This document shows, one piece after another, positions 1-64,000 of a stretch of 64,000 bases of DNA. Position 1 is the first letter of the stretch; each line of letters starts with the position of its first letter. The notes beneath the pieces were generated by a model. It worked only from the letters and a program-made list of their open reading frames with translations. It did not search any database and was not told where the DNA came from. Source of the DNA: a virus; IMG/VR virus record IMGVR_UViG_3300035670_000179, positions 1-64,000 of that record; one strand, written 5' to 3'. A program made the translations under genes and the position numbers.

Positions 1-124
1 TTTGGAGATTTTTAGAGAAGCAATAAAGGGCAAGAGCACGATAAGTTACTGCGGGTTCTTGGTTGAGGAAATCTTCAAACCTAAGAGCATAAATCAGTCG
101 TTGTTCTTTGTCGGAGTATTTCAT
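1..124 (-). CDS. Hypothetical protein, partial (runs off left edge)
   Basis: An open frame of 41 codons starts at 124 (begins MKYSDKEQRL) and continues past the left edge. Its start ATG overlaps the TGA of the next gene as ATGA, the same coupling used by its neighbours, which supports the start. I see no recognisable domain in the visible part. Confidence 0.6.
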   Translation of the reverse strand, partial: MKYSDKEQRLIYALRFEDFLNQEPAVTYRALALYCFSKNLQ

Positions 125-294
125 TTTAGTTCAAGTTCCTTTTGAATACGATACTCACACCACTCTGCGTGATTTTTGATTTCCCCGTTGATTTGTGGGT
201 CACTTATTTTACAATAAGAACAGCAATAATAGGGATTACGACCACCAATAGGTTCTTTTGGATAATCGTTGTAATACTTTTCTTGGTATTTCAT
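121..294 (-). CDS. Small protein with zinc-knuckle-like cysteines
   Basis: A 57-aa protein beginning MKYQEKYYND. It has a CSYC pair near residues 25-28 and an H-x4-C pair (HAEWC) near residues 42-46, which would suit one zinc ion. Its stop overlaps the downstream start and its start touches the stop of the upstream gene. From memory, similar small zinc proteins occur in T4-like cyanophages; the function is unknown. Confidence 0.7.
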   Translation of the reverse strand: MKYQEKYYNDYPKEPIGGRNPYYCCSYCKISDPQINGEIKNHAEWCEYRIQKELELK

Positions 295-482
295 TAGAGT
301 TGCTCCAGTTCCTCACACAATTCTAACACATCAGCACACATAATCACACCAGGACTTTGTTGGAGTTGGTTGATGACTTCACGGAGAGCAGCAGCAACAC
401 CATCACGATGCCAGTATGCTCTGTCTTGTTGATGAGAGTTCCAAAATGCTTCCATTACTTTTCTTTCTGTTTTAGTCATCAT
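294..482 (-). CDS. Hypothetical protein
   Basis: About 62 aa beginning MMTKTERKVM. I chose the ATG at 482 because it forms ATGA with the TGA of the upstream gene (479-481); a start four codons upstream would overlap that gene further. The protein is acidic and largely helical in appearance. No domain recognised. Confidence 0.65.
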   Translation of the reverse strand: MMTKTERKVMEAFWNSHQQDRAYWHRDGVAAALREVINQLQQSPGVIMCADVLELCEELEQL

Positions 483-760
483 CCAAACATCCAACTCTTT
501 GTGAAAAATCCTTTGAAGTATTCCCAGAAGGAAATATCTTCTTCCTCTTCTACAAAAGGTTTCATCTCAAAGTCCTTACCATCACGACCACAACGGTCTT
601 CTTTGTCTCTCATAGCAAGAGCAAGAGCATTATACTTCGTCACCTTGCCGTTGAAGTAATCAACCTCCTCATATGTGTAGAGAGCACAAGTGCTGAAAAT
701 CTCATCAGGACTTTCTTGAAAGTGCTTACAATCTTTACAAGCAGGGATTGTGGAAGTCAT
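479..760 (-). CDS. Small Cys-rich hypothetical protein
   Basis: A 93-aa protein with a CKDCKHF motif near residues 8-14 and further cysteines at about 26 and 57 (DRCGRDGKDF), consistent with a small zinc-binding fold. AAGGA lies about 8 bases before the ATG. It is the first gene after the promoter cassette at 784-836. Function unknown; the metal site is inferred from cysteine spacing only. Confidence 0.7.
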   Translation of the reverse strand: MTSTIPACKDCKHFQESPDEIFSTCALYTYEEVDYFNGKVTKYNALALAMRDKEDRCGRDGKDFEMKPFVEEEEDISFWEYFKGFFTKSWMFG

Positions 761-783
761 TTGGGTTCCTTGTGTATGAGAGT

Positions 784-836
784 ATTATAAGGCATCTGAT
801 GCCCCTGTGGAGGGGGTCTTGTGCCAGTTATTCAGG
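784..836 (-). promoter_or_regulatory. Sigma70-type promoter cassette, copy A
   Basis: On the minus strand TCCACA (806-811) and TATAAT (784-789) are 16 bases apart. Just upstream lies the conserved block AACTGGCACAAGAC (about 816-830), shared with the sites near 2101, 3947, 9802 and 11320. It sits directly after the stop of the 828-1073 gene and drives the 760 gene. The perfect short palindrome GGCAT-CAG-ATGCC falls in the spacer. Confidence 0.7.
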
Positions 837-1073
837 TGGTTTTGTTTGTTCCACATATCCAATACATAATCCATTTATTACACCACCACATTCAGTAATA
901 TACAAATGGTCGTATAATTTAAGTCCAAGTAGTTCTACTAGTTTTTGTTTTAGGTCGTCAAAATCATCAAACTCAAAACCACTTTTTAATTCATCTCTAA
1001 GATATTCTCCATTTTCATCATATATTGGATATCTATTACAACCAATATCTCTTGGTCTAAAAAAGTTAGTCAT
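828..1073 (-). CDS. Hypothetical protein
   Basis: An 81-aa acidic protein beginning MTNFFRPRDIG. Its start forms ATGA with the upstream 48-aa gene, so the two are translationally coupled. It is the last gene of its unit: its stop is followed at once by promoter copy A. No family recognised. Confidence 0.65.
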   Translation of the reverse strand: MTNFFRPRDIGCNRYPIYDENGEYLRDELKSGFEFDDFDDLKQKLVELLGLKLYDHLYITECGGVINGLCIGYVEQTKPPE

Positions 1074-1216
1074 TCTTCATCCTCATTATAAAACTCATCC
1101 CAATCAGGATGAGGCATACCCGCAACGACCATTTCACCACATTCAGGGCAGTGGAACATACCGATGGGAGCATCCTTATAAATGTCTGCTGTTGGGTCAA
1201 AAGAACATTTAGTCAT
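1070..1216 (-). CDS. Small zinc-ribbon-like protein
   Basis: A 48-aa frame beginning MTKCSFDPTA. It carries FHCPECGEM, a CxxC knuckle with typical zinc-ribbon surroundings, and a second potential ligand in MPHPDW. Both ends overlap neighbouring genes as ATGA. Function unknown. Confidence 0.65.
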   Translation of the reverse strand: MTKCSFDPTADIYKDAPIGMFHCPECGEMVVAGMPHPDWDEFYNEDEE

Positions 1217-1365
1217 TTCTGTGCCTCCACAGCAGCATCTTGAATAATCCGTGAAAGTTCCATCAGTTCTTGTTTCATTTCTGGTGTGGAAGTTTTAGCA
1301 ACCTCATCATAAAACACCGTGAGTGCTGTGGTCAAAAGAATAAGTTGTCGATAGGTTAGGTTCAT
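1213..1365 (-). CDS. Small hypothetical protein
   Basis: A 50-aa frame beginning MNLTYRQLIL, predicted mainly helical. It is joined to both neighbours by overlapping stop/start codons (TGA at 1213-1215; ATG at 1365 inside the next gene's end). No domain recognised. Confidence 0.6.
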   Translation of the reverse strand: MNLTYRQLILLTTALTVFYDEVAKTSTPEMKQELMELSRIIQDAAVEAQK

Positions 1366-1463
1366 TTGTTTAGAGTAGTAATAATAGTATCAAGTTTTTG
1401 AGAAATCACCACACACTGAATAGCAATCAAAGAAACCATTATGATGATGTAGGGTTTTATCAT
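1362..1463 (-). CDS. Very small predicted membrane protein
   Basis: A 33-aa frame beginning MIKPYIIIMV with one hydrophobic segment (residues 4-20). It overlaps the upstream stop at 1460-1462 and the downstream start at 1365 as ATGA, so it fills exactly the gap between two coupled genes. That tight packing is the main evidence that it is translated. Confidence 0.5.
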   Translation of the reverse strand: MIKPYIIIMVSLIAIQCVVISQKLDTIITTLNK

Positions 1464-1906
1464 TTTACCTTCTCAATTTTAGCAAGTGGTTCGGTTCCAA
1501 ACTTCATAGGAGTATCAAATGAAACTCCAAGCATTCTGCTCCAATCTCTTGGAGAATTAAGGTCTTCTACCCATCCTTTTTCAATCGCATCCTCCCAAGA
1601 AAGATGATACCTTGTGGTAGTGTATAAGTCCCAAGCAATATCGTGATACTTATGAACTTTAGAACTACCCACACCGAAACTACTACTCCACCCATCAATA
1701 CCATCTTCAAGAATTTCAGGCATTCTCTTGGTGAGTTCATCCTGAATTTCGTGATAGACATTCCAATTCACATCTTTCTTAAGAGGCAGATGTTCAAATG
1801 CCTCACGAATTTGTCCACCTTGAATGCGGGAAAGCAATTCACAGGCAGTAGAGATTACCTTAAGTTGTTCTTCGGTTACTTGGAGATTGTAGGTTTTAGA
1901 AGTCAT
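1460..1906 (-). CDS. Conserved phage hypothetical protein
   Basis: A 148-aa protein. The N-terminal part (LQVTEEQLKVISTACELLSRI, residues about 7-28) resembles a helical segment I recall from many phage hypothetical proteins. The rest has aromatic residues (DIAWDLY, SWEDAI) and no catalytic motif I can name. It overlaps the upstream 60-aa gene by 11 bases. Confidence 0.7.
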   Translation of the reverse strand: MTSKTYNLQVTEEQLKVISTACELLSRIQGGQIREAFEHLPLKKDVNWNVYHEIQDELTKRMPEILEDGIDGWSSSFGVGSSKVHKYHDIAWDLYTTTRYHLSWEDAIEKGWVEDLNSPRDWSRMLGVSFDTPMKFGTEPLAKIEKVK

Positions 1907-2078
1907 TTTCGGAGTCGAATGTGAAGTATTGATAGATGGAAGACATTACTGCTTCCTCAATATATTCGATAATAGCACCCTCACTTGGGTTCTCAATATG
2001 CTTATATGCCCGTGAATATCCACGACGGACACCTTCTTCAATTGCCTGTTCTAGGATTACCTGAATTTTAGGTCTCAT
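1896..2078 (-). CDS. Hypothetical protein
   Basis: A 60-aa helical protein beginning MRPKIQVILE. It is the first gene of a unit that starts at promoter copy E (2101-2129) and runs left through seven overlapping small genes. Function unknown. Confidence 0.65.
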   Translation of the reverse strand: MRPKIQVILEQAIEEGVRRGYSRAYKHIENPSEGAIIEYIEEAVMSSIYQYFTFDSENDF

Positions 2079-2100
2079 AATGCTTGAAATTCATAAGGTC

Positions 2101-2155
2101 ATTATAGAGCAAAAACTCCCCCTTGTGAAGGGAGAGTGTGCGGTTTCTTAAGTGT
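2101..2155 (-). promoter_or_regulatory. Sigma70-type promoter cassette, copy E
   Basis: Minus strand: TTCACA (2124-2129), exactly 17 bases, TATAAT (2101-2106). Upstream is a diverged form of the conserved block (ACACTTAAGAAACCGCACA), with the same distance to the -10 as in copies A and B. The -35 lies partly in the loop of a terminator hairpin (2116-2136). Confidence 0.7.
2111..2136 (-). terminator. Intrinsic terminator overlapping promoter copy E
   Basis: Minus strand: CTCTCCCTT-CAC-AAGGGGGAG followed by TTTTT. The stem is 9 base pairs with one G-T wobble and a 3-base loop (2116-2136), and the U-run is at 2111-2115. It lies 12 bases past the stop of the 2148 gene and would end that transcript. 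Confidence 0.7.
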
Positions 2156-2360
2156 CCCAAGGAGCCTTGCGGTTTAGAAGTTTCCTCAACTTCTCTACTT
2201 GTTCTGGGTCTGGTGGTTCATTTATTCGTCGCACAAGTTCATCATATGCCTCTTTGGAAACATACATCGTTTGCGGTTTCATTCCAAGATGTTTGATACA
2301 CTTGCGTTCGTATTGATATTCTTTCCACCTATACCAGATGGATAATAGAAAGTTTTTCAT
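2148..2360 (-). CDS. Small protein with DUF1778-like tail
   Basis: I place the start at 2360 (MKNFLLSIWY), where the ATG overlaps the upstream TGA as ATGA, giving 70 aa. The second half (YVSKEAYDELV, then PPDPEQ, then LLNRKAPWD) resembles the C-terminal end of DUF1778-type antitoxins, with PP.P..L..LL....PW spacing. No toxin partner is visible beside it. Function unknown; the antitoxin likeness is pattern memory only. Confidence 0.65.
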   Translation of the reverse strand: MKNFLLSIWYRWKEYQYERKCIKHLGMKPQTMYVSKEAYDELVRRINEPPDPEQVEKLRKLLNRKAPWDT

Positions 2361-2446
2361 TCTTCTGGTGGGGTAAGTAAAATCCATAACCATACAAACA
2401 TCGTTATGAATACAATAAGTTCTACAATAACTGGAGGTATATTCAT
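2357..2446 (-). CDS. Very small predicted membrane protein
   Basis: A 29-aa frame beginning MNIPPVIVEL with one hydrophobic span covering most of it and a charged PPEE end. Its TGA overlaps the next start as ATGA. Short, so only moderate confidence. Confidence 0.5.
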   Translation of the reverse strand: MNIPPVIVELIVFITMFVWLWILLTPPEE

Positions 2447-2449
2447 TCT

Positions 2450-2713
2450 TTATTCCCCTTTATAGTATGATAAGTTCATAGGGCACCGATAGTTTAGAAA
2501 ATCTATATCCAAACTAATTGAAGAAATGTGAAAATTAAGTGAGAAAACACTACCATTAAAGATACTAATACCAAATCTAATGTTAGGCTCCCAATCCCAA
2601 TATGAACTTGAGTAAAACATAACTTCAAATAAGTTGAGTTTTCTGAATTGTCCTATGATAAGGTATGCGTCTCTTCCGTAGTCCCATTCTGTATAAAAAT
2701 CAAAGAGTTTCAT
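2450..2713 (-). CDS. Hypothetical protein
   Basis: Start placed at 2713 (MKLFDFYTEW), overlapping the TGA of the upstream gene as ATGA; 87 aa. It is rich in aromatic residues and looks all-beta. No domain recognised. Confidence 0.6.
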   Translation of the reverse strand: MKLFDFYTEWDYGRDAYLIIGQFRKLNLFEVMFYSSSYWDWEPNIRFGISIFNGSVFSLNFHISSISLDIDFLNYRCPMNLSYYKGE

Positions 2714-2964
2714 TTTTGAATTACCGAATGACGTTGTGAAGGACAATCAAGGAAGAACTTATATTCCCGATAATTTCCATTACCGTTCCATTTTACAACA
2801 TTACAGTTTCCATATTTATCCACCACTTGAAACCTGTTCTCAAGTTCTTGTTCTTTTGGTTCAACAGTAATCGCAGTATTGATGAGAGTTAATACTGTCG
2901 CACTTGTAAAACCAAGAATAAACCCAAGTAGAATAAACCGATAATAAGTGAGTTTCTGTTCCAT
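2710..2964 (-). CDS. Predicted single-pass membrane protein
   Basis: An 84-aa protein with one transmembrane helix at about residues 9-33 (FILLGFILGF...) followed by a soluble tail with two cysteines. Its ATG overlaps the TAA of the upstream gene. Possibly an inner-membrane early protein; function unknown. Confidence 0.65.
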   Translation of the reverse strand: MEQKLTYYRFILLGFILGFTSATVLTLINTAITVEPKEQELENRFQVVDKYGNCNVVKWNGNGNYREYKFFLDCPSQRHSVIQK

Positions 2965-3122
2965 TAGGTCGTTTGCTCCTTTCTTTGAGTGTTAATGTAT
3001 TCCCCAAGTTTAGTCAAAATCTCCCTACAGTTCGTTTGAACGTATTGGTCTTGGATTTGGCTTTCCTTGTATCTTAGCACAGATTGAAAGACAATCTCTG
3101 CTTCTTGTTTAGTGAAGTTCAT
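2964..3122 (-). CDS. Small hypothetical protein
   Basis: A 52-aa helical frame beginning MNFTKQEAEI. It shares TAATG overlaps at both ends, with the metallophosphoesterase upstream and the membrane protein downstream. No domain recognised. Confidence 0.6.
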   Translation of the reverse strand: MNFTKQEAEIVFQSVLRYKESQIQDQYVQTNCREILTKLGEYINTQRKEQTT

Positions 3123-3922
3123 TAGATTTCAATTTCAAAGTTTGGGTTGAATTCAAGGTTCAGGTCTGCGTTGTTGTATCCATTATAATACCCTCTGGGA
3201 TTACAGATAACCCTACACTCACCGATTTGGTAATCAAACGATGTGTGAGTGTGTCCGTGCGACCAGTATTTGATTTGAGGATGATTGAAGATAAAGTCAT
3301 CAAGGTCACTTACATAAGCACCATTCGCAATACCACTTGTGCGATACTTTGGATGGACCGATTGATACGATGGTGCGTGATGTGTAAGAACCCAAACCTT
3401 ATCGTTCTGGAACAACTCAAGGTTCTCCTGTAGATACTTCTTGGTATTCTGGTGAAAGGCATAAGTATCATCAGGGTTCATCTTGCGATACTTTGGAGTG
3501 ATACGAATGGTCTTGTAATCATTCAGACACTGTGCTGCCTCCATCATTTCCAGAGCATTTCCATTACGAAAGTCAGTCCAGAGTGTTCCCCCTATGAAAA
3601 TCCAATCATCAATTTTAACGAAATCGTTTTCAAATATGTGAATACCTTTGGGTAGATGTTCTTTGAGAACATCCCAAGTGCCTTCGTAGTTGTATCCGTA
3701 TGCTTCGTGATTTCCTGCGATATACAAGACATAATCAAAGTTATCGGAACACTTTTGCAAGAAATCATCATATACTTGATGAAGTTTTCCATTGGTCTTA
3801 AAATGACGAGCACAGAGAATGTCCCCACCCAGAATGAGAACATCCCCTTCTCCCAAGTCAGGAACTCCGTGCCCCTGTTCGCAACACTCAAGGTGTAGGT
3901 CTGATACTACTTTGACTTTCAT
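3122..3922 (-). CDS. Calcineurin-like metallophosphoesterase
   Basis: A 266-aa protein with the full metallophosphoesterase motif series: SDLHLE (residues 7-12), GGDIL (about 32-36), GNHEAYG (about 70-76), LTHHAP (about 180-185) and SHGHTH (about 222-227). These residues bind two metal ions and hydrolyse phosphomonoester or phosphodiester bonds. The substrate cannot be told; phage relatives are often proposed to act on nucleic acid or nucleotide phosphates. It is the first gene after promoter copy B and is followed by coupled small genes. Confidence 0.88.
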   Translation of the reverse strand: MKVKVVSDLHLECCEQGHGVPDLGEGDVLILGGDILCARHFKTNGKLHQVYDDFLQKCSDNFDYVLYIAGNHEAYGYNYEGTWDVLKEHLPKGIHIFENDFVKIDDWIFIGGTLWTDFRNGNALEMMEAAQCLNDYKTIRITPKYRKMNPDDTYAFHQNTKKYLQENLELFQNDKVWVLTHHAPSYQSVHPKYRTSGIANGAYVSDLDDFIFNHPQIKYWSHGHTHTSFDYQIGECRVICNPRGYYNGYNNADLNLEFNPNFEIEI

Positions 3923-3946
3923 TTCTCACTTGGGTCCTTTAAAGAC

Positions 3947-4001
3947 ATTATACAGGGAGTTCTCTGAGGTGTGAAGGGGTCTTGTGCCAGTTTGTCAAGT
4001 G
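3947..4001 (-). promoter_or_regulatory. Sigma70-type promoter cassette, copy B
   Basis: Minus strand: TTCACA (3970-3975), 17-base spacer, TATAAT (3947-3952). The conserved upstream block ACTTGACAAACTGGCACAAG follows the stop of the oxygenase gene at 4003. Serves the metallophosphoesterase unit. Confidence 0.75.
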
Positions 4002-4002
4002 G

Positions 4003-4698
4003 TTATTTTCCACCATGAATTCTCATGATTTCATTTTTTAAATTATTAGCAACAAACAAAGGGTCTCTTAGTGCTGATTCAAAAGTTTTTTTATGAATTG
4101 GTGAATAATTTTCCTCAATCAATTCAGTAAGTAAATCAATTTGATAGAGTAAATTTCTCACTTCTGGATTTTTTATTACACTTTTAGTCCAAAAAACAGA
4201 TACATATCTGGTTCCACGAATAACTTCATTTACCCTATGAAGTATTCCAGTTTGATAAGTTATAGCCCAACCTGCATCTAATTTAATTTTTTTCTCACCA
4301 TCATTCCCCAAGTATAAGCAAAGTTCCCCACCAACATAATCATCTGGAGAATTTAGAAAAACTGTGGTACTATAGTCTCCATTTTTCCAATTATCCATAT
4401 GTGGGTGATAATAATTTCCAGATGACGTTTTTGATACAATAACTCTGTCCGTACTATCTGCTACAGTATAAGATAAAAATTTCTTATCTTCATCTAAAGA
4501 TTTCATTATGATGTCATTAATTTGTTTAGATATTTTATCTTCAGATAGTTCAGTATTCTTTTTGACAGAATGACTTCCACCACCCGTTTTTATTCCATCA
4601 TACCAGTAGTTATTTTCATTTGAAATATGAATTAACTCATTAACTCTTGATAATTCAGAATCGCTGAGAAGTTTTCTTATATAATAATTTGTAATCAT
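4003..4698 (-). CDS. 2OG-Fe(II) oxygenase, PKHD/PiuC-like
   Basis: Start set at 4698 (MITNYYIRKL), overlapping the TGA of the upstream oxygenase gene; 231 aa. The double-stranded beta-helix iron ligands are visible as H100-x-D102 in YYHPHMDNW and a distal H154 in GILHRV, and R164 in RGTRYVSVFW is placed to bind 2-oxoglutarate. The GGELCLY strand and overall length match PKHD-type hydroxylases. Such enzymes hydroxylate protein or small-molecule substrates with O2 and 2-oxoglutarate; the substrate here is unknown. Confidence 0.85.
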   Translation of the reverse strand: MITNYYIRKLLSDSELSRVNELIHISNENNYWYDGIKTGGGSHSVKKNTELSEDKISKQINDIIMKSLDEDKKFLSYTVADSTDRVIVSKTSSGNYYHPHMDNWKNGDYSTTVFLNSPDDYVGGELCLYLGNDGEKKIKLDAGWAITYQTGILHRVNEVIRGTRYVSVFWTKSVIKNPEVRNLLYQIDLLTELIEENYSPIHKKTFESALRDPLFVANNLKNEIMRIHGGK

Positions 4699-5876
4699 AC
4701 TAACCAACTAATAATAGAATATCTTGTTCCCTTTGTTACTGGAACTATTTCGTGAGGATACATAAAGTTTGATGGGAACAAGATAGCAGAACCTTTTTTA
4801 CACTTGTACTGAATTTTTCTACCAAAAAAGGAAAATTCCCCACCTTCATAATCATCATTCAACTGCAAAGAACAAGATAAAGACCTTTGCTCTTTATCGT
4901 AAGAGTCTGTGTGTTCTGTATAAAAATCTCCAACATCATAGCGTAAAAAGTTATATCCAGTATCAATAGAAATTTTAAAGTTACTAAAGATATTTGAATA
5001 CTTTCTTACTGATTTTGAAACACAATCAAAAACTATAGCGTCAAGTTCTTTTCTTTTGTTATAATTTTTTTTGATGATGTTATCTGAAGATATATTTAAA
5101 TTCTTACAATTTCTTATTTTACTATTTAAAGGATTATTAATATCCGCAATTGTAGCGGGAAGTAAATCTTCACAATTAGAATATTCCGCTATAAGTTCAT
5201 CACAAACATCTTCTGGAACAATATTATCAAAGGTAACAATATAATCCTCTAACTTACTATCGGGATTTGAAATGAACTTATTTGTATCTACAATAACTTT
5301 ATTTTTTTCTATTGGATACTTAAGGTCTGTAGTTTCTCTCTCTTTTGTTTTATCAAAATATGCATAAGAGCAATCCCCACGACTTCTTACATAATGTAGA
5401 AACACTTGCCCATACTTTTCTCCTTCATATTCTTCTCTCCAGTGCTCGGCAATTTTGCCAAGATATAACATAGCATCGCCTGGTTTAAGAATAACAGATT
5501 TTTCTTCACCACTTGGATTTTTTATAAAAATGGGCCAAGGTTTGTCCCCATTTAAATGAAGAGTTAATGATACCTCACAAGCATCACGGTCTGTATGCCT
5601 CTCTAAGACATTTCCTTTATAATAAATTCTTGAATAGACATAAGTTGGCAGTAAACTCTCTTCAACTATAGAAGAAACTTCTTGTGTCTTTTGGCAAAGA
5701 ATCTCTACAAAGGGTAGAAAATTGGGAACTGATTTTGATACTGGAACCTGTGGGTCCCCATCAACCTCAGAATTTTCACAGTAAAACAAAAATTGATCAT
5801 ACAACTCCAAAGATTTATCTTTATCAATAAAGTTTGGAATTATCAAATAATTATTTTGGACTAATAACTTATTCAT
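4695..5876 (-). CDS. Tandem two-domain 2OG-Fe(II) oxygenase
   Basis: A 393-aa protein with two oxygenase domains. The first (about 1-175) has H94-x-D96 (ERHTDRD) and a distal H145 (AEHWREE). The second (about 210-393) is prolyl-4-hydroxylase-like, with H322-x-D324 (YTEHTDSY), H375 (YPHEIVPV) and R385 (GTRYSIISW). Both triads look intact, although the first domain's 2OG-binding basic residue is less clear. It is coupled to the next oxygenase gene and sits behind an extended -10 promoter. Targets unknown. Confidence 0.85.
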   Translation of the reverse strand: MNKLLVQNNYLIIPNFIDKDKSLELYDQFLFYCENSEVDGDPQVPVSKSVPNFLPFVEILCQKTQEVSSIVEESLLPTYVYSRIYYKGNVLERHTDRDACEVSLTLHLNGDKPWPIFIKNPSGEEKSVILKPGDAMLYLGKIAEHWREEYEGEKYGQVFLHYVRSRGDCSYAYFDKTKERETTDLKYPIEKNKVIVDTNKFISNPDSKLEDYIVTFDNIVPEDVCDELIAEYSNCEDLLPATIADINNPLNSKIRNCKNLNISSDNIIKKNYNKRKELDAIVFDCVSKSVRKYSNIFSNFKISIDTGYNFLRYDVGDFYTEHTDSYDKEQRSLSCSLQLNDDYEGGEFSFFGRKIQYKCKKGSAILFPSNFMYPHEIVPVTKGTRYSIISWLV

Positions 5877-5898
5877 TTAAATTTAAATCAACGATACT

Positions 5899-5907
5899 AT
5901 TATATCA
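5899..5907 (-). promoter_or_regulatory. Extended -10 promoter
   Basis: Minus strand TGATATAAT (TATAAT at 5899-5904 with TG one base upstream), about 23 bases before the oxygenase start at 5876. No good -35 is seen, as expected for an extended -10 site. Confidence 0.5.
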
Positions 5908-5913
5908 TATGTA

Positions 5914-6081
5914 TTAGAAAAATGTTCTTTTTTCTTCCTCAAACTTTTCCCACTTAGCAATCCCCAAACACATTTGTACTGTTTCCCGTTCTCTTTCTCC
6001 TCTTGGAGTTCCACGATACATAAATGCCCTTTGATAGGCACAACACCAAATGTTCTTGTAAAGTTTATCCTTTTGTTTCAT
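5914..6081 (-). CDS. Small basic hypothetical protein
   Basis: A 55-aa frame beginning MKQKDKLYKN with many Arg, Lys and Glu residues. It starts immediately after the stop of the AP2/HNH-like gene and ends just upstream of the oxygenase promoter. No domain recognised. Confidence 0.55.
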   Translation of the reverse strand: MKQKDKLYKNIWCCAYQRAFMYRGTPRGERERETVQMCLGIAKWEKFEEEKRTFF

Positions 6082-6552
6082 TTATTTTTTTTCCAAGATT
6101 TTTCTACATTCATCCCTATGAAAAATAGCTTCTTCTATTGTGTCGTAAGTACCAAAACAATAATTAACTTTTTTATACCACATATTAACCTGATATTTGC
6201 CAGATGGAAGTTTTTTAATATTGCGAAATTTTCCGTTTGGGCATCTGCGATTATTATTTTGTGTATAATTATCTGCCCATCTTATATTTCCAGGAAAATA
6301 TCCATATTCATTACATATTCTATCTAATGAATATCCTTTAGGTTTATCTCCAAGATTTTTATTAACATAATCTAAAAATCTCAAAAATCCTTGAGGTGTT
6401 TTTGATGTTCCGTGTGAACCTTTTTCTGCCCATTCTTCAAAAACTAAAATTCCACGACCACCATAATGTGGATAATTTATATTTTTAGGGTCGTTACATC
6501 TACGAACCATTCCATTCCAAGTGTGATATAACGGATGCTTTGAAACTTTCAT
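6082..6552 (-). CDS. AP2-domain, HNH-like DNA-binding protein
   Basis: A 156-aa protein. The N-terminal half has the pattern HPLYHTWNGMVRRC, YPHYGGRGI, SLDRI and YFPGNIRWAD known from phage HNH-associated/AP2 proteins. The C-terminal part (about 108-152: FRNIKKLPSGKYQV, then FGTYDTIEEAI) fits an AP2 DNA-binding domain. The family is linked to homing endonucleases and mobile genes. A clean HNH catalytic set is not obvious, so it may bind DNA without cutting. No interrupted gene is visible around it. Confidence 0.7.
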   Translation of the reverse strand: MKVSKHPLYHTWNGMVRRCNDPKNINYPHYGGRGILVFEEWAEKGSHGTSKTPQGFLRFLDYVNKNLGDKPKGYSLDRICNEYGYFPGNIRWADNYTQNNNRRCPNGKFRNIKKLPSGKYQVNMWYKKVNYCFGTYDTIEEAIFHRDECRKILEKK

Positions 6553-6558
6553 ATTACA

Positions 6559-6882
6559 TCAATCCCGATTTCTCCAATCCGGTTCATTTTCATCACGACG
6601 GAAGAAATCTACAATATCATCAACACTTTCAAATCTACGAATACCTTTCCCTTCGTGACCAACTCCACCAATATCAAGGGCATTCAAAAACCCATCCAAA
6701 CTATCCTCAGTCATATCAGGATTTTCTGCTTTTCTTCGTGCCTGACGGAGCATCGTAGCAGCAGAACGATTTGCTTTCGCAAGCTTTTCTGCCCATATCA
6801 TTTCTTCAAGTTCAACAGTTTCTCTGCTGATGATTTTTTGACAGATACCTTCAAGTTTGAGACGATATTGTGTAGAAAGCAT
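6559..6882 (-). CDS. Hypothetical protein
   Basis: The start at 6882 (MLSTQYRLKL) is preferred over one 22 codons upstream because AGGAG lies 6 bases before it; 107 aa. The protein is highly charged and helical (residues 15-60), with an acidic C-terminal half. An ATAAATA box at 6902-6908 lies 20 bases upstream. No domain recognised. Confidence 0.7.
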   Translation of the reverse strand: MLSTQYRLKLEGICQKIISRETVELEEMIWAEKLAKANRSAATMLRQARRKAENPDMTEDSLDGFLNALDIGGVGHEGKGIRRFESVDDIVDFFRRDENEPDWRNRD

Positions 6883-6901
6883 AATTACTCCTGATTTGAT
6901 G

Positions 6902-6908
6902 TATTTAT
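6902..6908 (-). promoter_or_regulatory. Late-promoter-like ATAAATA box
   Basis: ATAAATA on the minus strand, 20 bases before the start at 6882, within the end of the 6905 gene. It matches the T4-type late -10 motif seen before the structural genes. Confidence 0.45.
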
Positions 6909-7120
6909 TTTGGATGTATGTGAGTTGGTCGTGAATATTCAATATCATTCCAGTGTCTTATCGCATTCGCAATAATGAAACCGTTTGTAACTACCATTTG
7001 AAGCATAATCATAAGACGAATAAAAGCAATCTTATCTGCTTCTCTATCATCCTTTCCTGCCTTTTCACCTAAGGATTTTGCTATCAGCCTCCAAAGATTG
7101 GTTTTTGGTTTTTTCTTCAT
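6905..7120 (-). CDS. Predicted membrane protein, cyanophage type
   Basis: A 71-aa protein with a basic N-terminus (MKKKPKTNLWRLIAKSLGEK) and one hydrophobic segment (about 33-54) ending in AIRHW. I recall similar proteins (WR-IAK-LGEK ... IRHW) from T4-like cyanophages, without known function. It overlaps the end of the 7065 gene by 56 bases in another frame, unusually long for this tightly packed region. Confidence 0.65.
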   Translation of the reverse strand: MKKKPKTNLWRLIAKSLGEKAGKDDREADKIAFIRLMIMLQMVVTNGFIIANAIRHWNDIEYSRPTHIHPK

Positions 7121-7493
7121 ACGATTGTAAGATACCGTCTACAAAGTGAATTCTACAAGTGGGCCAATCATCATATTCACCTTTCCATTCTGAAGGATAA
7201 ACCTCCACATAATCCGTGATTTTATAAGGTTCAACCTTACCGTGTTTTCCTGTAGGCACCCATTCAAAATTCATAAACTTAAGTTTTGGCTCATAACGTG
7301 GGTCATTCTCTTCAATAATCTCAAAGGTATGAGTTTCCTTATAGGTCATTACCCACAACTTACCTGCCGGGTCTAACCAATAATGAGACATAGAACCTCC
7401 CATATGTCTATCCATATCTTTTGTTTGGCAGGGTTTCTCAGTGAAATGTTCTCCCAAATCATAGGAAGAACGGAAATAATCAAACATACCCAT
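7065..7493 (-). CDS. Conserved phage protein (MGMFDY start)
   Basis: A 142-aa protein beginning MGMFDYFRSS, a start typical of a phage family of unknown function. It has several Trp and Tyr residues and looks mostly beta. The C-terminal 18 codons overlap the downstream membrane gene. No catalytic motif recognised. Confidence 0.7.
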   Translation of the reverse strand: MGMFDYFRSSYDLGEHFTEKPCQTKDMDRHMGGSMSHYWLDPAGKLWVMTYKETHTFEIIEENDPRYEPKLKFMNFEWVPTGKHGKVEPYKITDYVEVYPSEWKGEYDDWPTCRIHFVDGILQSYEEKTKNQSLEADSKILR

Positions 7494-7498
7494 TTTAT

Positions 7499-8065
7499 TT
7501 AAACCTCAATAAATTGAATTGAAAATATAAATCTAAATTCATCTGCTTCTATTGATATTGGAGTTGCTTTATGTAAAATCGAACTATCAAATATTACAAC
7601 TCTGCCAGAAATGTAATCGACTATTATCTCAGATTCTCCCGAATCATTTGAAAAAACAGTTTCTCCACCCCAATTAGTATTCCATCTATTATTTACATAA
7701 TACAGTAAAGTTTTACCATTTGCATTTGGACTTAAACAATCCACATGATAGTATTGTGTTGAAAAAGGACTTGATGCTATAGACCAACAACTTCTTACAT
7801 TAAACTTTTCACTTGAAACATGTTGTTCAATAGGAATAAAAGAGTTTGAATTTAAAAAACCAAATTCATTTATATCACTTTCTGTAAAATTTGATTTAAA
7901 AAAAGTTTTATTTCTTTGCCAAAGTTCAGTATTACTTGTAGACCCTAATGTATGAGGTTTATTTTGAATATAATATTCAAAATAACTTTTTTCTGATGAA
8001 GTAAAAACATCATCGAATATTTCTATAGATTTATTGGATGACGTTTTTATTACTCTATGTCTCAT
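7499..8065 (-). CDS. 2OG-Fe(II) oxygenase
   Basis: A 188-aa protein with iron ligands H107-x-D109 (YYHVDCLSP), distal H165 (ILHKATPI) and R178 (EFRFIFSIQF) for 2-oxoglutarate, in the order of a jelly-roll dioxygenase; the GGETVFSN strand lies between them. It is the fourth such domain within 4 kb. Its stop is 6 bases before the next gene and its start overlaps the upstream gene. The substrate is unknown; it could act on protein side chains or small molecules. Confidence 0.82.
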   Translation of the reverse strand: MRHRVIKTSSNKSIEIFDDVFTSSEKSYFEYYIQNKPHTLGSTSNTELWQRNKTFFKSNFTESDINEFGFLNSNSFIPIEQHVSSEKFNVRSCWSIASSPFSTQYYHVDCLSPNANGKTLLYYVNNRWNTNWGGETVFSNDSGESEIIVDYISGRVVIFDSSILHKATPISIEADEFRFIFSIQFIEV

Positions 8066-8298
8066 TTTTTGGAAAATTCCTTTTCAAGTTCTCTAGCAAT
8101 TTTATCATACTCCCAACGCATCATCAAGTTTGTAATGGGGTTCTTGGGGTGAAGTCTTATCATCCAATATACTCTCTCTACATTAATCTTTATCATCTTA
8201 AAGACCAACGTAAGATACTCTGCTACGTTTGGGTCTATAATCATCATATATGCTACAACCCCAAATAATAGGAGTATTATGGAATTAAGTGGGGTCAT
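8062..8298 (-). CDS. Predicted membrane-anchored small protein
   Basis: A 78-aa protein with an N-terminal hydrophobic helix (about 6-21) and a basic, helical C-terminal part (WEYDKIARELEKEFSKK). It overlaps the downstream oxygenase gene by 4 bases and is preceded by an ATAAATA box at 8322-8328. Function unknown. Confidence 0.65.
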   Translation of the reverse strand: MTPLNSIILLLFGVVAYMMIIDPNVAEYLTLVFKMIKINVERVYWMIRLHPKNPITNLMMRWEYDKIARELEKEFSKK

Positions 8299-8321
8299 AG
8301 TATTATCCTATGGTATGGGGT

Positions 8322-8328
8322 TATTTAT
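8322..8328 (-). promoter_or_regulatory. Late-promoter-like ATAAATA box
   Basis: Minus-strand ATAAATA 24 bases before the start at 8298, lying on the stop codon of the 8325 gene. Confidence 0.45.
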
Positions 8329-8690
8329 TCTTCATCTTCTTCAAGGTCTATGAGGTCAGACAATCTTTTCATTGTGTCCCAATGCATAGGAACAGTTTCA
8401 ACTTTTCCAGTCGCAACATCGTGGGACATTTGCAGCAAACTATCAAGAAAATCTTTTGAGTAGATTTCATCCTCTAAACTATCCCAGAAGTATAGAATGC
8501 ACTGCTCTAATGGGTCATCATTCTTTAGAAGAGCATAACTCTCATAGTTGTTTCCCATCAGGTCTGCCCAGTTCTTAAAGGCATACCAACAGTTATACCA
8601 CCCCTGAATGAGACAGGAGTGCCAGATATACTCAAACCAAGTCATTTTAACTTTATTGGTTTCTGTTCCTAAAAGAGGTTTTGAAAACAT
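8325..8690 (-). CDS. Hypothetical protein
   Basis: A 121-aa protein rich in aromatic residues (TWFEYIWHSC, GWYNCWYAFKNW) with a very acidic end (DLEEDEE). An internal Met at codon 16 is a possible alternative start. Coupled to the 8692 gene. No domain recognised. Confidence 0.65.
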   Translation of the reverse strand: MFSKPLLGTETNKVKMTWFEYIWHSCLIQGWYNCWYAFKNWADLMGNNYESYALLKNDDPLEQCILYFWDSLEDEIYSKDFLDSLLQMSHDVATGKVETVPMHWDTMKRLSDLIDLEEDEE

Positions 8691-8691
8691 T

Positions 8692-8862
8692 TTACTTCTT
8701 GGGTGGCGATTTAATAATAACGGGACAAGTAGGAACTACTTTCCTCAATTCTAGCACAATTTCCGCTTTTTGTTGAGGAGTGAGGTGTAGCACCGTCTCC
8801 ATTCTGTTAAGGATTGAATATAATTGCCCACAGTTCAGGAAGGTAACTAAAAGCATATCCAT
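8692..8862 (-). CDS. Small hypothetical protein
   Basis: A 56-aa frame beginning MDMLLVTFLN, with a strong ribosome binding site (AGGGAGGTAA) 8 bases before the ATG and an ATAAATA box at 8896-8902. These two signals are the best evidence that it is a real gene. Mostly helical; no domain recognised. Confidence 0.65.
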   Translation of the reverse strand: MDMLLVTFLNCGQLYSILNRMETVLHLTPQQKAEIVLELRKVVPTCPVIIKSPPKK

Positions 8863-8895
8863 AGTGAATTACCTCCCTTATTTGATTGTTGTTCC

Positions 8896-8902
8896 TATTT
8901 AT
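8896..8902 (-). promoter_or_regulatory. Late-promoter-like ATAAATA box
   Basis: Minus-strand ATAAATA 34 bases before the 8862 start, followed by the strong AGGGAGG ribosome binding site. Confidence 0.45.
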
Positions 8903-9102
8903 TACTCAATCCCATCAAATTGACGCAGATACTCTACACAGTCTTTGAATTGCTGCCATTCCTCATCTGAGAAGTTATCAGAGGCATAAGGAATTTCCAC
9001 AATTGCGGCACAAACCCGATTGACATTTACTCGTATCATCATATCATTTGCCATCGCAGGAGTGGCAAAGGGAATGATAAGCAGTGGGATTAGACTTTTC
9101 AT
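8902..9102 (-). CDS. Predicted secreted small protein
   Basis: A 66-aa protein with a clear signal-peptide pattern: Lys at position 2, a hydrophobic core (LIPLLIIPFA), and a likely signal peptidase I site after ATPAMA (about residue 18). The mature part has two cysteines (RVCAAIV and KDCVEYL) that could form a disulfide in the periplasm. No family recognised; an envelope role during infection is a guess. Confidence 0.65.
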   Translation of the reverse strand: MKSLIPLLIIPFATPAMANDMMIRVNVNRVCAAIVEIPYASDNFSDEEWQQFKDCVEYLRQFDGIE

Positions 9103-9335
9103 AGGTGTTGCTCTAGTGATGCTTTGCTGTTTGCTTTCTTAAGTACTTTGATTTGGGAGTTGATATGTTTTTTAGCAGTCTCTAATGTGTTGGAGACTTG
9201 AACCTGCTGACCATTATGAATAATCATAAAACGGTTCCCAAAAGGAACCGCTGCCCACATTCCATCTTTAGTTACATAACCCGAAGGTTCTGTTGGTACT
9301 GGTTCTAAGATACCATAATTTTGAATTTCAATCAT
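9099..9335 (-). CDS. Hypothetical protein
   Basis: A 78-aa protein beginning MIEIQNYGIL, with a beta-rich first half (MWAAVPFGNRFMIIHNG) and a basic helical C-terminus. Both ends overlap neighbours as ATGA. Function unknown. Confidence 0.65.
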   Translation of the reverse strand: MIEIQNYGILEPVPTEPSGYVTKDGMWAAVPFGNRFMIIHNGQQVQVSNTLETAKKHINSQIKVLKKANSKASLEQHL

Positions 9336-9625
9336 ACGAAGATTTTATACAGAATGAATAGTGCTGCAATAGCAAGTGTAATTGGCCAATATGTGATGGC
9401 AAGAGCAAAAACTACCAGAATAGCAATAGCACCAAAACTAAATTCGCTACCACCACCACCAGATGAAGAACTACCTTCATTAACTTGTCTGAGATTAATG
9501 ATTTGCTCAGCACCATAAATTCGCTGGAGTTGTTCCTTTGCACCGTGAGCAGTATTTGATTGAACCTCAAGGTCCTGATAACCACTAGCAGAACCTAGCC
9601 AGCATTTAGCAGTCCAACGTGCCAT
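9332..9625 (-). CDS. Predicted membrane protein with soluble N-domain
   Basis: A 97-aa protein: a soluble domain (1-48), a Ser/Gly linker (SSSSGGGGS, about 52-60) and a long hydrophobic stretch (64-95), probably a helical hairpin in the inner membrane. The N-domain resembles the adjacent 47-aa protein (W-x-A..., then AKxQ, then Y-x-A-x-I-x-x-x-R). Function unknown. Confidence 0.65.
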   Translation of the reverse strand: MARWTAKCWLGSASGYQDLEVQSNTAHGAKEQLQRIYGAEQIINLRQVNEGSSSSGGGGSEFSFGAIAILVVFALAITYWPITLAIAALFILYKIFV

Positions 9626-9627
9626 AA

Positions 9628-9771
9628 TCAGCGATGAGTTGGATTGGCACGAAGAATGCGGGCATTCGGATATTGTGCCTGAGCAACTTGCTTTGCCTCT
9701 TGAGGATTACGGGCATAGCATTCAAACATAAAAACTTTACCAGCAACCCAGAGTTCGACTTGATGTTTCAT
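9628..9771 (-). CDS. Small protein related to neighbour's N-domain
   Basis: A 47-aa frame beginning MKHQVELWVA with the pattern PQEAKQVAQAQYPNARI, shared with residues 1-48 of the adjacent membrane protein. It has a good AAAGGAGA ribosome binding site and is the first gene after promoter copy C. Function unknown. Confidence 0.65.
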   Translation of the reverse strand: MKHQVELWVAGKVFMFECYARNPQEAKQVAQAQYPNARILRANPTHR

Positions 9772-9801
9772 TTGGAAAAGGTCTCCTTTGTGTATGAACT
9801 A

Positions 9802-9859
9802 ATTATAGGGTAAGTTGAGAGTTTTGAGAAGAGTGTTGTGCCAGTTTGTCAAGTGTCAC
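9802..9859 (-). promoter_or_regulatory. Sigma70-type promoter cassette, copy C
   Basis: Minus strand: TTCTCA (9825-9830), 17 bases, TATAAT (9802-9807). The conserved block GACACTTGACAAACTGGCAC with following ACAA lies at about 9836-9858. The -35 is weaker than in copies B and E. Confidence 0.7.
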
Positions 9860-9964
9860 ATCAGACAGATGACGATGATACCGAAATGAATGATTAATCC
9901 ATTCAATTTGTTAAAAACCGATTTCATAAGGATTTTGTGGGGAGCAGAGGGCAATAGGGCGTTC

Positions 9965-9999
9965 GGGGCGAAATCACGAAAAAATCACGTTTTCGCCCC
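9965..9999. repeat. Inverted repeat downstream of helicase gene
   Basis: A perfect 9-bp inverted repeat GGGGCGAAA / TTTCGCCCC (9965-9973 and 9991-9999) with a 17-base loop holding the direct repeat ATCACG. On the minus strand it lies about 38 bases past the helicase stop and could end that transcript, but no U-run follows it. The rest of 9772-10036 shows no gene. Confidence 0.55.
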
Positions 10000-10020
10000 A
10001 GTCACCGCAAGGGTTCTCAG

Positions 10021-10039
10021 TGAGACCCAACCCGTCTCA
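10021..10039 (-). other. Hairpin on helicase stop codon
   Basis: Perfect 6-bp stem TGAGAC / GTCTCA with a 7-base loop. Its 3' arm on the plus strand includes the complement of the helicase TGA stop (10037-10039). It may protect or end the transcript together with the repeat at 9965-9999. Confidence 0.4.
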
Positions 10040-11287
10040 ACGACGGATGGTGCTCACCGCAACGTCCCCCTGCTCAAAGATAATGTCAACAACGTTCTGG
10101 ATTTTCTTGGCAGCAGAAGCAGTTGACTTGGAAAACACAGGAACAATCACCAGACCGAAAGATTTGGTGTATTGCTCCAGTTGACCAGGAACAATGCTGC
10201 CGTTGCGAATACCAGCAGCATCATCAGGGTGAAGACGCAGAGTGCGACCCACAGTCTGACCGATACCGACAATATCCATATCCCGCATAAACACAACTGC
10301 CTCAAGAGCAGAAATGTTGATGCCTTCTGCCAGAATGCTGTGGTGAAGAACAATAAATTTCTTCTGAGGGTCACGACCCCAAGCATTCAGAGTGTCGAAG
10401 AACACTTCACGGTTCACTTTCTGACCGTCAATAAAACCACCGTGCTTCGCAGTAATGTGCATCACAGAGTAACCCTGTTCCGCAACAACCTGAGCAAAGT
10501 CAGTTTGAGACAGCAGACCAATAATGTGCTTGGTTGCCTTCGCACAAATCAGAACCTTATTGACGGGATTTTCTTCCAGAACTTCCAGCAGATTGTCACG
10601 GTCACGTTGGGCAATATCATCACCCTTCTTGACCATTTCAAGTTGCTTCGCAACCACCTTAGGGGGAATGATGTAACCACCCTGAACCAGTTCGGGAGCA
10701 GGAACCTTAGCAATGATTTGACCATAAACGTCAGTATCATTCATACCAGGCTTACCAACAGTCACCGAATACTTGGGAGTAGCAGTGAAGAAGTAGCAAC
10801 GTTGTGCCTCCTGACTGAAATACTCCACAGCAGGGAAGAAATGACGTTGAACACTGTTATGTGCCTCATCGAAGTAGATGGTATCCACATCGACTTCTGC
10901 CTCTTGTAGACGGTTCAGGGAGTTGTAGGTGGTGAAGATGAGTTTGTGACCTTGAGTATTGCGAACCCAAGTGTAAATCTCATTCAGTTTGGTAGAAGAG
11001 AAGTGGTGCGTTTCACCACTATGAACGTGCATCACAGCAGCGTTCGTCACAAACTCCAGATACTCAGCAGAGAGTTGTTCCGCAAGCAGAATGCGGGGAG
11101 CAACCACTACAACAGTCTTAGGAGTTTCGGATTGGAAGACACGGAGGGCATCGAAGATACCAACGTTAGTCTTACCACCGCCAGTAGGAAAGACACAAAT
11201 GCCTTTGCTATACTTGGCGAGAGCGTCAAGTGCTTTCTGCTGGTGGGGACGGAGTTGAATCACGGGTTTCATTTCGTATGAATACAT
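10037..11287 (-). CDS. SF2 DEAH-box helicase (Res/UvsW-like)
   Basis: Start chosen at 11287 (MYSYEMKPVI), five bases after AAGGGGG; 416 aa. Superfamily 2 motifs are in order: Q-like LRPHQQKAL, Walker A PTGGGKT (34-40), DEAH (140-143), FTATP (167-171) and GQTVGRTLR (motif VI, about 350-358). It should use ATP to move on or remodel DNA. It resembles type III Res-type helicases and, more distantly, T4 UvsW, which unwinds recombination intermediates; I do not assign the symbol. No nuclease domain is fused. G+C is clearly above its neighbours. Confidence 0.85.
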   Translation of the reverse strand: MYSYEMKPVIQLRPHQQKALDALAKYSKGICVFPTGGGKTNVGIFDALRVFQSETPKTVVVVAPRILLAEQLSAEYLEFVTNAAVMHVHSGETHHFSSTKLNEIYTWVRNTQGHKLIFTTYNSLNRLQEAEVDVDTIYFDEAHNSVQRHFFPAVEYFSQEAQRCYFFTATPKYSVTVGKPGMNDTDVYGQIIAKVPAPELVQGGYIIPPKVVAKQLEMVKKGDDIAQRDRDNLLEVLEENPVNKVLICAKATKHIIGLLSQTDFAQVVAEQGYSVMHITAKHGGFIDGQKVNREVFFDTLNAWGRDPQKKFIVLHHSILAEGINISALEAVVFMRDMDIVGIGQTVGRTLRLHPDDAAGIRNGSIVPGQLEQYTKSFGLVIVPVFSKSTASAAKKIQNVVDIIFEQGDVAVSTIRR

Positions 11288-11292
11288 AATAA

Positions 11293-11319
11293 CCCCCTTA
11301 CGGGGAAACCGCAAGGGGG
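11293..11319 (-). promoter_or_regulatory. Hairpin pairing with the helicase ribosome binding site
   Basis: CCCCCTT (11293-11299 on the plus strand) pairs with AAGGGGG (11313-11319), with an inner CGG/CCG stem and a GGAAA loop. In the mRNA the AAGGGGG in front of the helicase ATG would be sequestered. Confidence 0.55.
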
Positions 11320-11343
11320 CTTGTGACAGTTATCAAAGTGTCC
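11320..11343 (-). promoter_or_regulatory. Upstream block of promoter cassette, copy D
   Basis: GACACTTTGATAACTGTCAC with following AAG, a close relative of the block in copies A-C. At the usual distance only TATTAT (11286-11291) is found, and it overlaps the helicase ATG, so promoter activity here is doubtful. Confidence 0.45.
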
Positions 11344-11393
11344 TTAGAGTATTTTAGAAGTAACTAGTTCTTATCTTCAACGGAGACAAACCT

Positions 11394-11423
11394 AGTCTAG
11401 CAGTATTCAGGGGGTTGTGTCAA
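11394..11423 (-). promoter_or_regulatory. Sigma70-type promoter for the helicase
   Basis: Minus strand TTGACA (11418-11423), 18 bases, TAGACT (11394-11399). The -35 is perfect and the -10 matches 4 of 6. It would give a leader of about 100 bases that contains copy D and the hairpin. Confidence 0.6.
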
Positions 11424-11431
11424 GAGGGGTT

Positions 11432-13456
11432 TTATGATAGAGTTAAGTCTATTGAAAATCCATTTGCTTGAATTGTCAATATGTTTCCACTTACAGAAAA
11501 AGTAATGGACCCATTTCCCGTAGATAAAGATGCTGCAGTCACATCTCCAGTAAAAGTTCCATCATTTGCAGAAACATTTCCAGAAAAAACCCCATCATCT
11601 CCAGAAACATTTCCAGTAGCACTTACAGTTCCACTGAATGTTCCATTTCCACCAGATATATTTCCTGCAGTTGATGTAATATCTCCAGTTATATTAATTT
11701 CGCTAGGAAGTCTAGAATTATTTAAAGTTCCACTGGAAATATTAGTAGCATCTAAATTAGTAATTCCAGTCCCAATTCCACTAAGATTTCCTGATGCAGT
11801 CAAATCTACACAATTAACATTTGTTAATGATGTGATATTATTTGCTGAAAAATTTCCAGATAAAGTAACGTCAGAGGGAAGTCTAGAACTATTTAAAGTT
11901 CCACTAGAAATATTATCAGCATTTAATGTATTAATTGTAGAACCATCTCCACTAAATCTAGTTGCGGTTAGAATACCAGCAGAGTTTAATTGTATATTGT
12001 TAGTTGCAATTAAAGTTGGGAATGTTGCAATACCAGTAATGCTAATATTTCTAGACGAGATATCTTGTCTTGCTACAATATTTCCAGTGCTTGTAATTCC
12101 AACCCCACCACCAGCATTTAGTGGGTTTGTTCCAATTTGCAATCCATATGATGTTGATGGACTTGCAGTAAAAATTCCAACCGTACTATTAAATGTGGCA
12201 GAACCTGGAACTAGAATACTTGCAGTATTAAAAGAACCATTAATAGTTACATTTCCAGCGACAGAAAAATTACCACCAACAAAAGAATTTGAAGTAACTG
12301 TAGAGGTGCCAACAACATGCAAATTACTTTCAGGATTATCTAGATTAATACCCAACTTTCCATCAGAAGTTAGAGTCATCAAGTTAGTTGATGTTCCTTG
12401 TAACCAATAATAATTTCCAGCTCCACCAAAGATATTATTATAATAATTAAAGTTTCCACTATCATAATTAATAATATCTAAAGATTGTTCCGTACTAAAT
12501 GTAAACCCACCATCAGTATTTCCAAATCTCAATTCTCCATTTCCATCATTTGAAGTTGCACTTCTACCGAAAGTAATTCTAGATGGGAAACTACCATCGC
12601 TAGTAAGTCTTAGTGAACTAATGCCAGACCTTCTTATATGTAAATCAGCATTTGTTACATTTGTTCCTACTCCTATAAACCCTTCTGAATGAAGAATATT
12701 TGTAATTGTAGCAACACCAATTCTAGAACCGGCAATATTAATTGTAGAAGTTGGAGTTACATCATTTGCGGTTGCTGCTACCCCAATTAAAGTTCCACTA
12801 AAGTAATTTTGTGCCGTTACAATTCCACTGATGTTTAAATTTGCTGGAAGTCTAGAATTATTTAAAATTCCTAGACTTATATTTGAAGCATCAATTGAAG
12901 TAATTAATGAACCAATTCCAGTAAAGTTACTTGAGGTAATAATACCAGTTGCAAAAATATCACCTAGACTATTGATACCAACTCCTCTTTGGAAAGAACC
13001 TGGACTATTATTTCCACCAACTTGTAAAACAAATCTTGGATCTATGGTTCCGATACCAACGAAACCTTGAGCATAAACACTGGTAAAACCTAAACCAACA
13101 TCAACATCTAACCACTGAGAAGTTGGTAAGTTTAATAATCTCCCTCCATCACCGTAATAAGTAACCACACCAGTTGTTGCCGTAATAATCCCAGAAGTGA
13201 TTGTAGTAATTCCTACAGCAATAAAATTTTGAGATTTTAAATTTGCAACGGTTGAAATTCCAGTTATATTTAAATTCTCAGATTCTATTTGTTTTGATAA
13301 AACGGCATCTGATACCTTTGCATTACCATAAACATCAAGAACCTCTGAAGGAACAGAGGTTCCGATGCCAACTAGACCATTTGGATTTACAATAAAATTA
13401 TCATCATCAACTTGAACACCATTTCTAAGGTTAAATGACTTTCTAATATTTGCCAT
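11432..13456 (-). CDS. Tail-fibre-like virion structural protein
   Basis: A 674-aa protein made of fibre-type beta repeats: GIGTSVPSEVLDVYGNAKV near residues 32-50, and the recurring unit NISSGTLNNSRLP with ITGIxT and SGNxS strands. The VGIGTxxP...L-V-G pattern is typical of phage fibre shafts with intertwined trimeric beta structure. No tip domain or chaperone domain is obvious. A CTAAATA box precedes it (13476-13482). Probably part of a long or side fibre; its partner in the virion is unknown. Confidence 0.75.
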   Translation of the reverse strand: MANIRKSFNLRNGVQVDDDNFIVNPNGLVGIGTSVPSEVLDVYGNAKVSDAVLSKQIESENLNITGISTVANLKSQNFIAVGITTITSGIITATTGVVTYYGDGGRLLNLPTSQWLDVDVGLGFTSVYAQGFVGIGTIDPRFVLQVGGNNSPGSFQRGVGINSLGDIFATGIITSSNFTGIGSLITSIDASNISLGILNNSRLPANLNISGIVTAQNYFSGTLIGVAATANDVTPTSTINIAGSRIGVATITNILHSEGFIGVGTNVTNADLHIRRSGISSLRLTSDGSFPSRITFGRSATSNDGNGELRFGNTDGGFTFSTEQSLDIINYDSGNFNYYNNIFGGAGNYYWLQGTSTNLMTLTSDGKLGINLDNPESNLHVVGTSTVTSNSFVGGNFSVAGNVTINGSFNTASILVPGSATFNSTVGIFTASPSTSYGLQIGTNPLNAGGGVGITSTGNIVARQDISSRNISITGIATFPTLIATNNIQLNSAGILTATRFSGDGSTINTLNADNISSGTLNSSRLPSDVTLSGNFSANNITSLTNVNCVDLTASGNLSGIGTGITNLDATNISSGTLNNSRLPSEINITGDITSTAGNISGGNGTFSGTVSATGNVSGDDGVFSGNVSANDGTFTGDVTAASLSTGNGSITFSVSGNILTIQANGFSIDLTLS

Positions 13457-13475
13457 TTTTTCTGCGATTTATAAC

Positions 13476-13482
13476 TATTTAG
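13476..13482 (-). promoter_or_regulatory. Late-promoter-like CTAAATA box
   Basis: CTAAATA on the minus strand, 20 bases before the 13456 start and overlapping the stop of the 1,936-aa gene. Confidence 0.5.
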
Positions 13483-16400
13483 ATGATGCGGATAATGTAG
13501 TTGAGTGCTCTGTAAGGTGGTAAGTTTTCATGTGCTTCACTACCACCATTTGGATCTATAATTAATCCATGATTGTGAGACCCATCATCATTAATAGTAT
13601 GAATATGTGCTCCATTAGGTTGAATAGTGTGACTGTGGCTTGCTTCTGCTGTAATTGGGTGAGTGTGAGCAGGAGCTTGATTTATTGGGTGGTCATGATT
13701 TCCAACTGGATTAATTGGGTGAGTATGAGCACCACTTTGACCAGTATTTGCACCTCCTGAAGGACTATTAGCAACCTGAGCATTTGCTTGTCCTGTAGGA
13801 GCTCCTCTGAATGTAGTATCGACTCTCCAAGTATATCCATGAGAATGTTGACCCACAGGACCAACTTGACCTCCGTGGTTATGGCTTCCCCCACCTCCAG
13901 TTGTTCCACCATGCCCATGAACTCCACCGGGTTGAGTTGCTCCACCATGACTATGCCCACCATTCTCTTCTGCGTTATGGAAGTGTGTTCCATTAGGATT
14001 AGCTCCACCATGATTATGCGTACCAGCTAAATCCATCGTATAAGTATGACTATGTGATGGAATTTGTGCTATCTGTAAAGTAACAGTTGCGGCACCACCA
14101 GTAGAATTAATACCACTTAATGGGTATGATGGACTAGAACCAACAATAAATCTACTTCTTAAATCTGGGAGATTAAATGTAGTTGAACCATCACCTCTAC
14201 CATAAGTTTCTCCGATCAGATTAAACAAAGAGGAGTATTGGGTTCTACTTATTGCAGCACCGTTACAAATTCTCCAATCTCCTCCTGCTGGAGTGGAACC
14301 AGAAGGCCATAGCATAATACTTCCAACAGGGGAAATATTTGGAACCTCAAGGAAGTCTGCGGAAAGAGTTCCAGAAACATCTAAATCTCCAGTAACTGAT
14401 GCATTAGTGCTGATTGCAACAGTATTTCCTGTGGTCGCTGCTAATGTAAGATTTCCAGTAACTGAACGAATAGTTCTATCTTCAGCATCAGTTGTTCCTG
14501 TTGCAATTCCAATCTCACCAACCCAAGATTCACTAAATGGTCTAGAAGCAGAACCTAAGTAAGCACCTTCATCAGCATCTGGAACAATACCAGTATTTAC
14601 GGTAACTTCTCCAGAAAGAATTGTGTTTCCAGATACTGTTAGTGAATCTCCAACAAGCAAATCTCCAGTAATAGAAGCAGGAGTATCGGGATTTGTAATC
14701 TTAAAGACTGAATCTGCTCCAAGAGTTAGATTTCCTTTAATTCTAACTTCTTTATTGAATGTTACAGGACCATCAAATTGAGAAAGTAAAGTTCCTGAAG
14801 AACCACCTTCAACTAGAAGTTTTTGTTTGATTGTAACTTCATCAAATACTGCAGTAAGTGCAGATACATTTTGTCCCGTTACAGTTGGTTTTGGAATATC
14901 AAAGGAAATGATTTCTCCACTAGATGAAAGAGTTTTGGTATTTCCAGCAAATACATCACCATTATTGTTGATTCCATTATAAACAACAACACCACAAGTC
15001 CTTTCTTGTGCCTGTACTAAGAATGATTCTCTATCTGTGAGAGTTTTAACTTGAATTTGGGGAAGTGCTGTAGAATAGTTTCCTGGTCCATATCCAAGAT
15101 ATTCAAATGTATGACCTGAAGCACGAAGAATAGAAGGTCTTCTGAATTCAACAGGAATTGGTTTAATCTTACGAATGAGTGAATTTACTAAGTGTGTTTC
15201 TGGGCGAGTTCCGAGAACACCACGAATAACTGAGATTGAGGAATCATTAGAGTTACTAGTAACTCTCATAATCTCGTTATCAATCTGAACATAAGAACCT
15301 AGTGGAATTCTTCTTGAAGTTGAAATTCCTACTAGAGAACTAATCGAGAAACTATTTAAGGTTTCGTTAGTAATTGCAGTATTCAATCTGAATACTTCAT
15401 TATCATAAACGGTAGCATTTCTAATACCAAAGTTTTCTTCTGTAATGTCAGATACTGCTTCGTTTGAGGATAATCCGTGCTTGAAGATATATCCATTTGT
15501 TGCAGTAATTGAAAGTCCAGTATATGCAGTAAATTGAGTTACGCTATTTACATTTTGTACTAGATAATCTCCACGATTATTATTTGAAGAATCTACAATT
15601 CTAAACCTATTTCCAGCAAGCAATCCATGAGATGAGGAACAATTGACCGTAAGAACTCCAGTTGTTGTATTATAACTTGTTGAAGTAATTGTTATGGCAG
15701 GTCCAACTACAAATGCATATTGGGAATTTGTAATCGTTGTGTCTCCAGCAGTTTTTGCGATTGCAACTGCTGTAGAAGAACTTACACTAGTAATTCGATG
15801 ATATGTATCTGGAGTTGTTCCTGAACCAGTAAATTGGACAACATCACCAACGTTAGTTGAAATTCCTGCAGTTGTAATTGATAATGAAGCACCAGTACCT
15901 GGACCAATTACGGTGTCAAAATACAAAGTTCCTGTTGAATATCCAGAACCGGAAGAAGTTATAGTTGCAGAAGTTACTGCACCTCCAGATACAACTACTG
16001 TTGCTGTTGCACCTCTCCAATCGGAAAGTCCTACATTATTGAATAATCTTACATTATAGTAAGTTCCATTAGAATAACCACTTCCACCAGTTACAGTTCC
16101 ACTTACCACACCTGAGAGTCCATGTCTTCTATCAAATGTAATAGTTGCCGAAGAAGTAGATGAAGATACTGTAGAAATCTTAAGAGCACTTCCTGATGCT
16201 CTCATGAACTTATCAACAGTCTCTCTAGTAATGCTACTCTTAAGGTCGTTAGTAACTACATCACCAATTGGAGCACGTTTTGCAAATGTTGCTGCTGATG
16301 GCGGATTATCATTTACATTATCTCTATCAAGTTGTGGATACAAATCAACAGGACTTTGACTGTATTCGATATTTGTAAACTCTACAGGAACGGCATTACT

Positions 16401-19289
16401 TGCGTTTAGAGCATAAACATGATAAATTCCATCCTGAGTTCCTTGAATATATTCGGAAATGACTTCACTTCTATAAATGTAGATGTTTGATTGATTGTCA
16501 TTTCTTTCAAATCTACCAAGACTAGAAACCGTTCTAGTGCTTGTATTATTAATACAGTTTCCAACATTATGTGATATTCCATTTACATCAATAATGGAAT
16601 ATCTAAATGACATATCATCAGGAACAGCAGTTACTTCAAATGTTCCGTTATAACCAAGATTGTCTAGACCAATTGTATTTGTGGTACTTTGTACATTCTT
16701 GACAATAATTGTTTCGCCAACTTGAAGATTATGAGGTCTTTCTGCAATTACGGTAACAACATTTGCGGCAACAGTACAAGTACTGATAAATCTTGGATTT
16801 CTTTGATAATCGAAATCGCTTGCACTAATTGTTGTTAGTGAGAAATCTGCATCACTTCTAGCTCCTGTTGAACTAGATTCTTGAATAACAAATCCAGGCT
16901 CAGGGTTCTTAGAGTTTGTTGCTTCTTTTGGAATTACTACTCTTAACTTATAAATTTTCTCGTCGAGACTTCTTTCATCATTTACTCTCTTCACATATGC
17001 CAGGTCTGTAGATTCTCCAAGAGTTGCAACACCTCCAAGAGAACTTAGGGCATTATAAATTGCATTTCCACCCTGAACTGTAATATACCAGTTTCCTACA
17101 GTTGAGTTGTATTGAATTGGGGAACCAATTTCTCCAGATTCTTTATCTGATACTCTACTTGCAATTCTTAATTGTTGTCCGCCATAGACAGTAATTTCAT
17201 CACCGACTTGTGAATTTCTTCTTGAAGATGCTAGTTTTACTTGTGTAGAACTATGTCTGATTGCATAATAAATCGTGTTTGGATTAATATTTTCTGGAAG
17301 GTCTCCAATATCACTTGTGATGATTACTTTTTCTCCAGTTTGAATTGTATGAGAACCAATCGTAAAAATATTAGAACTTGGAGAACCAGAAACAGTATAT
17401 GATTTAGAGGATGATGTTGCAATATCATCCATTAAAATTCTTGCACCATACTCAGTTCCATCCAAGTTTACATATAATATGTCATTAGAACGAGCACCAA
17501 TCTTAAATCCCTGTGCTACTGAAGCAGGAGCAACAGATGTTTCGGCATTAAATCCAAACAGATATAAATGACTGCTGATACCTACTGATGTAGTCAGTCC
17601 AACGTCAATTGGCAACCAATCAATATCTTCTTGTACATTTGTATTAACTGCTCTTGGAGGAATGATAGAAGTTACATATGCCTTATCATCCTTTTCAAAT
17701 GCTTCCTTTCTGAAACCAGAAGAGTTTAGAGCAATCTGACCAAAGTTTGAGTTTGAGTTTGTGATACTGAAGTCTCCTCCAGTTTCGGCATCAAAGTGCT
17801 TATTGAAACCGATTGCGAATACGGAAACAACCTGAATGAATGCATCATTTGAAATCTTAATGTGGCTTGTTTCCCAACCTCTTCTGTAAATTGCTTCTGG
17901 GTCTAGGTGATAAATTCTAGATGCATCAGTTTGTGAAGCACCTGATGGAAGTGCAGAACCATAAACAGTAGTGATTGGAACTCCGTTATAAGTTCTTGTT
18001 GGTTTGTCATACTTAACAAATGCTCTATCGTCTTTCTGGAGGGATACGCCAGTAAACTGAGCAACAATCATACTCTTAAATCCTGATGCCTTTGAACCGT
18101 CTGCGTGCATCCCATTCATACCCCAGACGGAGCGGAGAGAGCAGTTAAAGACGTAAGGAGATGCACCAGTTACTGTATCGGTCTCTACGATAACTGTGGC
18201 ACCAGAGACGCTAGGATTGGCGTTTAGATTGATTGGGAAGGATGGAAGTAAATATGTGAAAGTTGTATCATCAATAACTTCCTGTACTTTTGTTGAGATG
18301 TTATAATTGGTCGTTGCAACTCCACGAATTTTGATGGGAGTTCCTACGTTCAAGTTATGTTCTCTAGAAGTAGTTACAGTAATTCTAGATGTTGCTGTTG
18401 AACCATTACCAGAAATGATATCTGCAATATCAATAGGGTCTGATGCAAATGCTCCAACAATTTCCCATTCAGGTGCTCTCTTGGCAAATCCATCAGGATT
18501 TTCTGGGAACTTATCTACAATTTCTCTATAAACATTAAATGCATTAGACAACTTGCTATAATACATATCAAGGTCTGTGAGACCATAATTTTCAATATCA
18601 TTTACACCATCAGCATACTCAAAGCAAGTTAGTTTATGGTGACTGAATACTGGAGTTGATTGATATTCTGAACCGAAAAGATTTGGATTAGTGTATACTA
18701 GTCCATTATCATCTCCATCAAAGAATGAAAACTGCCAGAAGTAGCAAGTACCAGTAAGTCTGAAAATTGCAGACTTATTTACATTTGGGTCAGTTGGATT
18801 AGGGACATACTTTGGTCTAATTTTTGTCTTTCTTAAATCTAGACCAACAAGTGAAATACCTCTAGGTACAACTACACCACCATAATAACTATTGAACTTA
18901 TAAAGAATATTATCTTCTTGTGTTAAGTCAAAGTTAGAATCTAGTGTAAGTGATAATGTTGAAACTGCTGGTGTTCCTACGCCACCAGTTCTAGGAACTG
19001 CATAGGCAACACCAGAGTTATCATAAATTGCCCATCCTGGACGGTTATCTACTACGTGCTCTCCTGGAAATAGGAGAATAGTAGTTTTTTCAATAATATC
19101 GTTATTATTTCCTCTTACATATGAGAATCTTGCTGCTTCAATAATTGCCCTTTGAATTGTTTTAAATGGGCGAGCAAGAGAATTGCCTTGATTATCAATA
19201 GAATCTGATGCGTCAAGGTCGCTAGGATTAACATAAAGAATACGTCCTTCAGTATTCTTTATAAAATTATCTAACTTATTTAAAGGCAT
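13479..19289 (-). CDS. Giant virion fibre protein with tail-collar and His-rich tip
   Basis: A 1,936-aa protein. The N-terminal region (LYVNPSDLDASDSIDNQG, RPFKTIQRAIIEAARFSYV) is a start I recall from T4-like cyanophage virion structural proteins and looks like a beta-helix. The middle has repeated beta modules, including a GSGYSxGTxYF type. Near residues 1655-1725 is a phage tail-collar domain (VGSIMLWPSG, WRICNGAAISRTQY, TFNLPDLRSRFIVG). Residues about 1748-1910 form a tip with 13 HxH motifs, as in metal-binding needles of T4 gp37. The last residues (YRALNYIIRII) are usual after collar tips. Role: receptor-contacting fibre or baseplate fibre. Confidence 0.82.
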   Translation of the reverse strand: MPLNKLDNFIKNTEGRILYVNPSDLDASDSIDNQGNSLARPFKTIQRAIIEAARFSYVRGNNNDIIEKTTILLFPGEHVVDNRPGWAIYDNSGVAYAVPRTGGVGTPAVSTLSLTLDSNFDLTQEDNILYKFNSYYGGVVVPRGISLVGLDLRKTKIRPKYVPNPTDPNVNKSAIFRLTGTCYFWQFSFFDGDDNGLVYTNPNLFGSEYQSTPVFSHHKLTCFEYADGVNDIENYGLTDLDMYYSKLSNAFNVYREIVDKFPENPDGFAKRAPEWEIVGAFASDPIDIADIISGNGSTATSRITVTTSREHNLNVGTPIKIRGVATTNYNISTKVQEVIDDTTFTYLLPSFPINLNANPSVSGATVIVETDTVTGASPYVFNCSLRSVWGMNGMHADGSKASGFKSMIVAQFTGVSLQKDDRAFVKYDKPTRTYNGVPITTVYGSALPSGASQTDASRIYHLDPEAIYRRGWETSHIKISNDAFIQVVSVFAIGFNKHFDAETGGDFSITNSNSNFGQIALNSSGFRKEAFEKDDKAYVTSIIPPRAVNTNVQEDIDWLPIDVGLTTSVGISSHLYLFGFNAETSVAPASVAQGFKIGARSNDILYVNLDGTEYGARILMDDIATSSSKSYTVSGSPSSNIFTIGSHTIQTGEKVIITSDIGDLPENINPNTIYYAIRHSSTQVKLASSRRNSQVGDEITVYGGQQLRIASRVSDKESGEIGSPIQYNSTVGNWYITVQGGNAIYNALSSLGGVATLGESTDLAYVKRVNDERSLDEKIYKLRVVIPKEATNSKNPEPGFVIQESSSTGARSDADFSLTTISASDFDYQRNPRFISTCTVAANVVTVIAERPHNLQVGETIIVKNVQSTTNTIGLDNLGYNGTFEVTAVPDDMSFRYSIIDVNGISHNVGNCINNTSTRTVSSLGRFERNDNQSNIYIYRSEVISEYIQGTQDGIYHVYALNASNAVPVEFTNIEYSQSPVDLYPQLDRDNVNDNPPSAATFAKRAPIGDVVTNDLKSSITRETVDKFMRASGSALKISTVSSSTSSATITFDRRHGLSGVVSGTVTGGSGYSNGTYYNVRLFNNVGLSDWRGATATVVVSGGAVTSATITSSGSGYSTGTLYFDTVIGPGTGASLSITTAGISTNVGDVVQFTGSGTTPDTYHRITSVSSSTAVAIAKTAGDTTITNSQYAFVVGPAITITSTSYNTTTGVLTVNCSSSHGLLAGNRFRIVDSSNNNRGDYLVQNVNSVTQFTAYTGLSITATNGYIFKHGLSSNEAVSDITEENFGIRNATVYDNEVFRLNTAITNETLNSFSISSLVGISTSRRIPLGSYVQIDNEIMRVTSNSNDSSISVIRGVLGTRPETHLVNSLIRKIKPIPVEFRRPSILRASGHTFEYLGYGPGNYSTALPQIQVKTLTDRESFLVQAQERTCGVVVYNGINNNGDVFAGNTKTLSSSGEIISFDIPKPTVTGQNVSALTAVFDEVTIKQKLLVEGGSSGTLLSQFDGPVTFNKEVRIKGNLTLGADSVFKITNPDTPASITGDLLVGDSLTVSGNTILSGEVTVNTGIVPDADEGAYLGSASRPFSESWVGEIGIATGTTDAEDRTIRSVTGNLTLAATTGNTVAISTNASVTGDLDVSGTLSADFLEVPNISPVGSIMLWPSGSTPAGGDWRICNGAAISRTQYSSLFNLIGETYGRGDGSTTFNLPDLRSRFIVGSSPSYPLSGINSTGGAATVTLQIAQIPSHSHTYTMDLAGTHNHGGANPNGTHFHNAEENGGHSHGGATQPGGVHGHGGTTGGGGSHNHGGQVGPVGQHSHGYTWRVDTTFRGAPTGQANAQVANSPSGGANTGQSGAHTHPINPVGNHDHPINQAPAHTHPITAEASHSHTIQPNGAHIHTINDDGSHNHGLIIDPNGGSEAHENLPPYRALNYIIRII

Positions 19290-19319
19290 TTTATGACTTC
19301 TTTATGATTTGTCTTGTTT

Positions 19320-19326
19320 TATTTAT
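19320..19326 (-). promoter_or_regulatory. Late-promoter-like ATAAATA box
   Basis: Minus-strand ATAAATA 31 bases before the 1,936-aa gene's start, touching the stop of the 110-codon frame upstream. Confidence 0.5.
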
Positions 19327-19610
19327 CAGACAAATTCTTCGTCATCCTGAGGCATATCTTCTGGATTTTCTAGATCTACAGGAAATAAGCAAGGGTGTAT
19401 TTCTTCATCTATAAGATAGAATGATTTTTGGTATAAGTCTTCTGGTTCCCATCTTCTCTGCAAGTCTGCCTTTCCAATAATTTCCAAATCTGTACTAGAT
19501 TCTTTTGGAAGTTCATCAAAAGTAAAAGGAATATGATTTATAAAATACATTCTCACAATCATACTGCCACGATTATACCAACAGTATGCCTGGGTGATTT
19601 TGTATTTCAT
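19326..19610 (-). CDS. Hypothetical acidic protein
   Basis: Start at 19610 (MKYKITQAYC) is chosen because the upstream part of the frame would run into the tRNA; 94 aa. The C-terminal third is very acidic (ENPEDMPQDDEEFV). An ATAAATA box lies at 19625-19631. Function unknown. Confidence 0.65.
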   Translation of the reverse strand: MKYKITQAYCWYNRGSMIVRMYFINHIPFTFDELPKESSTDLEIIGKADLQRRWEPEDLYQKSFYLIDEEIHPCLFPVDLENPEDMPQDDEEFV

Positions 19611-19624
19611 AAGATTTTTTCTTA

Positions 19625-19631
19625 TATTTAT
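19625..19631 (-). promoter_or_regulatory. Late-promoter-like ATAAATA box
   Basis: Minus-strand ATAAATA between the tRNA 3' end and the 19610 start. Confidence 0.45.
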
Positions 19632-19633
19632 TA

Positions 19634-19708
19634 TGCTGGTGGAGGGATTTGAACCCACACTGTACCGATTTTGAGTCGGTTGCCTCCTGCCAATTGCGCT
19701 ACACCAGC
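19634..19708 (-). tRNA. Atypical tRNA, anticodon CAA (Leu?)
   Basis: A 75-base minus-strand tRNA-like gene. The acceptor GCTGGTG/CACCAGC pairs perfectly over 7 bp, the anticodon stem ACCGA/TCGGT over 5 bp, and the loop CTCAAAA gives anticodon CAA (Leu, UUG codon). The T-loop TTCAAAT is present, with one T-T mismatch in its stem. Oddities: the D-arm pairs poorly, and the variable loop is only 5 bases, unlike the long arm of normal tRNA-Leu. CCA is not encoded. It may be degenerate or of altered identity. Confidence 0.75.
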
Positions 19709-19758
19709 GTTGAAGGTATTGTAAGAGACTTGAGTTTGTTTGTCAAGTCTCTACTAGA

Positions 19759-19968
19759 TTATTTGTTCTTATAAGTTGCCGGATGATACTTTAGATACTC
19801 AAAGAAAGTAAGTTTCATTTCTTTTTGTGTCATTCCACAGTGCTTTGCTGCTGCTGGAAGTGTCATCGTGCAAGAAAAGAGAGCTTCGTTCGCCTCTTTT
19901 ACATTTTCTGGAGTTGTCTTCACTGGAGGTTCATAAAGCATATTGTAGTTGATTTTATATGGGTTCAT
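19759..19968 (-). CDS. Small conserved phage protein
   Basis: A 69-aa protein beginning MNPYKINYNM with a helix-turn-helix-looking stretch (TMTLPAAAKHCGMTQKEMK, about 34-52), compatible with DNA binding, and an FFEYLKYHP end. It overlaps the upstream gene by 4 bases as ATGA. Regulator is one reading; unproven. Confidence 0.6.
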   Translation of the reverse strand: MNPYKINYNMLYEPPVKTTPENVKEANEALFSCTMTLPAAAKHCGMTQKEMKLTFFEYLKYHPATYKNK

Positions 19969-20234
19969 AGTGTATCAGGTGTACTTAAATTTGTCAAGGC
20001 ATCATCAGACATTTCTTTTGCAGTCTTGATTGGTGCATTTTTAACAATATCAAACTTAGTTCCAGAAATTACACCACCTTCGGCAGTAATTCTTTCTACC
20101 TCCTTCTTTACAATTTCTGATATTGCTTCTTTACATCTAGTGTAGACAATATCTTCAATATGCTTTTGTGGGTCTACAACTTTCCAACGAAGTGCTTTAT
20201 CTTGTGCTGGTGTAAGAGTAATTGTGTATTCCAT
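19965..20234 (-). CDS. Hypothetical protein, paralog of 20797 gene
   Basis: An 89-aa protein beginning MEYTITLTPAQDKAL, with the pattern DPQ-x-x-I-E, then C-x-x-A-I-x-E-I-V, then GTK-x-DIV. The gene at 20797 has the same architecture. An ATAAATA box precedes both within nearly identical leaders. I recall similar proteins from cyanophage tail-fibre regions; function unknown. Confidence 0.65.
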   Translation of the reverse strand: MEYTITLTPAQDKALRWKVVDPQKHIEDIVYTRCKEAISEIVKKEVERITAEGGVISGTKFDIVKNAPIKTAKEMSDDALTNLSTPDTL

Positions 20235-20255
20235 AATGTTTTTCAGGGTTTTGTG

Positions 20256-20262
20256 TATTTAT
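20256..20262 (-). promoter_or_regulatory. Late-promoter-like ATAAATA box
   Basis: Minus-strand ATAAATA 21 bases before the 20234 start, in a leader duplicated at 21034-21068. Confidence 0.5.
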
Positions 20263-20795
20263 CCTATAAGAAATCCCCAAAATTGAGACTCTTGTGTTGA
20301 AATACTGTATGATGCATCGGAATTAGAATAGACAAATACTTGGACATAATCATTAGCAGACAATGAAATTATCCCAGTAATATTTAAAGTTACATAGTTA
20401 CCAGTAGTATTAACTACATTAAAAATAGAATGTCCAAATGTTGCAGAACTTGTAGTTCCATTGACTCCAAAATATAATCTAAAGTACTCTGCAGCAACTG
20501 TCATATTTAATCCGTTTATTCTTGTATTAGATCCAAATAAGTAATTTCCTAAAATTGGAGCAGTAAATCCCTCAAGTGTCGTATTATAATTTCCACCAAC
20601 ATTAATAATTGAGGTATTAAAATCAACTAAAGAATTACCAGTAACGGTTATTGATTGAGTTGCACTACCACGACTTTGAAACAAAGGTTTACTTGGCATT
20701 AAAACTCTTCCGCCAGAATCTATGGTAAATGCAGTAGAACCTGTACTACTTGCAATAGTATTTACATTAATTAAATCTACATTTAAGACGCTCAT
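20259..20795 (-). CDS. C1q-like adhesin, copy 1
   Basis: A 178-aa protein. The N-terminus (MSVLNVDLIN...TAFTIDSGGRVLMPSKP) is shared with the gene at 21061 and probably attaches to the particle. The rest looks like a C1q/TNF-type jelly roll, with strand patterns FNTSIINVGGNYNTT and TAPILGNYLF and the terminal FWGFLIG. Such trimeric domains often form receptor-binding tips. Closest relative in the window: 21061-21561. Confidence 0.65.
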   Translation of the reverse strand: MSVLNVDLINVNTIASSTGSTAFTIDSGGRVLMPSKPLFQSRGSATQSITVTGNSLVDFNTSIINVGGNYNTTLEGFTAPILGNYLFGSNTRINGLNMTVAAEYFRLYFGVNGTTSSATFGHSIFNVVNTTGNYVTLNITGIISLSANDYVQVFVYSNSDASYSISTQESQFWGFLIG

Positions 20796-20796
20796 A

Positions 20797-21036
20797 TTAT
20801 TCCTCTAACTCTCTTTCTGCTGCACTTTTGATGGTTGCTGCCATTACAATATCTTCTTTAGTTCCAAAAAGTTCTCCATTCTCTTCATCAATTCTATCGA
20901 CTTCCATTTCAACGATTTCATCAATTGCGATTCTACACTGATTAAAAACAGCGTTTTCTATCCATTCTTGTGGGTCATAAGCAATATGAGAAAGTGCTTT
21001 GTTTTGAACTTCTGATAGTGTAACTGTGTATTCCAT
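20797..21036 (-). CDS. Hypothetical protein, paralog of 19965 gene
   Basis: A 79-aa protein beginning MEYTVTLSEVQNKAL. It matches the 89-aa protein at 19965 in order of motifs (YDPQEWIENAVFNQC, AIDEIVEMEVDRI, GTKEDIV) but ends earlier. It precedes a C1q-like gene in transcription distance just as its paralog does, so the pair arose as a two-gene unit. Confidence 0.65.
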   Translation of the reverse strand: MEYTVTLSEVQNKALSHIAYDPQEWIENAVFNQCRIAIDEIVEMEVDRIDEENGELFGTKEDIVMAATIKSAAERELEE

Positions 21037-21057
21037 AATGTTTTTCAGCGTTTTGTG

Positions 21058-21064
21058 TATTTAT
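21058..21064 (-). promoter_or_regulatory. Late-promoter-like ATAAATA box
   Basis: Minus-strand ATAAATA 21 bases before the 21036 start; the surrounding 35 bases nearly equal those at 20232-20266. Confidence 0.5.
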
Positions 21065-21561
21065 CCTACTAGATATCCAAAAAAATGAGCGTGTCCTCCA
21101 AGTAAATAATAATAATAAGTGCCTGCAATATTAATATTAAGAAAAGGCTCTATGTAATCATTTACATTTAATTCCAATAATGTAGAAAGATTTCTATCAT
21201 TTTGACTTGCATTTATTCTTCTAGAAAATCCAAATGCATTTGATGTTGTGCCATTTTTACCAAGAGTTAAAGTTGCATAATTTGGGTCAGCTACATTAAA
21301 AGTAAGATAGCTGAGATAAAAATAATATGTTCCTGAAACTGGAGCAGTAAAACGAAAATTAATGGCATCATAATTATTTCCAGAATCAAAATATTTCGTA
21401 TTAAATGGTAATTTTGTAGATGTAGTTATAGCAGTTTCAGTTACTGTTCCTGTTGCATGAAATGATGGTCTATTTGGTGTTAAAATTCTTCCACTAGAAT
21501 CTATGGTAAGAGCAGCAGTTCCAGTTGAATGTTGTATTTGATCGACTCTTAAGATACTCAT
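21061..21561 (-). CDS. C1q-like adhesin, copy 2
   Basis: A 166-aa paralog of the 20259 protein: MSILRVDQIQ start, LTIDSSGRILTPNRPSF, a jelly-roll-like body (FNTKYFDSGNNYDA, TAPVSGTYYFYLSYL) and the end HFFGYLVG. Likely a virion tip protein. Overlaps the assembly-protein-like gene upstream by 4 bases. Confidence 0.65.
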   Translation of the reverse strand: MSILRVDQIQHSTGTAALTIDSSGRILTPNRPSFHATGTVTETAITTSTKLPFNTKYFDSGNNYDAINFRFTAPVSGTYYFYLSYLTFNVADPNYATLTLGKNGTTSNAFGFSRRINASQNDRNLSTLLELNVNDYIEPFLNINIAGTYYYYLLGGHAHFFGYLVG

Positions 21562-21872
21562 AATTTTTCTGGTTTGGGATATTTATTTTTTACTTTATCT
21601 ATTTCCGTTTTCCAACCTTCAATACCTTGATGGTATATCATATCTAGTTGGTCTTCGATGGGTGGGTACTCATCTTTACGAAGTCTTTGATACTCAAGGT
21701 TATCATATTCTTTTTGAAGTCTTTTTACTTCTTCCTCGACTTCTTCTTTTGAAGGAATATCTTTACCTTCAGGAATATTAACGAAGTTTATACTCTCATA
21801 AGAATCATTAGAAATTACAAATTCCAAATCGGGAACTAATGAATGTAAAGCATCTGAAACTGTTTTTTTCAT
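21558..21872 (-). CDS. Tail-fibre assembly-like protein (XkdW-type motif)
   Basis: A 104-aa protein whose C-terminal half has YQRLRKDEYPPIEDQLDMIY, followed by GIEGWKTEID and KNKYPKP. This R-x-x-x-YP-x-I-x-DQLD-x-x-Y-x-G-x-x-W pattern is common in phage proteins encoded beside fibre genes (XkdW-like). It is placed between two adhesin genes, which fits a chaperone or adaptor role. Inference from motif and position. Confidence 0.65.
   Translation of the reverse strand: MKKTVSDALHSLVPDLEFVISNDSYESINFVNIPEGKDIPSKEEVEEEVKRLQKEYDNLEYQRLRKDEYPPIEDQLDMIYHQGIEGWKTEIDKVKNKYPKPEKL
21580..21586 (-). promoter_or_regulatory. Late-promoter-like ATAAATA box
   Basis: Minus-strand ATAAATA 19 bases before the C1q-like gene at 21561. 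Confidence 0.5.
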
Positions 21873-22390
21873 GCTAAAATCTCCATAGCTACAATACTTG
21901 AAAGAGACCTCATATCTAAACTATTTCTATCATTTATTCTGATTGTATAGATTACACCATTCCAACTAGAACAAGCAGTTGCTGCATATGTTGTAGTGGC
22001 AGTAGTATTTGGAGAATCTAGATATTGGTAGGTAGTTGCCATACACCAACCAGAATCTGTTCCTGCAGCAGCACCTTCAAAATTAGTCGAAATTGCATTA
22101 GCACTATTTGTATTATTATTTCCACCAATATTTACGCCATTTCTAGCAAATCCAAAACTAGATACATACCAACCATTATGAACTATATGTGCTAAAAGTA
22201 ATATTTTACTACTTGCCCTTGTCGGTGTAATTGCAACAGAGCAGTTTGGAATTACTGAATTATCTTGTGTTGCTATCGTTGCAGTATTAGAACCCATATC
22301 AGAATAAACAACCTGAATAATGCTTCCGACATTATTCAACAAAGGTTGTCCAGTTAAATTTTTAATTGAACCCACATTTAATGTACTCAT
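21869..22390 (-). CDS. Small tail-fibre/adhesin protein
   Basis: A 173-aa protein with the N-terminal pattern MSTLNVGSIKNLTGQPLL, related to the starts at 20259 and 21061, then a beta-rich domain (GSIIQVVYSDM, SSKILLLAHIVHN, SFGFARNG). I recall the IIQV-x-Y/Q...KIL-x-x-x-x-V pattern from many marine phage fibre proteins. Coupled to the 21558 gene (ATGA). Confidence 0.6.
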   Translation of the reverse strand: MSTLNVGSIKNLTGQPLLNNVGSIIQVVYSDMGSNTATIATQDNSVIPNCSVAITPTRASSKILLLAHIVHNGWYVSSFGFARNGVNIGGNNNTNSANAISTNFEGAAAGTDSGWCMATTYQYLDSPNTTATTTYAATACSSWNGVIYTIRINDRNSLDMRSLSSIVAMEILA

Positions 22391-22396
22391 AATTCT

Positions 22397-23500
22397 CTAA
22401 ACAATCGTCCAAGTTGCACCAGACTGTACTGTGACAGTTATGCCTGTATTTATTGTAATTGGTCCAACACTCATTTCATTATATGTGGGGGAGACCGTAT
22501 AATTCGTAGATATTGTTGGAACATTCCGAACAAATGGAGAACCAGTTAAAGTAACTTGATTAACAGAAGTCAAAGAAGATACCGTAACATTATCTACTGA
22601 GGTTAATACTACACTTCCAGTTCTTCCATAAAACGCAGTTACTCCACCTGAACCTCCACCTCCAGTACCATTTGCACCAGCAAATCCAATATGTCTGACT
22701 TGAATTACTGAACCATTTCCAGGAGGACTTACAAATCCGATTACATTTCCAGATACAGAATAAGAACGAATTTCTGAAGAGTCTGAGGGATACTGAACTA
22801 CACCATCAATTGTTACTAAAACATTTTCATTTAGATTGACTGTTTTTGATAGTGTAAATGCAGATGTACCACCATCACCAGTAAATGTGTCAATAGTATT
22901 ATCAGAAATGTCAAATGTTGGGAAGTTATTTGCATATACAACACCCCAAAATATATCAGAAGATACTGGTGCTTCTGAAAGAACAATCGTTGCATCGGAA
23001 TCAAGACCAAATCCAGATGTAGGTGCCGAAACATCAGAAGGTTTTTGAATTACACCATTTATTGATATGCTAAGTTGTGCTGCCCTTGTAACTAAAACTC
23101 TAGTTCCACCATCATAAGTTGCTCTAAATCTGGTATTATAACCATCAAAGGCAACGGTTAATGTATGAGATGTTCCAGAACCTAGTGATGTAATTGTGAC
23201 TGCAGTACCTGTAATGACATTTGCAGGAGAAGATGCTAATTTGATTGTATTTTGGTCTACTTTAATGATATAGTAAGTATTTCCAGAAGTTAAACCACCA
23301 ATCGTTGAACCACCGCCATGAGTGTAAGTTACTTGTTGACCACTAAGAAATCGGTGATTTGAAAGCGTAAGAGTATTATTTGCAACAGAAACTATTGATG
23401 CACTAGACCCATCAAAAATTCTTGTATGACTTGTAATGTCATCTAATATCTTAAAACTATTATTTTCACCTGATACAGGTTGGTTTCCAAGATATGGCAT
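22397..23500 (-). CDS. Virion structural protein, fibre type
   Basis: A 367-aa protein beginning MPYLGNQPVSGENN. It contains beta modules with the phrase NGVIQKPSD...VLSEAPVSSDIFWGVVY and a later VTIDGVVQYPSD unit. This NGVIQEP-type module is also present at the start of the 27072 gene. The end (VTVQSGATWTIV) is typical of cyanophage structural proteins. Preceded by an ATAAATA box at 23517-23523. Confidence 0.7.
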   Translation of the reverse strand: MPYLGNQPVSGENNSFKILDDITSHTRIFDGSSASIVSVANNTLTLSNHRFLSGQQVTYTHGGGSTIGGLTSGNTYYIIKVDQNTIKLASSPANVITGTAVTITSLGSGTSHTLTVAFDGYNTRFRATYDGGTRVLVTRAAQLSISINGVIQKPSDVSAPTSGFGLDSDATIVLSEAPVSSDIFWGVVYANNFPTFDISDNTIDTFTGDGGTSAFTLSKTVNLNENVLVTIDGVVQYPSDSSEIRSYSVSGNVIGFVSPPGNGSVIQVRHIGFAGANGTGGGGSGGVTAFYGRTGSVVLTSVDNVTVSSLTSVNQVTLTGSPFVRNVPTISTNYTVSPTYNEMSVGPITINTGITVTVQSGATWTIV

Positions 23501-23516
23501 TTTGTTGTTTTTTGAT

Positions 23517-23523
23517 TATTTAT
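23517..23523 (-). promoter_or_regulatory. Late-promoter-like ATAAATA box
   Basis: Minus-strand ATAAATA 17 bases before the 23500 start. Confidence 0.5.
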
Positions 23524-23531
23524 AGATGTGT

Positions 23532-24575
23532 TTATAATTCTGCAGAAGCATCCCAAGTCCAACCAACAGCCCTATATCTTCCTGCTGCTGTTGTTGTTAC
23601 TCTTGCAATAATTCCAGTAGTATTATTTCCAGGAAAACCGACAGCATCTAAATTAGTTATTTCCAAGTTGGAGCAATTAGTATATACAATTGAAGTTACG
23701 TCTAATGATAATGTTGGACTGGTTCTCATAGGAACTGGAAATGTATAATGACCCATAGCCATTAAACCTAATGCTCCACTCGTATCATAAAATTGATATG
23801 AAATCCAACTTGCAACTCCAGCAGGTTTGTAATAATATCTATGACATAATGCTAATTCAGTTCCATAAGGTCTTCTTTCAAAAGGTGTTGCTACTGGTCC
23901 TATTTCTAATTGAACTCCAGTTAGGAAGAAATCATTATTTACATTATCCATTACGTTGACTTGGTTTGAGGTTGCTAAAAAATTACCAACTTGCCAAGAA
24001 CCTGGAGTTGTTTGAAATGTTGTTCCTGAAGTAAGAGTAAAAATAACATCCAGTCCACGACCATTAGTCCAATCCCAAGTGCCTCCAGTAATAAGACCAC
24101 CTACTACCGTAACAGTCTTAAATTCCCAAGTGTTTGCGGTGGATACTGTATACTCTAAGACATAACTTCTATCAATACCAGAATTTCTAAAAGAAACACA
24201 ATGAACTCCAGTTTTAGATGATTTAACCCAAAAAGATAACGTAAATGTTTGTCCTATAAGGTCTCTAACATTATAACCTTCTATACTCTGCTGTATGAGG
24301 GCATAATCTCCAGCAGCAATAGAAGTATCAACTGTAGTTACATCTACTCTTAAAGAATTTTGAAAAGTATTATTGGGAACATCGGTACTTTGAGTTATGG
24401 TCACAACCATAACACCAGTTTCAGACCATCTAAATCTATCAAGAGTATAGTCATTAGCAGCAGCGGGAAAAGAAGTTCCCCTCTGAGAAATTTCCATTGC
24501 CGCATTAATTATTTTATTTCTGCTGCTAAAGGGTCCTACATCCAGTCCAGACGCTTCAATTTTAGTAAAAGACAT
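23532..24575 (-). CDS. Fibre protein, carbohydrate-binding-like, paralog 1
   Basis: A 347-aa protein with the phage-fibre pattern SRNKIINAAMEISQRGTSF, YTLDRFRW and a galactose-binding-like jelly roll (FTLSFWVKSS, TVSTANTWEFKTVTV) up to about residue 230, then GVQLEIGPVATPFERRPYG and a variable C-terminal part. The first 240 residues are close to the 27811 protein; the C-terminal third differs. Fits a host-binding fibre with an exchanged tip. Confidence 0.75.
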   Translation of the reverse strand: MSFTKIEASGLDVGPFSSRNKIINAAMEISQRGTSFPAAANDYTLDRFRWSETGVMVVTITQSTDVPNNTFQNSLRVDVTTVDTSIAAGDYALIQQSIEGYNVRDLIGQTFTLSFWVKSSKTGVHCVSFRNSGIDRSYVLEYTVSTANTWEFKTVTVVGGLITGGTWDWTNGRGLDVIFTLTSGTTFQTTPGSWQVGNFLATSNQVNVMDNVNNDFFLTGVQLEIGPVATPFERRPYGTELALCHRYYYKPAGVASWISYQFYDTSGALGLMAMGHYTFPVPMRTSPTLSLDVTSIVYTNCSNLEITNLDAVGFPGNNTTGIIARVTTTAAGRYRAVGWTWDASAEL

Positions 24576-24596
24576 TAGACTTTTATATCTTTTGAG

Positions 24597-24603
24597 TATT
24601 TAT
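24597..24603 (-). promoter_or_regulatory. Late-promoter-like ATAAATA box
   Basis: Minus-strand ATAAATA 22 bases before the 24575 start, on the stop of the next gene. Confidence 0.5.
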
Positions 24604-25445
24604 AGACCAAACCTACCTCTTGTAGCATTATAATTTCTTGCTATTTCCGTAGCACTTAGTTCCCTTAGATACAAAAGAACCATAGATATTCTCCCATAAA
24701 AGCTTTCAGTAAAAGTGTTAACATCGTCTACTGCACCAACTGCCAGTACTCCTGTAGATGTATAACCACCAAATGCAGTAGTATTAGAAGCTCTTAAAGT
24801 ATCATTTATGTAAATTTTTAATCCACTTGCAGAACCAGTCATAGTTACAAATTGCCAATTGCCAGAAGTGATTAATCCCGTTGGAGTTATTAATGTATTC
24901 GTACCACCTATATCATTAATACTTACACTTCCCGATCCATTAATTCTATACCTATATCCTGCATTTCCACCTTTTGATAAAATATTCATAGGATTTCCGC
25001 TTATATTTGTTAATGCTGTAGGTTTTACCCAAGCAGAAACTGTAATAGATGGATTATTTTGTCTGGCATTTTGATGTGTAAAGGATATTAAATCATTAGA
25101 CCCATCAAAAACAATACAACCACCTGCTTCACTATTGAATGTAGGACCATTTGTCAAAGTTCCTGAAGTTGAATATGGACTCAAATCAAACCAATTCAAC
25201 CCACTTCCAGGATATGAATTTGTCTTAGAAGCATCTAGATGTAAATTGAGACCATCAACAACAATAGGAATCATTCCATAGACTAAATCTAACCATTCTG
25301 TGCCATCATACCACTCGGTTAAATTTAACTCCGTATTATATCTTATCATTCCTGCTGATGGATTTACTGGTCTCTGTGCTACAGTTCCTTTTGGAAGTTC
25401 CAAGAATCCAGTATCGTTGATAATCGTATTGTCAAAATTTGCCAT
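24600..25445 (-). CDS. LamG-domain adhesin with shared N-terminal module
   Basis: A 281-aa protein. Residues 1-50 (DTGFLELPKGTVAQRP, then GMIRYNTELN and TEWYDGTEWLDL) form a module shared with the genes at 25449 and 26183. From about residue 62 there is a LamG/concanavalin-type domain: GLNLHLDASKTNSYPGSG, CIVFDGSNDLI, SAWVKPT, GNWQFVTMTGS, LKIYINDTLR. It ends in NYNATRGRFGL. Such domains bind sugars or glycoproteins, so a receptor-binding role is likely. Confidence 0.78.
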   Translation of the reverse strand: MANFDNTIINDTGFLELPKGTVAQRPVNPSAGMIRYNTELNLTEWYDGTEWLDLVYGMIPIVVDGLNLHLDASKTNSYPGSGLNWFDLSPYSTSGTLTNGPTFNSEAGGCIVFDGSNDLISFTHQNARQNNPSITVSAWVKPTALTNISGNPMNILSKGGNAGYRYRINGSGSVSINDIGGTNTLITPTGLITSGNWQFVTMTGSASGLKIYINDTLRASNTTAFGGYTSTGVLAVGAVDDVNTFTESFYGRISMVLLYLRELSATEIARNYNATRGRFGL

Positions 25446-25448
25446 TTT

Positions 25449-26183
25449 TCAGTACCTTATTCTAAAAAATTCTCCAGGTATAACAGATATAACTGAATCA
25501 CTTGGTTTTCTCCAACCAACTTGAATTGCATCTCCACCAGCACCTTCTTCCATTCTTGCTCTAAATGTGTAAAAATTTCCTGCAACTAAATCAATAGTTC
25601 CAGAAAATTGGGTAATACCAGCAACAGGATTAGCAGTTGTCCCACCAGTCCAAGAAGTTGTAGTTCCATGACCACCATAAAAATTAGCAACATTTGTTCC
25701 ATTTACAAAAACATCTATAGCATCATCTCCAACACATCCAAACGTATAAGTTCCAGTTTCTGGAGCATAGATAAATCCTTGAGCTTGCCAAGAATATCCG
25801 TCCGCAGGAGCATAAACAGGTTTAGGTCCTACAACTCCATCAGCACCTGTTTGTCCTGCGTCTCCCCAATTAATCGGTCCATAATGAATTCCAAAATTTC
25901 CAAGATATACTGTTGCAGAATTATTGAAAAATCCATTCATAGCAGTTTCATTAGCAGGATGACCATTTGCAGTAAAATAATCAGTAGTTACATATAACGT
26001 ATAATATAATCCTATTTCCTCCCTCCCTGCTTTCCATGCGGTCCCATCATAAGTTTCTACTGTAGGTATGTCTATGTTTGCTCTTGTCATTCCTTGTGAA
26101 GGAGTAGGACGTTGTGCTGTAGTTCCAGAAGGAAGTTGTATAAATCCAGTATCATTAACTGTAATGCTAGTTAATATTGCCAT
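25449..26183 (-). CDS. PA14/GLEYA-like adhesin with shared N-terminal module
   Basis: A 244-aa protein. The first 50 residues (DTGFIQLPSGTTAQRP, ETYDGTAWKA) match its neighbours. The rest carries a PA14/GLEYA-type pattern: WQAQGFIYAPETGTYTFGCVGDD, then VFVNGTNVAN, FYTFRARMEEGAGG and IQVGWRKPS. The Asp-Asp pair in GDDAID is at the usual calcium/sugar site of this fold. Likely a carbohydrate-binding virion protein. It shares an ATG/stop overlap with the 26183 gene. Confidence 0.75.
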   Translation of the reverse strand: MAILTSITVNDTGFIQLPSGTTAQRPTPSQGMTRANIDIPTVETYDGTAWKAGREEIGLYYTLYVTTDYFTANGHPANETAMNGFFNNSATVYLGNFGIHYGPINWGDAGQTGADGVVGPKPVYAPADGYSWQAQGFIYAPETGTYTFGCVGDDAIDVFVNGTNVANFYGGHGTTTSWTGGTTANPVAGITQFSGTIDLVAGNFYTFRARMEEGAGGDAIQVGWRKPSDSVISVIPGEFFRIRY

Positions 26184-27085
26184 TATGGTAAAGAAAATCT
26201 TTTTCTGAGTGCTTGATAATTTCTTCTCACTTGGTCCTGATATAAGAATAAATTTGGTTGTGCGTTTTTATAAAAGTAAACGGCAGCAATTCTTCCAGAG
26301 AAATATTGATTTGTTCCACCAGCATCCCATCTTTTTCCAATATAAACTTCTGCGGCAGTTCCGGCAACCCAACGTCCAGCACTACTTGCTATAGTTGTTG
26401 TTTCAGTTCTTACTCCATTCACATACATATAAACTGAAACTCCATTATGAACTCCCACAATTTGGTTCCAAGTATTAAGAACTAATGGAATTTTTGAGAA
26501 TACTAAGTTTCCAGTCCAAGTTGTTCCATCATAATACCCCCAGGTTGGAATTAATCCACCAACTGTAATTCCCTGACCATTAGTTAAAAGCATCGCAAAA
26601 TTAACTTGGTTTCCTGCCCCAGTAAATTGTTCAGTAATAATATATCCTATTTGACTAGAACTGGTTGGATAAACCCATGCTTCTACTGTTAATCTGCTTC
26701 TAGCTACAGTATTGAAAAGAGTATTTGCCGATAAAACCGCATATTGATTAGTTCCATTAAATTCAAAGTAACCTCCATTATCAGATGAATATGTTGGGGA
26801 ATTTACAAGCGTAGCATCACCACCAGTACCATACAAAGTGCTCCAAGTTGTTCCAGTTCCTGGATATGATGCTGGTTCTCCAGCATCTAAACACAAACCA
26901 ATTCCACTAGTTTCGATGTGAGGAGAATAAATCCAATTACTTCCATTCCAAGTTTCTATTGTATTAAATGATGTATTGTGACGTACCATCCCATATGCCG
27001 GAGATGCTGGTCTTTCTGCCGTTGTTCCTGAAGGTAATTTTAAAGCATCTGTTCCAGTTATATTAGTATCTTCAAGAATTGCCAT
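26183..27085 (-). CDS. LamG-domain adhesin, second
   Basis: A 300-aa protein with the same N-terminal module (DALKLPSGTTAERP, MVRHNTSFNTIETWNGSNW) followed by a LamG-like domain: GLCLDAGEPASYPGTG, GGYFEFNGTNQYAVL, LTVEAWVYPT, NQIVGVHNGVSVYMYVNGV, RIAAVYFYKNA. It ends in NYQALRKRFSLP, parallel to the first LamG protein. Divergent from it in sequence, so not a recent copy. Confidence 0.78.
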   Translation of the reverse strand: MAILEDTNITGTDALKLPSGTTAERPASPAYGMVRHNTSFNTIETWNGSNWIYSPHIETSGIGLCLDAGEPASYPGTGTTWSTLYGTGGDATLVNSPTYSSDNGGYFEFNGTNQYAVLSANTLFNTVARSRLTVEAWVYPTSSSQIGYIITEQFTGAGNQVNFAMLLTNGQGITVGGLIPTWGYYDGTTWTGNLVFSKIPLVLNTWNQIVGVHNGVSVYMYVNGVRTETTTIASSAGRWVAGTAAEVYIGKRWDAGGTNQYFSGRIAAVYFYKNAQPNLFLYQDQVRRNYQALRKRFSLP

Positions 27086-27785
27086 TTTTCAAGTCCTCAA
27101 TTTCTTGCTTAAGTTCTTTAATTGCTTCAACTAGATAAGCAACAATTCTTGTGTAGTTTACTCCACAAACTTCTCCATTCTCATCTTTCGACACAACATT
27201 TGGAAGTATTTCATTTATATATTCGGCAACAAATCCCGCTTCATTCTGATGAGTATCATCTTTTCTATCATAAGTAACTCCAGAAATTTGACAAACTAAA
27301 TCTAGAGCATTTTCAATTGGATTGATATTTTTCTTAAATCTTAAACTAGAAGTTTCTGTTATTGTTCCATTAACATGAAGTTCTGAAACTGGATTTGTTG
27401 TTTCAATACCAACTCTTCTATTTGAAGTATCGAGATATAATAATCCAGATTCATAATTAAACGGGTCTGAAAGTTTAACACCAGTTATAGTTCTATCTCC
27501 AGGAACTCCTACGGTTACTTCAGAACTTAAAACATAACCAAAAAAAGTATCAGTTGCTAAAGGTGGAGATGAAAAAGTTATTTCACTACTTATAACTGTA
27601 TATGAAATACTTGGTTCTTGTATAACACCAGATAGAGAAACAATTAATCCATATGCATTTCCTGGATTAAATGGTCTTCCACCTACAGATAAATTAAAGG
27701 TCGCAGTAGTCCCATTAAACTGAGATGAAATATCATCCAATTTAACATTACTACCGTAGATTAATTGACGACCTATGAGTGGCAT
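27072..27785 (-). CDS. Fibre protein with S74 intramolecular chaperone
   Basis: A 237-aa protein. The N-terminal part has an NGVIQEP-like module (LSGVIQEPSISYTV) and the shaft phrase RVGIETTNPVSELHVNG. From about residue 144 it has a peptidase S74 chaperone: S147-L-R-F-K151, the Ser/Lys pair that cuts the chaperone off, then GVTYDRKDD, AGFVAEYINEILP and a coiled coil (YLVEAIKELKQEIEDLKNG). The domain trimerises the fibre and is then released. ATAAATA box at 27800-27806. Confidence 0.82.
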   Translation of the reverse strand: MPLIGRQLIYGSNVKLDDISSQFNGTTATFNLSVGGRPFNPGNAYGLIVSLSGVIQEPSISYTVISSEITFSSPPLATDTFFGYVLSSEVTVGVPGDRTITGVKLSDPFNYESGLLYLDTSNRRVGIETTNPVSELHVNGTITETSSLRFKKNINPIENALDLVCQISGVTYDRKDDTHQNEAGFVAEYINEILPNVVSKDENGEVCGVNYTRIVAYLVEAIKELKQEIEDLKNGNS

Positions 27786-27799
27786 ATCAGTTTTTTAGG

Positions 27800-27806
27800 T
27801 ATTTAT
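27800..27806 (-). promoter_or_regulatory. Late-promoter-like ATAAATA box
   Basis: Minus-strand ATAAATA 15 bases before the 27785 start. Confidence 0.5.
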
Positions 27807-27810
27807 TGTG

Positions 27811-28896
27811 TTAAAGTTCTGCTGAAGCAAAAACTCTTTGTCCATATAACATTAAACCATCAGATGCAGCATCATTAGTTGTTGGAGTAATTTGACTCCA
27901 AATATAATTGATTTGAGAAGGTTCAGTTGGTATTGGTCTTCCTTCCCAAGAAATTCCACTTATAGTGTCCCATCTTACAGATGGTTTATGAATAATATTA
28001 GAAGGACTTACTGTTAATGTAGTAATATTTGGATTTATTCTCATGGGAGCTGCTAGTGGATATAATCCTTGATAATTATTTACAGAACTTGTGCTTCTCA
28101 AATAAATGGCACCATTATTTGCACCATTACTTCCTATTTCTTGATAATATCTTTGACACAAAAGTAATTCGTGTCCATAAGGTCTTCTTTCAAAGGGAGT
28201 TGGTTCTTGTCCTATTTCTAATTGAACTCCAGTTAAGAAGAAATCATTATTTACATTATCCATTACGTTCACTTGGTTTGATGTACACTGAAAGTCTCCA
28301 ACTTGCCAAGAACCTGCTGTTGTTTGAAATGTTGTTCCACCTTTAAGACTGAATACTACATTCAAACCAGCTCCATTGGTCCAATCCCAAGTGCCTCCAG
28401 TAATAAGACCACCTACTACCGTAACAGTCTTAAATTCCCAAGTGTTTGCGGTGGATACTGTATATTGTAAAACGTAACTTCTATTAAGACCACTATTAAT
28501 AAAAGAAACACAATGAACTCCAGTCTTAGAAGATTTAACCCAAAAAGATAACGTAAATGTTTGTCCTATAAGGTCTCTAACATTATAACCTTCTATTCTT
28601 TGATTTATTATTGCAAAATCTCCAGCAGCAGTTGAAGTATCTGCAGTGGTTACATCTACTCTTAAAGAATTTTGAAAAGTATTATTAGGAACATCGGTAC
28701 TTTGACTTATAGTAACTGCCATAGTACCACTTGCAAACCATGCAAACCTATCAAGAGTATATGTACCATTTACAGGAGAAACAAAAGAAGTTCCTCTCTG
28801 AGAAATTTCCATTGCTGGATTAATTATTTTATTTCTGCTGCTAAATGGTCCACTATCAAAAGCAAGACTACTATTAGTAACTTTAGTACGTGTCAT
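27811..28896 (-). CDS. Fibre protein, carbohydrate-binding-like, paralog 2
   Basis: A 361-aa paralog of the 23532 protein. They share NKIINxAMEISQRGTSF, the jelly-roll core and the phrase GVQLEIGxxxTPFERRPYG, and an 86-base stretch of identical DNA. The C-terminal 110 residues are unrelated apart from the last residues (ASAEL). This arrangement fits a conserved trunk with an exchanged tip. Its start overlaps nothing, but the next gene upstream ends within 7 bases. Confidence 0.75.
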   Translation of the reverse strand: MTRTKVTNSSLAFDSGPFSSRNKIINPAMEISQRGTSFVSPVNGTYTLDRFAWFASGTMAVTISQSTDVPNNTFQNSLRVDVTTADTSTAAGDFAIINQRIEGYNVRDLIGQTFTLSFWVKSSKTGVHCVSFINSGLNRSYVLQYTVSTANTWEFKTVTVVGGLITGGTWDWTNGAGLNVVFSLKGGTTFQTTAGSWQVGDFQCTSNQVNVMDNVNNDFFLTGVQLEIGQEPTPFERRPYGHELLLCQRYYQEIGSNGANNGAIYLRSTSSVNNYQGLYPLAAPMRINPNITTLTVSPSNIIHKPSVRWDTISGISWEGRPIPTEPSQINYIWSQITPTTNDAASDGLMLYGQRVFASAEL

Positions 28897-28902
28897 AAGA
28901 CT

Positions 28903-29310
28903 TTATGGTTTTATTGGCCAAGATGGAGTTACTGCAATCACATCATCTACACTAGTACATAAATTAATCTCTGAAACTGCTCTATCAGACTCAGTTCTTA
29001 CATCTGCACGATATGTAGACCATTCTGTTGGAATGGCAGTTCCACCTTCTGCTGCACGAACAACCATCCAATCACTAGTAGTTAACAACTGATATGCTTC
29101 TTGCTTTACTTCCGATATTCTTGTAGTCTTTGCAGATTCTAAAGTCTCATAACCAGGAGGAACATAAGGATTTGGAGTATTGCCAGCATCTAACCATTCC
29201 TGATATTGTCTCCATTCTGGAGTTCCATTATTTTCTGGAGGTAGGAACATCATTATACCATTTTCAAGTTCCAATTTAATTCCATTATTTTGTGTTAGTG
29301 TATATGTCAT
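28903..29310 (-). CDS. Phage tail assembly chaperone
   Basis: A 135-aa protein with WRQYQEWLDAGNTPNPY near residues 33-49 and SDWMVVRAAEGGTAIPTEW near 79-97, followed by YRADVR. This is the pattern of the tail-fibre assembly chaperones found next to fibre genes (Phage_tail_APC/DUF4376-like). It should help fold or attach a neighbouring fibre protein. ATAAATA box at 29330-29336. Confidence 0.72.
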   Translation of the reverse strand: MTYTLTQNNGIKLELENGIMMFLPPENNGTPEWRQYQEWLDAGNTPNPYVPPGYETLESAKTTRISEVKQEAYQLLTTSDWMVVRAAEGGTAIPTEWSTYRADVRTESDRAVSEINLCTSVDDVIAVTPSWPIKP

Positions 29311-29329
29311 AATCTTTATGTTTTTTGAA

Positions 29330-29336
29330 TATTTAT
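29330..29336 (-). promoter_or_regulatory. Late-promoter-like ATAAATA box
   Basis: Minus-strand ATAAATA 20 bases before the 29310 start. Confidence 0.5.
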
Positions 29337-29914
29337 TGTAATCCTAAAAGTTCTTTAAGTTCTTCTACTGTAAGACCAGCAGCCTCAAGTTTTTGTTGAG
29401 GTGTTAATGGTTCTGGTTTTGGCATTTCGATTAGTTCCCAACCATCATTCCAAATAACCCCATAACCTTCTGGTGCTTGAGGAGGTTTTTCTCTAGTTGC
29501 ATCTTGAGGTTCATTAAATGGGTCTTCATTTATAATTTCTAAACCAGTTAAAATGTTATAATAAATTCCTGCTTTACTTTCAATAATACTCCAATCATCA
29601 TTTTGCCATATTAATGCAAAACCCTCTTCAACTTCTGGTGGGAAGGTTTTAGTTCCATTTTCTGGTTTTTCAAAAGGATTGTTCCATTCAAATTGTTCTT
29701 GGGTATTTGTATCGAAATAAGTTCCAGAATGATTGGTAATAATTTCCCATCCATTTTCAGTAAACACTTGTATTTCATAGTCCTCACAATTAGCAGGTTC
29801 TATATCAGTTGCATGGGCAGGAATTAAGAAAACTCCAGGTTCTAAGGGAGATTCGTCAGCATCAGTACAAGAAATAAAATATTTGTAATATGGGTGGTAA
29901 TTATAAATTTTCAT
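29333..29914 (-). CDS. Tail-fibre assembly protein (Tfa-like)
   Basis: A 193-aa protein. It opens with YNYHPYYKYFI...EPGVFLIPAHAT, the usual start of Tfa-type fibre assembly proteins, and has three W-containing repeats (ENGWEIITNHSGTYFDT, DDWSIIESKAGIYYNI, DGWELIEM). It ends in LTPQQKLEAAGLTVEELKEL, a tail common in this group. Likely chaperone for the tail-collar protein encoded next to it (29919). Confidence 0.75.
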   Translation of the reverse strand: MKIYNYHPYYKYFISCTDADESPLEPGVFLIPAHATDIEPANCEDYEIQVFTENGWEIITNHSGTYFDTNTQEQFEWNNPFEKPENGTKTFPPEVEEGFALIWQNDDWSIIESKAGIYYNILTGLEIINEDPFNEPQDATREKPPQAPEGYGVIWNDGWELIEMPKPEPLTPQQKLEAAGLTVEELKELLGLQ

Positions 29915-29918
29915 AATT

Positions 29919-30605
29919 TTAAAACTTTATACAAGCTAAAAGAGCAATATTGCGAGGTCTAGCCGTGCTGCTATTAGAAACTGAAGGTGCAGACGTTGTT
30001 TCATTTGATGCACCGGATGATGTACCTCCTCCCCCTCCAGATTCAGTGAATGCTATTCTTGCAGCACCAGTACCAAAAGCATTATTTGTGTGAATAATTC
30101 TAGCGACAGGATTAACAACCCCGCTTCCATGAACTGGATTTCCAGCACCATCTGACCATCCATATGTAGACCCACTATCCCATCCAATAGGAAGTTGGTG
30201 AGCGTGGTTTGGAATGGTATGAGTATGTGCCATAGTATGAGTATGGCTTGGTAAAAATCCATCCTGAAAGGTTCCAAACGTTCTACCACTATCAATTCCA
30301 CGTCCATCATCCCAACTTCGTATAAATTCTCCTCTCAAATCGGGAAGATTGAAAGTAGTAGAACCATCACCAAAACCAAATGTAACTCCTATAGCAGAAA
30401 ATAAAGATGAATATGTGGACCTTGAAATTGCAGCACCATTTGCTTTTAAATATCCTGAAGGTGCAGTAGAGCCACAGTGGAAGACAATAGTTCCTGGTGG
30501 AGTATTTACAGTTGCACTAGTAATAATACCAGCAACTGCCGGTGCTAAAACTGGTGCAATACTGTCAATATCGAGAATATTTTCAGTTACTCTGGTAAGT
30601 GTCAT
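29919..30605 (-). CDS. Tail-collar fibre protein
   Basis: A 228-aa protein. A phage tail-collar domain spans about 33-100 (GTIVFHCGSTAPSGYLKANG, ISRSTYSSLFSAIG, TTFNLPDLRGEFIRSWDDG). It is followed by a His-rich tip (LPSHTHTMAHTHTIPNHAHQ) and the usual end (RPRNIALLACIKF). It is a short-fibre-type receptor-binding protein, smaller than the 1,936-aa one. Its partner assembly protein lies immediately downstream. Confidence 0.85.
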   Translation of the reverse strand: MTLTRVTENILDIDSIAPVLAPAVAGIITSATVNTPPGTIVFHCGSTAPSGYLKANGAAISRSTYSSLFSAIGVTFGFGDGSTTFNLPDLRGEFIRSWDDGRGIDSGRTFGTFQDGFLPSHTHTMAHTHTIPNHAHQLPIGWDSGSTYGWSDGAGNPVHGSGVVNPVARIIHTNNAFGTGAARIAFTESGGGGGTSSGASNETTSAPSVSNSSTARPRNIALLACIKF

Positions 30606-30931
30606 CAGGTAATCTCCATAATAGTTATGGCAGCATCAACACTATTTGTTGTATCGCTAACAACATTAATTACATCTGTTGCTTCCAATACAATCTTATT
30701 TCCACTCATAAATTCTAGAGATGAACCATAAGGAATTGGTGCATTCTTCAGTAAGCTTATATCATCTAAAGAAACTCTTGAAATTGATATTCCTACATTT
30801 ACATTAGAACTAGAAATATTAGCAAGAGTAATACCAATAACAACTGTTGTTGTTGCTGCCGGAACTGTATAGACAGCGGTTGTAACAATACCGATATTTG
30901 CTTTTGTTCTTAATTTAAAAGTATTTGCCAT
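30605..30931 (-). CDS. Small virion structural protein, paralog of 43469 gene
   Basis: A 108-aa beta-rich protein (VYTVPAATTTVVIGITLANIS, LKNAPIPYGSSLEFMSGNKIVLEATDVI). It shares the layout of the 115-aa protein at 43469: VPIP-x-x, then L-A/V-LE-T-DVI. I recall such proteins from cyanophages next to collagen-like genes. Probably a small decoration or adaptor protein of a fibre. Confidence 0.65.
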   Translation of the reverse strand: MANTFKLRTKANIGIVTTAVYTVPAATTTVVIGITLANISSSNVNVGISISRVSLDDISLLKNAPIPYGSSLEFMSGNKIVLEATDVINVVSDTTNSVDAAITIMEIT

Positions 30932-30936
30932 TTATA

Positions 30937-32190
30937 TCATCCTAATGCGATTGCAAATGCTATTGCGTCATCAATAACACTAACACCATTAATTTGAACA
31001 TCTGTCAAACTATTTATATCTCCCGAAACAGTCATATCTCCTGTTGATGGATTAAATGTCAGTTTTGTGGAAGAAACATTTACTGATGTGACTGTTCCAG
31101 AAACTGCTTCATCAAATAAAATATATCTTGTTGCGTTGGTAGAAGTATCGTTTACAACCGTAAATCCACCATTATTATTTCCCTGAAGACCTTGAGAACC
31201 TTGTCTTCCTTGAGTGCCTTGATTTCCTTGTGTTCCTTGTAGACCTTGAGAACCTTGTGTTTGTCCTGGTATTCCTTGAGCACCCTGTCTACCTTGAGAA
31301 CCTTGAGTACCCTGAGAACCTTGGTCTCCTCTAATTCCCTGATTACTTAATCCTTGAGCACCTTGTCTTCCTTGAGAACCTTGAGTACCCTGAGAACCTT
31401 GGTCTCCTTTAATTCCCTGATTACTTAGTCCTTGAGTACCTTGAGTTCCTTGAGAACCTCCCGTACCCTGAGCCCCTTGTCTTCCTTGAGAACCTTGAGT
31501 TCCCTGTGAACCTTGTGAACCCTGATTTCCATCCCCACCAGAAAGACCTTGAGCACCTTGACTTCCCTGTGAACCTTGAGTTCCTTGTAAACCTTGTGAA
31601 CCATCTTGCCCAGAAACCCCCTGAAGACCCTGCAATCCTTGAGCACCTTGTCTACCTTGTGCCCCTTGTCTTCCTTGAGAACCTTGATTTCCTTGAGTGC
31701 CCTGTAGACCTTGAGTTCCTTGATTGCCTTGAGTTCCCTGAAGACCCTGAGCACCTTGGCGACCTTGTGCTCCCTGCCTACCTTGTGTTCCTTGAGTACC
31801 TTGGGAACCTTGAGCACCAGCACCTATTGCTGTCTCCCAAATAACTCCAGAACCAGTAGAAACAAGAATTGAACCTCCAGCACCTACACTATTATTAGTA
31901 TCTTTTAATCCACCAACGATTTTTATATAACTATCTACTTGACCTAAACTTATTGTTTTATTAGTAAGACCTCTTATTTCGCCGTCTTGTTCAAAAACAA
32001 TATCTACATTATTGATACCGTCACCTATAAAAATATCCCTATTTGTATCCCCAATAGTCAAATCTCCACCAGGATTGGCAATATTTAAATTTCCATTATC
32101 ATCTAACTGTATTGTAGCACTACTGATGCCAGTATTGCTTTGAAAATCTACTAGACCTGAGGCAGGCGTTATGATTACATCTTTTGGCAT
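30937..32190 (-). CDS. Collagen-like fibre protein (417 aa)
   Basis: A 417-aa protein: an N-terminal beta part (1-120, with GGDLTIGDTNRDIFIGDG and SILVSTGSGVIWETA), a G-x-Q collagen-like segment (about 122-335, roughly 70 triplets with a few NQGI interruptions), then a C-terminal head (GGFTVVNDTSTNATRYILFDEAVSGTV, VSSTKLTFNPSTGDMTV). The head phrase KLTFNPSTG is also in the 2,882-aa protein. Collagen helices form trimers, so it is likely a thin trimeric fibre. Confidence 0.82.
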   Translation of the reverse strand: MPKDVIITPASGLVDFQSNTGISSATIQLDDNGNLNIANPGGDLTIGDTNRDIFIGDGINNVDIVFEQDGEIRGLTNKTISLGQVDSYIKIVGGLKDTNNSVGAGGSILVSTGSGVIWETAIGAGAQGSQGTQGTQGRQGAQGRQGAQGLQGTQGNQGTQGLQGTQGNQGSQGRQGAQGRQGAQGLQGLQGVSGQDGSQGLQGTQGSQGSQGAQGLSGGDGNQGSQGSQGTQGSQGRQGAQGTGGSQGTQGTQGLSNQGIKGDQGSQGTQGSQGRQGAQGLSNQGIRGDQGSQGTQGSQGRQGAQGIPGQTQGSQGLQGTQGNQGTQGRQGSQGLQGNNNGGFTVVNDTSTNATRYILFDEAVSGTVTSVNVSSTKLTFNPSTGDMTVSGDINSLTDVQINGVSVIDDAIAFAIALG

Positions 32191-34655
32191 TAGAAAACTC
32201 CTCCTCCTAGTCTAACTTTTTTCTCTGCAAGAGACGCTCCAACTGAAATTAACGCCTTATCTGATGGACTAGTATTAGCAACAGAAAATCTAGAAATAGT
32301 ATAAGGCTTATCAAGTAAAACAAGAATATCTTTCATCCAATAACCTTCAGATGAAGTAGCACTAGAAACATGAACTCCCACATTAATATATCTAGGAAAT
32401 GGTTTGGATGTAATAGTTATTTCTTTAGTTTCATAACTATTTGCTGCTGCAGCAGTAAAATCGACAAAATCAAATCCACCAGATAATAAAGAACTCCACT
32501 GCCCCCCAGAGTTTCCAAGTTGATTTGGACCAACACCAGAAATTGTAGACCGTGCCTCAAATCTTGGATAAGTTCCTGAAAAATTTGGAGCAAGTTTAAT
32601 TTGTGCTTTTGCTCTTACCGTTACATTTGATGGGACAAAAACACTCTCAAACCACCCACAACCATAATCTCCAGCATCGGCAGTATTATATACTCTCCAA
32701 GCATTTTCATTACTATCCCAAATTCTTTGAGACAAATAAGTTGCCTGATATATTGCATCATACTCCATATTGTGTTCTATACTATTAAACCAAGAAGTAT
32801 TTTTTCCCCTATCAATATGTCCAGAATGAAAACCAAATCTTATTTGACTATTTGTTTTATAATCATAATCTGTAATATAATTTAGTGTTGAATAAATTGT
32901 ATTAAGTGGAAGTCCATTTGAATCTGACTGAGGACCTCTCCTTGTTCCCGTTGCCTTTATTTTATACAAGTCAATAGATGTTGCCGTAACGCCATGATAA
33001 CAATATTCTGTAGAATCAGAAATATAATGATGTAATCCTAAACTTGCATCATAAGCAGCTTGCCACCTTCCTCCCCTAAAACATCTAGAAACATATACAT
33101 ATCCTATTTCACTCCACTCAGTACAACCTTCTAATCTTGGAGCCCAAGTATCACTTCCTATGGCAATACTGTTATATAAACACTGACCTTCACGATAATA
33201 TAATCCATAAGAACTATTAAATCTTCCTTGAACATGACAACATCTTAGTTGGTCATATCTACCACGAATCCAAAATCCACCCCAATCTCTGGTGGAATTT
33301 GAACCCGTCATAGTAACACCTTCATACCATGCTTGCTGCACTAATGCAGGAACAGTATTTGTTAGTGTTACTGATAAACTACTATTTGCTTTCCAATTTC
33401 CTTCACGAATATAAATTCCACCTTCTACTTGCCCAAAGGAACTTCCACAATATTTTAAATAAACATCTTTTAAAATGACTGCTCTAGAGTAATTTGTTCC
33501 TCCTGGTTCAATATAAAATCCATAATAATCAGTATTTGGAGTAACTGGTTCAATAACAACATCTCTTGTAAGTCTATTGACTAATGCACCTTCAACAACA
33601 TTATATCCAATCTGTCCTGTTAAAGTGATTATATTGCCATTAACTGATGAAATCGTATGCTTATATCTTGGTCCTGGTGTTTCATCTCCATATGCAGTAT
33701 AACCATAATCACTAGTTCCACCACATTCACTTCTTGCTTCAATCCAAATATCATCATTTGCGGCAAACATATTTGCATTTGCTACAGTAATAGTTGTTGA
33801 AGTTGAGGTTGAAGTTGTCGTTGTTACTGTCGCAACTTTTCTTACTTTTTCTCCAGAAATGTGGATTTTATCGGTTCCAGTTTCATAAACAGTTAATCCA
33901 TCAACAGTTCCAGTAACTGAACCAGAAAGAATTAAAGTATTATTGAGATAATTAATATCATTAATAGTATGAATATTACGATTTGCTCCTGTTCCAAATA
34001 TAATTTTTTGTCCCACTCTAAAGACTTTAGAGTTTGCTACAACTAATGAAGTTCCTGATGCGGATACTATTGTACTTTCTGGTCCTACAAATTGTCTGAA
34101 ATAGACAGTATTTCCTGATACATCATGAACCCAAAATCCTTCATCTCTTAATGTAGTTGCTCCAGCATTTCCTGCTTGTTCTGTTATATTATCGAAAACA
34201 GCAAACCATTCTCCAGCAGCAAAGTTAGTTGCAGATGTAAATGAAAAACTTGTAGAACCTTCATTTGCTCCTGCTGATAATGTAGTAGTAGGCATTCCAT
34301 CACTACCCTCCATTATTACTGATGCTCCAGTTTCTCCAACAGCATAAAAAATATGAGATGCCGATGCAACCCCTCTAAATTGTAAAGTATGTCCTGCTCT
34401 TGCGTGATAAGTTCCGTTAGTTCTTACTCTCAATCTACCATTCATTCTTAAAGTGGTAGAAGTACTCAATTGTGTTTGTAAAATTCCATAAACATCACTA
34501 TCATTAAATCCATTTGTAACTGGACTTGCAACATCATAAGTTACAGTATGTCCTGTTGCAATTATAAAATTATCACCATCTACTGGCGCAACTCCACCAA
34601 CCCAAGTTGCTCCTGCTGAAAAATTGCCTGATTGAGCTGATGTGATTACTGCCAT
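32190..34655 (-). CDS. Large beta-helix virion protein with G8-like start
   Basis: An 821-aa protein. The N-terminus (SAGATWVGGVAPVDGDNFIIATGHTVTYD) resembles a G8 domain, and the body looks like a right-handed beta-helix with many short strands (LKDVYLKYCGSSFG, GGIYIREGNW). Cysteines and Trp are frequent for a fibre. The C-terminus (SDKALISVGASLAEKKVRLGGGVF) has no known tip. Perhaps a depolymerase-type or receptor-binding tailspike; no catalytic pair identified. Confidence 0.7.
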   Translation of the reverse strand: MAVITSAQSGNFSAGATWVGGVAPVDGDNFIIATGHTVTYDVASPVTNGFNDSDVYGILQTQLSTSTTLRMNGRLRVRTNGTYHARAGHTLQFRGVASASHIFYAVGETGASVIMEGSDGMPTTTLSAGANEGSTSFSFTSATNFAAGEWFAVFDNITEQAGNAGATTLRDEGFWVHDVSGNTVYFRQFVGPESTIVSASGTSLVVANSKVFRVGQKIIFGTGANRNIHTINDINYLNNTLILSGSVTGTVDGLTVYETGTDKIHISGEKVRKVATVTTTTSTSTSTTITVANANMFAANDDIWIEARSECGGTSDYGYTAYGDETPGPRYKHTISSVNGNIITLTGQIGYNVVEGALVNRLTRDVVIEPVTPNTDYYGFYIEPGGTNYSRAVILKDVYLKYCGSSFGQVEGGIYIREGNWKANSSLSVTLTNTVPALVQQAWYEGVTMTGSNSTRDWGGFWIRGRYDQLRCCHVQGRFNSSYGLYYREGQCLYNSIAIGSDTWAPRLEGCTEWSEIGYVYVSRCFRGGRWQAAYDASLGLHHYISDSTEYCYHGVTATSIDLYKIKATGTRRGPQSDSNGLPLNTIYSTLNYITDYDYKTNSQIRFGFHSGHIDRGKNTSWFNSIEHNMEYDAIYQATYLSQRIWDSNENAWRVYNTADAGDYGCGWFESVFVPSNVTVRAKAQIKLAPNFSGTYPRFEARSTISGVGPNQLGNSGGQWSSLLSGGFDFVDFTAAAANSYETKEITITSKPFPRYINVGVHVSSATSSEGYWMKDILVLLDKPYTISRFSVANTSPSDKALISVGASLAEKKVRLGGGVF

Positions 34656-34816
34656 TATGGTTCAAAATTAATATATGGATAATTGATTTCTGGTTCAGGT
34701 TTACTCACTTCAATTTCAATTATGCCATTCTCATCTTTTACATAATTTACAGAGCAATCACAATCATCTACTATTGCCTCAAGAGTATTTTTATTGATTT
34801 GAATTTTAATAATCAT
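34655..34816 (-). CDS. Small hypothetical protein between two virion genes
   Basis: A 53-aa frame beginning MIIKIQINKN and ending YPYINFEP. Its ATG overlaps the TAA of the 2,882-aa gene, and its TAA overlaps the ATG of the 821-aa gene, so the three genes form a coupled series. Contains a CDC motif at about 19-21. No domain recognised. Confidence 0.65.
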   Translation of the reverse strand: MIIKIQINKNTLEAIVDDCDCSVNYVKDENGIIEIEVSKPEPEINYPYINFEP

Positions 34817-37800
34817 TAGAATTCAACCTCTAGCTTTTCAACGTCTTTTCTTTCGGCAAATACTGTAAAGTAATAATCAAATTCTCCGCTTTCTTTAGAA
34901 AATACTTCTACTGTGTTATTTATTACTCTATACACTCTTGGAAGAACACTATTGCCAATAGGAGTAAGGCTGACAGTAATTGTATCTTCATCTACAAGTT
35001 TTGTCCAATAATCTGGAAGTTCAATTACAATATTTTGACTTCTTCCACGTAAGTATACGCCATTTTCAGGACCCTCAAGAGAACCATAACGAAGTTGTTT
35101 ATCTTTCCTAGTTGGGTGTTGAATAACGAAGGACTTAGTTGTTGCTGCGAAAGAACCAATAACATGAAGTTTATATTGAGGATTTGCTGTTCCTACCCCA
35201 ACATTTCCTCCAATTATTAAATCACTTGTAGAAGGATTGAAACTAAATGCGATAGGTGATGTTCTTATGCTTGGAGTTTGATTTCCAGTTCCAGCTACAA
35301 ATACTGGATAGAAAGTTGCGTTAGTTGTAACTGCAGAGGCATTTAGTACGTTAGATGGTCCTGCAGGTCCTTGTACACCTTGCGTAGCTTGACTTCCTTG
35401 AAGACCTTGAATACCTTGAGAACCCTGTCTTCCTTGGGAACCCTGAATACCTTGAGCCCCCTGTCTTCCTTGGGAACCCTGAATACCTTGAGCCCCCTGT
35501 CTTCCTTGAGAACCCTGAAGACCTTGATTTCCTTGTGTTCCTTGAAGACCTTGAGTTCCTTGAGAACCTTGAGCACCAGCACCAGTAGCAGTTTGCCAAA
35601 CTACGCCAGAACCAGTAGAAACAAGAATTGAACTTGCCGCACCAATTGAATTATTGCTATCATAAAGACCACCAGTTAATCTCAAATCTCCGCTTACGTG
35701 TGCTTTCGCAGTTGGATTTGTAGTTCCAATTCCTAAAGAACCACCATAAGAAACTACACTTACAGTTCCATTTGCATCAACATCAAATGATGGAATACCA
35801 GAAACATCATTTACACTAAAGATACTTCCACTTGTTAAATTATTTGTTACAGAGAATAATTGTCCGGCAGAACCCTCAAATGATAATGTGCCATTACTAA
35901 TATCATAAGGTACAATATCAATAGCGGTTCCTATTCCAAAGGCACCAGTTGATGGGTTAAATTGTAATTTATTTTGTGATATATGAATTGTTTTTGCAAT
36001 TCCAGAATTTGCTGACAATATACCAACAAACCAATTTTGATTTGTACTATTGTCTTCAATTATTGTTACTCCACCATCACTTGCACCCTGAAGACCTTGC
36101 AACCCTTGAGCCCCCTGTCTTCCTTGAGAACCTTGAAGACCTTGAGAACCCTGAATACCTTGATCCCCCTGTCTTCCTTGAGAACCCTGAAGTCCTTGAT
36201 TTCCTTGTGTTCCTTGGAGACCTTGAAGACCTTGAGCCCCCTGTCTTCCTTGAGAACCCTGAAGTCCTTGATTTCCTTGTGTTCCTTGTGTTCCTTGGAG
36301 ACCTTGAAGACCTTGAGCCCCCTGTCTTCCTTGAGAACCCTGAAGTCCTTGATTTCCTTGTGTTCCTTGGAGACCTTGAGAACCTTGAAGTCCTTGCCTT
36401 CCTTGAGAACCCTGAAGTCCTTGAGAACCTACGCCTTGATTCCCTTGAGAACCCTGAAGACCTTGATTTCCTTGTGTTCCTTGAAGACCTTGAGTTCCTT
36501 GAGCACCTTGAGAACCCTGAAGACCTTGAGAGCCTACACCTTGATTCCCTTGAGAACCTTGAAGTCCTTGCCTTCCTTGAGAACCCTGAAGTCCTTGATT
36601 TCCTTGTGTTCCTTGGAGACCTTGGAGACCTTGATTTCCTTGAGAACCTTGAAGACCTTGAGCCCCCTGTCTTCCTTGAGAACCCTGAAGTCCTTGATTT
36701 CCTTGTGTTCCTTGGAGACCTTGAAGACCTTGAAGACCTTGATTTCCTTGTGTTCCTTGGAGACCTTGTAGACCTTGATTTCCTTGAGAACCTTGAAGTC
36801 CTTGCCTTCCTTGAGAACCCTGAAGTCCTTGATTTCCTTGAGAACCTTGATTACCTTGTAGACCTTGAGAACCTTGATTACCTTGTAGACCTTGAGAACC
36901 TTGAAGTCCTTGCCTTCCTTGAGAACCCTGAAGACCTTGAATACCAACACCTTGATTGCCCTGAAGACCCTGAATACCAACACCTTGACTTCCCTGAATA
37001 CCTTGCAATCCTTGAGATCCTTGAAGTCCTTGCCTTCCTTGAGAACCCTGAAGACCCTGAGCACCTTGTATCCCTTGTAGTGCAACATCACGAATAAGAG
37101 CCCAAGAAACTCCAATTCCAGTTGAAATAAGAACAGAAGTGGTGGTTCCTACATTTCCATTTTGATCATAAAGAGCACCATCAAGAGATAAGTCACCATC
37201 AACATTTGTATCGCCACTTACATTAAGGTCTCCAATTACATTAGTAGAATTAATGCCTGATGGATTGATATCAATATCGCCAATTGTAGATGTTAGTTCA
37301 TTTCCAGTTAGAAGTAAGTTTCCAACTGTAATTGATGTTGGAGTAATTGTAGTTGTGTTTGTTCCGTCTGTTACATCTAAGTTAGAAAGACTTGAAATGT
37401 TAAATTCTTGTCCTCCGAATGAAACTAAACCATCTTCTTCATTTACATAGAAAGAATTACCAACTCTAAAGTCACCTCTCTGGTCAATAGAAACATAGAG
37501 AACTTTACCACCATTAATCTGAATAACTTCATCTTCTTGATTTACAAGAGAGTCATCTTGACTGAAATCTTTTCCAGAACCAATATGACCAAAGTTAAAT
37601 GCAAATAATCTTAAAGTACAACCAAGTCCATCAGCAGTAACACCAGTATTTCCAAATACTGCCGCAGAACCAATAGACCTCATTTCAGCACCAAATTGCT
37701 GATAATCTGCTAGAGTAATTTCATCGGCAGTTGCAATTTGAGTTCCAGAACTTACAAATCTAACATCTTGTACTTGAATTGTACTATCGTTAAAGATAAC

Positions 37801-40800
37801 ACTATTATTATCTCCATCACAGTGAAGAAGAATTTTAGTGTTTGCATCACTAGAGAATTGTGAAGTGGTTGGTGTAAAGGAACTAGAATATCTTGAGATA
37901 TTAGAAATTCTAATCTCGTCTAGATATCCATTCAAACTATCATCTGGTGCAGTTGCTCTACCACCAAACTCAACAGCATTTGTGTTATTAATATCATCAC
38001 TACTAGTTCCAGTTCCTTCAATTGAACCATCAAGGGTTAATTGTAGATTATTGCTACCATCTCTACGGAAAGCAGCGTGATACCAAGTATCAATTGCAAC
38101 AGTTGTAGTTCCAGTAACAGTTGTTAGACCACACTGACCGACAAGTTTATTGTTTGAATCAACTTGAAGGACTAAATCAACACCCTTTGAAATTAGATAA
38201 TGTGTTTCGCCTTGAGCATTAATTCTTACAAAAGTTTCAATTGTGAATGCACCAGTTCCAAAGTCAAAGTCTGCATTTTGTGGAGTTGATAGATAATCTC
38301 CAGTACCATCAAAGGATGCAGAACCAGTACCAAACTTTTGCTGTGCAGTAGAAACTCTTGCTCCACCATAAGCAATTACTGGTTTTCCTGACCTTGAAGT
38401 TGCAGTTTCAAAAGCACCTTCACCTTTTCCAACTAAGGTTACGGTTCCAGTACTGGAATCATAAGAACTTACAGTACCAAAACCAAGTGCCTCACGATAA
38501 GTTACATTTCCACTTGTGGTTCCAGAAACAGTATCAGTAATTCTAAAGGTATTGATACCAACAATATTATTGACGATGTAGAAACCATCAGTTCCACCAC
38601 CACTTGTAAAGTCGGCATAAACTCTGTCGCCCGTAGTTAAACCGTGACCGACCTTTGTAATATCAACAGTTGTTCCGCTTCTTGTATAAGTTCCTGAGTT
38701 GTCAGTTGAATCAAAGTAGTAAACTTGATTATTTGCTGAAGGATTAGTTCCTGTGATGGAAGCAACCTTAATTCTTGCTTTACCCGTGCTTCCTAATCCA
38801 ACATTACCAGCATAAGAATATATACCCTTGTCGGCAAAGTAAGTGAAGCAGTTAACCCACTCAGTTCTTGCTCCATTTGTCATTTCAAGAGCAATATTGT
38901 TTGGTGTAATGAAAGTACACTCATTAAACAACATCGCTGGTTCAAGAGTTGTTGGGTCAACTACGGAACCATCAATTAGAACACCTCTACCTGCCTTATA
39001 AGAAACTGGTGGATTGTGTGCAGTATCAAATCCATATGGGTCAGTTGAGGATGTAATGCTTCCTTTGTTGAGAACTGTTACTCGCTGCATATAAGGTGAG
39101 CGAGAAACAGTCTTCATTCCAGAAGCAAACTTAAATCCATAACCAGGCTCATAGAAGTTACCAATTGTGAGGTCTTCTACTGATGTTTCGCCATTTAATA
39201 CGAAACCATCATTTGTTTTTGTTGCCTCTGTTGGTTGAATAAAGGTTCCACGAATACTTGAACCTTTAACTTCTACTCCCTGAGGAATAACTAATGGGAA
39301 AGTCTCTGTGAATGTTCCAACTCCAATATAAACCTTATCATTTGAAGTTGCAACAGAAAGTGCCTTTTGAATGGTAAGGAATGGTTCATTTAATGAATCG
39401 CCAGGATTAGAATCACTACCTTCTACAGTAACATAATAAGTATTTCCTTGAGAAGCACGAATTCCTGTAAGGTTAGAACCATCTCCAAAATATGCAGTAG
39501 CAGTTACAACACCACTTACTAATACATCTCCTGTTACTGTAAGTTTTGATGTTGGAGAAGTAGTTCCTATTCCAACATATTCATTAGAACCATATGGGGC
39601 AAGTTGAATAGTTCCATCAGCATCAACATCAATACTTGGAATTCCAGATACATCATTTACGGAAAAAATAGAACCACTAGTTAAATTATTGGTAATTGAA
39701 AATATTTGACCAGCAGAAGCTTCAAATGATAATGTTCCGTTATTTAAAGTATCATAAGGAATGATATCAAATATAGTTCCAATACCTAAAGAACCCGTTG
39801 ATGGATTGAATTGAAGTTTATCTGAAGAAACGTATACTGTTTTAGCAATTCCAGATGTATTAGTTACAAATCCAACATATAGATTTGTGTTGGTTACTGA
39901 ATCATCAAGAATAGTTACTCCACCGTCGCTAGAACCTTGGAGACCTTGTAATCCCTGAGTACCTTGCAATCCTTGCAAGCCTTGATTTCCTTGAAGACCT
40001 TGGTTGCCTTGAGTTCCTTGAAGACCTTGAGCACCTTGAGAACCTTGAGTTCCTGTTCCTTGATTACCTTGAGTACCTTGTAAACCTTGAGTACCTTGAG
40101 CGCCTTGAGCGCCTTGAGCACCTTGAGGTCCTTGTGACCCTTGAAGTCCTTGAGAACCCTGTCTTCCTTGTAATCCTTGAGAACCCTGAAGACCTTGATT
40201 TCCTTGAAGACCCTGTAAACCTTGAGTTCCTTGATTACCTTGATTTCCTTGAAGACCTTGATTTCCTTGAAGACCCTGTAAACCTTGAATACCTTGAAGT
40301 CCTTGAGAACCCTGTCTTCCTTGTAATCCTTGAGAACCCTGAAGACCTTGATTTCCTTGAAGACCCTGTAAACCTTGAGTTCCTTGATTACCTTGATTTC
40401 CTTGAAGACCTTGATTTCCTTGAAGACCCTGTAAACCTTGAAGACCTTGATTTCCTTGAGTACCCTGAAGACCTTGAGTTCCTTGTGTTCCTTGAACACC
40501 TTGAGAACCCTGAAGACCTTGATTTCCTTGAAGACCCTGTAAACCTTGAGTTCCTTGTGTTCCTTGAACACCTTGAGAACCCTGAATGCCCTGAGAACCT
40601 TGAAGACCTTGAGTCCCTTGAGTTCCTTGTGCTCCTTGTGTTCCTTGAACACCTTGAGAACCCTGATTGCCCTGAACACCTTGAGACCCTTGAATTCCTT
40701 GTGTTCCTTGTGTTCCTTGAACACCTTGAGAACCCTGATTGCCCTGAACACCTTGAGACCCTTGAATTCCTTGAGTTCCCTGATTTCCTTGAAGACCTTG

Positions 40801-43464
40801 AGCACCTTGTAAACCTTGAGTTCCTTGAGGACCTTGTGAACCTTGAATTCCTTGAGTTCCTTGATTTCCTTGAAGACCTTGTAAACCTTGAGTTCCTTGA
40901 GGACCCTGTGAACCTTGAATTCCCTGTGTTCCTTGATCTCCTTGAAGTCCCTGAAGACCTTGTAAACCTTGAGTTCCTTGAGGACCCTGTGAACCTTGAA
41001 TTCCTTGTGTTCCTTGTGTTCCTTGAACACCTTGAGAACCCTGATTACCCTGAACACCTTGAGACCCTTGAATTCCTTGAGTTCCCTGATTTCCTTGAAG
41101 ACCTTGTAAACCTTGAGTTCCTTGAAGACCCTGAGAACCTTGAAGACCCTGATTACCCTGAAGACCCTGAAGACCCTGTGTTCCTTGAACGCCTTGAGAC
41201 CCCTGAGAACCTTGAAGACCCTGATTACCCTGAAGACCCTGAAGACCCTGTGTTCCTTGAACGCCTTGAGACCCCTGAGAACCTTGAAGTCCTTGAGTGC
41301 CTTGGAGACCTTGATTTCCTTGTGTTCCTTGGAGACCTTGTGAACCCTGAGAACCTTGAAGTCCTTGAGTGCCTTGAGTTCCTTGTAAACCTTGGAGACC
41401 TTGAGTTCCTTGTAAACCTTGGAGACCTTGAGTTCCTTGTAAACCTTGGAGACCTTGAGTTCCTTGTAAACCTTGGAGACCTTGAGTTCCTTGTAAACCT
41501 TGGAGACCTTGGAGACCTTGAGTTCCTTGAACGCCTTGAGACCCCTGAGAACCTTGAAGTCCTTGAGTGCCTTGGAGACCTTGATTTCCTTGTGTTCCTT
41601 GGAGACCTTGTGAACCCTGAGAACCTTGAAGTCCTTGAGTACCTTGGAGACCTTGCGAACCTTGCAGACCCTGAGCCCCTTGTCTCCCTTGTGTTCCTTG
41701 AATACCTTGAGAGCCTTGAAGTCCTTGAGTTCCTTGGATACCTTGAGAACCTTGAGAACCTTGCAGACCTTGGGAACCTTGGATACCTTGAGAACCTTGA
41801 GTTCCTTGAATACCTTGAGAACCTTGAGAACCTTGCAGACCTTGAGATCCTTGAATACCTTGAGAACCTTGTAGACCCTGAGAACCTTGCAGACCCTGAG
41901 TTCCTTGTGTTCCTTGGAGACCTTGAGAACCCTGAGAACCTTGTAGACCCTGAGAACCTTGTAGACCCTGAGAACCTTGTAGACCCTGAAGACCTTGAGA
42001 ACCTTGTAGACCCTGAGTTCCTTGCAGACCCTGAGAACCTTGTATACCCTGAGTTCCTTGTGTTCCCTGTAATCCCTGAGAACCTTGTAGACCCTGAGTT
42101 CCTTGCAGACCCTGTGAACCTTGAAGACCTTGAGTTCCTTGAGATCCCTGCAATCCTTGAGAACCTTGAGATCCCTGCAATCCTTGAGAACCTTGAATTC
42201 CTTGAGTTCCTTGTGTTCCCTGTAATCCCTGAGAACCTTGAAGACCCTGAGAACCTTGGATTCCTTGTGAACCTTGAATTCCTTGAGATCCTTGAGTACC
42301 TTGAATTCCCTGTGAACCTTGTGAACCTTGAATACCTTGAGAACCTTGAATTCCTTGTATTCCCTGAGACCCTTGAAGACCTTGAGAACCTTGTAGACCT
42401 TGAGAACCTTGAGAACCTTGTAAACCTTGACTACCTTGGACTCCCTGGTTACTAAGACCTTGTAAACCCTGGAGACCCTGTAGACCTTGTAGACCTTGTA
42501 GACCTTGATTTCCTTGTACGCCTTGATTACTTAATCCCTGTAGACCTTGAAGACCCTGTAGACCTTGTAGACCTTGTAGACCTTGATTTCCTTGTACGCC
42601 TTGGTTACTTAAACCTTGAAGTCCCTGGAGACCTTGTAATCCTTGAGAACCCTGAACACCTTGAGAACCCTGAACACCTTGGTTACTTAAACCTTGAAGA
42701 CCCTGAAGACCTTGAACGCCTTGGTCTCCTTGAACACCTTGAGAACCCTGAACACCTTGGTTACTTAAACCTTGAAGACCCTGAAGACCTTGAACGCCTT
42801 GGTCTCCTTGAACACCTTGAGAACCCTGAACACCCTGATTGCTAAGTCCCTGAAGACCTTGGAGACCTTGAGAACCTTGAGCACCCTGAAGACCTTGATT
42901 ACCTTGAACCCCCTGATTACTTAAACCTTGGAGACCCTGAAGACCTTGATTACCTTGAGGTCCTTGAGAACCTTGAATACCTTGTAAACCTTGATTACCT
43001 TGAGTTCCTTGAAGTCCCTGAACACCTTGAGGTCCCTGTGAACCCTGAATCCCTTGGAGACCTTGTAATCCTTGTGTTCCTTGCTCACCCTGAAGACCTT
43101 GATTTCCTTGAACACCTTGGGTTCCTTGCTCACCCTGAAGACCTTGAGTACCCTGAAGTCCTTGATTACCCTGAAGACCCTGAAGACCCTGTAGACCTTG
43201 AGTACCTTGAATACCTTGAGCATAAACATCTCTGGAAGGAACCCAAAATCTCCTTCCAGTATATCCTTCAGCAGCAATTAAAACATAATGATCTACTGGA
43301 ACAGTTTGTCCTGGAGTAAAAGGATTAGTTCCTATAGAAGAAACGCCAACTAGCGGATCGCCTAAATCTGGTTCTGCTTGTTCAAGCCCAAGAAATTGAT
43401 ACCTATCAGAGGTAATACCAGATTGGTCAAATCTTCTAACTCTTCCAGAACTATACTTTGACAT
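34816..43464 (-). CDS. Giant collagen-like virion protein (2,882 aa)
   Basis: Domains in order: N-terminal head (1-80); collagen-like G-x-Q segment (about 80-1178, some 365 triplets) with GLSNQ interruptions near its start; KLQFNPSTG/VGIGTTSPTSKL beta shaft (1180-1335); pectate-lyase-like beta-helix (about 1337-1560: YYVTVEGSDSNPGDSLNEPF); LamG domain (about 1695-1880: GSASFDGTGDYLSTPQ, WYHAAFRRDGSNNLQ); a second collagen segment (about 2126-2458); a repeat of the KLQFNPSTG head; a third collagen segment (about 2630-2704); and a C-terminal domain (KQLRYGSLEGPENGVYLRGR, ELPDYWTKLVD) known from phage fibres. Proline is rare in the triplets. It should be a very long trimeric fibre carrying sugar-binding parts. 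Confidence 0.85.
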   Translation of the reverse strand: MSKYSSGRVRRFDQSGITSDRYQFLGLEQAEPDLGDPLVGVSSIGTNPFTPGQTVPVDHYVLIAAEGYTGRRFWVPSRDVYAQGIQGTQGLQGLQGLQGNQGLQGTQGLQGEQGTQGVQGNQGLQGEQGTQGLQGLQGIQGSQGPQGVQGLQGTQGNQGLQGIQGSQGPQGNQGLQGLQGLSNQGVQGNQGLQGAQGSQGLQGLQGLSNQGVQGSQGVQGDQGVQGLQGLQGLSNQGVQGSQGVQGDQGVQGLQGLQGLSNQGVQGSQGVQGSQGLQGLQGLQGLSNQGVQGNQGLQGLQGLQGLQGLQGLSNQGVQGNQGLQGLQGLQGLQGLQGLSNQGVQGSQGLQGSQGSQGLQGSQGLQGSQGIQGIQGSQGIQGSQGSQGIQGTQGSQGIQGSQGIQGSQGLQGSQGLQGTQGTQGIQGSQGLQGSQGSQGLQGSQGTQGLQGSQGLQGTQGLQGSQGLQGTQGTQGIQGSQGLQGTQGLQGSQGLQGLQGSQGLQGSQGLQGSQGSQGLQGTQGTQGLQGSQGLQGSQGIQGSQGLQGSQGSQGIQGTQGSQGIQGSQGLQGSQGSQGIQGTQGLQGSQGIQGTQGRQGAQGLQGSQGLQGTQGLQGSQGSQGLQGTQGNQGLQGTQGLQGSQGSQGVQGTQGLQGLQGLQGTQGLQGLQGTQGLQGLQGTQGLQGLQGTQGLQGLQGTQGTQGLQGSQGSQGLQGTQGNQGLQGTQGLQGSQGSQGVQGTQGLQGLQGNQGLQGSQGSQGVQGTQGLQGLQGNQGLQGSQGLQGTQGLQGLQGNQGTQGIQGSQGVQGNQGSQGVQGTQGTQGIQGSQGPQGTQGLQGLQGLQGDQGTQGIQGSQGPQGTQGLQGLQGNQGTQGIQGSQGPQGTQGLQGAQGLQGNQGTQGIQGSQGVQGNQGSQGVQGTQGTQGIQGSQGVQGNQGSQGVQGTQGAQGTQGTQGLQGSQGIQGSQGVQGTQGTQGLQGLQGNQGLQGSQGVQGTQGTQGLQGTQGNQGLQGLQGLQGNQGLQGNQGNQGTQGLQGLQGNQGLQGSQGLQGRQGSQGLQGIQGLQGLQGNQGLQGNQGNQGTQGLQGLQGNQGLQGSQGLQGRQGSQGLQGSQGPQGAQGAQGAQGTQGLQGTQGNQGTGTQGSQGAQGLQGTQGNQGLQGNQGLQGLQGTQGLQGLQGSSDGGVTILDDSVTNTNLYVGFVTNTSGIAKTVYVSSDKLQFNPSTGSLGIGTIFDIIPYDTLNNGTLSFEASAGQIFSITNNLTSGSIFSVNDVSGIPSIDVDADGTIQLAPYGSNEYVGIGTTSPTSKLTVTGDVLVSGVVTATAYFGDGSNLTGIRASQGNTYYVTVEGSDSNPGDSLNEPFLTIQKALSVATSNDKVYIGVGTFTETFPLVIPQGVEVKGSSIRGTFIQPTEATKTNDGFVLNGETSVEDLTIGNFYEPGYGFKFASGMKTVSRSPYMQRVTVLNKGSITSSTDPYGFDTAHNPPVSYKAGRGVLIDGSVVDPTTLEPAMLFNECTFITPNNIALEMTNGARTEWVNCFTYFADKGIYSYAGNVGLGSTGKARIKVASITGTNPSANNQVYYFDSTDNSGTYTRSGTTVDITKVGHGLTTGDRVYADFTSGGGTDGFYIVNNIVGINTFRITDTVSGTTSGNVTYREALGFGTVSSYDSSTGTVTLVGKGEGAFETATSRSGKPVIAYGGARVSTAQQKFGTGSASFDGTGDYLSTPQNADFDFGTGAFTIETFVRINAQGETHYLISKGVDLVLQVDSNNKLVGQCGLTTVTGTTTVAIDTWYHAAFRRDGSNNLQLTLDGSIEGTGTSSDDINNTNAVEFGGRATAPDDSLNGYLDEIRISNISRYSSSFTPTTSQFSSDANTKILLHCDGDNNSVIFNDSTIQVQDVRFVSSGTQIATADEITLADYQQFGAEMRSIGSAAVFGNTGVTADGLGCTLRLFAFNFGHIGSGKDFSQDDSLVNQEDEVIQINGGKVLYVSIDQRGDFRVGNSFYVNEEDGLVSFGGQEFNISSLSNLDVTDGTNTTTITPTSITVGNLLLTGNELTSTIGDIDINPSGINSTNVIGDLNVSGDTNVDGDLSLDGALYDQNGNVGTTTSVLISTGIGVSWALIRDVALQGIQGAQGLQGSQGRQGLQGSQGLQGIQGSQGVGIQGLQGNQGVGIQGLQGSQGRQGLQGSQGLQGNQGSQGLQGNQGSQGNQGLQGSQGRQGLQGSQGNQGLQGLQGTQGNQGLQGLQGLQGTQGNQGLQGSQGRQGAQGLQGSQGNQGLQGLQGTQGNQGLQGSQGRQGLQGSQGNQGVGSQGLQGSQGAQGTQGLQGTQGNQGLQGSQGNQGVGSQGLQGSQGRQGLQGSQGLQGTQGNQGLQGSQGRQGAQGLQGLQGTQGTQGNQGLQGSQGRQGAQGLQGLQGTQGNQGLQGSQGRQGDQGIQGSQGLQGSQGRQGAQGLQGLQGASDGGVTIIEDNSTNQNWFVGILSANSGIAKTIHISQNKLQFNPSTGAFGIGTAIDIVPYDISNGTLSFEGSAGQLFSVTNNLTSGSIFSVNDVSGIPSFDVDANGTVSVVSYGGSLGIGTTNPTAKAHVSGDLRLTGGLYDSNNSIGAASSILVSTGSGVVWQTATGAGAQGSQGTQGLQGTQGNQGLQGSQGRQGAQGIQGSQGRQGAQGIQGSQGRQGSQGIQGLQGSQATQGVQGPAGPSNVLNASAVTTNATFYPVFVAGTGNQTPSIRTSPIAFSFNPSTSDLIIGGNVGVGTANPQYKLHVIGSFAATTKSFVIQHPTRKDKQLRYGSLEGPENGVYLRGRSQNIVIELPDYWTKLVDEDTITVSLTPIGNSVLPRVYRVINNTVEVFSKESGEFDYYFTVFAERKDVEKLEVEF
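39935..43225 (-). repeat. Collagen-like 9-base periodic coding repeat
   Basis: About 3.3 kb of DNA with 9-base period, each unit coding G-x-Q with Leu, Ser, Thr, Asn, Val or Ile as the variable residue. Similar blocks lie at about 36092-37085, 35352-35577, 31185-31823 and 47490-48405. Unit-level copies such as TGLQGSQ variants recur, suggesting expansion by slippage or recombination. Confidence 0.85.
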
Positions 43465-43468
43465 TTAT

Positions 43469-43816
43469 TTACTGCTTCGCTGTTTCAAGAACGCTGAGAA
43501 CAAGTTCAAGAGAATTATTTTCAGTTGCCTGAATTTTTATAACATCGTTAGTTTCTAATGCTAATCTTCCATCAGCAACTAAACTGTAACTATCATTTTG
43601 AGGTATAGGAACCTGATTGGCAAATTTGTAATCTGCTGGACTTTCAGTATTTCTTGAATGAACTGCAGTTACACTACAAACTCCACTAGAAACATTTGTG
43701 ACCTGAGATAAAATAACAATCGAAGCAACTCCAATAGGACAAGTATATATTCCTACCAAATTTGTACTTAGACCAACTCTAAGCGTTCTAAATTTATTAA
43801 GTGCAACTGCTGCCAT
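43469..43816 (-). CDS. Small virion structural protein, paralog of 30605 gene
   Basis: A 115-aa beta-rich protein beginning MAAVALNKFRTLRVGLSTN. It lies just upstream of the giant collagen gene, as its paralog lies next to the 417-aa collagen gene. Shared pattern: a VPIPxxDSYSLV strand, then LALETNDVIKI. Likely a small structural partner of the collagen fibres; inference from position. Confidence 0.65.
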   Translation of the reverse strand: MAAVALNKFRTLRVGLSTNLVGIYTCPIGVASIVILSQVTNVSSGVCSVTAVHSRNTESPADYKFANQVPIPQNDSYSLVADGRLALETNDVIKIQATENNSLELVLSVLETAKQ

Positions 43817-43817
43817 T

Positions 43818-46800
43818 TTATCTACTTAGTGCAATAATTAATGGTGTTACTGTATTTAACAAACTTTGACTAAACGCTCTTCCTGTAATTGTTCCTGTAA
43901 CTTGGTTAATTGTTACATCATCACCAATCTTAAAATTACCACCTTGGTCTGTGCTTGTATAAACAATAATTCCACCATTTCTTTGCACAACTTCGTTTTC
44001 TTGAATTACTACACCACCCAAAGCTGGTTTTGCACTATTAATATTATTTCCAGAACCTACCCACTCAAAAGAGTGTGAAGATGTAATTTGGAGACTTACT
44101 CTAGTAAAGTAAACTGTTGTTCCTACACTAACTGTATTATTTAGATTTGATAATAAAGTGATTGTAGAAATACCAGCAGAAGGTAAAGTAGCACTCTGAA
44201 CGGAATAATAGATTGGATATAGAGTTGTAGTTGCGGCAGCACCAACTCCTCCTCCACCACCACTAAATGTTATTGTTGGATTTGTTTTATATTGAGTTCC
44301 TGTACTAATAATATCGACAGAAACAACTCTCCCACCTTCAATATTTGCACTTGCTTCTGCACGAATTCCATTTGGTCCTTCTGGGTCACTTAAGGTTACA
44401 TCTGGTGGAGTAGTATAACCACTTCCACCATCAGTCACTTCAATAGACTGGACAAAGTAATAAAGGTCTCCAAAATAAAGTGCCTGACCATCATAAGGAC
44501 GATAAGAACCAATACCAGAAACTACAATTACATCTTGTTCTAGTTCTGCAATTTGATGTGCTTTTCCTGTATAATGGTAAATTGATTTTGTAGTTTGGTC
44601 TCCAACACCATCAGAAACTAGTCCAAGTCTTCCGAATGAAGAGTTGGAGTTTGTAATATCACACTGACCACCAGAACCAGTAAAGATTGCAATATCATCA
44701 CAAATCGTAAAGATTGATACCAACTGAGAATATGCACCATTAGTAATAGAAACTCCAATACCACCCTGATTGTATTGAGTGTAACTGTCAACGCTCATAG
44801 TACCAGTCACACCAATATCAACTTGGTCTCCAGGCTCTGCATCAAAACCATCTACTTTCATTCCAATACTGTCAGGAACGAAATTAGTGCAGTTTCTTAT
44901 ATAAGGTCCTTGTGTAATTGGTCCTACTCCCTTTGAATATGGAGGAATAACTTTTCCACCAGAAACATAAGTATGAGGAATTGTAGAAACTCCAGTATTC
45001 ACAACGAACGTATTTCCAAAACTTGGAACATCTAAAACTCTAAACTTAAATCCACCAGACTTTCCTGTAGGATATATTGTAGTTGTTCCCGCACCACTAG
45101 TGCAGGAGAATTCTAAGTCTCTAAGACCTACATTTTGCCCCAACTTAACATAAGCTCCTGGTGCAACAATCGTAGTAATACCAGTAACATTATCATAAGT
45201 TGCGTCTGTAACATTTATAGAACGGTCAACAATAAATCCACCCCCAACATAAGTATGAGGAATTGTAGAAATTCCAGTATTAATTTCAAATGCCCCATTT
45301 TCAAATACTTTATCTACAAAGAACTCATATCCATATCTTCCTGAGGGAAATTTTTGAGTAGATGTTGTCAATCCAGAAGAACATTCAAATACCAAATCAT
45401 AAAGTTCAATCAAATCTCCAGGTTTGACTGATAATCCTGGAGCAGATAATATGGTCTTTCCAGTTTCATTCTCATAAGTTGCTGACTGTACATTTACAAT
45501 TGTCGTAAATCCTATTCCACTATTACCTGGATAAGTTGTAGTAATTCCTGCAGTTGAACCTAACCCAACAATCGTGGTTACAACTCCAACTGAAGACCTC
45601 ATAGCAGAAACAACGTCGGTGCAAGAATTTAAGGAATTATTAAATCCAGTTTCATAATCAACCTGCATGGATAGGTCTTTGACCTGTAAAAATTCATTTT
45701 GGAAGTTTTGATACTTCTGAATTGTTCCGCCCGAAACATAAGTGTGTGGAAGCGTTGATTGACCTACGACAACCTCAAAGGTATTTGAGTTGACAACTCT
45801 TTTTACTGGAAAAACATATCCAAGACTTCCTGTTGGGTATGTTAGAATTGTTGGTCCTGATGGACAGGAGAACTGGAGACCTTGAATTTTTACTGGGTCA
45901 TCTAATAGTAATCCGTGATTGGATGCAGTAACAGTAGTAATTCCAGTTAGATTATCATAAGTAGCACCCGATACGTTTATAACAGGTCCTGCTGGATATC
46001 CACCCCAAGTACAATTATTTACAACGGCACGGGCAATATTGAAAGAATAATCCAAAGTAGCAATAGTTTGTTCTACTTCTCCAGGATTTTTAAGAATTTG
46101 TGGTATTAAATTCCAGTCATCATCAAAGTAGAACTTAGCAGCACGAACTGATTTAGAGTTACCACCTCTTGTCATATCAAAACATATTGCTCTCCAAATA
46201 TCCTTTACATCGTCAGCACAATCGTTACTTTCAAGAGTTACTCCAAACTCAATTGGTGGTGCCTGTTCCGTTCCTATTCCAATAATATCTGTGATAATTT
46301 CTGCAAGAGATTCAATTCTTATGATTGTATCTCCACATCCACCAGAAACTAAAATTGGAGAATAACTACTAGTATCTTGTGATAAATTTGTATATTGTGT
46401 TGGATAAGACTCATTATTAATTACAAAGGTTACAATTCCAACTGCATGATTGATTGCATCTACGGTTGCATCACGAATACTGTATCCATTAATATCAGTT
46501 CCCGTAATGTGTAAAAGACCGCCATTACTATCATAATATGTTAATCCTGCACCAATAGATTTCTTATTGCTTCCTGCCTTTAAGTCGTAAGAGATGGAAC
46601 GGAGAATATCTTTAATATCATCTTCACAATCTCCTGGAACAGTAGGAACAACAAATGGTGGAGACTTATAATCTGTAGAAGTAAGAAATCCTATAGTTTC
46701 TGATGCAATATAGTCAATATTTAAATCAATAAGTCTTGCGGCATCTTGTTCTCTGTGACTTCCAGCAAATCCACTAAATCCACTTGTTAAGAAACCAACT

Positions 46801-49094
46801 GCTTCTTTTGCAATATAATCGAGATTGATGCGAACCATTCTTGCCCCATCAAAAAATCTATCAGTCGATACTCCTAATAGTGGTTGTAGTGCAACAATTG
46901 CTGCACCGTTAGTCATATTAGGACCAATAAAACTCATATCAGTAATATGACATCCATTATTAACATGGAATAAGTCACGGTCTAAGAATTTTGGAGTTAC
47001 GACACAGTTACGAAGTTCTGTTCCCTCAACAGATACTGTCTTTGCCAAAACAATCGGGTTCTCTTCAACATAAACTCCTGGAAATACTTTGATGGTGTCA
47101 CCAAAGACTGCAACAGTAGATGCAGATTTAATCGTTCTCTTTGGATAATTTTCTGCTAGTCCAGTATTATTATCATCTCCAGTTTGTGAAACGTAGATTG
47201 TTTTTCCTACTGGTCGGTATGAAGTAATTTCAACAATTCCCTTACCATCAGGTTGTGTTGATTCAATATCAATTCCAATACCTGCAGTAATTTGAGTAAC
47301 AATTCCAGTTAAATTTACACCATTTCCTAAGAAAGTATCTGCAAGTAGATTGCCAGAAACTTGTAATCTTTCTGTTGGATTTGTTGTTCCAATACCAACA
47401 AACTCTGTTTCGGGAATATAAACAAAATTAGTAGCACCAGCAGCAACATTTTCATTATTGAAGATGACTTGCGTATCTTCACCAGCTACTGGTCCCTCTG
47501 TACCTTGAAGACCCTGCAGACCTTGATTTCCCTGAAGACCTTGAAGACCCTGCAGACCTTGATTTCCCTGAAGACCTTGAGTTCCCTGGTCCCCCTGTAA
47601 GCCCTGTAAACCCTGTGAACCTTGTGCTCCCTGAACACCTTGTTCACCTTGGAGACCTTGAGTACCTTGTAATCCTTGAAGACCTTGTGCTCCCTGAACG
47701 CCCTGGTCTCCCTGAATACCCTGTAGACCTTGAGTACCTTGGTCTCCTTGTAGACCTTGTAGACCTTGTGCTCCCTGAACACCTTGCTCACCTTGGAGAC
47801 CTTGAGTACCTTGGTCTCCTTGCAGACCCTGTAAACCTTGTGCTCCCTGAACACCTTGCTCACCTTGAAGACCTTGATTGCCCTGAACTCCCTGATTACT
47901 TAAACCTTGAAGACCCTGAAGACCTTGAACACCTTGGTCTCCCTGAAGACCTTGCAATCCCTGAAGACCCTGAAGACCTTGTAATCCCTGAAGACCCTGA
48001 AGACCCTGAGTTCCTTGAAAATCACTTAAAGGTCCTTGAGCACCTTGAAGACCCTGAAGACCTTGCAATCCTTGAAGACCCTGAAGACCCTGAGTTCCTT
48101 GAAAGTCACTTAACGGTCCTTGAGCACCTTGAAGACCTTGATTGCCTTGAGTTCCTTGAAGACCCTGAAGACCTTGAACACCTTGGTCTCCCTGAAGACC
48201 CTGAAGACCCTGTAAACCTTGAGTGCCTTGGTCTCCCTGAAGACCTTGCAATCCTTGAAGACCCTGAATACCTTGTCTTCCCTGATTTCCTTGTAGACCT
48301 TGTAGACCTTGAAGACCCTGAGAACCCTGAGAACCTTGAAGTCCTTGATTACCTTGAAGTCCTTGATTGCCTTGAGTTCCCTGAAGACCTTGAGAACCCC
48401 TAGACGATGCTTGGCATATTGTAAATTCACATTCACCAACTACGGTATTAACTGCATCTGATTGGTCTGCTTGGTCCATCCAAGCATATATTTCAAGATA
48501 GTCGCCTTGATTTAATTTTATTTGTGTGGTTACTTTTATATTTTTATTGTCGCCTAATGCAGCACCTTCACTATAAGAGGTTGACCTAGTTTCTGTAACC
48601 TCATTACCATTAACAAATATAGAAGCTATTGGAGAGATTCTCCCAGTTCCGGTATTTATAATTCCTATATTTGCATCTATTAAGTAAATACCCTCTATTA
48701 CTACTTGAACTCTTTGAGGATTTACTGTATTTGAATGAACGTATGATTCTAGTTGAGTATAAACAGTATTATCAAAACGAATAGGAACTCTATTCGCATA
48801 AGTTACATTAATATTTTCTGTTAACGTAACCTTGTTAAAATTGCAAGCATTAACATCTTTGTTTAAACCAATATTAAACCAAGTCCATCCACCTTGACCA
48901 TCAGATGTAAGAACATCAAATATATTTCCAGAGCTATTATCTTTGTCGTAAATTCCACCTGATACTTGAATATCATTAAAAGTGGATTTTTCTGAAGATG
49001 TTACATTACCTACTAAGTCACCTTCTGCAGTATCAAATAATCTTACCTTTTTATAAAACCAAGCCTCTTGACCTACAATAAACTTATCTGACAT
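43818..49094 (-). CDS. Large collagen/beta-helix virion protein (1,758 aa)
   Basis: N-terminal part with a C1q-like domain (about 75-228: TYANRVPIRFDNTVYTQ, QVVIEGIYLIDANIG, GDYLEIYAWMDQ); collagen-like G-x-Q segment (230-535); VGIGTTNPTERLQVSG shaft; pectate-lyase-like beta-helix from about 633 (TIYVSQTGDDNNTG, YPKRTIKSAS, DTIKVFPGVYVEENP). Then comes a unit repeated with STIPHTYVSGG, and a C-terminal GGSGYTTPPDVTL module. Similar multi-domain structural proteins are known from T4-like cyanophages. Role: a fibre or large baseplate-attached structural protein. Confidence 0.78.
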   Translation of the reverse strand: MSDKFIVGQEAWFYKKVRLFDTAEGDLVGNVTSSEKSTFNDIQVSGGIYDKDNSSGNIFDVLTSDGQGGWTWFNIGLNKDVNACNFNKVTLTENINVTYANRVPIRFDNTVYTQLESYVHSNTVNPQRVQVVIEGIYLIDANIGIINTGTGRISPIASIFVNGNEVTETRSTSYSEGAALGDNKNIKVTTQIKLNQGDYLEIYAWMDQADQSDAVNTVVGECEFTICQASSRGSQGLQGTQGNQGLQGNQGLQGSQGSQGLQGLQGLQGNQGRQGIQGLQGLQGLQGDQGTQGLQGLQGLQGDQGVQGLQGLQGTQGNQGLQGAQGPLSDFQGTQGLQGLQGLQGLQGLQGAQGPLSDFQGTQGLQGLQGLQGLQGLQGLQGLQGDQGVQGLQGLQGLSNQGVQGNQGLQGEQGVQGAQGLQGLQGDQGTQGLQGEQGVQGAQGLQGLQGDQGTQGLQGIQGDQGVQGAQGLQGLQGTQGLQGEQGVQGAQGSQGLQGLQGDQGTQGLQGNQGLQGLQGLQGNQGLQGLQGTEGPVAGEDTQVIFNNENVAAGATNFVYIPETEFVGIGTTNPTERLQVSGNLLADTFLGNGVNLTGIVTQITAGIGIDIESTQPDGKGIVEITSYRPVGKTIYVSQTGDDNNTGLAENYPKRTIKSASTVAVFGDTIKVFPGVYVEENPIVLAKTVSVEGTELRNCVVTPKFLDRDLFHVNNGCHITDMSFIGPNMTNGAAIVALQPLLGVSTDRFFDGARMVRINLDYIAKEAVGFLTSGFSGFAGSHREQDAARLIDLNIDYIASETIGFLTSTDYKSPPFVVPTVPGDCEDDIKDILRSISYDLKAGSNKKSIGAGLTYYDSNGGLLHITGTDINGYSIRDATVDAINHAVGIVTFVINNESYPTQYTNLSQDTSSYSPILVSGGCGDTIIRIESLAEIITDIIGIGTEQAPPIEFGVTLESNDCADDVKDIWRAICFDMTRGGNSKSVRAAKFYFDDDWNLIPQILKNPGEVEQTIATLDYSFNIARAVVNNCTWGGYPAGPVINVSGATYDNLTGITTVTASNHGLLLDDPVKIQGLQFSCPSGPTILTYPTGSLGYVFPVKRVVNSNTFEVVVGQSTLPHTYVSGGTIQKYQNFQNEFLQVKDLSMQVDYETGFNNSLNSCTDVVSAMRSSVGVVTTIVGLGSTAGITTTYPGNSGIGFTTIVNVQSATYENETGKTILSAPGLSVKPGDLIELYDLVFECSSGLTTSTQKFPSGRYGYEFFVDKVFENGAFEINTGISTIPHTYVGGGFIVDRSINVTDATYDNVTGITTIVAPGAYVKLGQNVGLRDLEFSCTSGAGTTTIYPTGKSGGFKFRVLDVPSFGNTFVVNTGVSTIPHTYVSGGKVIPPYSKGVGPITQGPYIRNCTNFVPDSIGMKVDGFDAEPGDQVDIGVTGTMSVDSYTQYNQGGIGVSITNGAYSQLVSIFTICDDIAIFTGSGGQCDITNSNSSFGRLGLVSDGVGDQTTKSIYHYTGKAHQIAELEQDVIVVSGIGSYRPYDGQALYFGDLYYFVQSIEVTDGGSGYTTPPDVTLSDPEGPNGIRAEASANIEGGRVVSVDIISTGTQYKTNPTITFSGGGGGVGAAATTTLYPIYYSVQSATLPSAGISTITLLSNLNNTVSVGTTVYFTRVSLQITSSHSFEWVGSGNNINSAKPALGGVVIQENEVVQRNGGIIVYTSTDQGGNFKIGDDVTINQVTGTITGRAFSQSLLNTVTPLIIALSR

Positions 49095-49105
49095 CTCCTA
49101 TATCC

Positions 49106-49708
49106 TCACGCAAATGTTCCAGCTATGTTAGTTGCTGCACCAATTGCACCACCAATACCAATATTATTGGCAGCAAGACCAGCAACTTCGCCAGCAAATG
49201 ATGTGAGAGAAAATACTTGAGTTCCAAATGTTCCTAAGACAGTTTCAATTACATTTCCAAAAAGACCATCGACCTTAATTTCAATTGCTTCCATATCAAT
49301 TGTGGTTCCAGCAGTCAGTTTTATATTTCTTCCTGCTTTAATATCAACATCTTCTGCAGCATCTAATATGATATTTTTACCTTTTATTTGGACGGACCCA
49401 TTACCAAGTGCTGTAATTGTTATACTACCATTTAAAGAATTTAATGCAATATCTACACCTTCTTCTTCAGTCTTATTTCCAGCAGTTATTTCAATAGTTC
49501 TATCATTAAGGATTCTAAAGTGTCCTCCTTGCGTTAAACTAATTGATGATTGGTCTTTAGAATTTGTTACACCATAAAAATTATAAACATTTTCGCCATC
49601 AATTCCCATCTGGGGATTGCCAACATCTATTCTAAAATTTGGTCCTAAAGAAAGATAATTTCTTTCCTCCCAATTCTGCTGAGTTCCTGTTTTAAGTCTT
49701 TCTGCCAT
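49106..49708 (-). CDS. Baseplate spike (gp5 C-terminal needle-like)
   Basis: A 200-aa protein whose middle (about 55-150) is a series of short strands (GVDIALNSLNGSITITALGNGSV, IILDAAEDVDIKAGRNIKL) like the triple-stranded beta-helix of gp5C/VgrG needles. The C-terminus is Gly/Ala-rich. It directly follows the gp5 OB-fold gene in transcription, so the spike appears to be a separate protein from the hub. Confidence 0.65.
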   Translation of the reverse strand: MAERLKTGTQQNWEERNYLSLGPNFRIDVGNPQMGIDGENVYNFYGVTNSKDQSSISLTQGGHFRILNDRTIEITAGNKTEEEGVDIALNSLNGSITITALGNGSVQIKGKNIILDAAEDVDIKAGRNIKLTAGTTIDMEAIEIKVDGLFGNVIETVLGTFGTQVFSLTSFAGEVAGLAANNIGIGGAIGAATNIAGTFA

Positions 49709-49709
49709 T

Positions 49710-51950
49710 TTAGGAAATACAATCTATGATTTGCGTTAGTTTGGAAATAGATGTGACAATACCAATAGATGCTTTAATTTCAGCTCCAGTACCAGTAGAA
49801 CTTCTAATTCTAATTTCTGGATATTCATCAGAAACAATAGCAACAGGAGATTCTGAAATAAAATTCACAATTCCTCCAGAACTATTTACACCAACACTTA
49901 CAGTCTCTCCAAATCCAGTAACAATAGGTATATCAAATGGATCAACAACAATATCACCAGTCGAATAACCAATTCCAGGTCGTATAATAGTTAGGCTAGC
50001 AATACCAACATTTATGGCAGAACCAACACCGACTGTAATTGTTCTTGGTCTTCTATATTGAGGTGCTAGTGGATCATATCTTAAATTGTTGGGGTCAATT
50101 ACAACTCCACCAGGACCAACTATAGGAACTCTAGAAGAATCTACTTTAGTACTTCCTACTGGGTAATTTTCCCCAATAGAAACCATATAAACTTCAGAAA
50201 CTTTTCCATCTCTAACAATACTTCTAGCAACAGCACCATAACCTTGCTTACTATTATCCACAACTTCTATAAATGGGGGATATCTATAACCCTCTCCAGG
50301 TTCTGTAATTTTTACGCCAATAATACTTGCAGTAATTTGAGCGTCATTAATATCCTGACCTACCTCTGGAACATTACGAACAAATCCACCAAGAATAACT
50401 TCAGCTTTTGCACCAGAACCACCACCACCAAAGATACGAATTTCTGGAATTTCTAACGGTCTTGGTAACTTGAAATTACATTCAGGAATTCCAGTTGCAC
50501 CTCCTGAAGTATTTCCGACTTCACCCTCAGCATCTGCACCAAAAATATCATTAGCAATTCTTCCAATTTCTGCGGATAATTTTGCATTTTCTAAAATTCC
50601 ACCCAAAAGATCGTCCTGATTTTCTGAACTTTTAACTCCTTTACCAACAGTATATTCAGTAAATACGCCACTACATTTTGATGGGTCTTGATTACATCCT
50701 AATAGTGAACCTGCTTTTGCAATTGTATCTACGCTACTAGTAAGTGTTTCATATATATCCATACCTTCAGCAAATAAATCACTAACACCTTCTAATGATG
50801 GTGATACAGCTTCGGTAATTTTTCCAATAATAGTATTCAGTAGAGAACCAGCAAATTGAGTGCCAACGCAAGATACAAAGTTTTCTACATTATTTAAAGT
50901 AGATTCAAGTAATTCCTTTATATCATCATCTAAACTATTTGTTACTTGACCTACAGCACATAATAGACCTTCTTGTAGTCCAAATACTGGTTCAATAAAT
51001 GCTTTTTGTGCTTCAACTCCCGCTAAAATTCCCGCTGCTTCATCTGAATATGAAGAAGCGACCTGATTATAAAGACTACCTAATCCCTCTTGAAGTGAGG
51101 GTATCATAGTCTCTCCAAGAGTTTTAAACATCTGACCAGTAACAGAGTTTGTTAATGCTTTAATTGAAGCAGTTGCTCTGTCTATTTCTAAATCAATATT
51201 TGTAAATGCAGATTGAAAACCAGTAACCTTACCTAATAAATTATTAACTTCTCCAATAATACCTTTGACAGCAGTATCTTCACAAGTATTTGCTAGAGTA
51301 ATTACTCTTCCTATTCCAGTATAAGTTTGAATTTCAGGTTTTAATGGTGGTACTGTCTCATTAAATTCACCAGTTGCTGCAATATTTCTCTCATTAATAA
51401 CTGCAATTTGAGTATTAAGAGCTTCTGCTGCTTCTGCAGGGACATCTCTTGGTGATTTTTGAGATTGAGTATTTTGTTCGTTAGATTCGTCTGGTGCTAA
51501 TGTCCCATTTGGTTTTTCAACTCTTGAGGTGTAACCAGTAAAAGGAACAAATGGGGGAGTTGTTAATGGATTATAATTTTCTTGTGATACTTCTGATGTT
51601 CTTCCAAATACTCCGAGAATGACTGGTATTTGAGCATTATCTCCATCAAGAAAAAATCCAAATACAGAATCTGATGGTCTTAGTTTAGTATTTGTTGCGA
51701 CATTACCAGCACCAGAACCTGCGGTGGTTGGTAAAAGAACCTGTGCCCAAGGTAAATCTTCGTTTGATAATTCTTCTTCGTTAAACGGATGATAACCTAA
51801 AATTCTAACCTTTTGCCTATTTCCCCATCCACCACCATTATTTTGGCTCTCTTGACCAGTCCCAGATTCAAATGGTGCAACTTGCCCAACCCACCATCTA
51901 AATCCATCTCTACCGATGAAATTACTCTTTAATAAAGATTCATCTATCAT
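49710..51950 (-). CDS. 5: Baseplate hub protein gp5-like (OB-fold, no lysozyme)
   Basis: A 746-aa protein. The first 120 residues match the gp5 N-terminal OB-fold (FRWWVGQVAPFESG, KVRILGYHPFNEEELSNEDLPWAQVLLP, VFGFFLDGDNAQIPVILGVFG). Instead of the lysozyme domain there is a long helical middle and a C-terminal part with two GEGYRYPP/GIGYSTGD modules. No T4-lysozyme catalytic motif is seen. It should join the gp27-like hub and the spike. Its start overlaps the gp27-like gene. Confidence 0.82.
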   Translation of the reverse strand: MIDESLLKSNFIGRDGFRWWVGQVAPFESGTGQESQNNGGGWGNRQKVRILGYHPFNEEELSNEDLPWAQVLLPTTAGSGAGNVATNTKLRPSDSVFGFFLDGDNAQIPVILGVFGRTSEVSQENYNPLTTPPFVPFTGYTSRVEKPNGTLAPDESNEQNTQSQKSPRDVPAEAAEALNTQIAVINERNIAATGEFNETVPPLKPEIQTYTGIGRVITLANTCEDTAVKGIIGEVNNLLGKVTGFQSAFTNIDLEIDRATASIKALTNSVTGQMFKTLGETMIPSLQEGLGSLYNQVASSYSDEAAGILAGVEAQKAFIEPVFGLQEGLLCAVGQVTNSLDDDIKELLESTLNNVENFVSCVGTQFAGSLLNTIIGKITEAVSPSLEGVSDLFAEGMDIYETLTSSVDTIAKAGSLLGCNQDPSKCSGVFTEYTVGKGVKSSENQDDLLGGILENAKLSAEIGRIANDIFGADAEGEVGNTSGGATGIPECNFKLPRPLEIPEIRIFGGGGSGAKAEVILGGFVRNVPEVGQDINDAQITASIIGVKITEPGEGYRYPPFIEVVDNSKQGYGAVARSIVRDGKVSEVYMVSIGENYPVGSTKVDSSRVPIVGPGGVVIDPNNLRYDPLAPQYRRPRTITVGVGSAINVGIASLTIIRPGIGYSTGDIVVDPFDIPIVTGFGETVSVGVNSSGGIVNFISESPVAIVSDEYPEIRIRSSTGTGAEIKASIGIVTSISKLTQIIDCIS

Positions 51951-53272
51951 AGATTTTGCCTTCCAAAGGTATCTCTAATAAGTTTTAATGATGTATATGA
52001 ATTTTCAGCATCAAAATGATGACAAAGTTCTTTTATGATATATAGACCACTTATTTCAGGGTCATATTCTTGCTTATCGACGCTTTCACTTGTCTTAGGA
52101 AATAAGCATTCTATAGAATCTCCTGCATTTAAATCTAAATTACAGGGAACCATAATATTTATGGCCTGTGTCAAAAGCAGATTATATCTCATCAGAGATT
52201 GTGATTGGTATTTTTCTGGGTCAGAATTTAAACCTTTTGTAACCTCTTGGTCAGTTGTTCCAATATCTAGTATTTGGGTAAAAATTCTTGTTGGTATATC
52301 ACCTAAGGTCTGATTTGAACCATCAGAGACCTTAGGTAATTTTGGTTTACTTCCTAGGGTTTTAACTTTGTTCTTATAATCGCTGAAACTATACTGACCT
52401 TCTTGAGGAGAAGTTACATTAAAATTAACAGGATTGAAAAACATTCTTTGACTTGCATAAGCACCTAGTCTTAGTTTTTCTAAAAGATTTTGGTTTCTAT
52501 CTACATAATAATTCAATATATGAAATTCTTTATCAATTTTTTCTAGACCATCAAAAGATTCGCCAGTAAGAATATACTGATATGTTGCTTTCTTTTCCTG
52601 AGTGATTAAACCATCTAAAGACCTAAAATTAAATCCTTCTTTTGTTTGATAGAATACAAATCCAGCGTTAGAATCTTTTTCATCAGGAACTGCCTTTGAT
52701 GCCAACCAAACTAAAACAGTAAATGGTTTTCTAAGATTGCCAATAAAACCATAAGGATTAGAAGTTTTATCCACCTGATTGATTTTATTTGCTACTAAGT
52801 ATTCTTCAAGTATACTAGTTACAGATTCATCTATTCTAAGGTCTGATGGATATTTTTTTACTACACGAATTGTTTCATTTGTAATCGCTTCTCTAGATAC
52901 TAAATTTAATGTAAAACTTTCTCTTGTTGTGTCTACTACTACATCAGTAATACTGGAGACATAAAGATATCTTTCTGGTGTTGTAAAATCTAAAGAACTT
53001 TTAACATTACTTGAGTTAGGAGCAACTTTTAATACCAGTCTTTCGCCACCTCTTAATGGTAAACCATTATAAATTGACTGCTTATCCTTAGAACCTTTAG
53101 GTGGAGTTATAGTGTTCCCCACGTTCATAATTTTTAATTTGGCAGTAATTGTTGGAGAAAAAATATCCTCATAATAGTCAAAAATTACTGCACCCTGAGA
53201 AATATCTACAGTTCTTGACTGGTCATTTGATTCTAATATTAAGGTTTCGTAAACGGATTTTTGTAATGCCAT
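51947..53272 (-). CDS. 27: Baseplate hub subunit, gp27-like
   Basis: A 441-aa protein. N-terminal FDYYEDIFSPTITAKLKIMN, RGGERLVLKVAP and SSITDVVVDTTRESFTLNLVS are typical of gp27/gpD-type tail hub barrels; the C-terminal half has a barrel-like region ending in GLYIIKELCHHFDAENSYTS. Homolog of the trimeric hub that connects tail tube and spike. It lies between lysozyme and gp5 genes with one-base or four-base overlaps. Confidence 0.78.
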   Translation of the reverse strand: MALQKSVYETLILESNDQSRTVDISQGAVIFDYYEDIFSPTITAKLKIMNVGNTITPPKGSKDKQSIYNGLPLRGGERLVLKVAPNSSNVKSSLDFTTPERYLYVSSITDVVVDTTRESFTLNLVSREAITNETIRVVKKYPSDLRIDESVTSILEEYLVANKINQVDKTSNPYGFIGNLRKPFTVLVWLASKAVPDEKDSNAGFVFYQTKEGFNFRSLDGLITQEKKATYQYILTGESFDGLEKIDKEFHILNYYVDRNQNLLEKLRLGAYASQRMFFNPVNFNVTSPQEGQYSFSDYKNKVKTLGSKPKLPKVSDGSNQTLGDIPTRIFTQILDIGTTDQEVTKGLNSDPEKYQSQSLMRYNLLLTQAINIMVPCNLDLNAGDSIECLFPKTSESVDKQEYDPEISGLYIIKELCHHFDAENSYTSLKLIRDTFGRQNL

Positions 53273-55323
53273 TAGACGTAAGATAAATCCAAGAGAAGTT
53301 TTTGTTTCATAAAGTTATTTAACAAGGTTCCCATAGAGACTGAAGATTTTGTAACCGAAGGCATCATAGGACCTTGAGACATTTGTGGTGCTGGAGACGA
53401 TTGTTCTGGTATAAAGGCAAATATCTCTGCTGGTTTGTTTACTGGAGTTAGTGATTGAAAAAGTGTTTGTTTAGATTGCTGTGATGGGGTTTGAGATATT
53501 TGTGCTGGTGGTGGGGTTTGTGCTTGTGGTTGTGGAGATACTTGTGCTGGTGATGGGGATTGTTGTTGAGGTTGTTGTGTTACTTGTCCTGGAGAAATTT
53601 TACTTGCAGAAGAACCAGCTGCACCGTGAGAAACAGTAATTCCTCTACTACCTATAATTTCAGCTTCTCTACCATATCCACCTCTAGAATAAACTTCACC
53701 AACTGCAAATGGGAATTTAGTAGCAGAACCTGGCTGGGAAGGAAAAGTACGTTTTACATTTGGATTAATTTCTTGAATATCAACTCCAGCACTACTTCTT
53801 GCATCATGAGCTCTTTGTTCTGCTGCAATTTGGTTTCTAAGTGTTCCATCATTTTTAGATGCATATTGATTTAAATTTCCAAACCATACGGTAGAACCTC
53901 TTGCAAGCATTACTTTTACTGCTTGGAAAGATACCTCTCTAATATTTGCTAGTTCTTCTTGTGTTGGATTTGCATTCTTAGAATCAATATGAAAGTGTGT
54001 AGCATATTGTGCTTCACCTTTACTTCCAGAACCACCTTGAATAAAACCACCAGCACCTGTTTGAGGTATCAACTTCATAGTACCTGCTGATACTGCTCTG
54101 GATGGTGAGGGTGAGGATGGTTGTGATTGTTGTGGTTTTGAACCTTCTTTTTGCAAATATTCGTAAGCAATTTTAGATGCTTTCCAACGGTCTCCAAGTT
54201 CTCCCCAAACAATATATCTATAAGATGCTTTTTTTAGTTCTTCATCAGTTGAATTTGGATTCATAAAAACCTTTAAAACACCATCAGACCCACTATTGTA
54301 ATATGGCAAAGACATCTCATGTTTAATCCAATCAATTTGCTCTGAAGCACTTGCGGTTTCTAAAGGTTTTCCTAAAAATTTCTCAGCAGCAACAATTCTA
54401 GACCTATTCCAACTAATTAGTCCTTTATTAATTCCAGCTCCATCATTTAATATCCAGGGTTTTCTTTTTGCTTGCCACACAGATTCTGTCTGTATATTTC
54501 CTGCCAAATATGCAGCTGCCTTAGGTGGAAACCCTTTTTGTGTCAATAATTTAGCACCATCTTTTAAATTTGTAGGATTTGGACCAACTGAACTAGAAGT
54601 AGAACCAGAAGAAGTATCACCATAAGCACCCATGTCTTCAGGAGTACTTCCAAATGGAGGGATTTCTTGACCACTATAAGAACCTATTTGCGTACCATCT
54701 TCAGTAGTTTGAGTTAAAGGTGTAGTAATTAATTTTACTCCTGCCTCTAGTTCACTTCCCATATCATTAATTGAATCGACAAGTTCATCAAATGAATTTC
54801 TTATTCTATTTGAATCATCAAATAAATCAAAGTTTTTTAAATTTTCAATTGCTCCAGTAATCAAACTATATGAGGATTGAAAAACTCTAATTGCTCCTGT
54901 TACAAAACTACCAATAATTCTTCCAGCTTCCTGAAGTCTAGCAATAAATTCCTTTGCCATTCCTTCCCAAGTTGGGAGATTTTTAATAACCCAACCAGCA
55001 GCAAGATATCCTAGAGTATTTACAATTCTGTCAATAAAACTTCCAGTACCATCAACAATACTAGGTTTTGAAGTTATATTTGGAGAAGAAGCAATTTGTT
55101 TTGCTTCCAATTCATCTTCTTGCTCTTGCCTTATAGTAGCATACTCTCTTTTTTTTCTTTCCGTAAGAATTTGTGAACTTATTTTTTCTCTATCCTCAGT
55201 TCTTTCCTTCAATAACTTTGAAAGATTGGTAAGAGAAGTTTGAGTATTAAGTAAAGTTTTTTGAGACTTCTTAATACTTTCATTAAAATTAGTTCTTTTT
55301 GGTAATAAGGTAGTTTGTGCCAT
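53272..55323 (-). CDS. Tail protein with lysozyme domain
   Basis: A 683-aa protein: N-terminal coiled coil (about 12-78), a hydrophobic/helical region (95-160), and a phage-tail-lysozyme domain at about 250-390 (FPPKAAAYLAGNIQTESVW with likely catalytic E280, then GLISWNRSR and ASYRYIVWGELGDRW). Next is a domain with THFHIDSKNANPTQEE, and then a Pro/Gln-rich tail. It should open peptidoglycan during injection. Because gp5 lacks its lysozyme, this protein probably supplies that activity. The N-terminal half looks tape-measure-like. Confidence 0.75.
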   Translation of the reverse strand: MAQTTLLPKRTNFNESIKKSQKTLLNTQTSLTNLSKLLKERTEDREKISSQILTERKKREYATIRQEQEDELEAKQIASSPNITSKPSIVDGTGSFIDRIVNTLGYLAAGWVIKNLPTWEGMAKEFIARLQEAGRIIGSFVTGAIRVFQSSYSLITGAIENLKNFDLFDDSNRIRNSFDELVDSINDMGSELEAGVKLITTPLTQTTEDGTQIGSYSGQEIPPFGSTPEDMGAYGDTSSGSTSSSVGPNPTNLKDGAKLLTQKGFPPKAAAYLAGNIQTESVWQAKRKPWILNDGAGINKGLISWNRSRIVAAEKFLGKPLETASASEQIDWIKHEMSLPYYNSGSDGVLKVFMNPNSTDEELKKASYRYIVWGELGDRWKASKIAYEYLQKEGSKPQQSQPSSPSPSRAVSAGTMKLIPQTGAGGFIQGGSGSKGEAQYATHFHIDSKNANPTQEELANIREVSFQAVKVMLARGSTVWFGNLNQYASKNDGTLRNQIAAEQRAHDARSSAGVDIQEINPNVKRTFPSQPGSATKFPFAVGEVYSRGGYGREAEIIGSRGITVSHGAAGSSASKISPGQVTQQPQQQSPSPAQVSPQPQAQTPPPAQISQTPSQQSKQTLFQSLTPVNKPAEIFAFIPEQSSPAPQMSQGPMMPSVTKSSVSMGTLLNNFMKQKLLLDLSYV

Positions 55324-55324
55324 A

Positions 55325-57100
55325 TTACATTACCACATTATAATTTAATTGTGAGTAAAGCACATAAAAATTATCTGGATTTGATGATGAAATAAGTGGA
55401 ACATCAGTCACAGTCGGTGACATAGGAGGAGTTGTTGGTTTTTGTTGGGGAGCACTAGAGACTATCACATTTGGTGGTGGTTCTTTTGGAGGTTCCATCG
55501 CAGGAGGTGTCGATGGTTTAGCCTGTATCATATCAGGTTTCGCAGTAATCTGTTGAAGTTTAGAAGTATCCACTTTCATTTTTTCAGTTTCCATCAAAAA
55601 TGGTGGAGTATCCGTTTTACCTTCAAGATAATCTATTTCATCTTGTGTCAGTTCTAATTCTTCATAAGTCATTCCTTTTTTCAATCCATCAGAAATCATA
55701 TTCCAATAATCACGTTCTGATTCCCAATATTTTTCTTCTTTTGATTTTTCACCTTCAGGTATAAATGCCAAGTCTTTTGATTCTGGCATCATTGGTTTTT
55801 TTGGTTCATATTTTTCTTTCTTTTCGTTCTCTTTCATAGAGATATTTAATGTTTGATTCTGACCAGAAGGAATCATAGTAGATGTTGGAGTACTTTCTGC
55901 TAATTTTTTAGATTCTTCTGTAGGTACTTTTTGTTCTGGTGGAGTTTTTGACTCAGCCATACTCTCCATATTTGCTGGTAAATTTGGTGGTGTATTTTTT
56001 GAATCAGTACCAGAAGGTTGTGGAGAATTTACTTTTAGGTCTTGAACTTTTGGTTGTTGTGGTTGTGCTTCTGGTGGTTTATTTCCACCTCTTGGCGTAT
56101 TGCCAATTATACCAGCACCTCCACGAAAACCGGGAGCAAAGCTTTCAACCATCTCATCGGCAAATGAAGCAAGTCTAGCAGCACCTCCGATAGGTCCAGG
56201 AGCAAATCCAAGAGCATTTGTAGCGGCATCGGCATATTCTCCGCTTTTCAAATTCATGCCAGCACCAATAGCACTAAACATACCACCAAATATTCCAGGT
56301 CCTCTGCCACCAGAACCTCCAGAAGGTTTAGGACTTGCTGGACTTGGTGGTGATTTTTTTCCTCCACTAAGCATAGATCCTAAACCAGCAGCTGCTGCTC
56401 CTGCTGCTTTAAAAGGAAGTTTAATTGCATTCAAAGTCAAACTAGTAACAGTTCTAATTACTGCACCTATGGCAGTTTTTACTAAACCTAATCCAAACTT
56501 TATAGAAGCAATTACTCCTACACCAATACCAATATTAGATAATAAACTATTTTTAATATCATTTAACGCCTTTTCATCTTTATTTCGCCAAGCATTTAAT
56601 GCTTTAATTCCTTGAAGACCTAACCACCCAAGAAAAAGGCTTGTTAAAGCATTAGCAACGTTTCCAAATATATTTTCTACTTTATTTGATAATGCTTGAA
56701 TAGGAGCAGATATTGCATTCCTTATTTTTTGTTCTAATTGATTTTCAGAATCAATTCTTATTTTTCTTTGAGTACTTTGTACTTCCTGTTTTTGTTCTTT
56801 TGCTAAAAGATTTTGTTCAGATTGAGTATCTGCTTGTATAAGTTTATATACATTAGCAATATTTTGAGAAAGAGTATTAATCTGATTTTGTAAGCTTTGA
56901 AATTGCTGCTGTATTCCCGTTAAAGTAGTTTGATTTTGTTGCTGAGATTCTGCAAACTTCTTAGATTGCTCTGCAATCTCAGTCTTATACCCAATATCAG
57001 TTCCCCTAAAACTAGAAGAAGATACTCTAGAAGAACTAAAAAATGAGTTTCGGTTTTCTCTAGATAAGGGAGAACCTGTTAGTGGGTCTACTTCAGCCAT
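55325..57100 (-). CDS. Tape-measure/baseplate hub candidate (gp29-like length)
   Basis: A 591-aa protein with an N-terminal Gln-rich coiled coil (about 40-130), two hydrophobic segments near 155-240, a Gly-rich linker with GPGIFGGMFSAIG, and a Pro-rich C-terminus. T4 gp29, the tape measure, has 590 residues and lies near gp26, gp51 and gp27, as this gene does. Direct similarity cannot be judged by eye, so the call rests on length, coiled coil and position. It overlaps the gp51-like gene by 8 bases. Confidence 0.5.
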   Translation of the reverse strand: MAEVDPLTGSPLSRENRNSFFSSSRVSSSSFRGTDIGYKTEIAEQSKKFAESQQQNQTTLTGIQQQFQSLQNQINTLSQNIANVYKLIQADTQSEQNLLAKEQKQEVQSTQRKIRIDSENQLEQKIRNAISAPIQALSNKVENIFGNVANALTSLFLGWLGLQGIKALNAWRNKDEKALNDIKNSLLSNIGIGVGVIASIKFGLGLVKTAIGAVIRTVTSLTLNAIKLPFKAAGAAAAGLGSMLSGGKKSPPSPASPKPSGGSGGRGPGIFGGMFSAIGAGMNLKSGEYADAATNALGFAPGPIGGAARLASFADEMVESFAPGFRGGAGIIGNTPRGGNKPPEAQPQQPKVQDLKVNSPQPSGTDSKNTPPNLPANMESMAESKTPPEQKVPTEESKKLAESTPTSTMIPSGQNQTLNISMKENEKKEKYEPKKPMMPESKDLAFIPEGEKSKEEKYWESERDYWNMISDGLKKGMTYEELELTQDEIDYLEGKTDTPPFLMETEKMKVDTSKLQQITAKPDMIQAKPSTPPAMEPPKEPPPNVIVSSAPQQKPTTPPMSPTVTDVPLISSSNPDNFYVLYSQLNYNVVM

Positions 57101-57269
57101 TTGCTACACTATTTTTGAGATTTTGCTCTTCAATATATTGCTGTAGAAGTGCAATATAAACATCTCTCTCCCAAGGTATCATATTTTCTAACTCTGTCAA
57201 AGAGTATTTATGATGTTGCATTAATGCAAAATTAACTTGATAATATGACACAAGACTTTCATGTGCCAT
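57093..57269 (-). CDS. Short tail-assembly protein, gp51-like candidate
   Basis: A 58-aa frame beginning MAHESLVSYYQV, with FALMQHHKYSLTELENMIPW and ERDVYIALLQQY. The pattern MQHHKYSL-x-ELE-x-MIPWER is familiar from T4-like cyanophage baseplate clusters. T4 has the short hub assembly catalyst gp51 directly after gp26, and this gene is in the same place. It may be a chaperone for the following tape-measure candidate. Confidence 0.65.
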   Translation of the reverse strand: MAHESLVSYYQVNFALMQHHKYSLTELENMIPWERDVYIALLQQYIEEQNLKNSVANG

Positions 57270-57271
57270 TC

Positions 57272-57988
57272 CTAGGCGAAAAAAGATGTTAATCCCTCCA
57301 ATACAACTTCACTCTCAACACCAGTATTTGGATTCTTTATTTTTAATTTATGAGATAACTTAGGCATAGTTTGGAAGAATGTTTCAATTTCCTTAAACTG
57401 ACTTGAACTTAGTTGGTCTATGAACTCAACCAATTCTTTTTTAGTGCATTCTGACGCAGACCAAGACTCTTCTTCATTATAAACTTGATCCATACAAGAA
57501 CAAATCAAATCAAAAGTATCTTCAACTCCTACATCACCCCCGGCAAAGTTAGTTTTAATAAACTCTTCCATAGAAGGATATTTCATTCTAAGAACTAGAG
57601 AATCATCTAACTTAATATCTCTAGAATGTTTAGGATCAATAGTTACTTCTATTTCTTCTAGATTGATAGTTACAGGAACTCTAGTACTTCCATCATCAGG
57701 ACAAGTAATCAAAACCTCAACAGTTTCTCCTACAGATTTTCCTCTAATGTTAAGAAAAATATATTCAATATCAAAAGTTGCAAGTTGATTGACCTTTATT
57801 CCACGAGTAAGAATACAATTTGAAATTACAGTTTTGACTGCTTCTGCAATTTGACTTGCATCTTCACTTTCCTGAGCGATGATAAGAATTTTTTCTTCCT
57901 TAACTAAAAAAGGTCTATACTTTATAGTTTTCTTAGTAGATGGTATAGTCAACTCATAAGTTGGAGTTGCAATCTTTGGTAATGGCAT
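57272..57988 (-). CDS. 26: Baseplate hub protein gp26-like
   Basis: A 238-aa protein matching the T4 gp26 baseplate family: LPKIATPTYELTIPSTKKTIKYRPFLVKEEKIL (first 33 residues), then LNIRGKSVGETVEVLITCPDDG, then LKYPSMEEFI-type helix. The KYRPFLVKEEK start is the most telling piece. T4 gp26 has 208 residues. A CTAAATA box lies at 58012-58018 on the minus strand. Confidence 0.8.
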   Translation of the reverse strand: MPLPKIATPTYELTIPSTKKTIKYRPFLVKEEKILIIAQESEDASQIAEAVKTVISNCILTRGIKVNQLATFDIEYIFLNIRGKSVGETVEVLITCPDDGSTRVPVTINLEEIEVTIDPKHSRDIKLDDSLVLRMKYPSMEEFIKTNFAGGDVGVEDTFDLICSCMDQVYNEEESWSASECTKKELVEFIDQLSSSQFKEIETFFQTMPKLSHKLKIKNPNTGVESEVVLEGLTSFFA

Positions 57989-58011
57989 AATTTAACTCTT
58001 TAATTTTATTT

Positions 58012-58018
58012 TATTTAG
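58012..58018 (-). promoter_or_regulatory. Late-promoter-like CTAAATA box
   Basis: Minus-strand CTAAATA 24 bases before the gp26-like start, on the stop of the gp54-like gene. Confidence 0.5.
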
Positions 58019-58845
58019 AATATAGAATTGACGACATTTGCTGCATTCGATACTGCATTTGCAACTCCATTAGCGGCATCTACAATATTACTAAATCCTA
58101 GTTGTTCACTTAATGAGTCTGTTTTTCCTACGATGTATCTATCAAAGCTAAAAGATGCACTTACCTTTAATATTTGAGAATCTGCATAACTAACTCCAAT
58201 CGGATTTAATGCAATCGGAAATAACCCAACAAAGTTATAAATTAATTCTCTTTTATAATCCCTATCAAATTTTACAATTCTAGTTGCATTTGATTTATAA
58301 TCTTCAGGATATTGCATTCTTACATGATAATTTTCTTGATTTTGAAAATTCATATTAGCAACAGTATACGAACCACTAGAAATAAATTCCATCCAACTTT
58401 CTAAGAATATCAAAGACTTATAGTTTTTATCAACATAAAAATCCAAACTTATTTGTTGATACATTTTATAATTAGCAAATGTCTCACTAACACCAGTATA
58501 ATTTCCTTCAGCCTTTGAAGAGGAAAAAGAAGTTGTTGGTAATGATGCTGAATTACATAACAGACCAACATCATCTGTTACAAAAGAAGATGTAACATTT
58601 TTTGCTGCTAAGTAAGTTTTTAATGCATCAGGAATACCACCAAACTGAACCTCATAATGGGTTGTTTGTGCTAGATTAGTTAATAGTGGTTTAAAATCAC
58701 TTATATTTTTTCTTGGAGATGGGGCACCTAATTCTTTTATTTTCCAAACTCCATGCCTATCTTCAGTTACAGACTTTCTAGTATCATCAACACTATCGAA
58801 ATTCCTATTTTTTTCCCACTCAAATGGTCCTGGTCCTTGGGGCAT
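58015..58845 (-). CDS. 54: Baseplate tail-tube initiator, gp54-like
   Basis: A 276-aa protein with a tail-tube-type fold: LLCNSASLPTTSFSSSKAEGNYTGV near 94-118, YQQISLDFYVDKNYKSLIFLESWMEF and LIYNFVGLFPIALNPIGVSY. The middle is related to gp19 tail-tube proteins; gp54 and gp48 share that fold in T4 and cap the baseplate. gp48 is present nearby, so gp54 is the best remaining match. gp19 itself is an alternative. Divergent from gp4, with 35 bases between the starts. Confidence 0.65.
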   Translation of the reverse strand: MPQGPGPFEWEKNRNFDSVDDTRKSVTEDRHGVWKIKELGAPSPRKNISDFKPLLTNLAQTTHYEVQFGGIPDALKTYLAAKNVTSSFVTDDVGLLCNSASLPTTSFSSSKAEGNYTGVSETFANYKMYQQISLDFYVDKNYKSLIFLESWMEFISSGSYTVANMNFQNQENYHVRMQYPEDYKSNATRIVKFDRDYKRELIYNFVGLFPIALNPIGVSYADSQILKVSASFSFDRYIVGKTDSLSEQLGFSNIVDAANGVANAVSNAANVVNSIF

Positions 58846-58847
58846 TT

Positions 58848-58854
58848 CTAAATA
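58848..58854 (+). promoter_or_regulatory. Late-promoter-like CTAAATA box for gp4
   Basis: Plus-strand CTAAATA 26 bases before the gp4 start at 58881, in the short divergent gap. Confidence 0.55.
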
Positions 58855-58880
58855 GTATGAAAGAATCTATACTATGTATA

Positions 58881-59315
58881 ATGGCATATAAGGGAAAATT
58901 TCAACCCTCATACCCAAAAAAATATAAAGGCGACCCTACAAATATCGTCTATCGTTCTTTGTGGGAAAGAAAGTTTATGGTGTATTGTGATAAGAATGAA
59001 AATGTCTTGGAGTGGGGAAGTGAAGAGATAATGCTGCCATATCGTTCCCCAGTTGATGGAAAAATACACAGATACTTTCCTGACTTTTATATTAAAGTAA
59101 AAGAAAGTACAGGAGAAATAAAAAAGTATCTAATAGAAATAAAACCTAAAAAGCAAACAGTAAAACCAAAAGTTCCTAAGAGACAAACAAAAGGATACCT
59201 TTATGAGGTTTATGAGTATGCCAAAAATCAATCTAAATGGGAAGCAGCAAAAGAATATTGTAAAGATAGAAATTGGATATTCAAAGTCCTTACCGAAGAT
59301 GACCTAGGAGTATGA
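58881..59315 (+). CDS. 4: Head completion protein gp4-like
   Basis: Start taken at 58881 (MAYKGKFQPS), as an upstream frame has no support; 144 aa, close to T4 gp4 (150). TnsA-like endonuclease residues are visible: E29 (RSLWERKF), D68 (YFPDFYI), E86 and K88 (LIEIKPK). gp4 is added to filled heads before tails join. It overlaps the next gene by 4 bases. The nuclease motif is intact by eye. Confidence 0.85.
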   Translation: MAYKGKFQPSYPKKYKGDPTNIVYRSLWERKFMVYCDKNENVLEWGSEEIMLPYRSPVDGKIHRYFPDFYIKVKESTGEIKKYLIEIKPKKQTVKPKVPKRQTKGYLYEVYEYAKNQSKWEAAKEYCKDRNWIFKVLTEDDLGV

Positions 59316-59659
59316 ATAGAATTAGACCTGTTCTCAAAAATATTACAGGAAAAGAAGACCCTGATGATTTAATGCAGGAGATATTAGGAGTATTGAAAAT
59401 AACCACACCAGTTCCTGATGTTGGTAAGTATTATACTTTTGTATATTCTCCAAAAACTGATAATTTACAGTATGATGAATATCCTTTAGTAGCAGTAACT
59501 GATATTTTTCAGTGGGGATTTCGTGGTATAAATTTTCACTGGGGAGGACCAAGACAATATACTTGGGTAGAAATAGTTGGAAACTTACATCTTGTCTATC
59601 CACAAGAATTTGGTGACTTGAGAACAATACCTTATGGAAAAATCAAACTTAAGAGATAA
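59312..59659 (+). CDS. Conserved hypothetical protein of the gp4-gp48 cluster
   Basis: A 115-aa protein beginning MNRIRPVLKN. It has YYTFVYSPKTDNLQYDEYPLV and WGFRGINFHWGGPRQYTWVE, a pattern I recall from T4-like cyanophages beside gp4, gp48 and gp53. It may be a structural or packaging accessory protein. An ATAAATA box overlaps its end. Confidence 0.7.
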   Translation: MNRIRPVLKNITGKEDPDDLMQEILGVLKITTPVPDVGKYYTFVYSPKTDNLQYDEYPLVAVTDIFQWGFRGINFHWGGPRQYTWVEIVGNLHLVYPQEFGDLRTIPYGKIKLKR

Positions 59660-59662
59660 ATA
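59656..59662 (+). promoter_or_regulatory. Late-promoter-like ATAAATA box for gp48
   Basis: Plus-strand ATAAATA 14 bases before the gp48-like start at 59677. Confidence 0.5.
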
Positions 59663-59676
59663 ACTAAAAAAAGTAA

Positions 59677-60549
59677 ATGACAGTACCTCCATTACTAAGG
59701 TATCCAATCAAAAAACTAGATTCTGATGATTTCATTAAGATTGATATTTACGAATATCAACCAGGAACTCTTCCTACTGAAGCTTCATTTAGCACTACTC
59801 CAGGAGGAATTAGAGGAGCAATAAAACAAACTATTATATTGCCCATGACAGAATCTATTCCACAAAATACATTATCAACAGTTTGGGGAGAAGATAGATT
59901 AGGTCCATTACAAGCTGGGGCATTTGCTGTTGCAACTGAAGCATTAGAATCTCCCGGTGCTGGTATTGCGGAATTTCAACAACAAATCCAGAAAGTAGGA
60001 GATGCTTTAAATACTAGTCTTGGTTCAAAAGTAGCATCTTCGGCACTGGCACAATCTATACTTAAAAGTATTGGTGTACAAAATGCGGGTTCCATTTTAT
60101 CTAGAACTGGTGGTATAGTCTTTAATGAAAATGTAGAACTTTTGTTTCAAGGAGTAACATTAAGAGGTCCATTTGGTTTTGTTTTTACTATGACACCTCG
60201 TTCACAAAAAGAATCTCAGACCATAAAAAATATTATTCTTTCACTTAAAAAGGCTATGACTCCCAACAGAGGAACAGTTGCTGGAGCAGGAGCAGGTCTT
60301 CTTTTAAAGGCACCAGATGTATTTAAAATATCATATAAAAGTGCAAATAAAGACCACCCATTTATGAATAGATTTAAAGTATGTGCTTTGAAAGATTTAT
60401 CAGTTGACTACACTCCCGATGGAGTCTATATGACATATAAAGACTCTACTCCAGTTAACATAACACTTTCATTAACATTTCAAGAACTTACTCCAATTTA
60501 TCGTGAAGATTATGATAAGGATGAAGGACTAATCGGACTAGGATACTAA
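59677..60549 (+). CDS. 48: Baseplate tail-tube cap gp48-like
   Basis: A 290-aa protein: LRYPIKKLDSDDFIKIDIYEY at the start, IILPMTESIPQNTLSTVWGEDRLGPLQ near 50-77, GVTLRGPFGFVFTMTPRSQKESQTI near 160-184, and a C-terminal LSLTFQELTPIYREDYD. The last phrases and position next to gp53 match T4-type gp48, which caps the baseplate and starts the tube. Somewhat shorter than T4 gp48 (364). Confidence 0.82.
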   Translation: MTVPPLLRYPIKKLDSDDFIKIDIYEYQPGTLPTEASFSTTPGGIRGAIKQTIILPMTESIPQNTLSTVWGEDRLGPLQAGAFAVATEALESPGAGIAEFQQQIQKVGDALNTSLGSKVASSALAQSILKSIGVQNAGSILSRTGGIVFNENVELLFQGVTLRGPFGFVFTMTPRSQKESQTIKNIILSLKKAMTPNRGTVAGAGAGLLLKAPDVFKISYKSANKDHPFMNRFKVCALKDLSVDYTPDGVYMTYKDSTPVNITLSLTFQELTPIYREDYDKDEGLIGLGY

Positions 60550-60550
60550 A

Positions 60551-61651
60551 ATGACTTATTTCAGAGAGTTACCAGACTTAGAATATCAATCATTTTTATC
60601 TGATAGGCAGAGGTCTAATGATTATGTGCGTGTTAAAAACTTATTCAGAAGAGCAAAACTTCGTGATGATTTAAATAATGTTCTTACAGTTTTTGATAAG
60701 TATCAAATACCTGATGGATATAGACCAGATAACGTTGCTGAAGAATTATATGGAAGTGCAGAATATGATTGGGTAGTTTTAATTAGTGCTGGAATTGTAA
60801 ACGTAAGAGATGAGTGGCCAATTTCAGATGGTGATTTATATTCATATGTTGAATCTAAGTATGGTAATGAACTATATGGAACTCATCATTACATTACAAA
60901 AGAAGTAAAAGATTCTGGTGGAAGAATTATTATGAATGAAGGTAGATTAGTCAATAATATTATACAATTACCTTATCCATCGTATTTTCCCGAAATTGGT
61001 CCTGATGTAATTGATATTGGAATAAATGAAACATTAGACACAGTATTTGGGAACCTATATCTTCACGATATCAGCACTATTGTAAAAACAGAAGATTACG
61101 GAACATTTACAATTGACGAAGAACAAAATATTTGGACATACGCTATAAATTTAGAGTCTCTTGAAGGACTAGAATTCTTCGATGATGAAGCAATGGTAAC
61201 AGATACACTACAATATATTGCAGTTGATGGGTATCTAAAAACATTCAAAATAGATACAAAGGTATTTAAAAATGAAGAGGATATAGATGTTGAATTTTTA
61301 GTTGATGATAGTAGTATTAATTCAACTCAAGTATCATATGTAACTTATTACGATAGTATAACAACATCATATACAACTTCTTATAATATAACGATACCCG
61401 TTTCAAACTACGAATATGAAGTTGAATTGAATAATCAAAAAAGAAGTATTTTTGTTCTAAAACCTTTCTACTTACAGCAATTTATTAATGATACTAGAGA
61501 TATAATGACTTATAAGAGGTCTTCACAACTTGTTGAAGACCGTAATGGGGATGATATTATCAGAACTGAAAATACAAGAACAACTATGCCTTATGGTTCA
61601 ACATTCCCAAGAGAATCTCCAAGTGAGGTAATTAGAATAGAACTAGCATAA
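60551..61651 (+). CDS. 53: Baseplate wedge protein gp53-like
   Basis: A 366-aa protein with the gp53 pattern: YFRELPDLEYQ, VKNLFRRAKLRDDL, DGYRPDNVAEELYGSAEYDWVVLISAGI and WPISDGDLYSYV. T4 gp53 has 196 residues; the extra part is mostly C-terminal beta sequence (about 170-320), then FVLKPFYLQQFINDTRDIM. It joins the baseplate wedges to the hub. It follows gp48 by one base and ends at the bidirectional terminator. Confidence 0.85.
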   Translation: MTYFRELPDLEYQSFLSDRQRSNDYVRVKNLFRRAKLRDDLNNVLTVFDKYQIPDGYRPDNVAEELYGSAEYDWVVLISAGIVNVRDEWPISDGDLYSYVESKYGNELYGTHHYITKEVKDSGGRIIMNEGRLVNNIIQLPYPSYFPEIGPDVIDIGINETLDTVFGNLYLHDISTIVKTEDYGTFTIDEEQNIWTYAINLESLEGLEFFDDEAMVTDTLQYIAVDGYLKTFKIDTKVFKNEEDIDVEFLVDDSSINSTQVSYVTYYDSITTSYTTSYNITIPVSNYEYEVELNNQKRSIFVLKPFYLQQFINDTRDIMTYKRSSQLVEDRNGDDIIRTENTRTTMPYGSTFPRESPSEVIRIELA

Positions 61652-61686
61652 AAAAACTCCCCCTTTCGGGGGAGAATTTTTTTTTT
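61651..61686. terminator. Bidirectional intrinsic terminator
   Basis: CTCCCCC-TTTC-GGGGGAG (61657-61674), a perfect 7-bp stem, with A6 before it and T10 after it, apart from AA. It ends gp53 on the plus strand and gp32 on the minus strand. Confidence 0.9.
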
Positions 61687-61692
61687 AGTTAA

Positions 61693-62610
61693 TCACTCTT
61701 CGGCAAGACGAGCAAAGTATGATAGCGTATCATCATCTTCGTCTTCATAAGAAGAACTACTTGAAGAAAGACTGTTCAGTTCGCTCCTGAGGTCTTCGGT
61801 AAGAGGAGGAGCATAAGAACCTTCATCTTCACCTTCTTCTTCAACGCTTACGCTGTTGCGGGTAGAAGAACCTTTGATACCCAGAGTGTAGTCAAGACGC
61901 TTCTTGAGTTCTTCATAACTCTTGTACTCGCTAGGAGAAACAAACTCACTCAGGGAGTATTCTTTCTTCCAGAGTGCCTCAAGCACTTCGTCATCATCAT
62001 GGAGTGCTGATGGTGCTGCAAATTCACTTGAATCATAGTTACGATAACCAGCAACATTCTTTGCTTTCAGTTTGAAGTTAGCACCATTCCAGAAATCAAA
62101 TGGGTCGATTGCTTGCTCATCTTCAAACTCAGGTTGCATAGCAGCGGTGAGTTTGTCAAAGATTTTCTTACCATACTTGAAGAGGAAAACCTTACCTTCG
62201 TTTTCTGGATTTGCAGGGTCTTTTACAACATAGATATTGCTTACATAAGTCAGCTTACGCTTCTGCTTACGGGCAATTTCCTTGTTTGCATCTACACCAG
62301 AATTCCAAAGAGTTGAGTTGTGCTCACAAACAGGGCACTTTTGATTTAGAGTTGTTAGGCAGTTATCAATCAACCAACCACCAGGACCTTGAAAGGCGTG
62401 TGAATATACTTTCACAAATGGTAGGTCTTCACCATCAGGTGCAGGGAGAAAACGAATAACTGCATATCCATTACCAGTTTTATCACACTCAAGTTTCCAA
62501 ACACGGTCATCAGAAGAACCGCCAGAGTTATTCATTTTTTCTACTTCTTTCACCAGTTTTTCGGTGAGAGAACCTAGTTTTGATTGCTTTTTAAGATTTG
62601 AAAAGGACAT
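61693..62610 (-). CDS. 32: Single-stranded DNA-binding protein gp32
   Basis: A 305-aa protein. The basic N-terminus (SFSNLKKQSKLGSLTEKL) is the cooperativity region; VWKLECDKTGNGYAVIRFLPAP opens the OB-fold. The zinc ligands H71, C84, C92 and C95 are spaced as in T4 gp32 (64, 77, 87, 90). The C-terminus is acidic (SSSYEDEDDDTLSYF), which in T4 binds replication partners. It coats single-stranded DNA in replication and recombination. A strong sigma70 promoter lies upstream. Length and gene order match T4 (301 aa; after gp59). Confidence 0.93.
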   Translation of the reverse strand: MSFSNLKKQSKLGSLTEKLVKEVEKMNNSGGSSDDRVWKLECDKTGNGYAVIRFLPAPDGEDLPFVKVYSHAFQGPGGWLIDNCLTTLNQKCPVCEHNSTLWNSGVDANKEIARKQKRKLTYVSNIYVVKDPANPENEGKVFLFKYGKKIFDKLTAAMQPEFEDEQAIDPFDFWNGANFKLKAKNVAGYRNYDSSEFAAPSALHDDDEVLEALWKKEYSLSEFVSPSEYKSYEELKKRLDYTLGIKGSSTRNSVSVEEEGEDEGSYAPPLTEDLRSELNSLSSSSSSYEDEDDDTLSYFARLAEE

Positions 62611-62651
62611 TAGATACCTCAGATTAATTGGATTCGGGGGATTACTTGGAT

Positions 62652-62680
62652 ATTCTAGCAGGGTCTGCCTCAGGTGTCAA
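62652..62680 (-). promoter_or_regulatory. Sigma70-type promoter for gp32
   Basis: Minus strand TTGACA (62675-62680), exactly 17 bases, TAGAAT (62652-62657). It lies on the end of the DUF1825 gene and allows gp32 to be made early and on its own. Confidence 0.75.
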
Positions 62681-63002
62681 TATGTTTTTTGAGCGATTCG
62701 ATTGTTTTTGCCATACTGCCGAATAAGACATTCATATCAGTATCTGGAGGAAACCCCATAATAACGATTGATTTTTTGAGACTCTCTTTCATTTCTAGTG
62801 CCTTAGGGTCATCAGAAAGTGAAAGGCGAGTATACATAATCTTCTGCTTTTCTATCAGAAGCGTCAATTTTTCAATATGTTCCATCTTTTCTTCTTTGGT
62901 CATAAAACCAAAATTTAAGACATTCTTATAAATGTCTTCTTGAAGAAAATTGATTTCTTTTAACTCATTTTGTATGATATCAGAATCAAAGAAATTAGAC
63001 AT
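62670..63002 (-). CDS. DUF1825 protein (cyanobacterial/cyanophage family)
   Basis: A 110-aa helical protein: FFDSDIIQNELKEINFLQED at the start, then EHIEKLTLLIEKQKIMYTRLSLSDDP and MGFPPDTDMNVLFGSM. The FFDSDIVQ start, LIEKQ and the MGF(T/P)P-x-x-MN/F region match DUF1825, a family otherwise found in cyanobacteria. Function unknown. It overlaps gp59 by 8 bases and sits between gp59 and gp32, a place linked to replication in T4. Confidence 0.75.
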   Translation of the reverse strand: MSNFFDSDIIQNELKEINFLQEDIYKNVLNFGFMTKEEKMEHIEKLTLLIEKQKIMYTRLSLSDDPKALEMKESLKKSIVIMGFPPDTDMNVLFGSMAKTIESLKKHIDT

Positions 63003-63594
63003 TTAGGATAGTCCTTAAAATTTTTCTATACTGGAACACATCAATATTTAGAAAAGAAGAATACTTTTTGATTTTCAAACTTACGGTTTCCCACACAGGG
63101 TCAAGTATCTTCTTATCAAATTCGCTAGAATAACGAAATATCTTATCATAGATTACCATAGTTTCTGGAGATATATTACCACCCAGAAATTTCTTTAGAA
63201 TAATCGGATGAGACTTTGAACAGTCAAAAATATTTTCTAATTTTTCCTCAGAGAAAAGATTTTCAGACTCTTCTTTAAAAATATAAGTCATACTTTGCTG
63301 GCGTCTTTTCCAGTCAGTATAATTCCTTTCTCCTGAGTTGATAATTTCGCCAATCCATACGCTTGATGGATTATCAGACGCAATAAAGTTGGATACAAAG
63401 TATTCAATAATTTCTTCGTCACTCATTTTGCGACTAGTTTTCTCAAAGAAATACTTATCCTTTCTTTTATTAAAGGATGCTATAGATGCTCTTGATTTTC
63501 CACCATACTTAAAAAAGTCATATTTACGACTTGTAAAATGACTTTTAATTGATAAGTATGTTTTGTATGTTTCAAAGGGTGTCACTTTAATCAT
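62995..63594 (-). CDS. 59: Loader of the gp41 helicase, gp59
   Basis: A 199-aa protein (T4: 217). It follows T4 gp59 in pattern: ETYKTYLSIKSHFTSRKYDFFKYG, NKRKDKYFFEKTSRK, and a C-terminal KIKKYSSFLNIDVFQ. gp59 loads the gp41 helicase onto gp32-covered forks. It overlaps the upstream small gene by 8 bases. Order 33-59-32 is as in T4. Confidence 0.88.
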   Translation of the reverse strand: MIKVTPFETYKTYLSIKSHFTSRKYDFFKYGGKSRASIASFNKRKDKYFFEKTSRKMSDEEIIEYFVSNFIASDNPSSVWIGEIINSGERNYTDWKRRQQSMTYIFKEESENLFSEEKLENIFDCSKSHPIILKKFLGGNISPETMVIYDKIFRYSSEFDKKILDPVWETVSLKIKKYSSFLNIDVFQYRKILRTILNV

Positions 63595-63766
63595 TTACTC
63601 TTTCAAAGTTTTCAATTTGCTCTACAGAAACAGTATGCTTATTGTTAATTCGATACCAATATGTTCCTTCACCTTCACCCAGATATTTGATTTCAGACTT
63701 AGGAATGTTATTTTCTCTAATTGCAGCCTGAATCTTATAATGCATCAATTTAGAATGACTAATCAT
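63587..63766 (-). CDS. Small hypothetical protein between gp33 and gp59
   Basis: Start placed at 63766 (MISHSKLMHY), which forms ATGA with the gp33 stop; 59 aa. It has a basic helical half and GTYWYRINNKHTV. In T4 the small DNA-binding protein DsbA lies beside gp33, but I see no clear likeness. Function unknown. Confidence 0.6.
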   Translation of the reverse strand: MISHSKLMHYKIQAAIRENNIPKSEIKYLGEGEGTYWYRINNKHTVSVEQIENFERVND

Positions 63767-64000
63767 AATGGAAGTTTTGCTCTGGTAGTTTTTTTCATAA
63801 AGTTTAGACGGATTGCATCCCATTTCAAACGCTCTTTGAGAGGTTTTGAAATGAGTTTTGTTACGGATTCAATCTCTAGATTATTGTTTTCACAATACAT
63901 TACGATTGCATCAATATAATTGATGTTTTCTTCGGCAACAATTTTTTCAATCTCTAAAGCAAACTTAGATGGTGTTAAGAACTTATCTTCGATTGCTTTT
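63763..64000 (-). CDS. 33: Late transcription co-activator gp33, partial
   Basis: The last 78 codons of a frame that continues beyond the right edge. It reads KFLTPSKFALEIEKIV, INYIDAIVMYCENNNLEIES, VTKLISKPLKERLKWDA and ends KKTTRAKLPL, the pattern of T4-like cyanophage gp33. gp33 links RNA polymerase carrying gp55 to the sliding clamp at late promoters. The ATAAATA boxes in this window would be its targets. Confidence 0.78.
   Translation of the reverse strand, partial: KAIEDKFLTPSKFALEIEKIVAEENINYIDAIVMYCENNNLEIESVTKLISKPLKERLKWDAIRLNFMKKTTRAKLPL

Follow-up and report, generated by a model that had tools for sequence, protein, structure and literature searches.

A palindromic operator at cyanophage early promoters, shared with host yfr2 promoters and probably bound by the host activator PlmA

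Five minus-strand junctions in the window, the 64,000-nucleotide stretch of viral DNA analysed here, share one common layout (copies A to E), in which a 24-bp palindrome, TGTGNCANTTN4AANTGNCACA (20-bp core TGNCANTTN4AANTGNCA), is predicted from its sequence to be an operator centred near -54 of a sigma70-type promoter. The case for an operator is strong. With a probability of roughly 0.7, it is the operator for the host GntR activator PlmA (PMM1637), which would switch on the phage early promoters; comparison of phage and host promoters makes PlmA a well-supported candidate for the binding protein, and the regulator probably activates rather than represses.

The window belongs to the 66.5-kb IMG/VR record IMGVR_UViG_3300035670_000179, a virus whose distant kin are the Kyanoviridae and S-SKS1. 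Its baseplate hub shows 33-42% identity to the best matches, homologues of gp32, gp59 and gp53 are present, and megablast with the first 12 kb of the window returns no relative; the host is probably a cyanobacterium. All four scored copies (A, C, D and E) belong to the leftmost 12 kb, a region with small ORFs and a helicase, and the structural genes to the right of this region contain none of the four. Three neighbouring genes at 4003-5876 and 7499-8065 match 2OG-Fe(II) oxygenase-type PHROG families, some of which carry the labels ferrochelatase or endonuclease V, and a single tRNA gene at 19634-19708 on the minus strand is the sole Rfam match of the window.

When at most 3 mismatches are allowed, ACTTGACAAACTGGCACAAG has just three matches in the 64 kb, at 818-837, 3981-4000 and 9835-9854 on the minus strand (copies A, C and D), with 0.00 expected in shuffles, while copy E, AACTGTCACAAG at 11320, contains the core with one mismatch. 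The block positions proposed in an earlier sequence-only reading are thus correct, with E and B as recognisable variants of the three matched copies. The block is real and its CTTG...CAAG ends are symmetric, but this symmetry is only partial, because the true unit is the 24-bp palindrome, which extends further upstream and has a different centre. Similarly, what had been listed as a fifth block at 11320-11343 is present as a complete copy, with 32 bases between the 20-bp palindrome core and its TATTAT (Table 1).

Table 1. Operators and predicted promoter elements of copies A to E in the window
Feature	Positions	Strand	Sequence	Details
Copy A operator, left half degenerate	820..843	-	AAAACCACCTGAATAACTGGCACA	PWM 12.9 bits, fourth-best in the window; -10 at offset 32
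Copy A predicted core promoter	784..811	-		-35-like TCCACA 806-811, 16-bp spacer, -10 TATAAT 784-789
Copy B degenerate operator	2138..2156	-	GACACTTAAGAAACCGCAC	Assigned by sequence; under PWM threshold
Copy B putative terminator/promoter composite	2101..2137	-		Hairpin and T run 2115-2137; -10 TATAAT 2101-2106
Copy C operator	3983..4006	-	ATAACCACTTGACAAACTGGCACA	PWM 15.6 bits
Copy C predicted core promoter	3947..3975	-		-35-like TTCACA 3970-3975, 17-bp spacer, TATAAT 3947-3952
Copy D operator, best in the window	9837..9860	-	TGTGACACTTGACAAACTGGCACA	PWM 33.5 bits; 20-bp palindrome matched exactly
Copy D predicted core promoter	9802..9830	-		-35-like TTCTCA 9825-9830, 17-bp spacer, TATAAT 9802-9807
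Copy E operator	11322..11345	-	AAGGACACTTTGATAACTGTCACA	PWM 22.3 bits; palindrome with one mismatch
Copy E putative terminator/promoter composite	11286..11321	-		13-bp-stem hairpin 11291-11321; -10 TATTAT 11286-11291

Each copy is followed downstream by an ORF: 479-760 for copy A, 1896-2078 for copy B, a metallophosphoesterase ORF (3122-3922) for copy C, a short ORF with its ATG at about 9771 for copy D, and a UvsW-like helicase ORF with its ATG at about 11272 for copy E. The -35 elements are poor at these promoters, and the operators of A and B are imperfect. Specifically, copy B retains an intact left half (GACACTT), a right half damaged by about one base, and the hairpin and TATAAT in place, with its -35-like TTCACA (2124-2129) sitting within the hairpin. 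A CATA-like motif a few bases past the -10 box at 784, 9802 and 11286, also seen in S-SRM01 and Mic1, may represent a conserved initially transcribed sequence.

The palindrome was scored with a PWM of 24 positions built from other phages (71 distinct sites, window excluded; consensus TGTGCCAGTTTATAAACTGGCACA), a set that is not blind to spacing because its seed sites, with at most 1 mismatch, were picked with a -10 box nearby. Copies D, E, C and A are the only above-threshold hits in the 64 kb, and a -10 box follows each of them after 31-32 bases; the next best site reaches 7.8 bits, and no score in the shuffled window exceeds 12 bits. The block does not occur at random in the genome. Across 127 sites, the offset of TATAAT after the palindrome likewise peaks at 31-32 bases. 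Among other IMG/VR stretches, the exact 19-mer of the block occurs in 11, and AACTGGCACAAGNNCNCTTNA is found in at least 119 stretches, against an estimated 25 or so by chance. The left arm TG(A/C)CACTTGA, which is absent from that query, is conserved in 83 distinct sites, as is the -10 box.

Other assignments of the element were considered. None of the four 24-mers (A, C, D, E) contains the NtcA box GTA-N8-TAC, and a sigma54 site (TGGCAC-N-TTGC) was rejected because its spacing is wrong and sigma54 is not known from cyanobacteria. A host regulon defined by the exact 18-mer was also rejected, since its 14 matches in bacterial genomes look coding, several of them apparently in tsaD.

Short-query BLAST matches in annotated phages come in the overwhelming majority from cyanophages. 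The Microcystis siphophage Mic1 carries 47 near-or-exact palindrome sites, 40 of them exact; S-SSM7, S-SRM01, S-PM2, P-RSM1 and P-SSM2 have 3-5 exact and 4-9 near copies, and S-CRM01 has 18 near copies, while T4, HTVC008M and Ma-LMM01 remain at background level, all counted irrespective of a -10 box. When a -10 box is required, the cyanophage genomes of this comparison other than Ma-LMM01 (T4-like phages and Mic1) retain 4-22 sites each, Mic1 having 21, compared with 0-2 per shuffled genome and zero in T4, Pelagibacter phage HTVC008M and Ma-LMM01. The element was not found in the cyanopodoviruses P-SSP7 and Syn5 or in P-SS2 and S-TIM5, and one Nodularia and one Aphanizomenon siphophage each give a single one-mismatch match. 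Syn9 initially appeared negative, an impression overturned by weaker palindrome variants at 44.8-53.0 kb. The sites cluster in small-ORF regions. A BLAST search for a phage-encoded regulator common to Mic1 and the Kyanoviridae revealed none.

The 47 near or exact sites of Mic1 are confined to 56.8-72.1 kb. In published RNA-seq, the genes from gp49 to gp73 are classed as early except for gp61 and gp67; expression of gp49 and gp69-73 is highest at 0.5 h, and the immediate-early genes have dropped to their minimum by 4 h (PMC11237433). The sites thus fall entirely inside the published early block gp49-gp73, a correlation with the published class, and are densest around immediate-early gp69-73, often 56-64 bases apart. 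Arrays with these 56-64-base steps extend over 65.9-72.1 kb (MN013189), an arrangement that suggests multi-operator promoters. By extension, the genes behind the copies in the window virus are probably early. The earlier proposal, in which an activator or repressor from phage or host binds the block and controls the early genes jointly, is accordingly supported by the comparative data, namely the symmetry, the rigid -10 spacing, the position at cyanophage gene starts and the Mic1 early block.

The same palindromic element, as judged by the PWM and its constant position, is common to phage promoters and host yfr2 promoters. Among 292 genomes of the cyanobacterial phylum the exact palindrome is rare, occurring in 67 genomes, usually once or twice, and five recurrent host sites lie directly upstream of the Cyano-1 RNA (RF01701), which we take to be the Yfr2 family. 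With the phage PWM, 20 of 30 further Cyano-1 upstream regions score above the 99th percentile of 663 control windows, and all 20 sites are positioned 37-43 nt from the RNA 5' end; the remaining 10 yfr2 promoters lack the element by the phage matrix, and in the smallest picocyanobacterial genomes (1.6-1.7 Mb) a good score, 8.0 bits, is reached by only a half of the yfr2 element. Several recurrent host sites, these five among them, have a -10 box about 33-34 bases downstream, and the element-to--10 spacing is alike in both groups (31-32 bases in phages; 33-34 nt in a subset of host sequences read by eye). Elsewhere in these genomes, a near-identical palindrome, GTGTCAGTTAAGAAAGTGTCAC, followed by a -10 box and a conserved TGCAAGGAGTGATACC, adjoins a pentapeptide-repeat gene or a Lin0512-like gene (loci L284-L297; G035, G053, G056, G077, G079, G108 and others), with no Rfam match where searched, and is possibly another sRNA promoter. 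A different self-complementary repeat, TGGCAATTCATGAATTGCCAC, occurs in a few cyanobacterial genomes (G198, G110, G287, G241), and a family search around G064 gave genomes without Yfr2, probably non-photosynthetic relatives.

The closest known system is the yfr2 element CGRE1 (Lambrecht 2018, described in PMC6778093): the palindrome has the same place in front of yfr2 (Cyano-1) genes across cyanobacteria, with the -10 box about 32-34 bases downstream. CGRE1 is probably this palindrome, judging by location and similarity. The phage sites differ from CGRE1 in fronting protein-coding genes, in occurring in many copies per genome and in often being nearer to a perfect dyad than the host sites. According to PMC6778093, PMM1637 is a GntR regulator present in all cyanobacteria that binds CGRE1-containing yfr2 promoters and mediates Yfr2 induction; reviews ascribe Yfr2 regulation to PlmA (PMC6243067, PMC7344720), which is universal in and exclusive to cyanobacteria and, in Synechococcus elongatus, is encoded by an essential gene (PMC5083789). 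Additionally, PlmA is close to the YtrA subfamily, in whose sites the conserved GT and AC stand well away from the centre of the palindrome (PMC4494728), as they do in the phage element. A GntR Pfam search found no member in 12 phage records, the window virus included, and one in each of two cyanobacterial genomes. A point against the PlmA assignment is that TGNCA-type half-sites can be common to unrelated regulator families.

Copies B and E carry intrinsic-terminator-like hairpins between operator and -10 box; A, C and D do not. More widely, among 113 isolate sites 17 have a hairpin with a T run in this interval, and among 318 metagenomic sites 38 do, compared with 0.7 and 1.2, respectively, in shuffles. 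In each of the eight phages compared, the element lies upstream of a UvsW-like helicase, in several cases together with a hairpin; it scores 13-23 bits in five of them and 7-8 bits in three (S-SRM01, P-SSM2, P-SSM4). At B and E, as at the UvsW promoters of a number of relatives, the space between operator and -10 box contains a compact putative intrinsic terminator, so that a single cassette would both close the preceding transcription unit and open the following one.

In the proposed mechanism, a PlmA dimer would bind the 24-bp palindrome upstream of the -35 region and recruit host RNA polymerase to the phage early promoters, allowing the early genes to be transcribed ahead of any phage protein. 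A host activator is favoured because yfr2 genes have the same element and spacing and the tested phages lack GntR proteins. PlmA binding is itself deduced from yfr2, and phage DNA-binding proteins could escape both BLAST and the GntR model, which leaves a minor share of the probability to activation through the operator by another host factor, or by a virion-delivered or unrecognised phage factor; against this stand the occurrence of the element in two unrelated phage lineages with no detectable shared regulator and its presence at the same spacing in host yfr2 promoters. A repressor of host or phage origin that closes the early promoters later in infection is less likely still: it would suit the course of the Mic1 immediate-early genes, from their 0.5 h peak to the minimum by 4 h, and many phage operators are indeed repressor-bound, but the site, being upstream of the -35 region, leaves the core promoter free, the same host element fronts an sRNA whose induction the regulator mediates, and neither BLAST nor the GntR search found a shared phage regulator.

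The composite copies also resemble PeSLs, the promoter/stem-loop cassettes of T4-type phages (Arbiol 2010 and Comeau 2014, cited in PMC4503421), which like B and E combine a terminator with an early promoter repeated at unit junctions in variable regions. It is improbable, however, that the copies are mainly terminator/promoter recombination cassettes of this kind, with the block as an incidental conserved sequence. The hairpins of B and E and of the isolate and metagenomic sites, together with the clustering in small-ORF regions, fit such a cassette, but the window cassettes have the extra 24-bp operator, a hairpin or stem-loop is missing from the majority of sites, A, C and D among them, and palindrome and spacing are kept across unrelated phages and hosts. 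Chance likeness or a generic RNA-polymerase preference acting without a dedicated regulator can be given almost no weight; poor -35 elements might call for generic upstream contacts, but a 24-bp dyad at fixed spacing, with zero or near-zero counts in shuffles and control phages, largely contradicts it already.

T4 middle promoters likewise have an activator site upstream of the -10 box, the MotA box, which stands in place of the -35 element. The present operator is arranged differently, ending about 31-32 bases before the -10 box and upstream of the -35 region. Doron et al. 2016 reportedly described a conserved 'novel regulatory element' that serves the early genes of T4-like cyanophages, and the phage element may already be known from that work: both concern early genes of these phages, and Syn9 has weaker versions of the palindrome. 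The accessible literature contains no report of the PlmA link, the Mic1 element or the terminator composite.

Cyanomyoviruses lack motA and asiA, and because of this absence a 2010 review considered the mechanism of their early and middle transcription unclear (PMC2984593). If the PlmA reading is true, a host activator site common with yfr2 would account for early transcription in the absence of phage factors and couple the onset of infection to the nitrogen and redox state of the host. We lean slightly towards the broader view that the unrelated T4-like myoviruses and siphophage Mic1 independently placed their early genes under PlmA through an operator of the yfr2 type with unchanged spacing. 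The beginning of infection would then be coupled to nitrogen and redox signals of the host by way of PII-PipX-PlmA. The palindrome could serve as a simple early-gene marker for uncultured cyanophages, and its distribution suggests that many cyanophages may rely on an activator of the host, most probably the GntR protein PlmA, to turn on their early genes.
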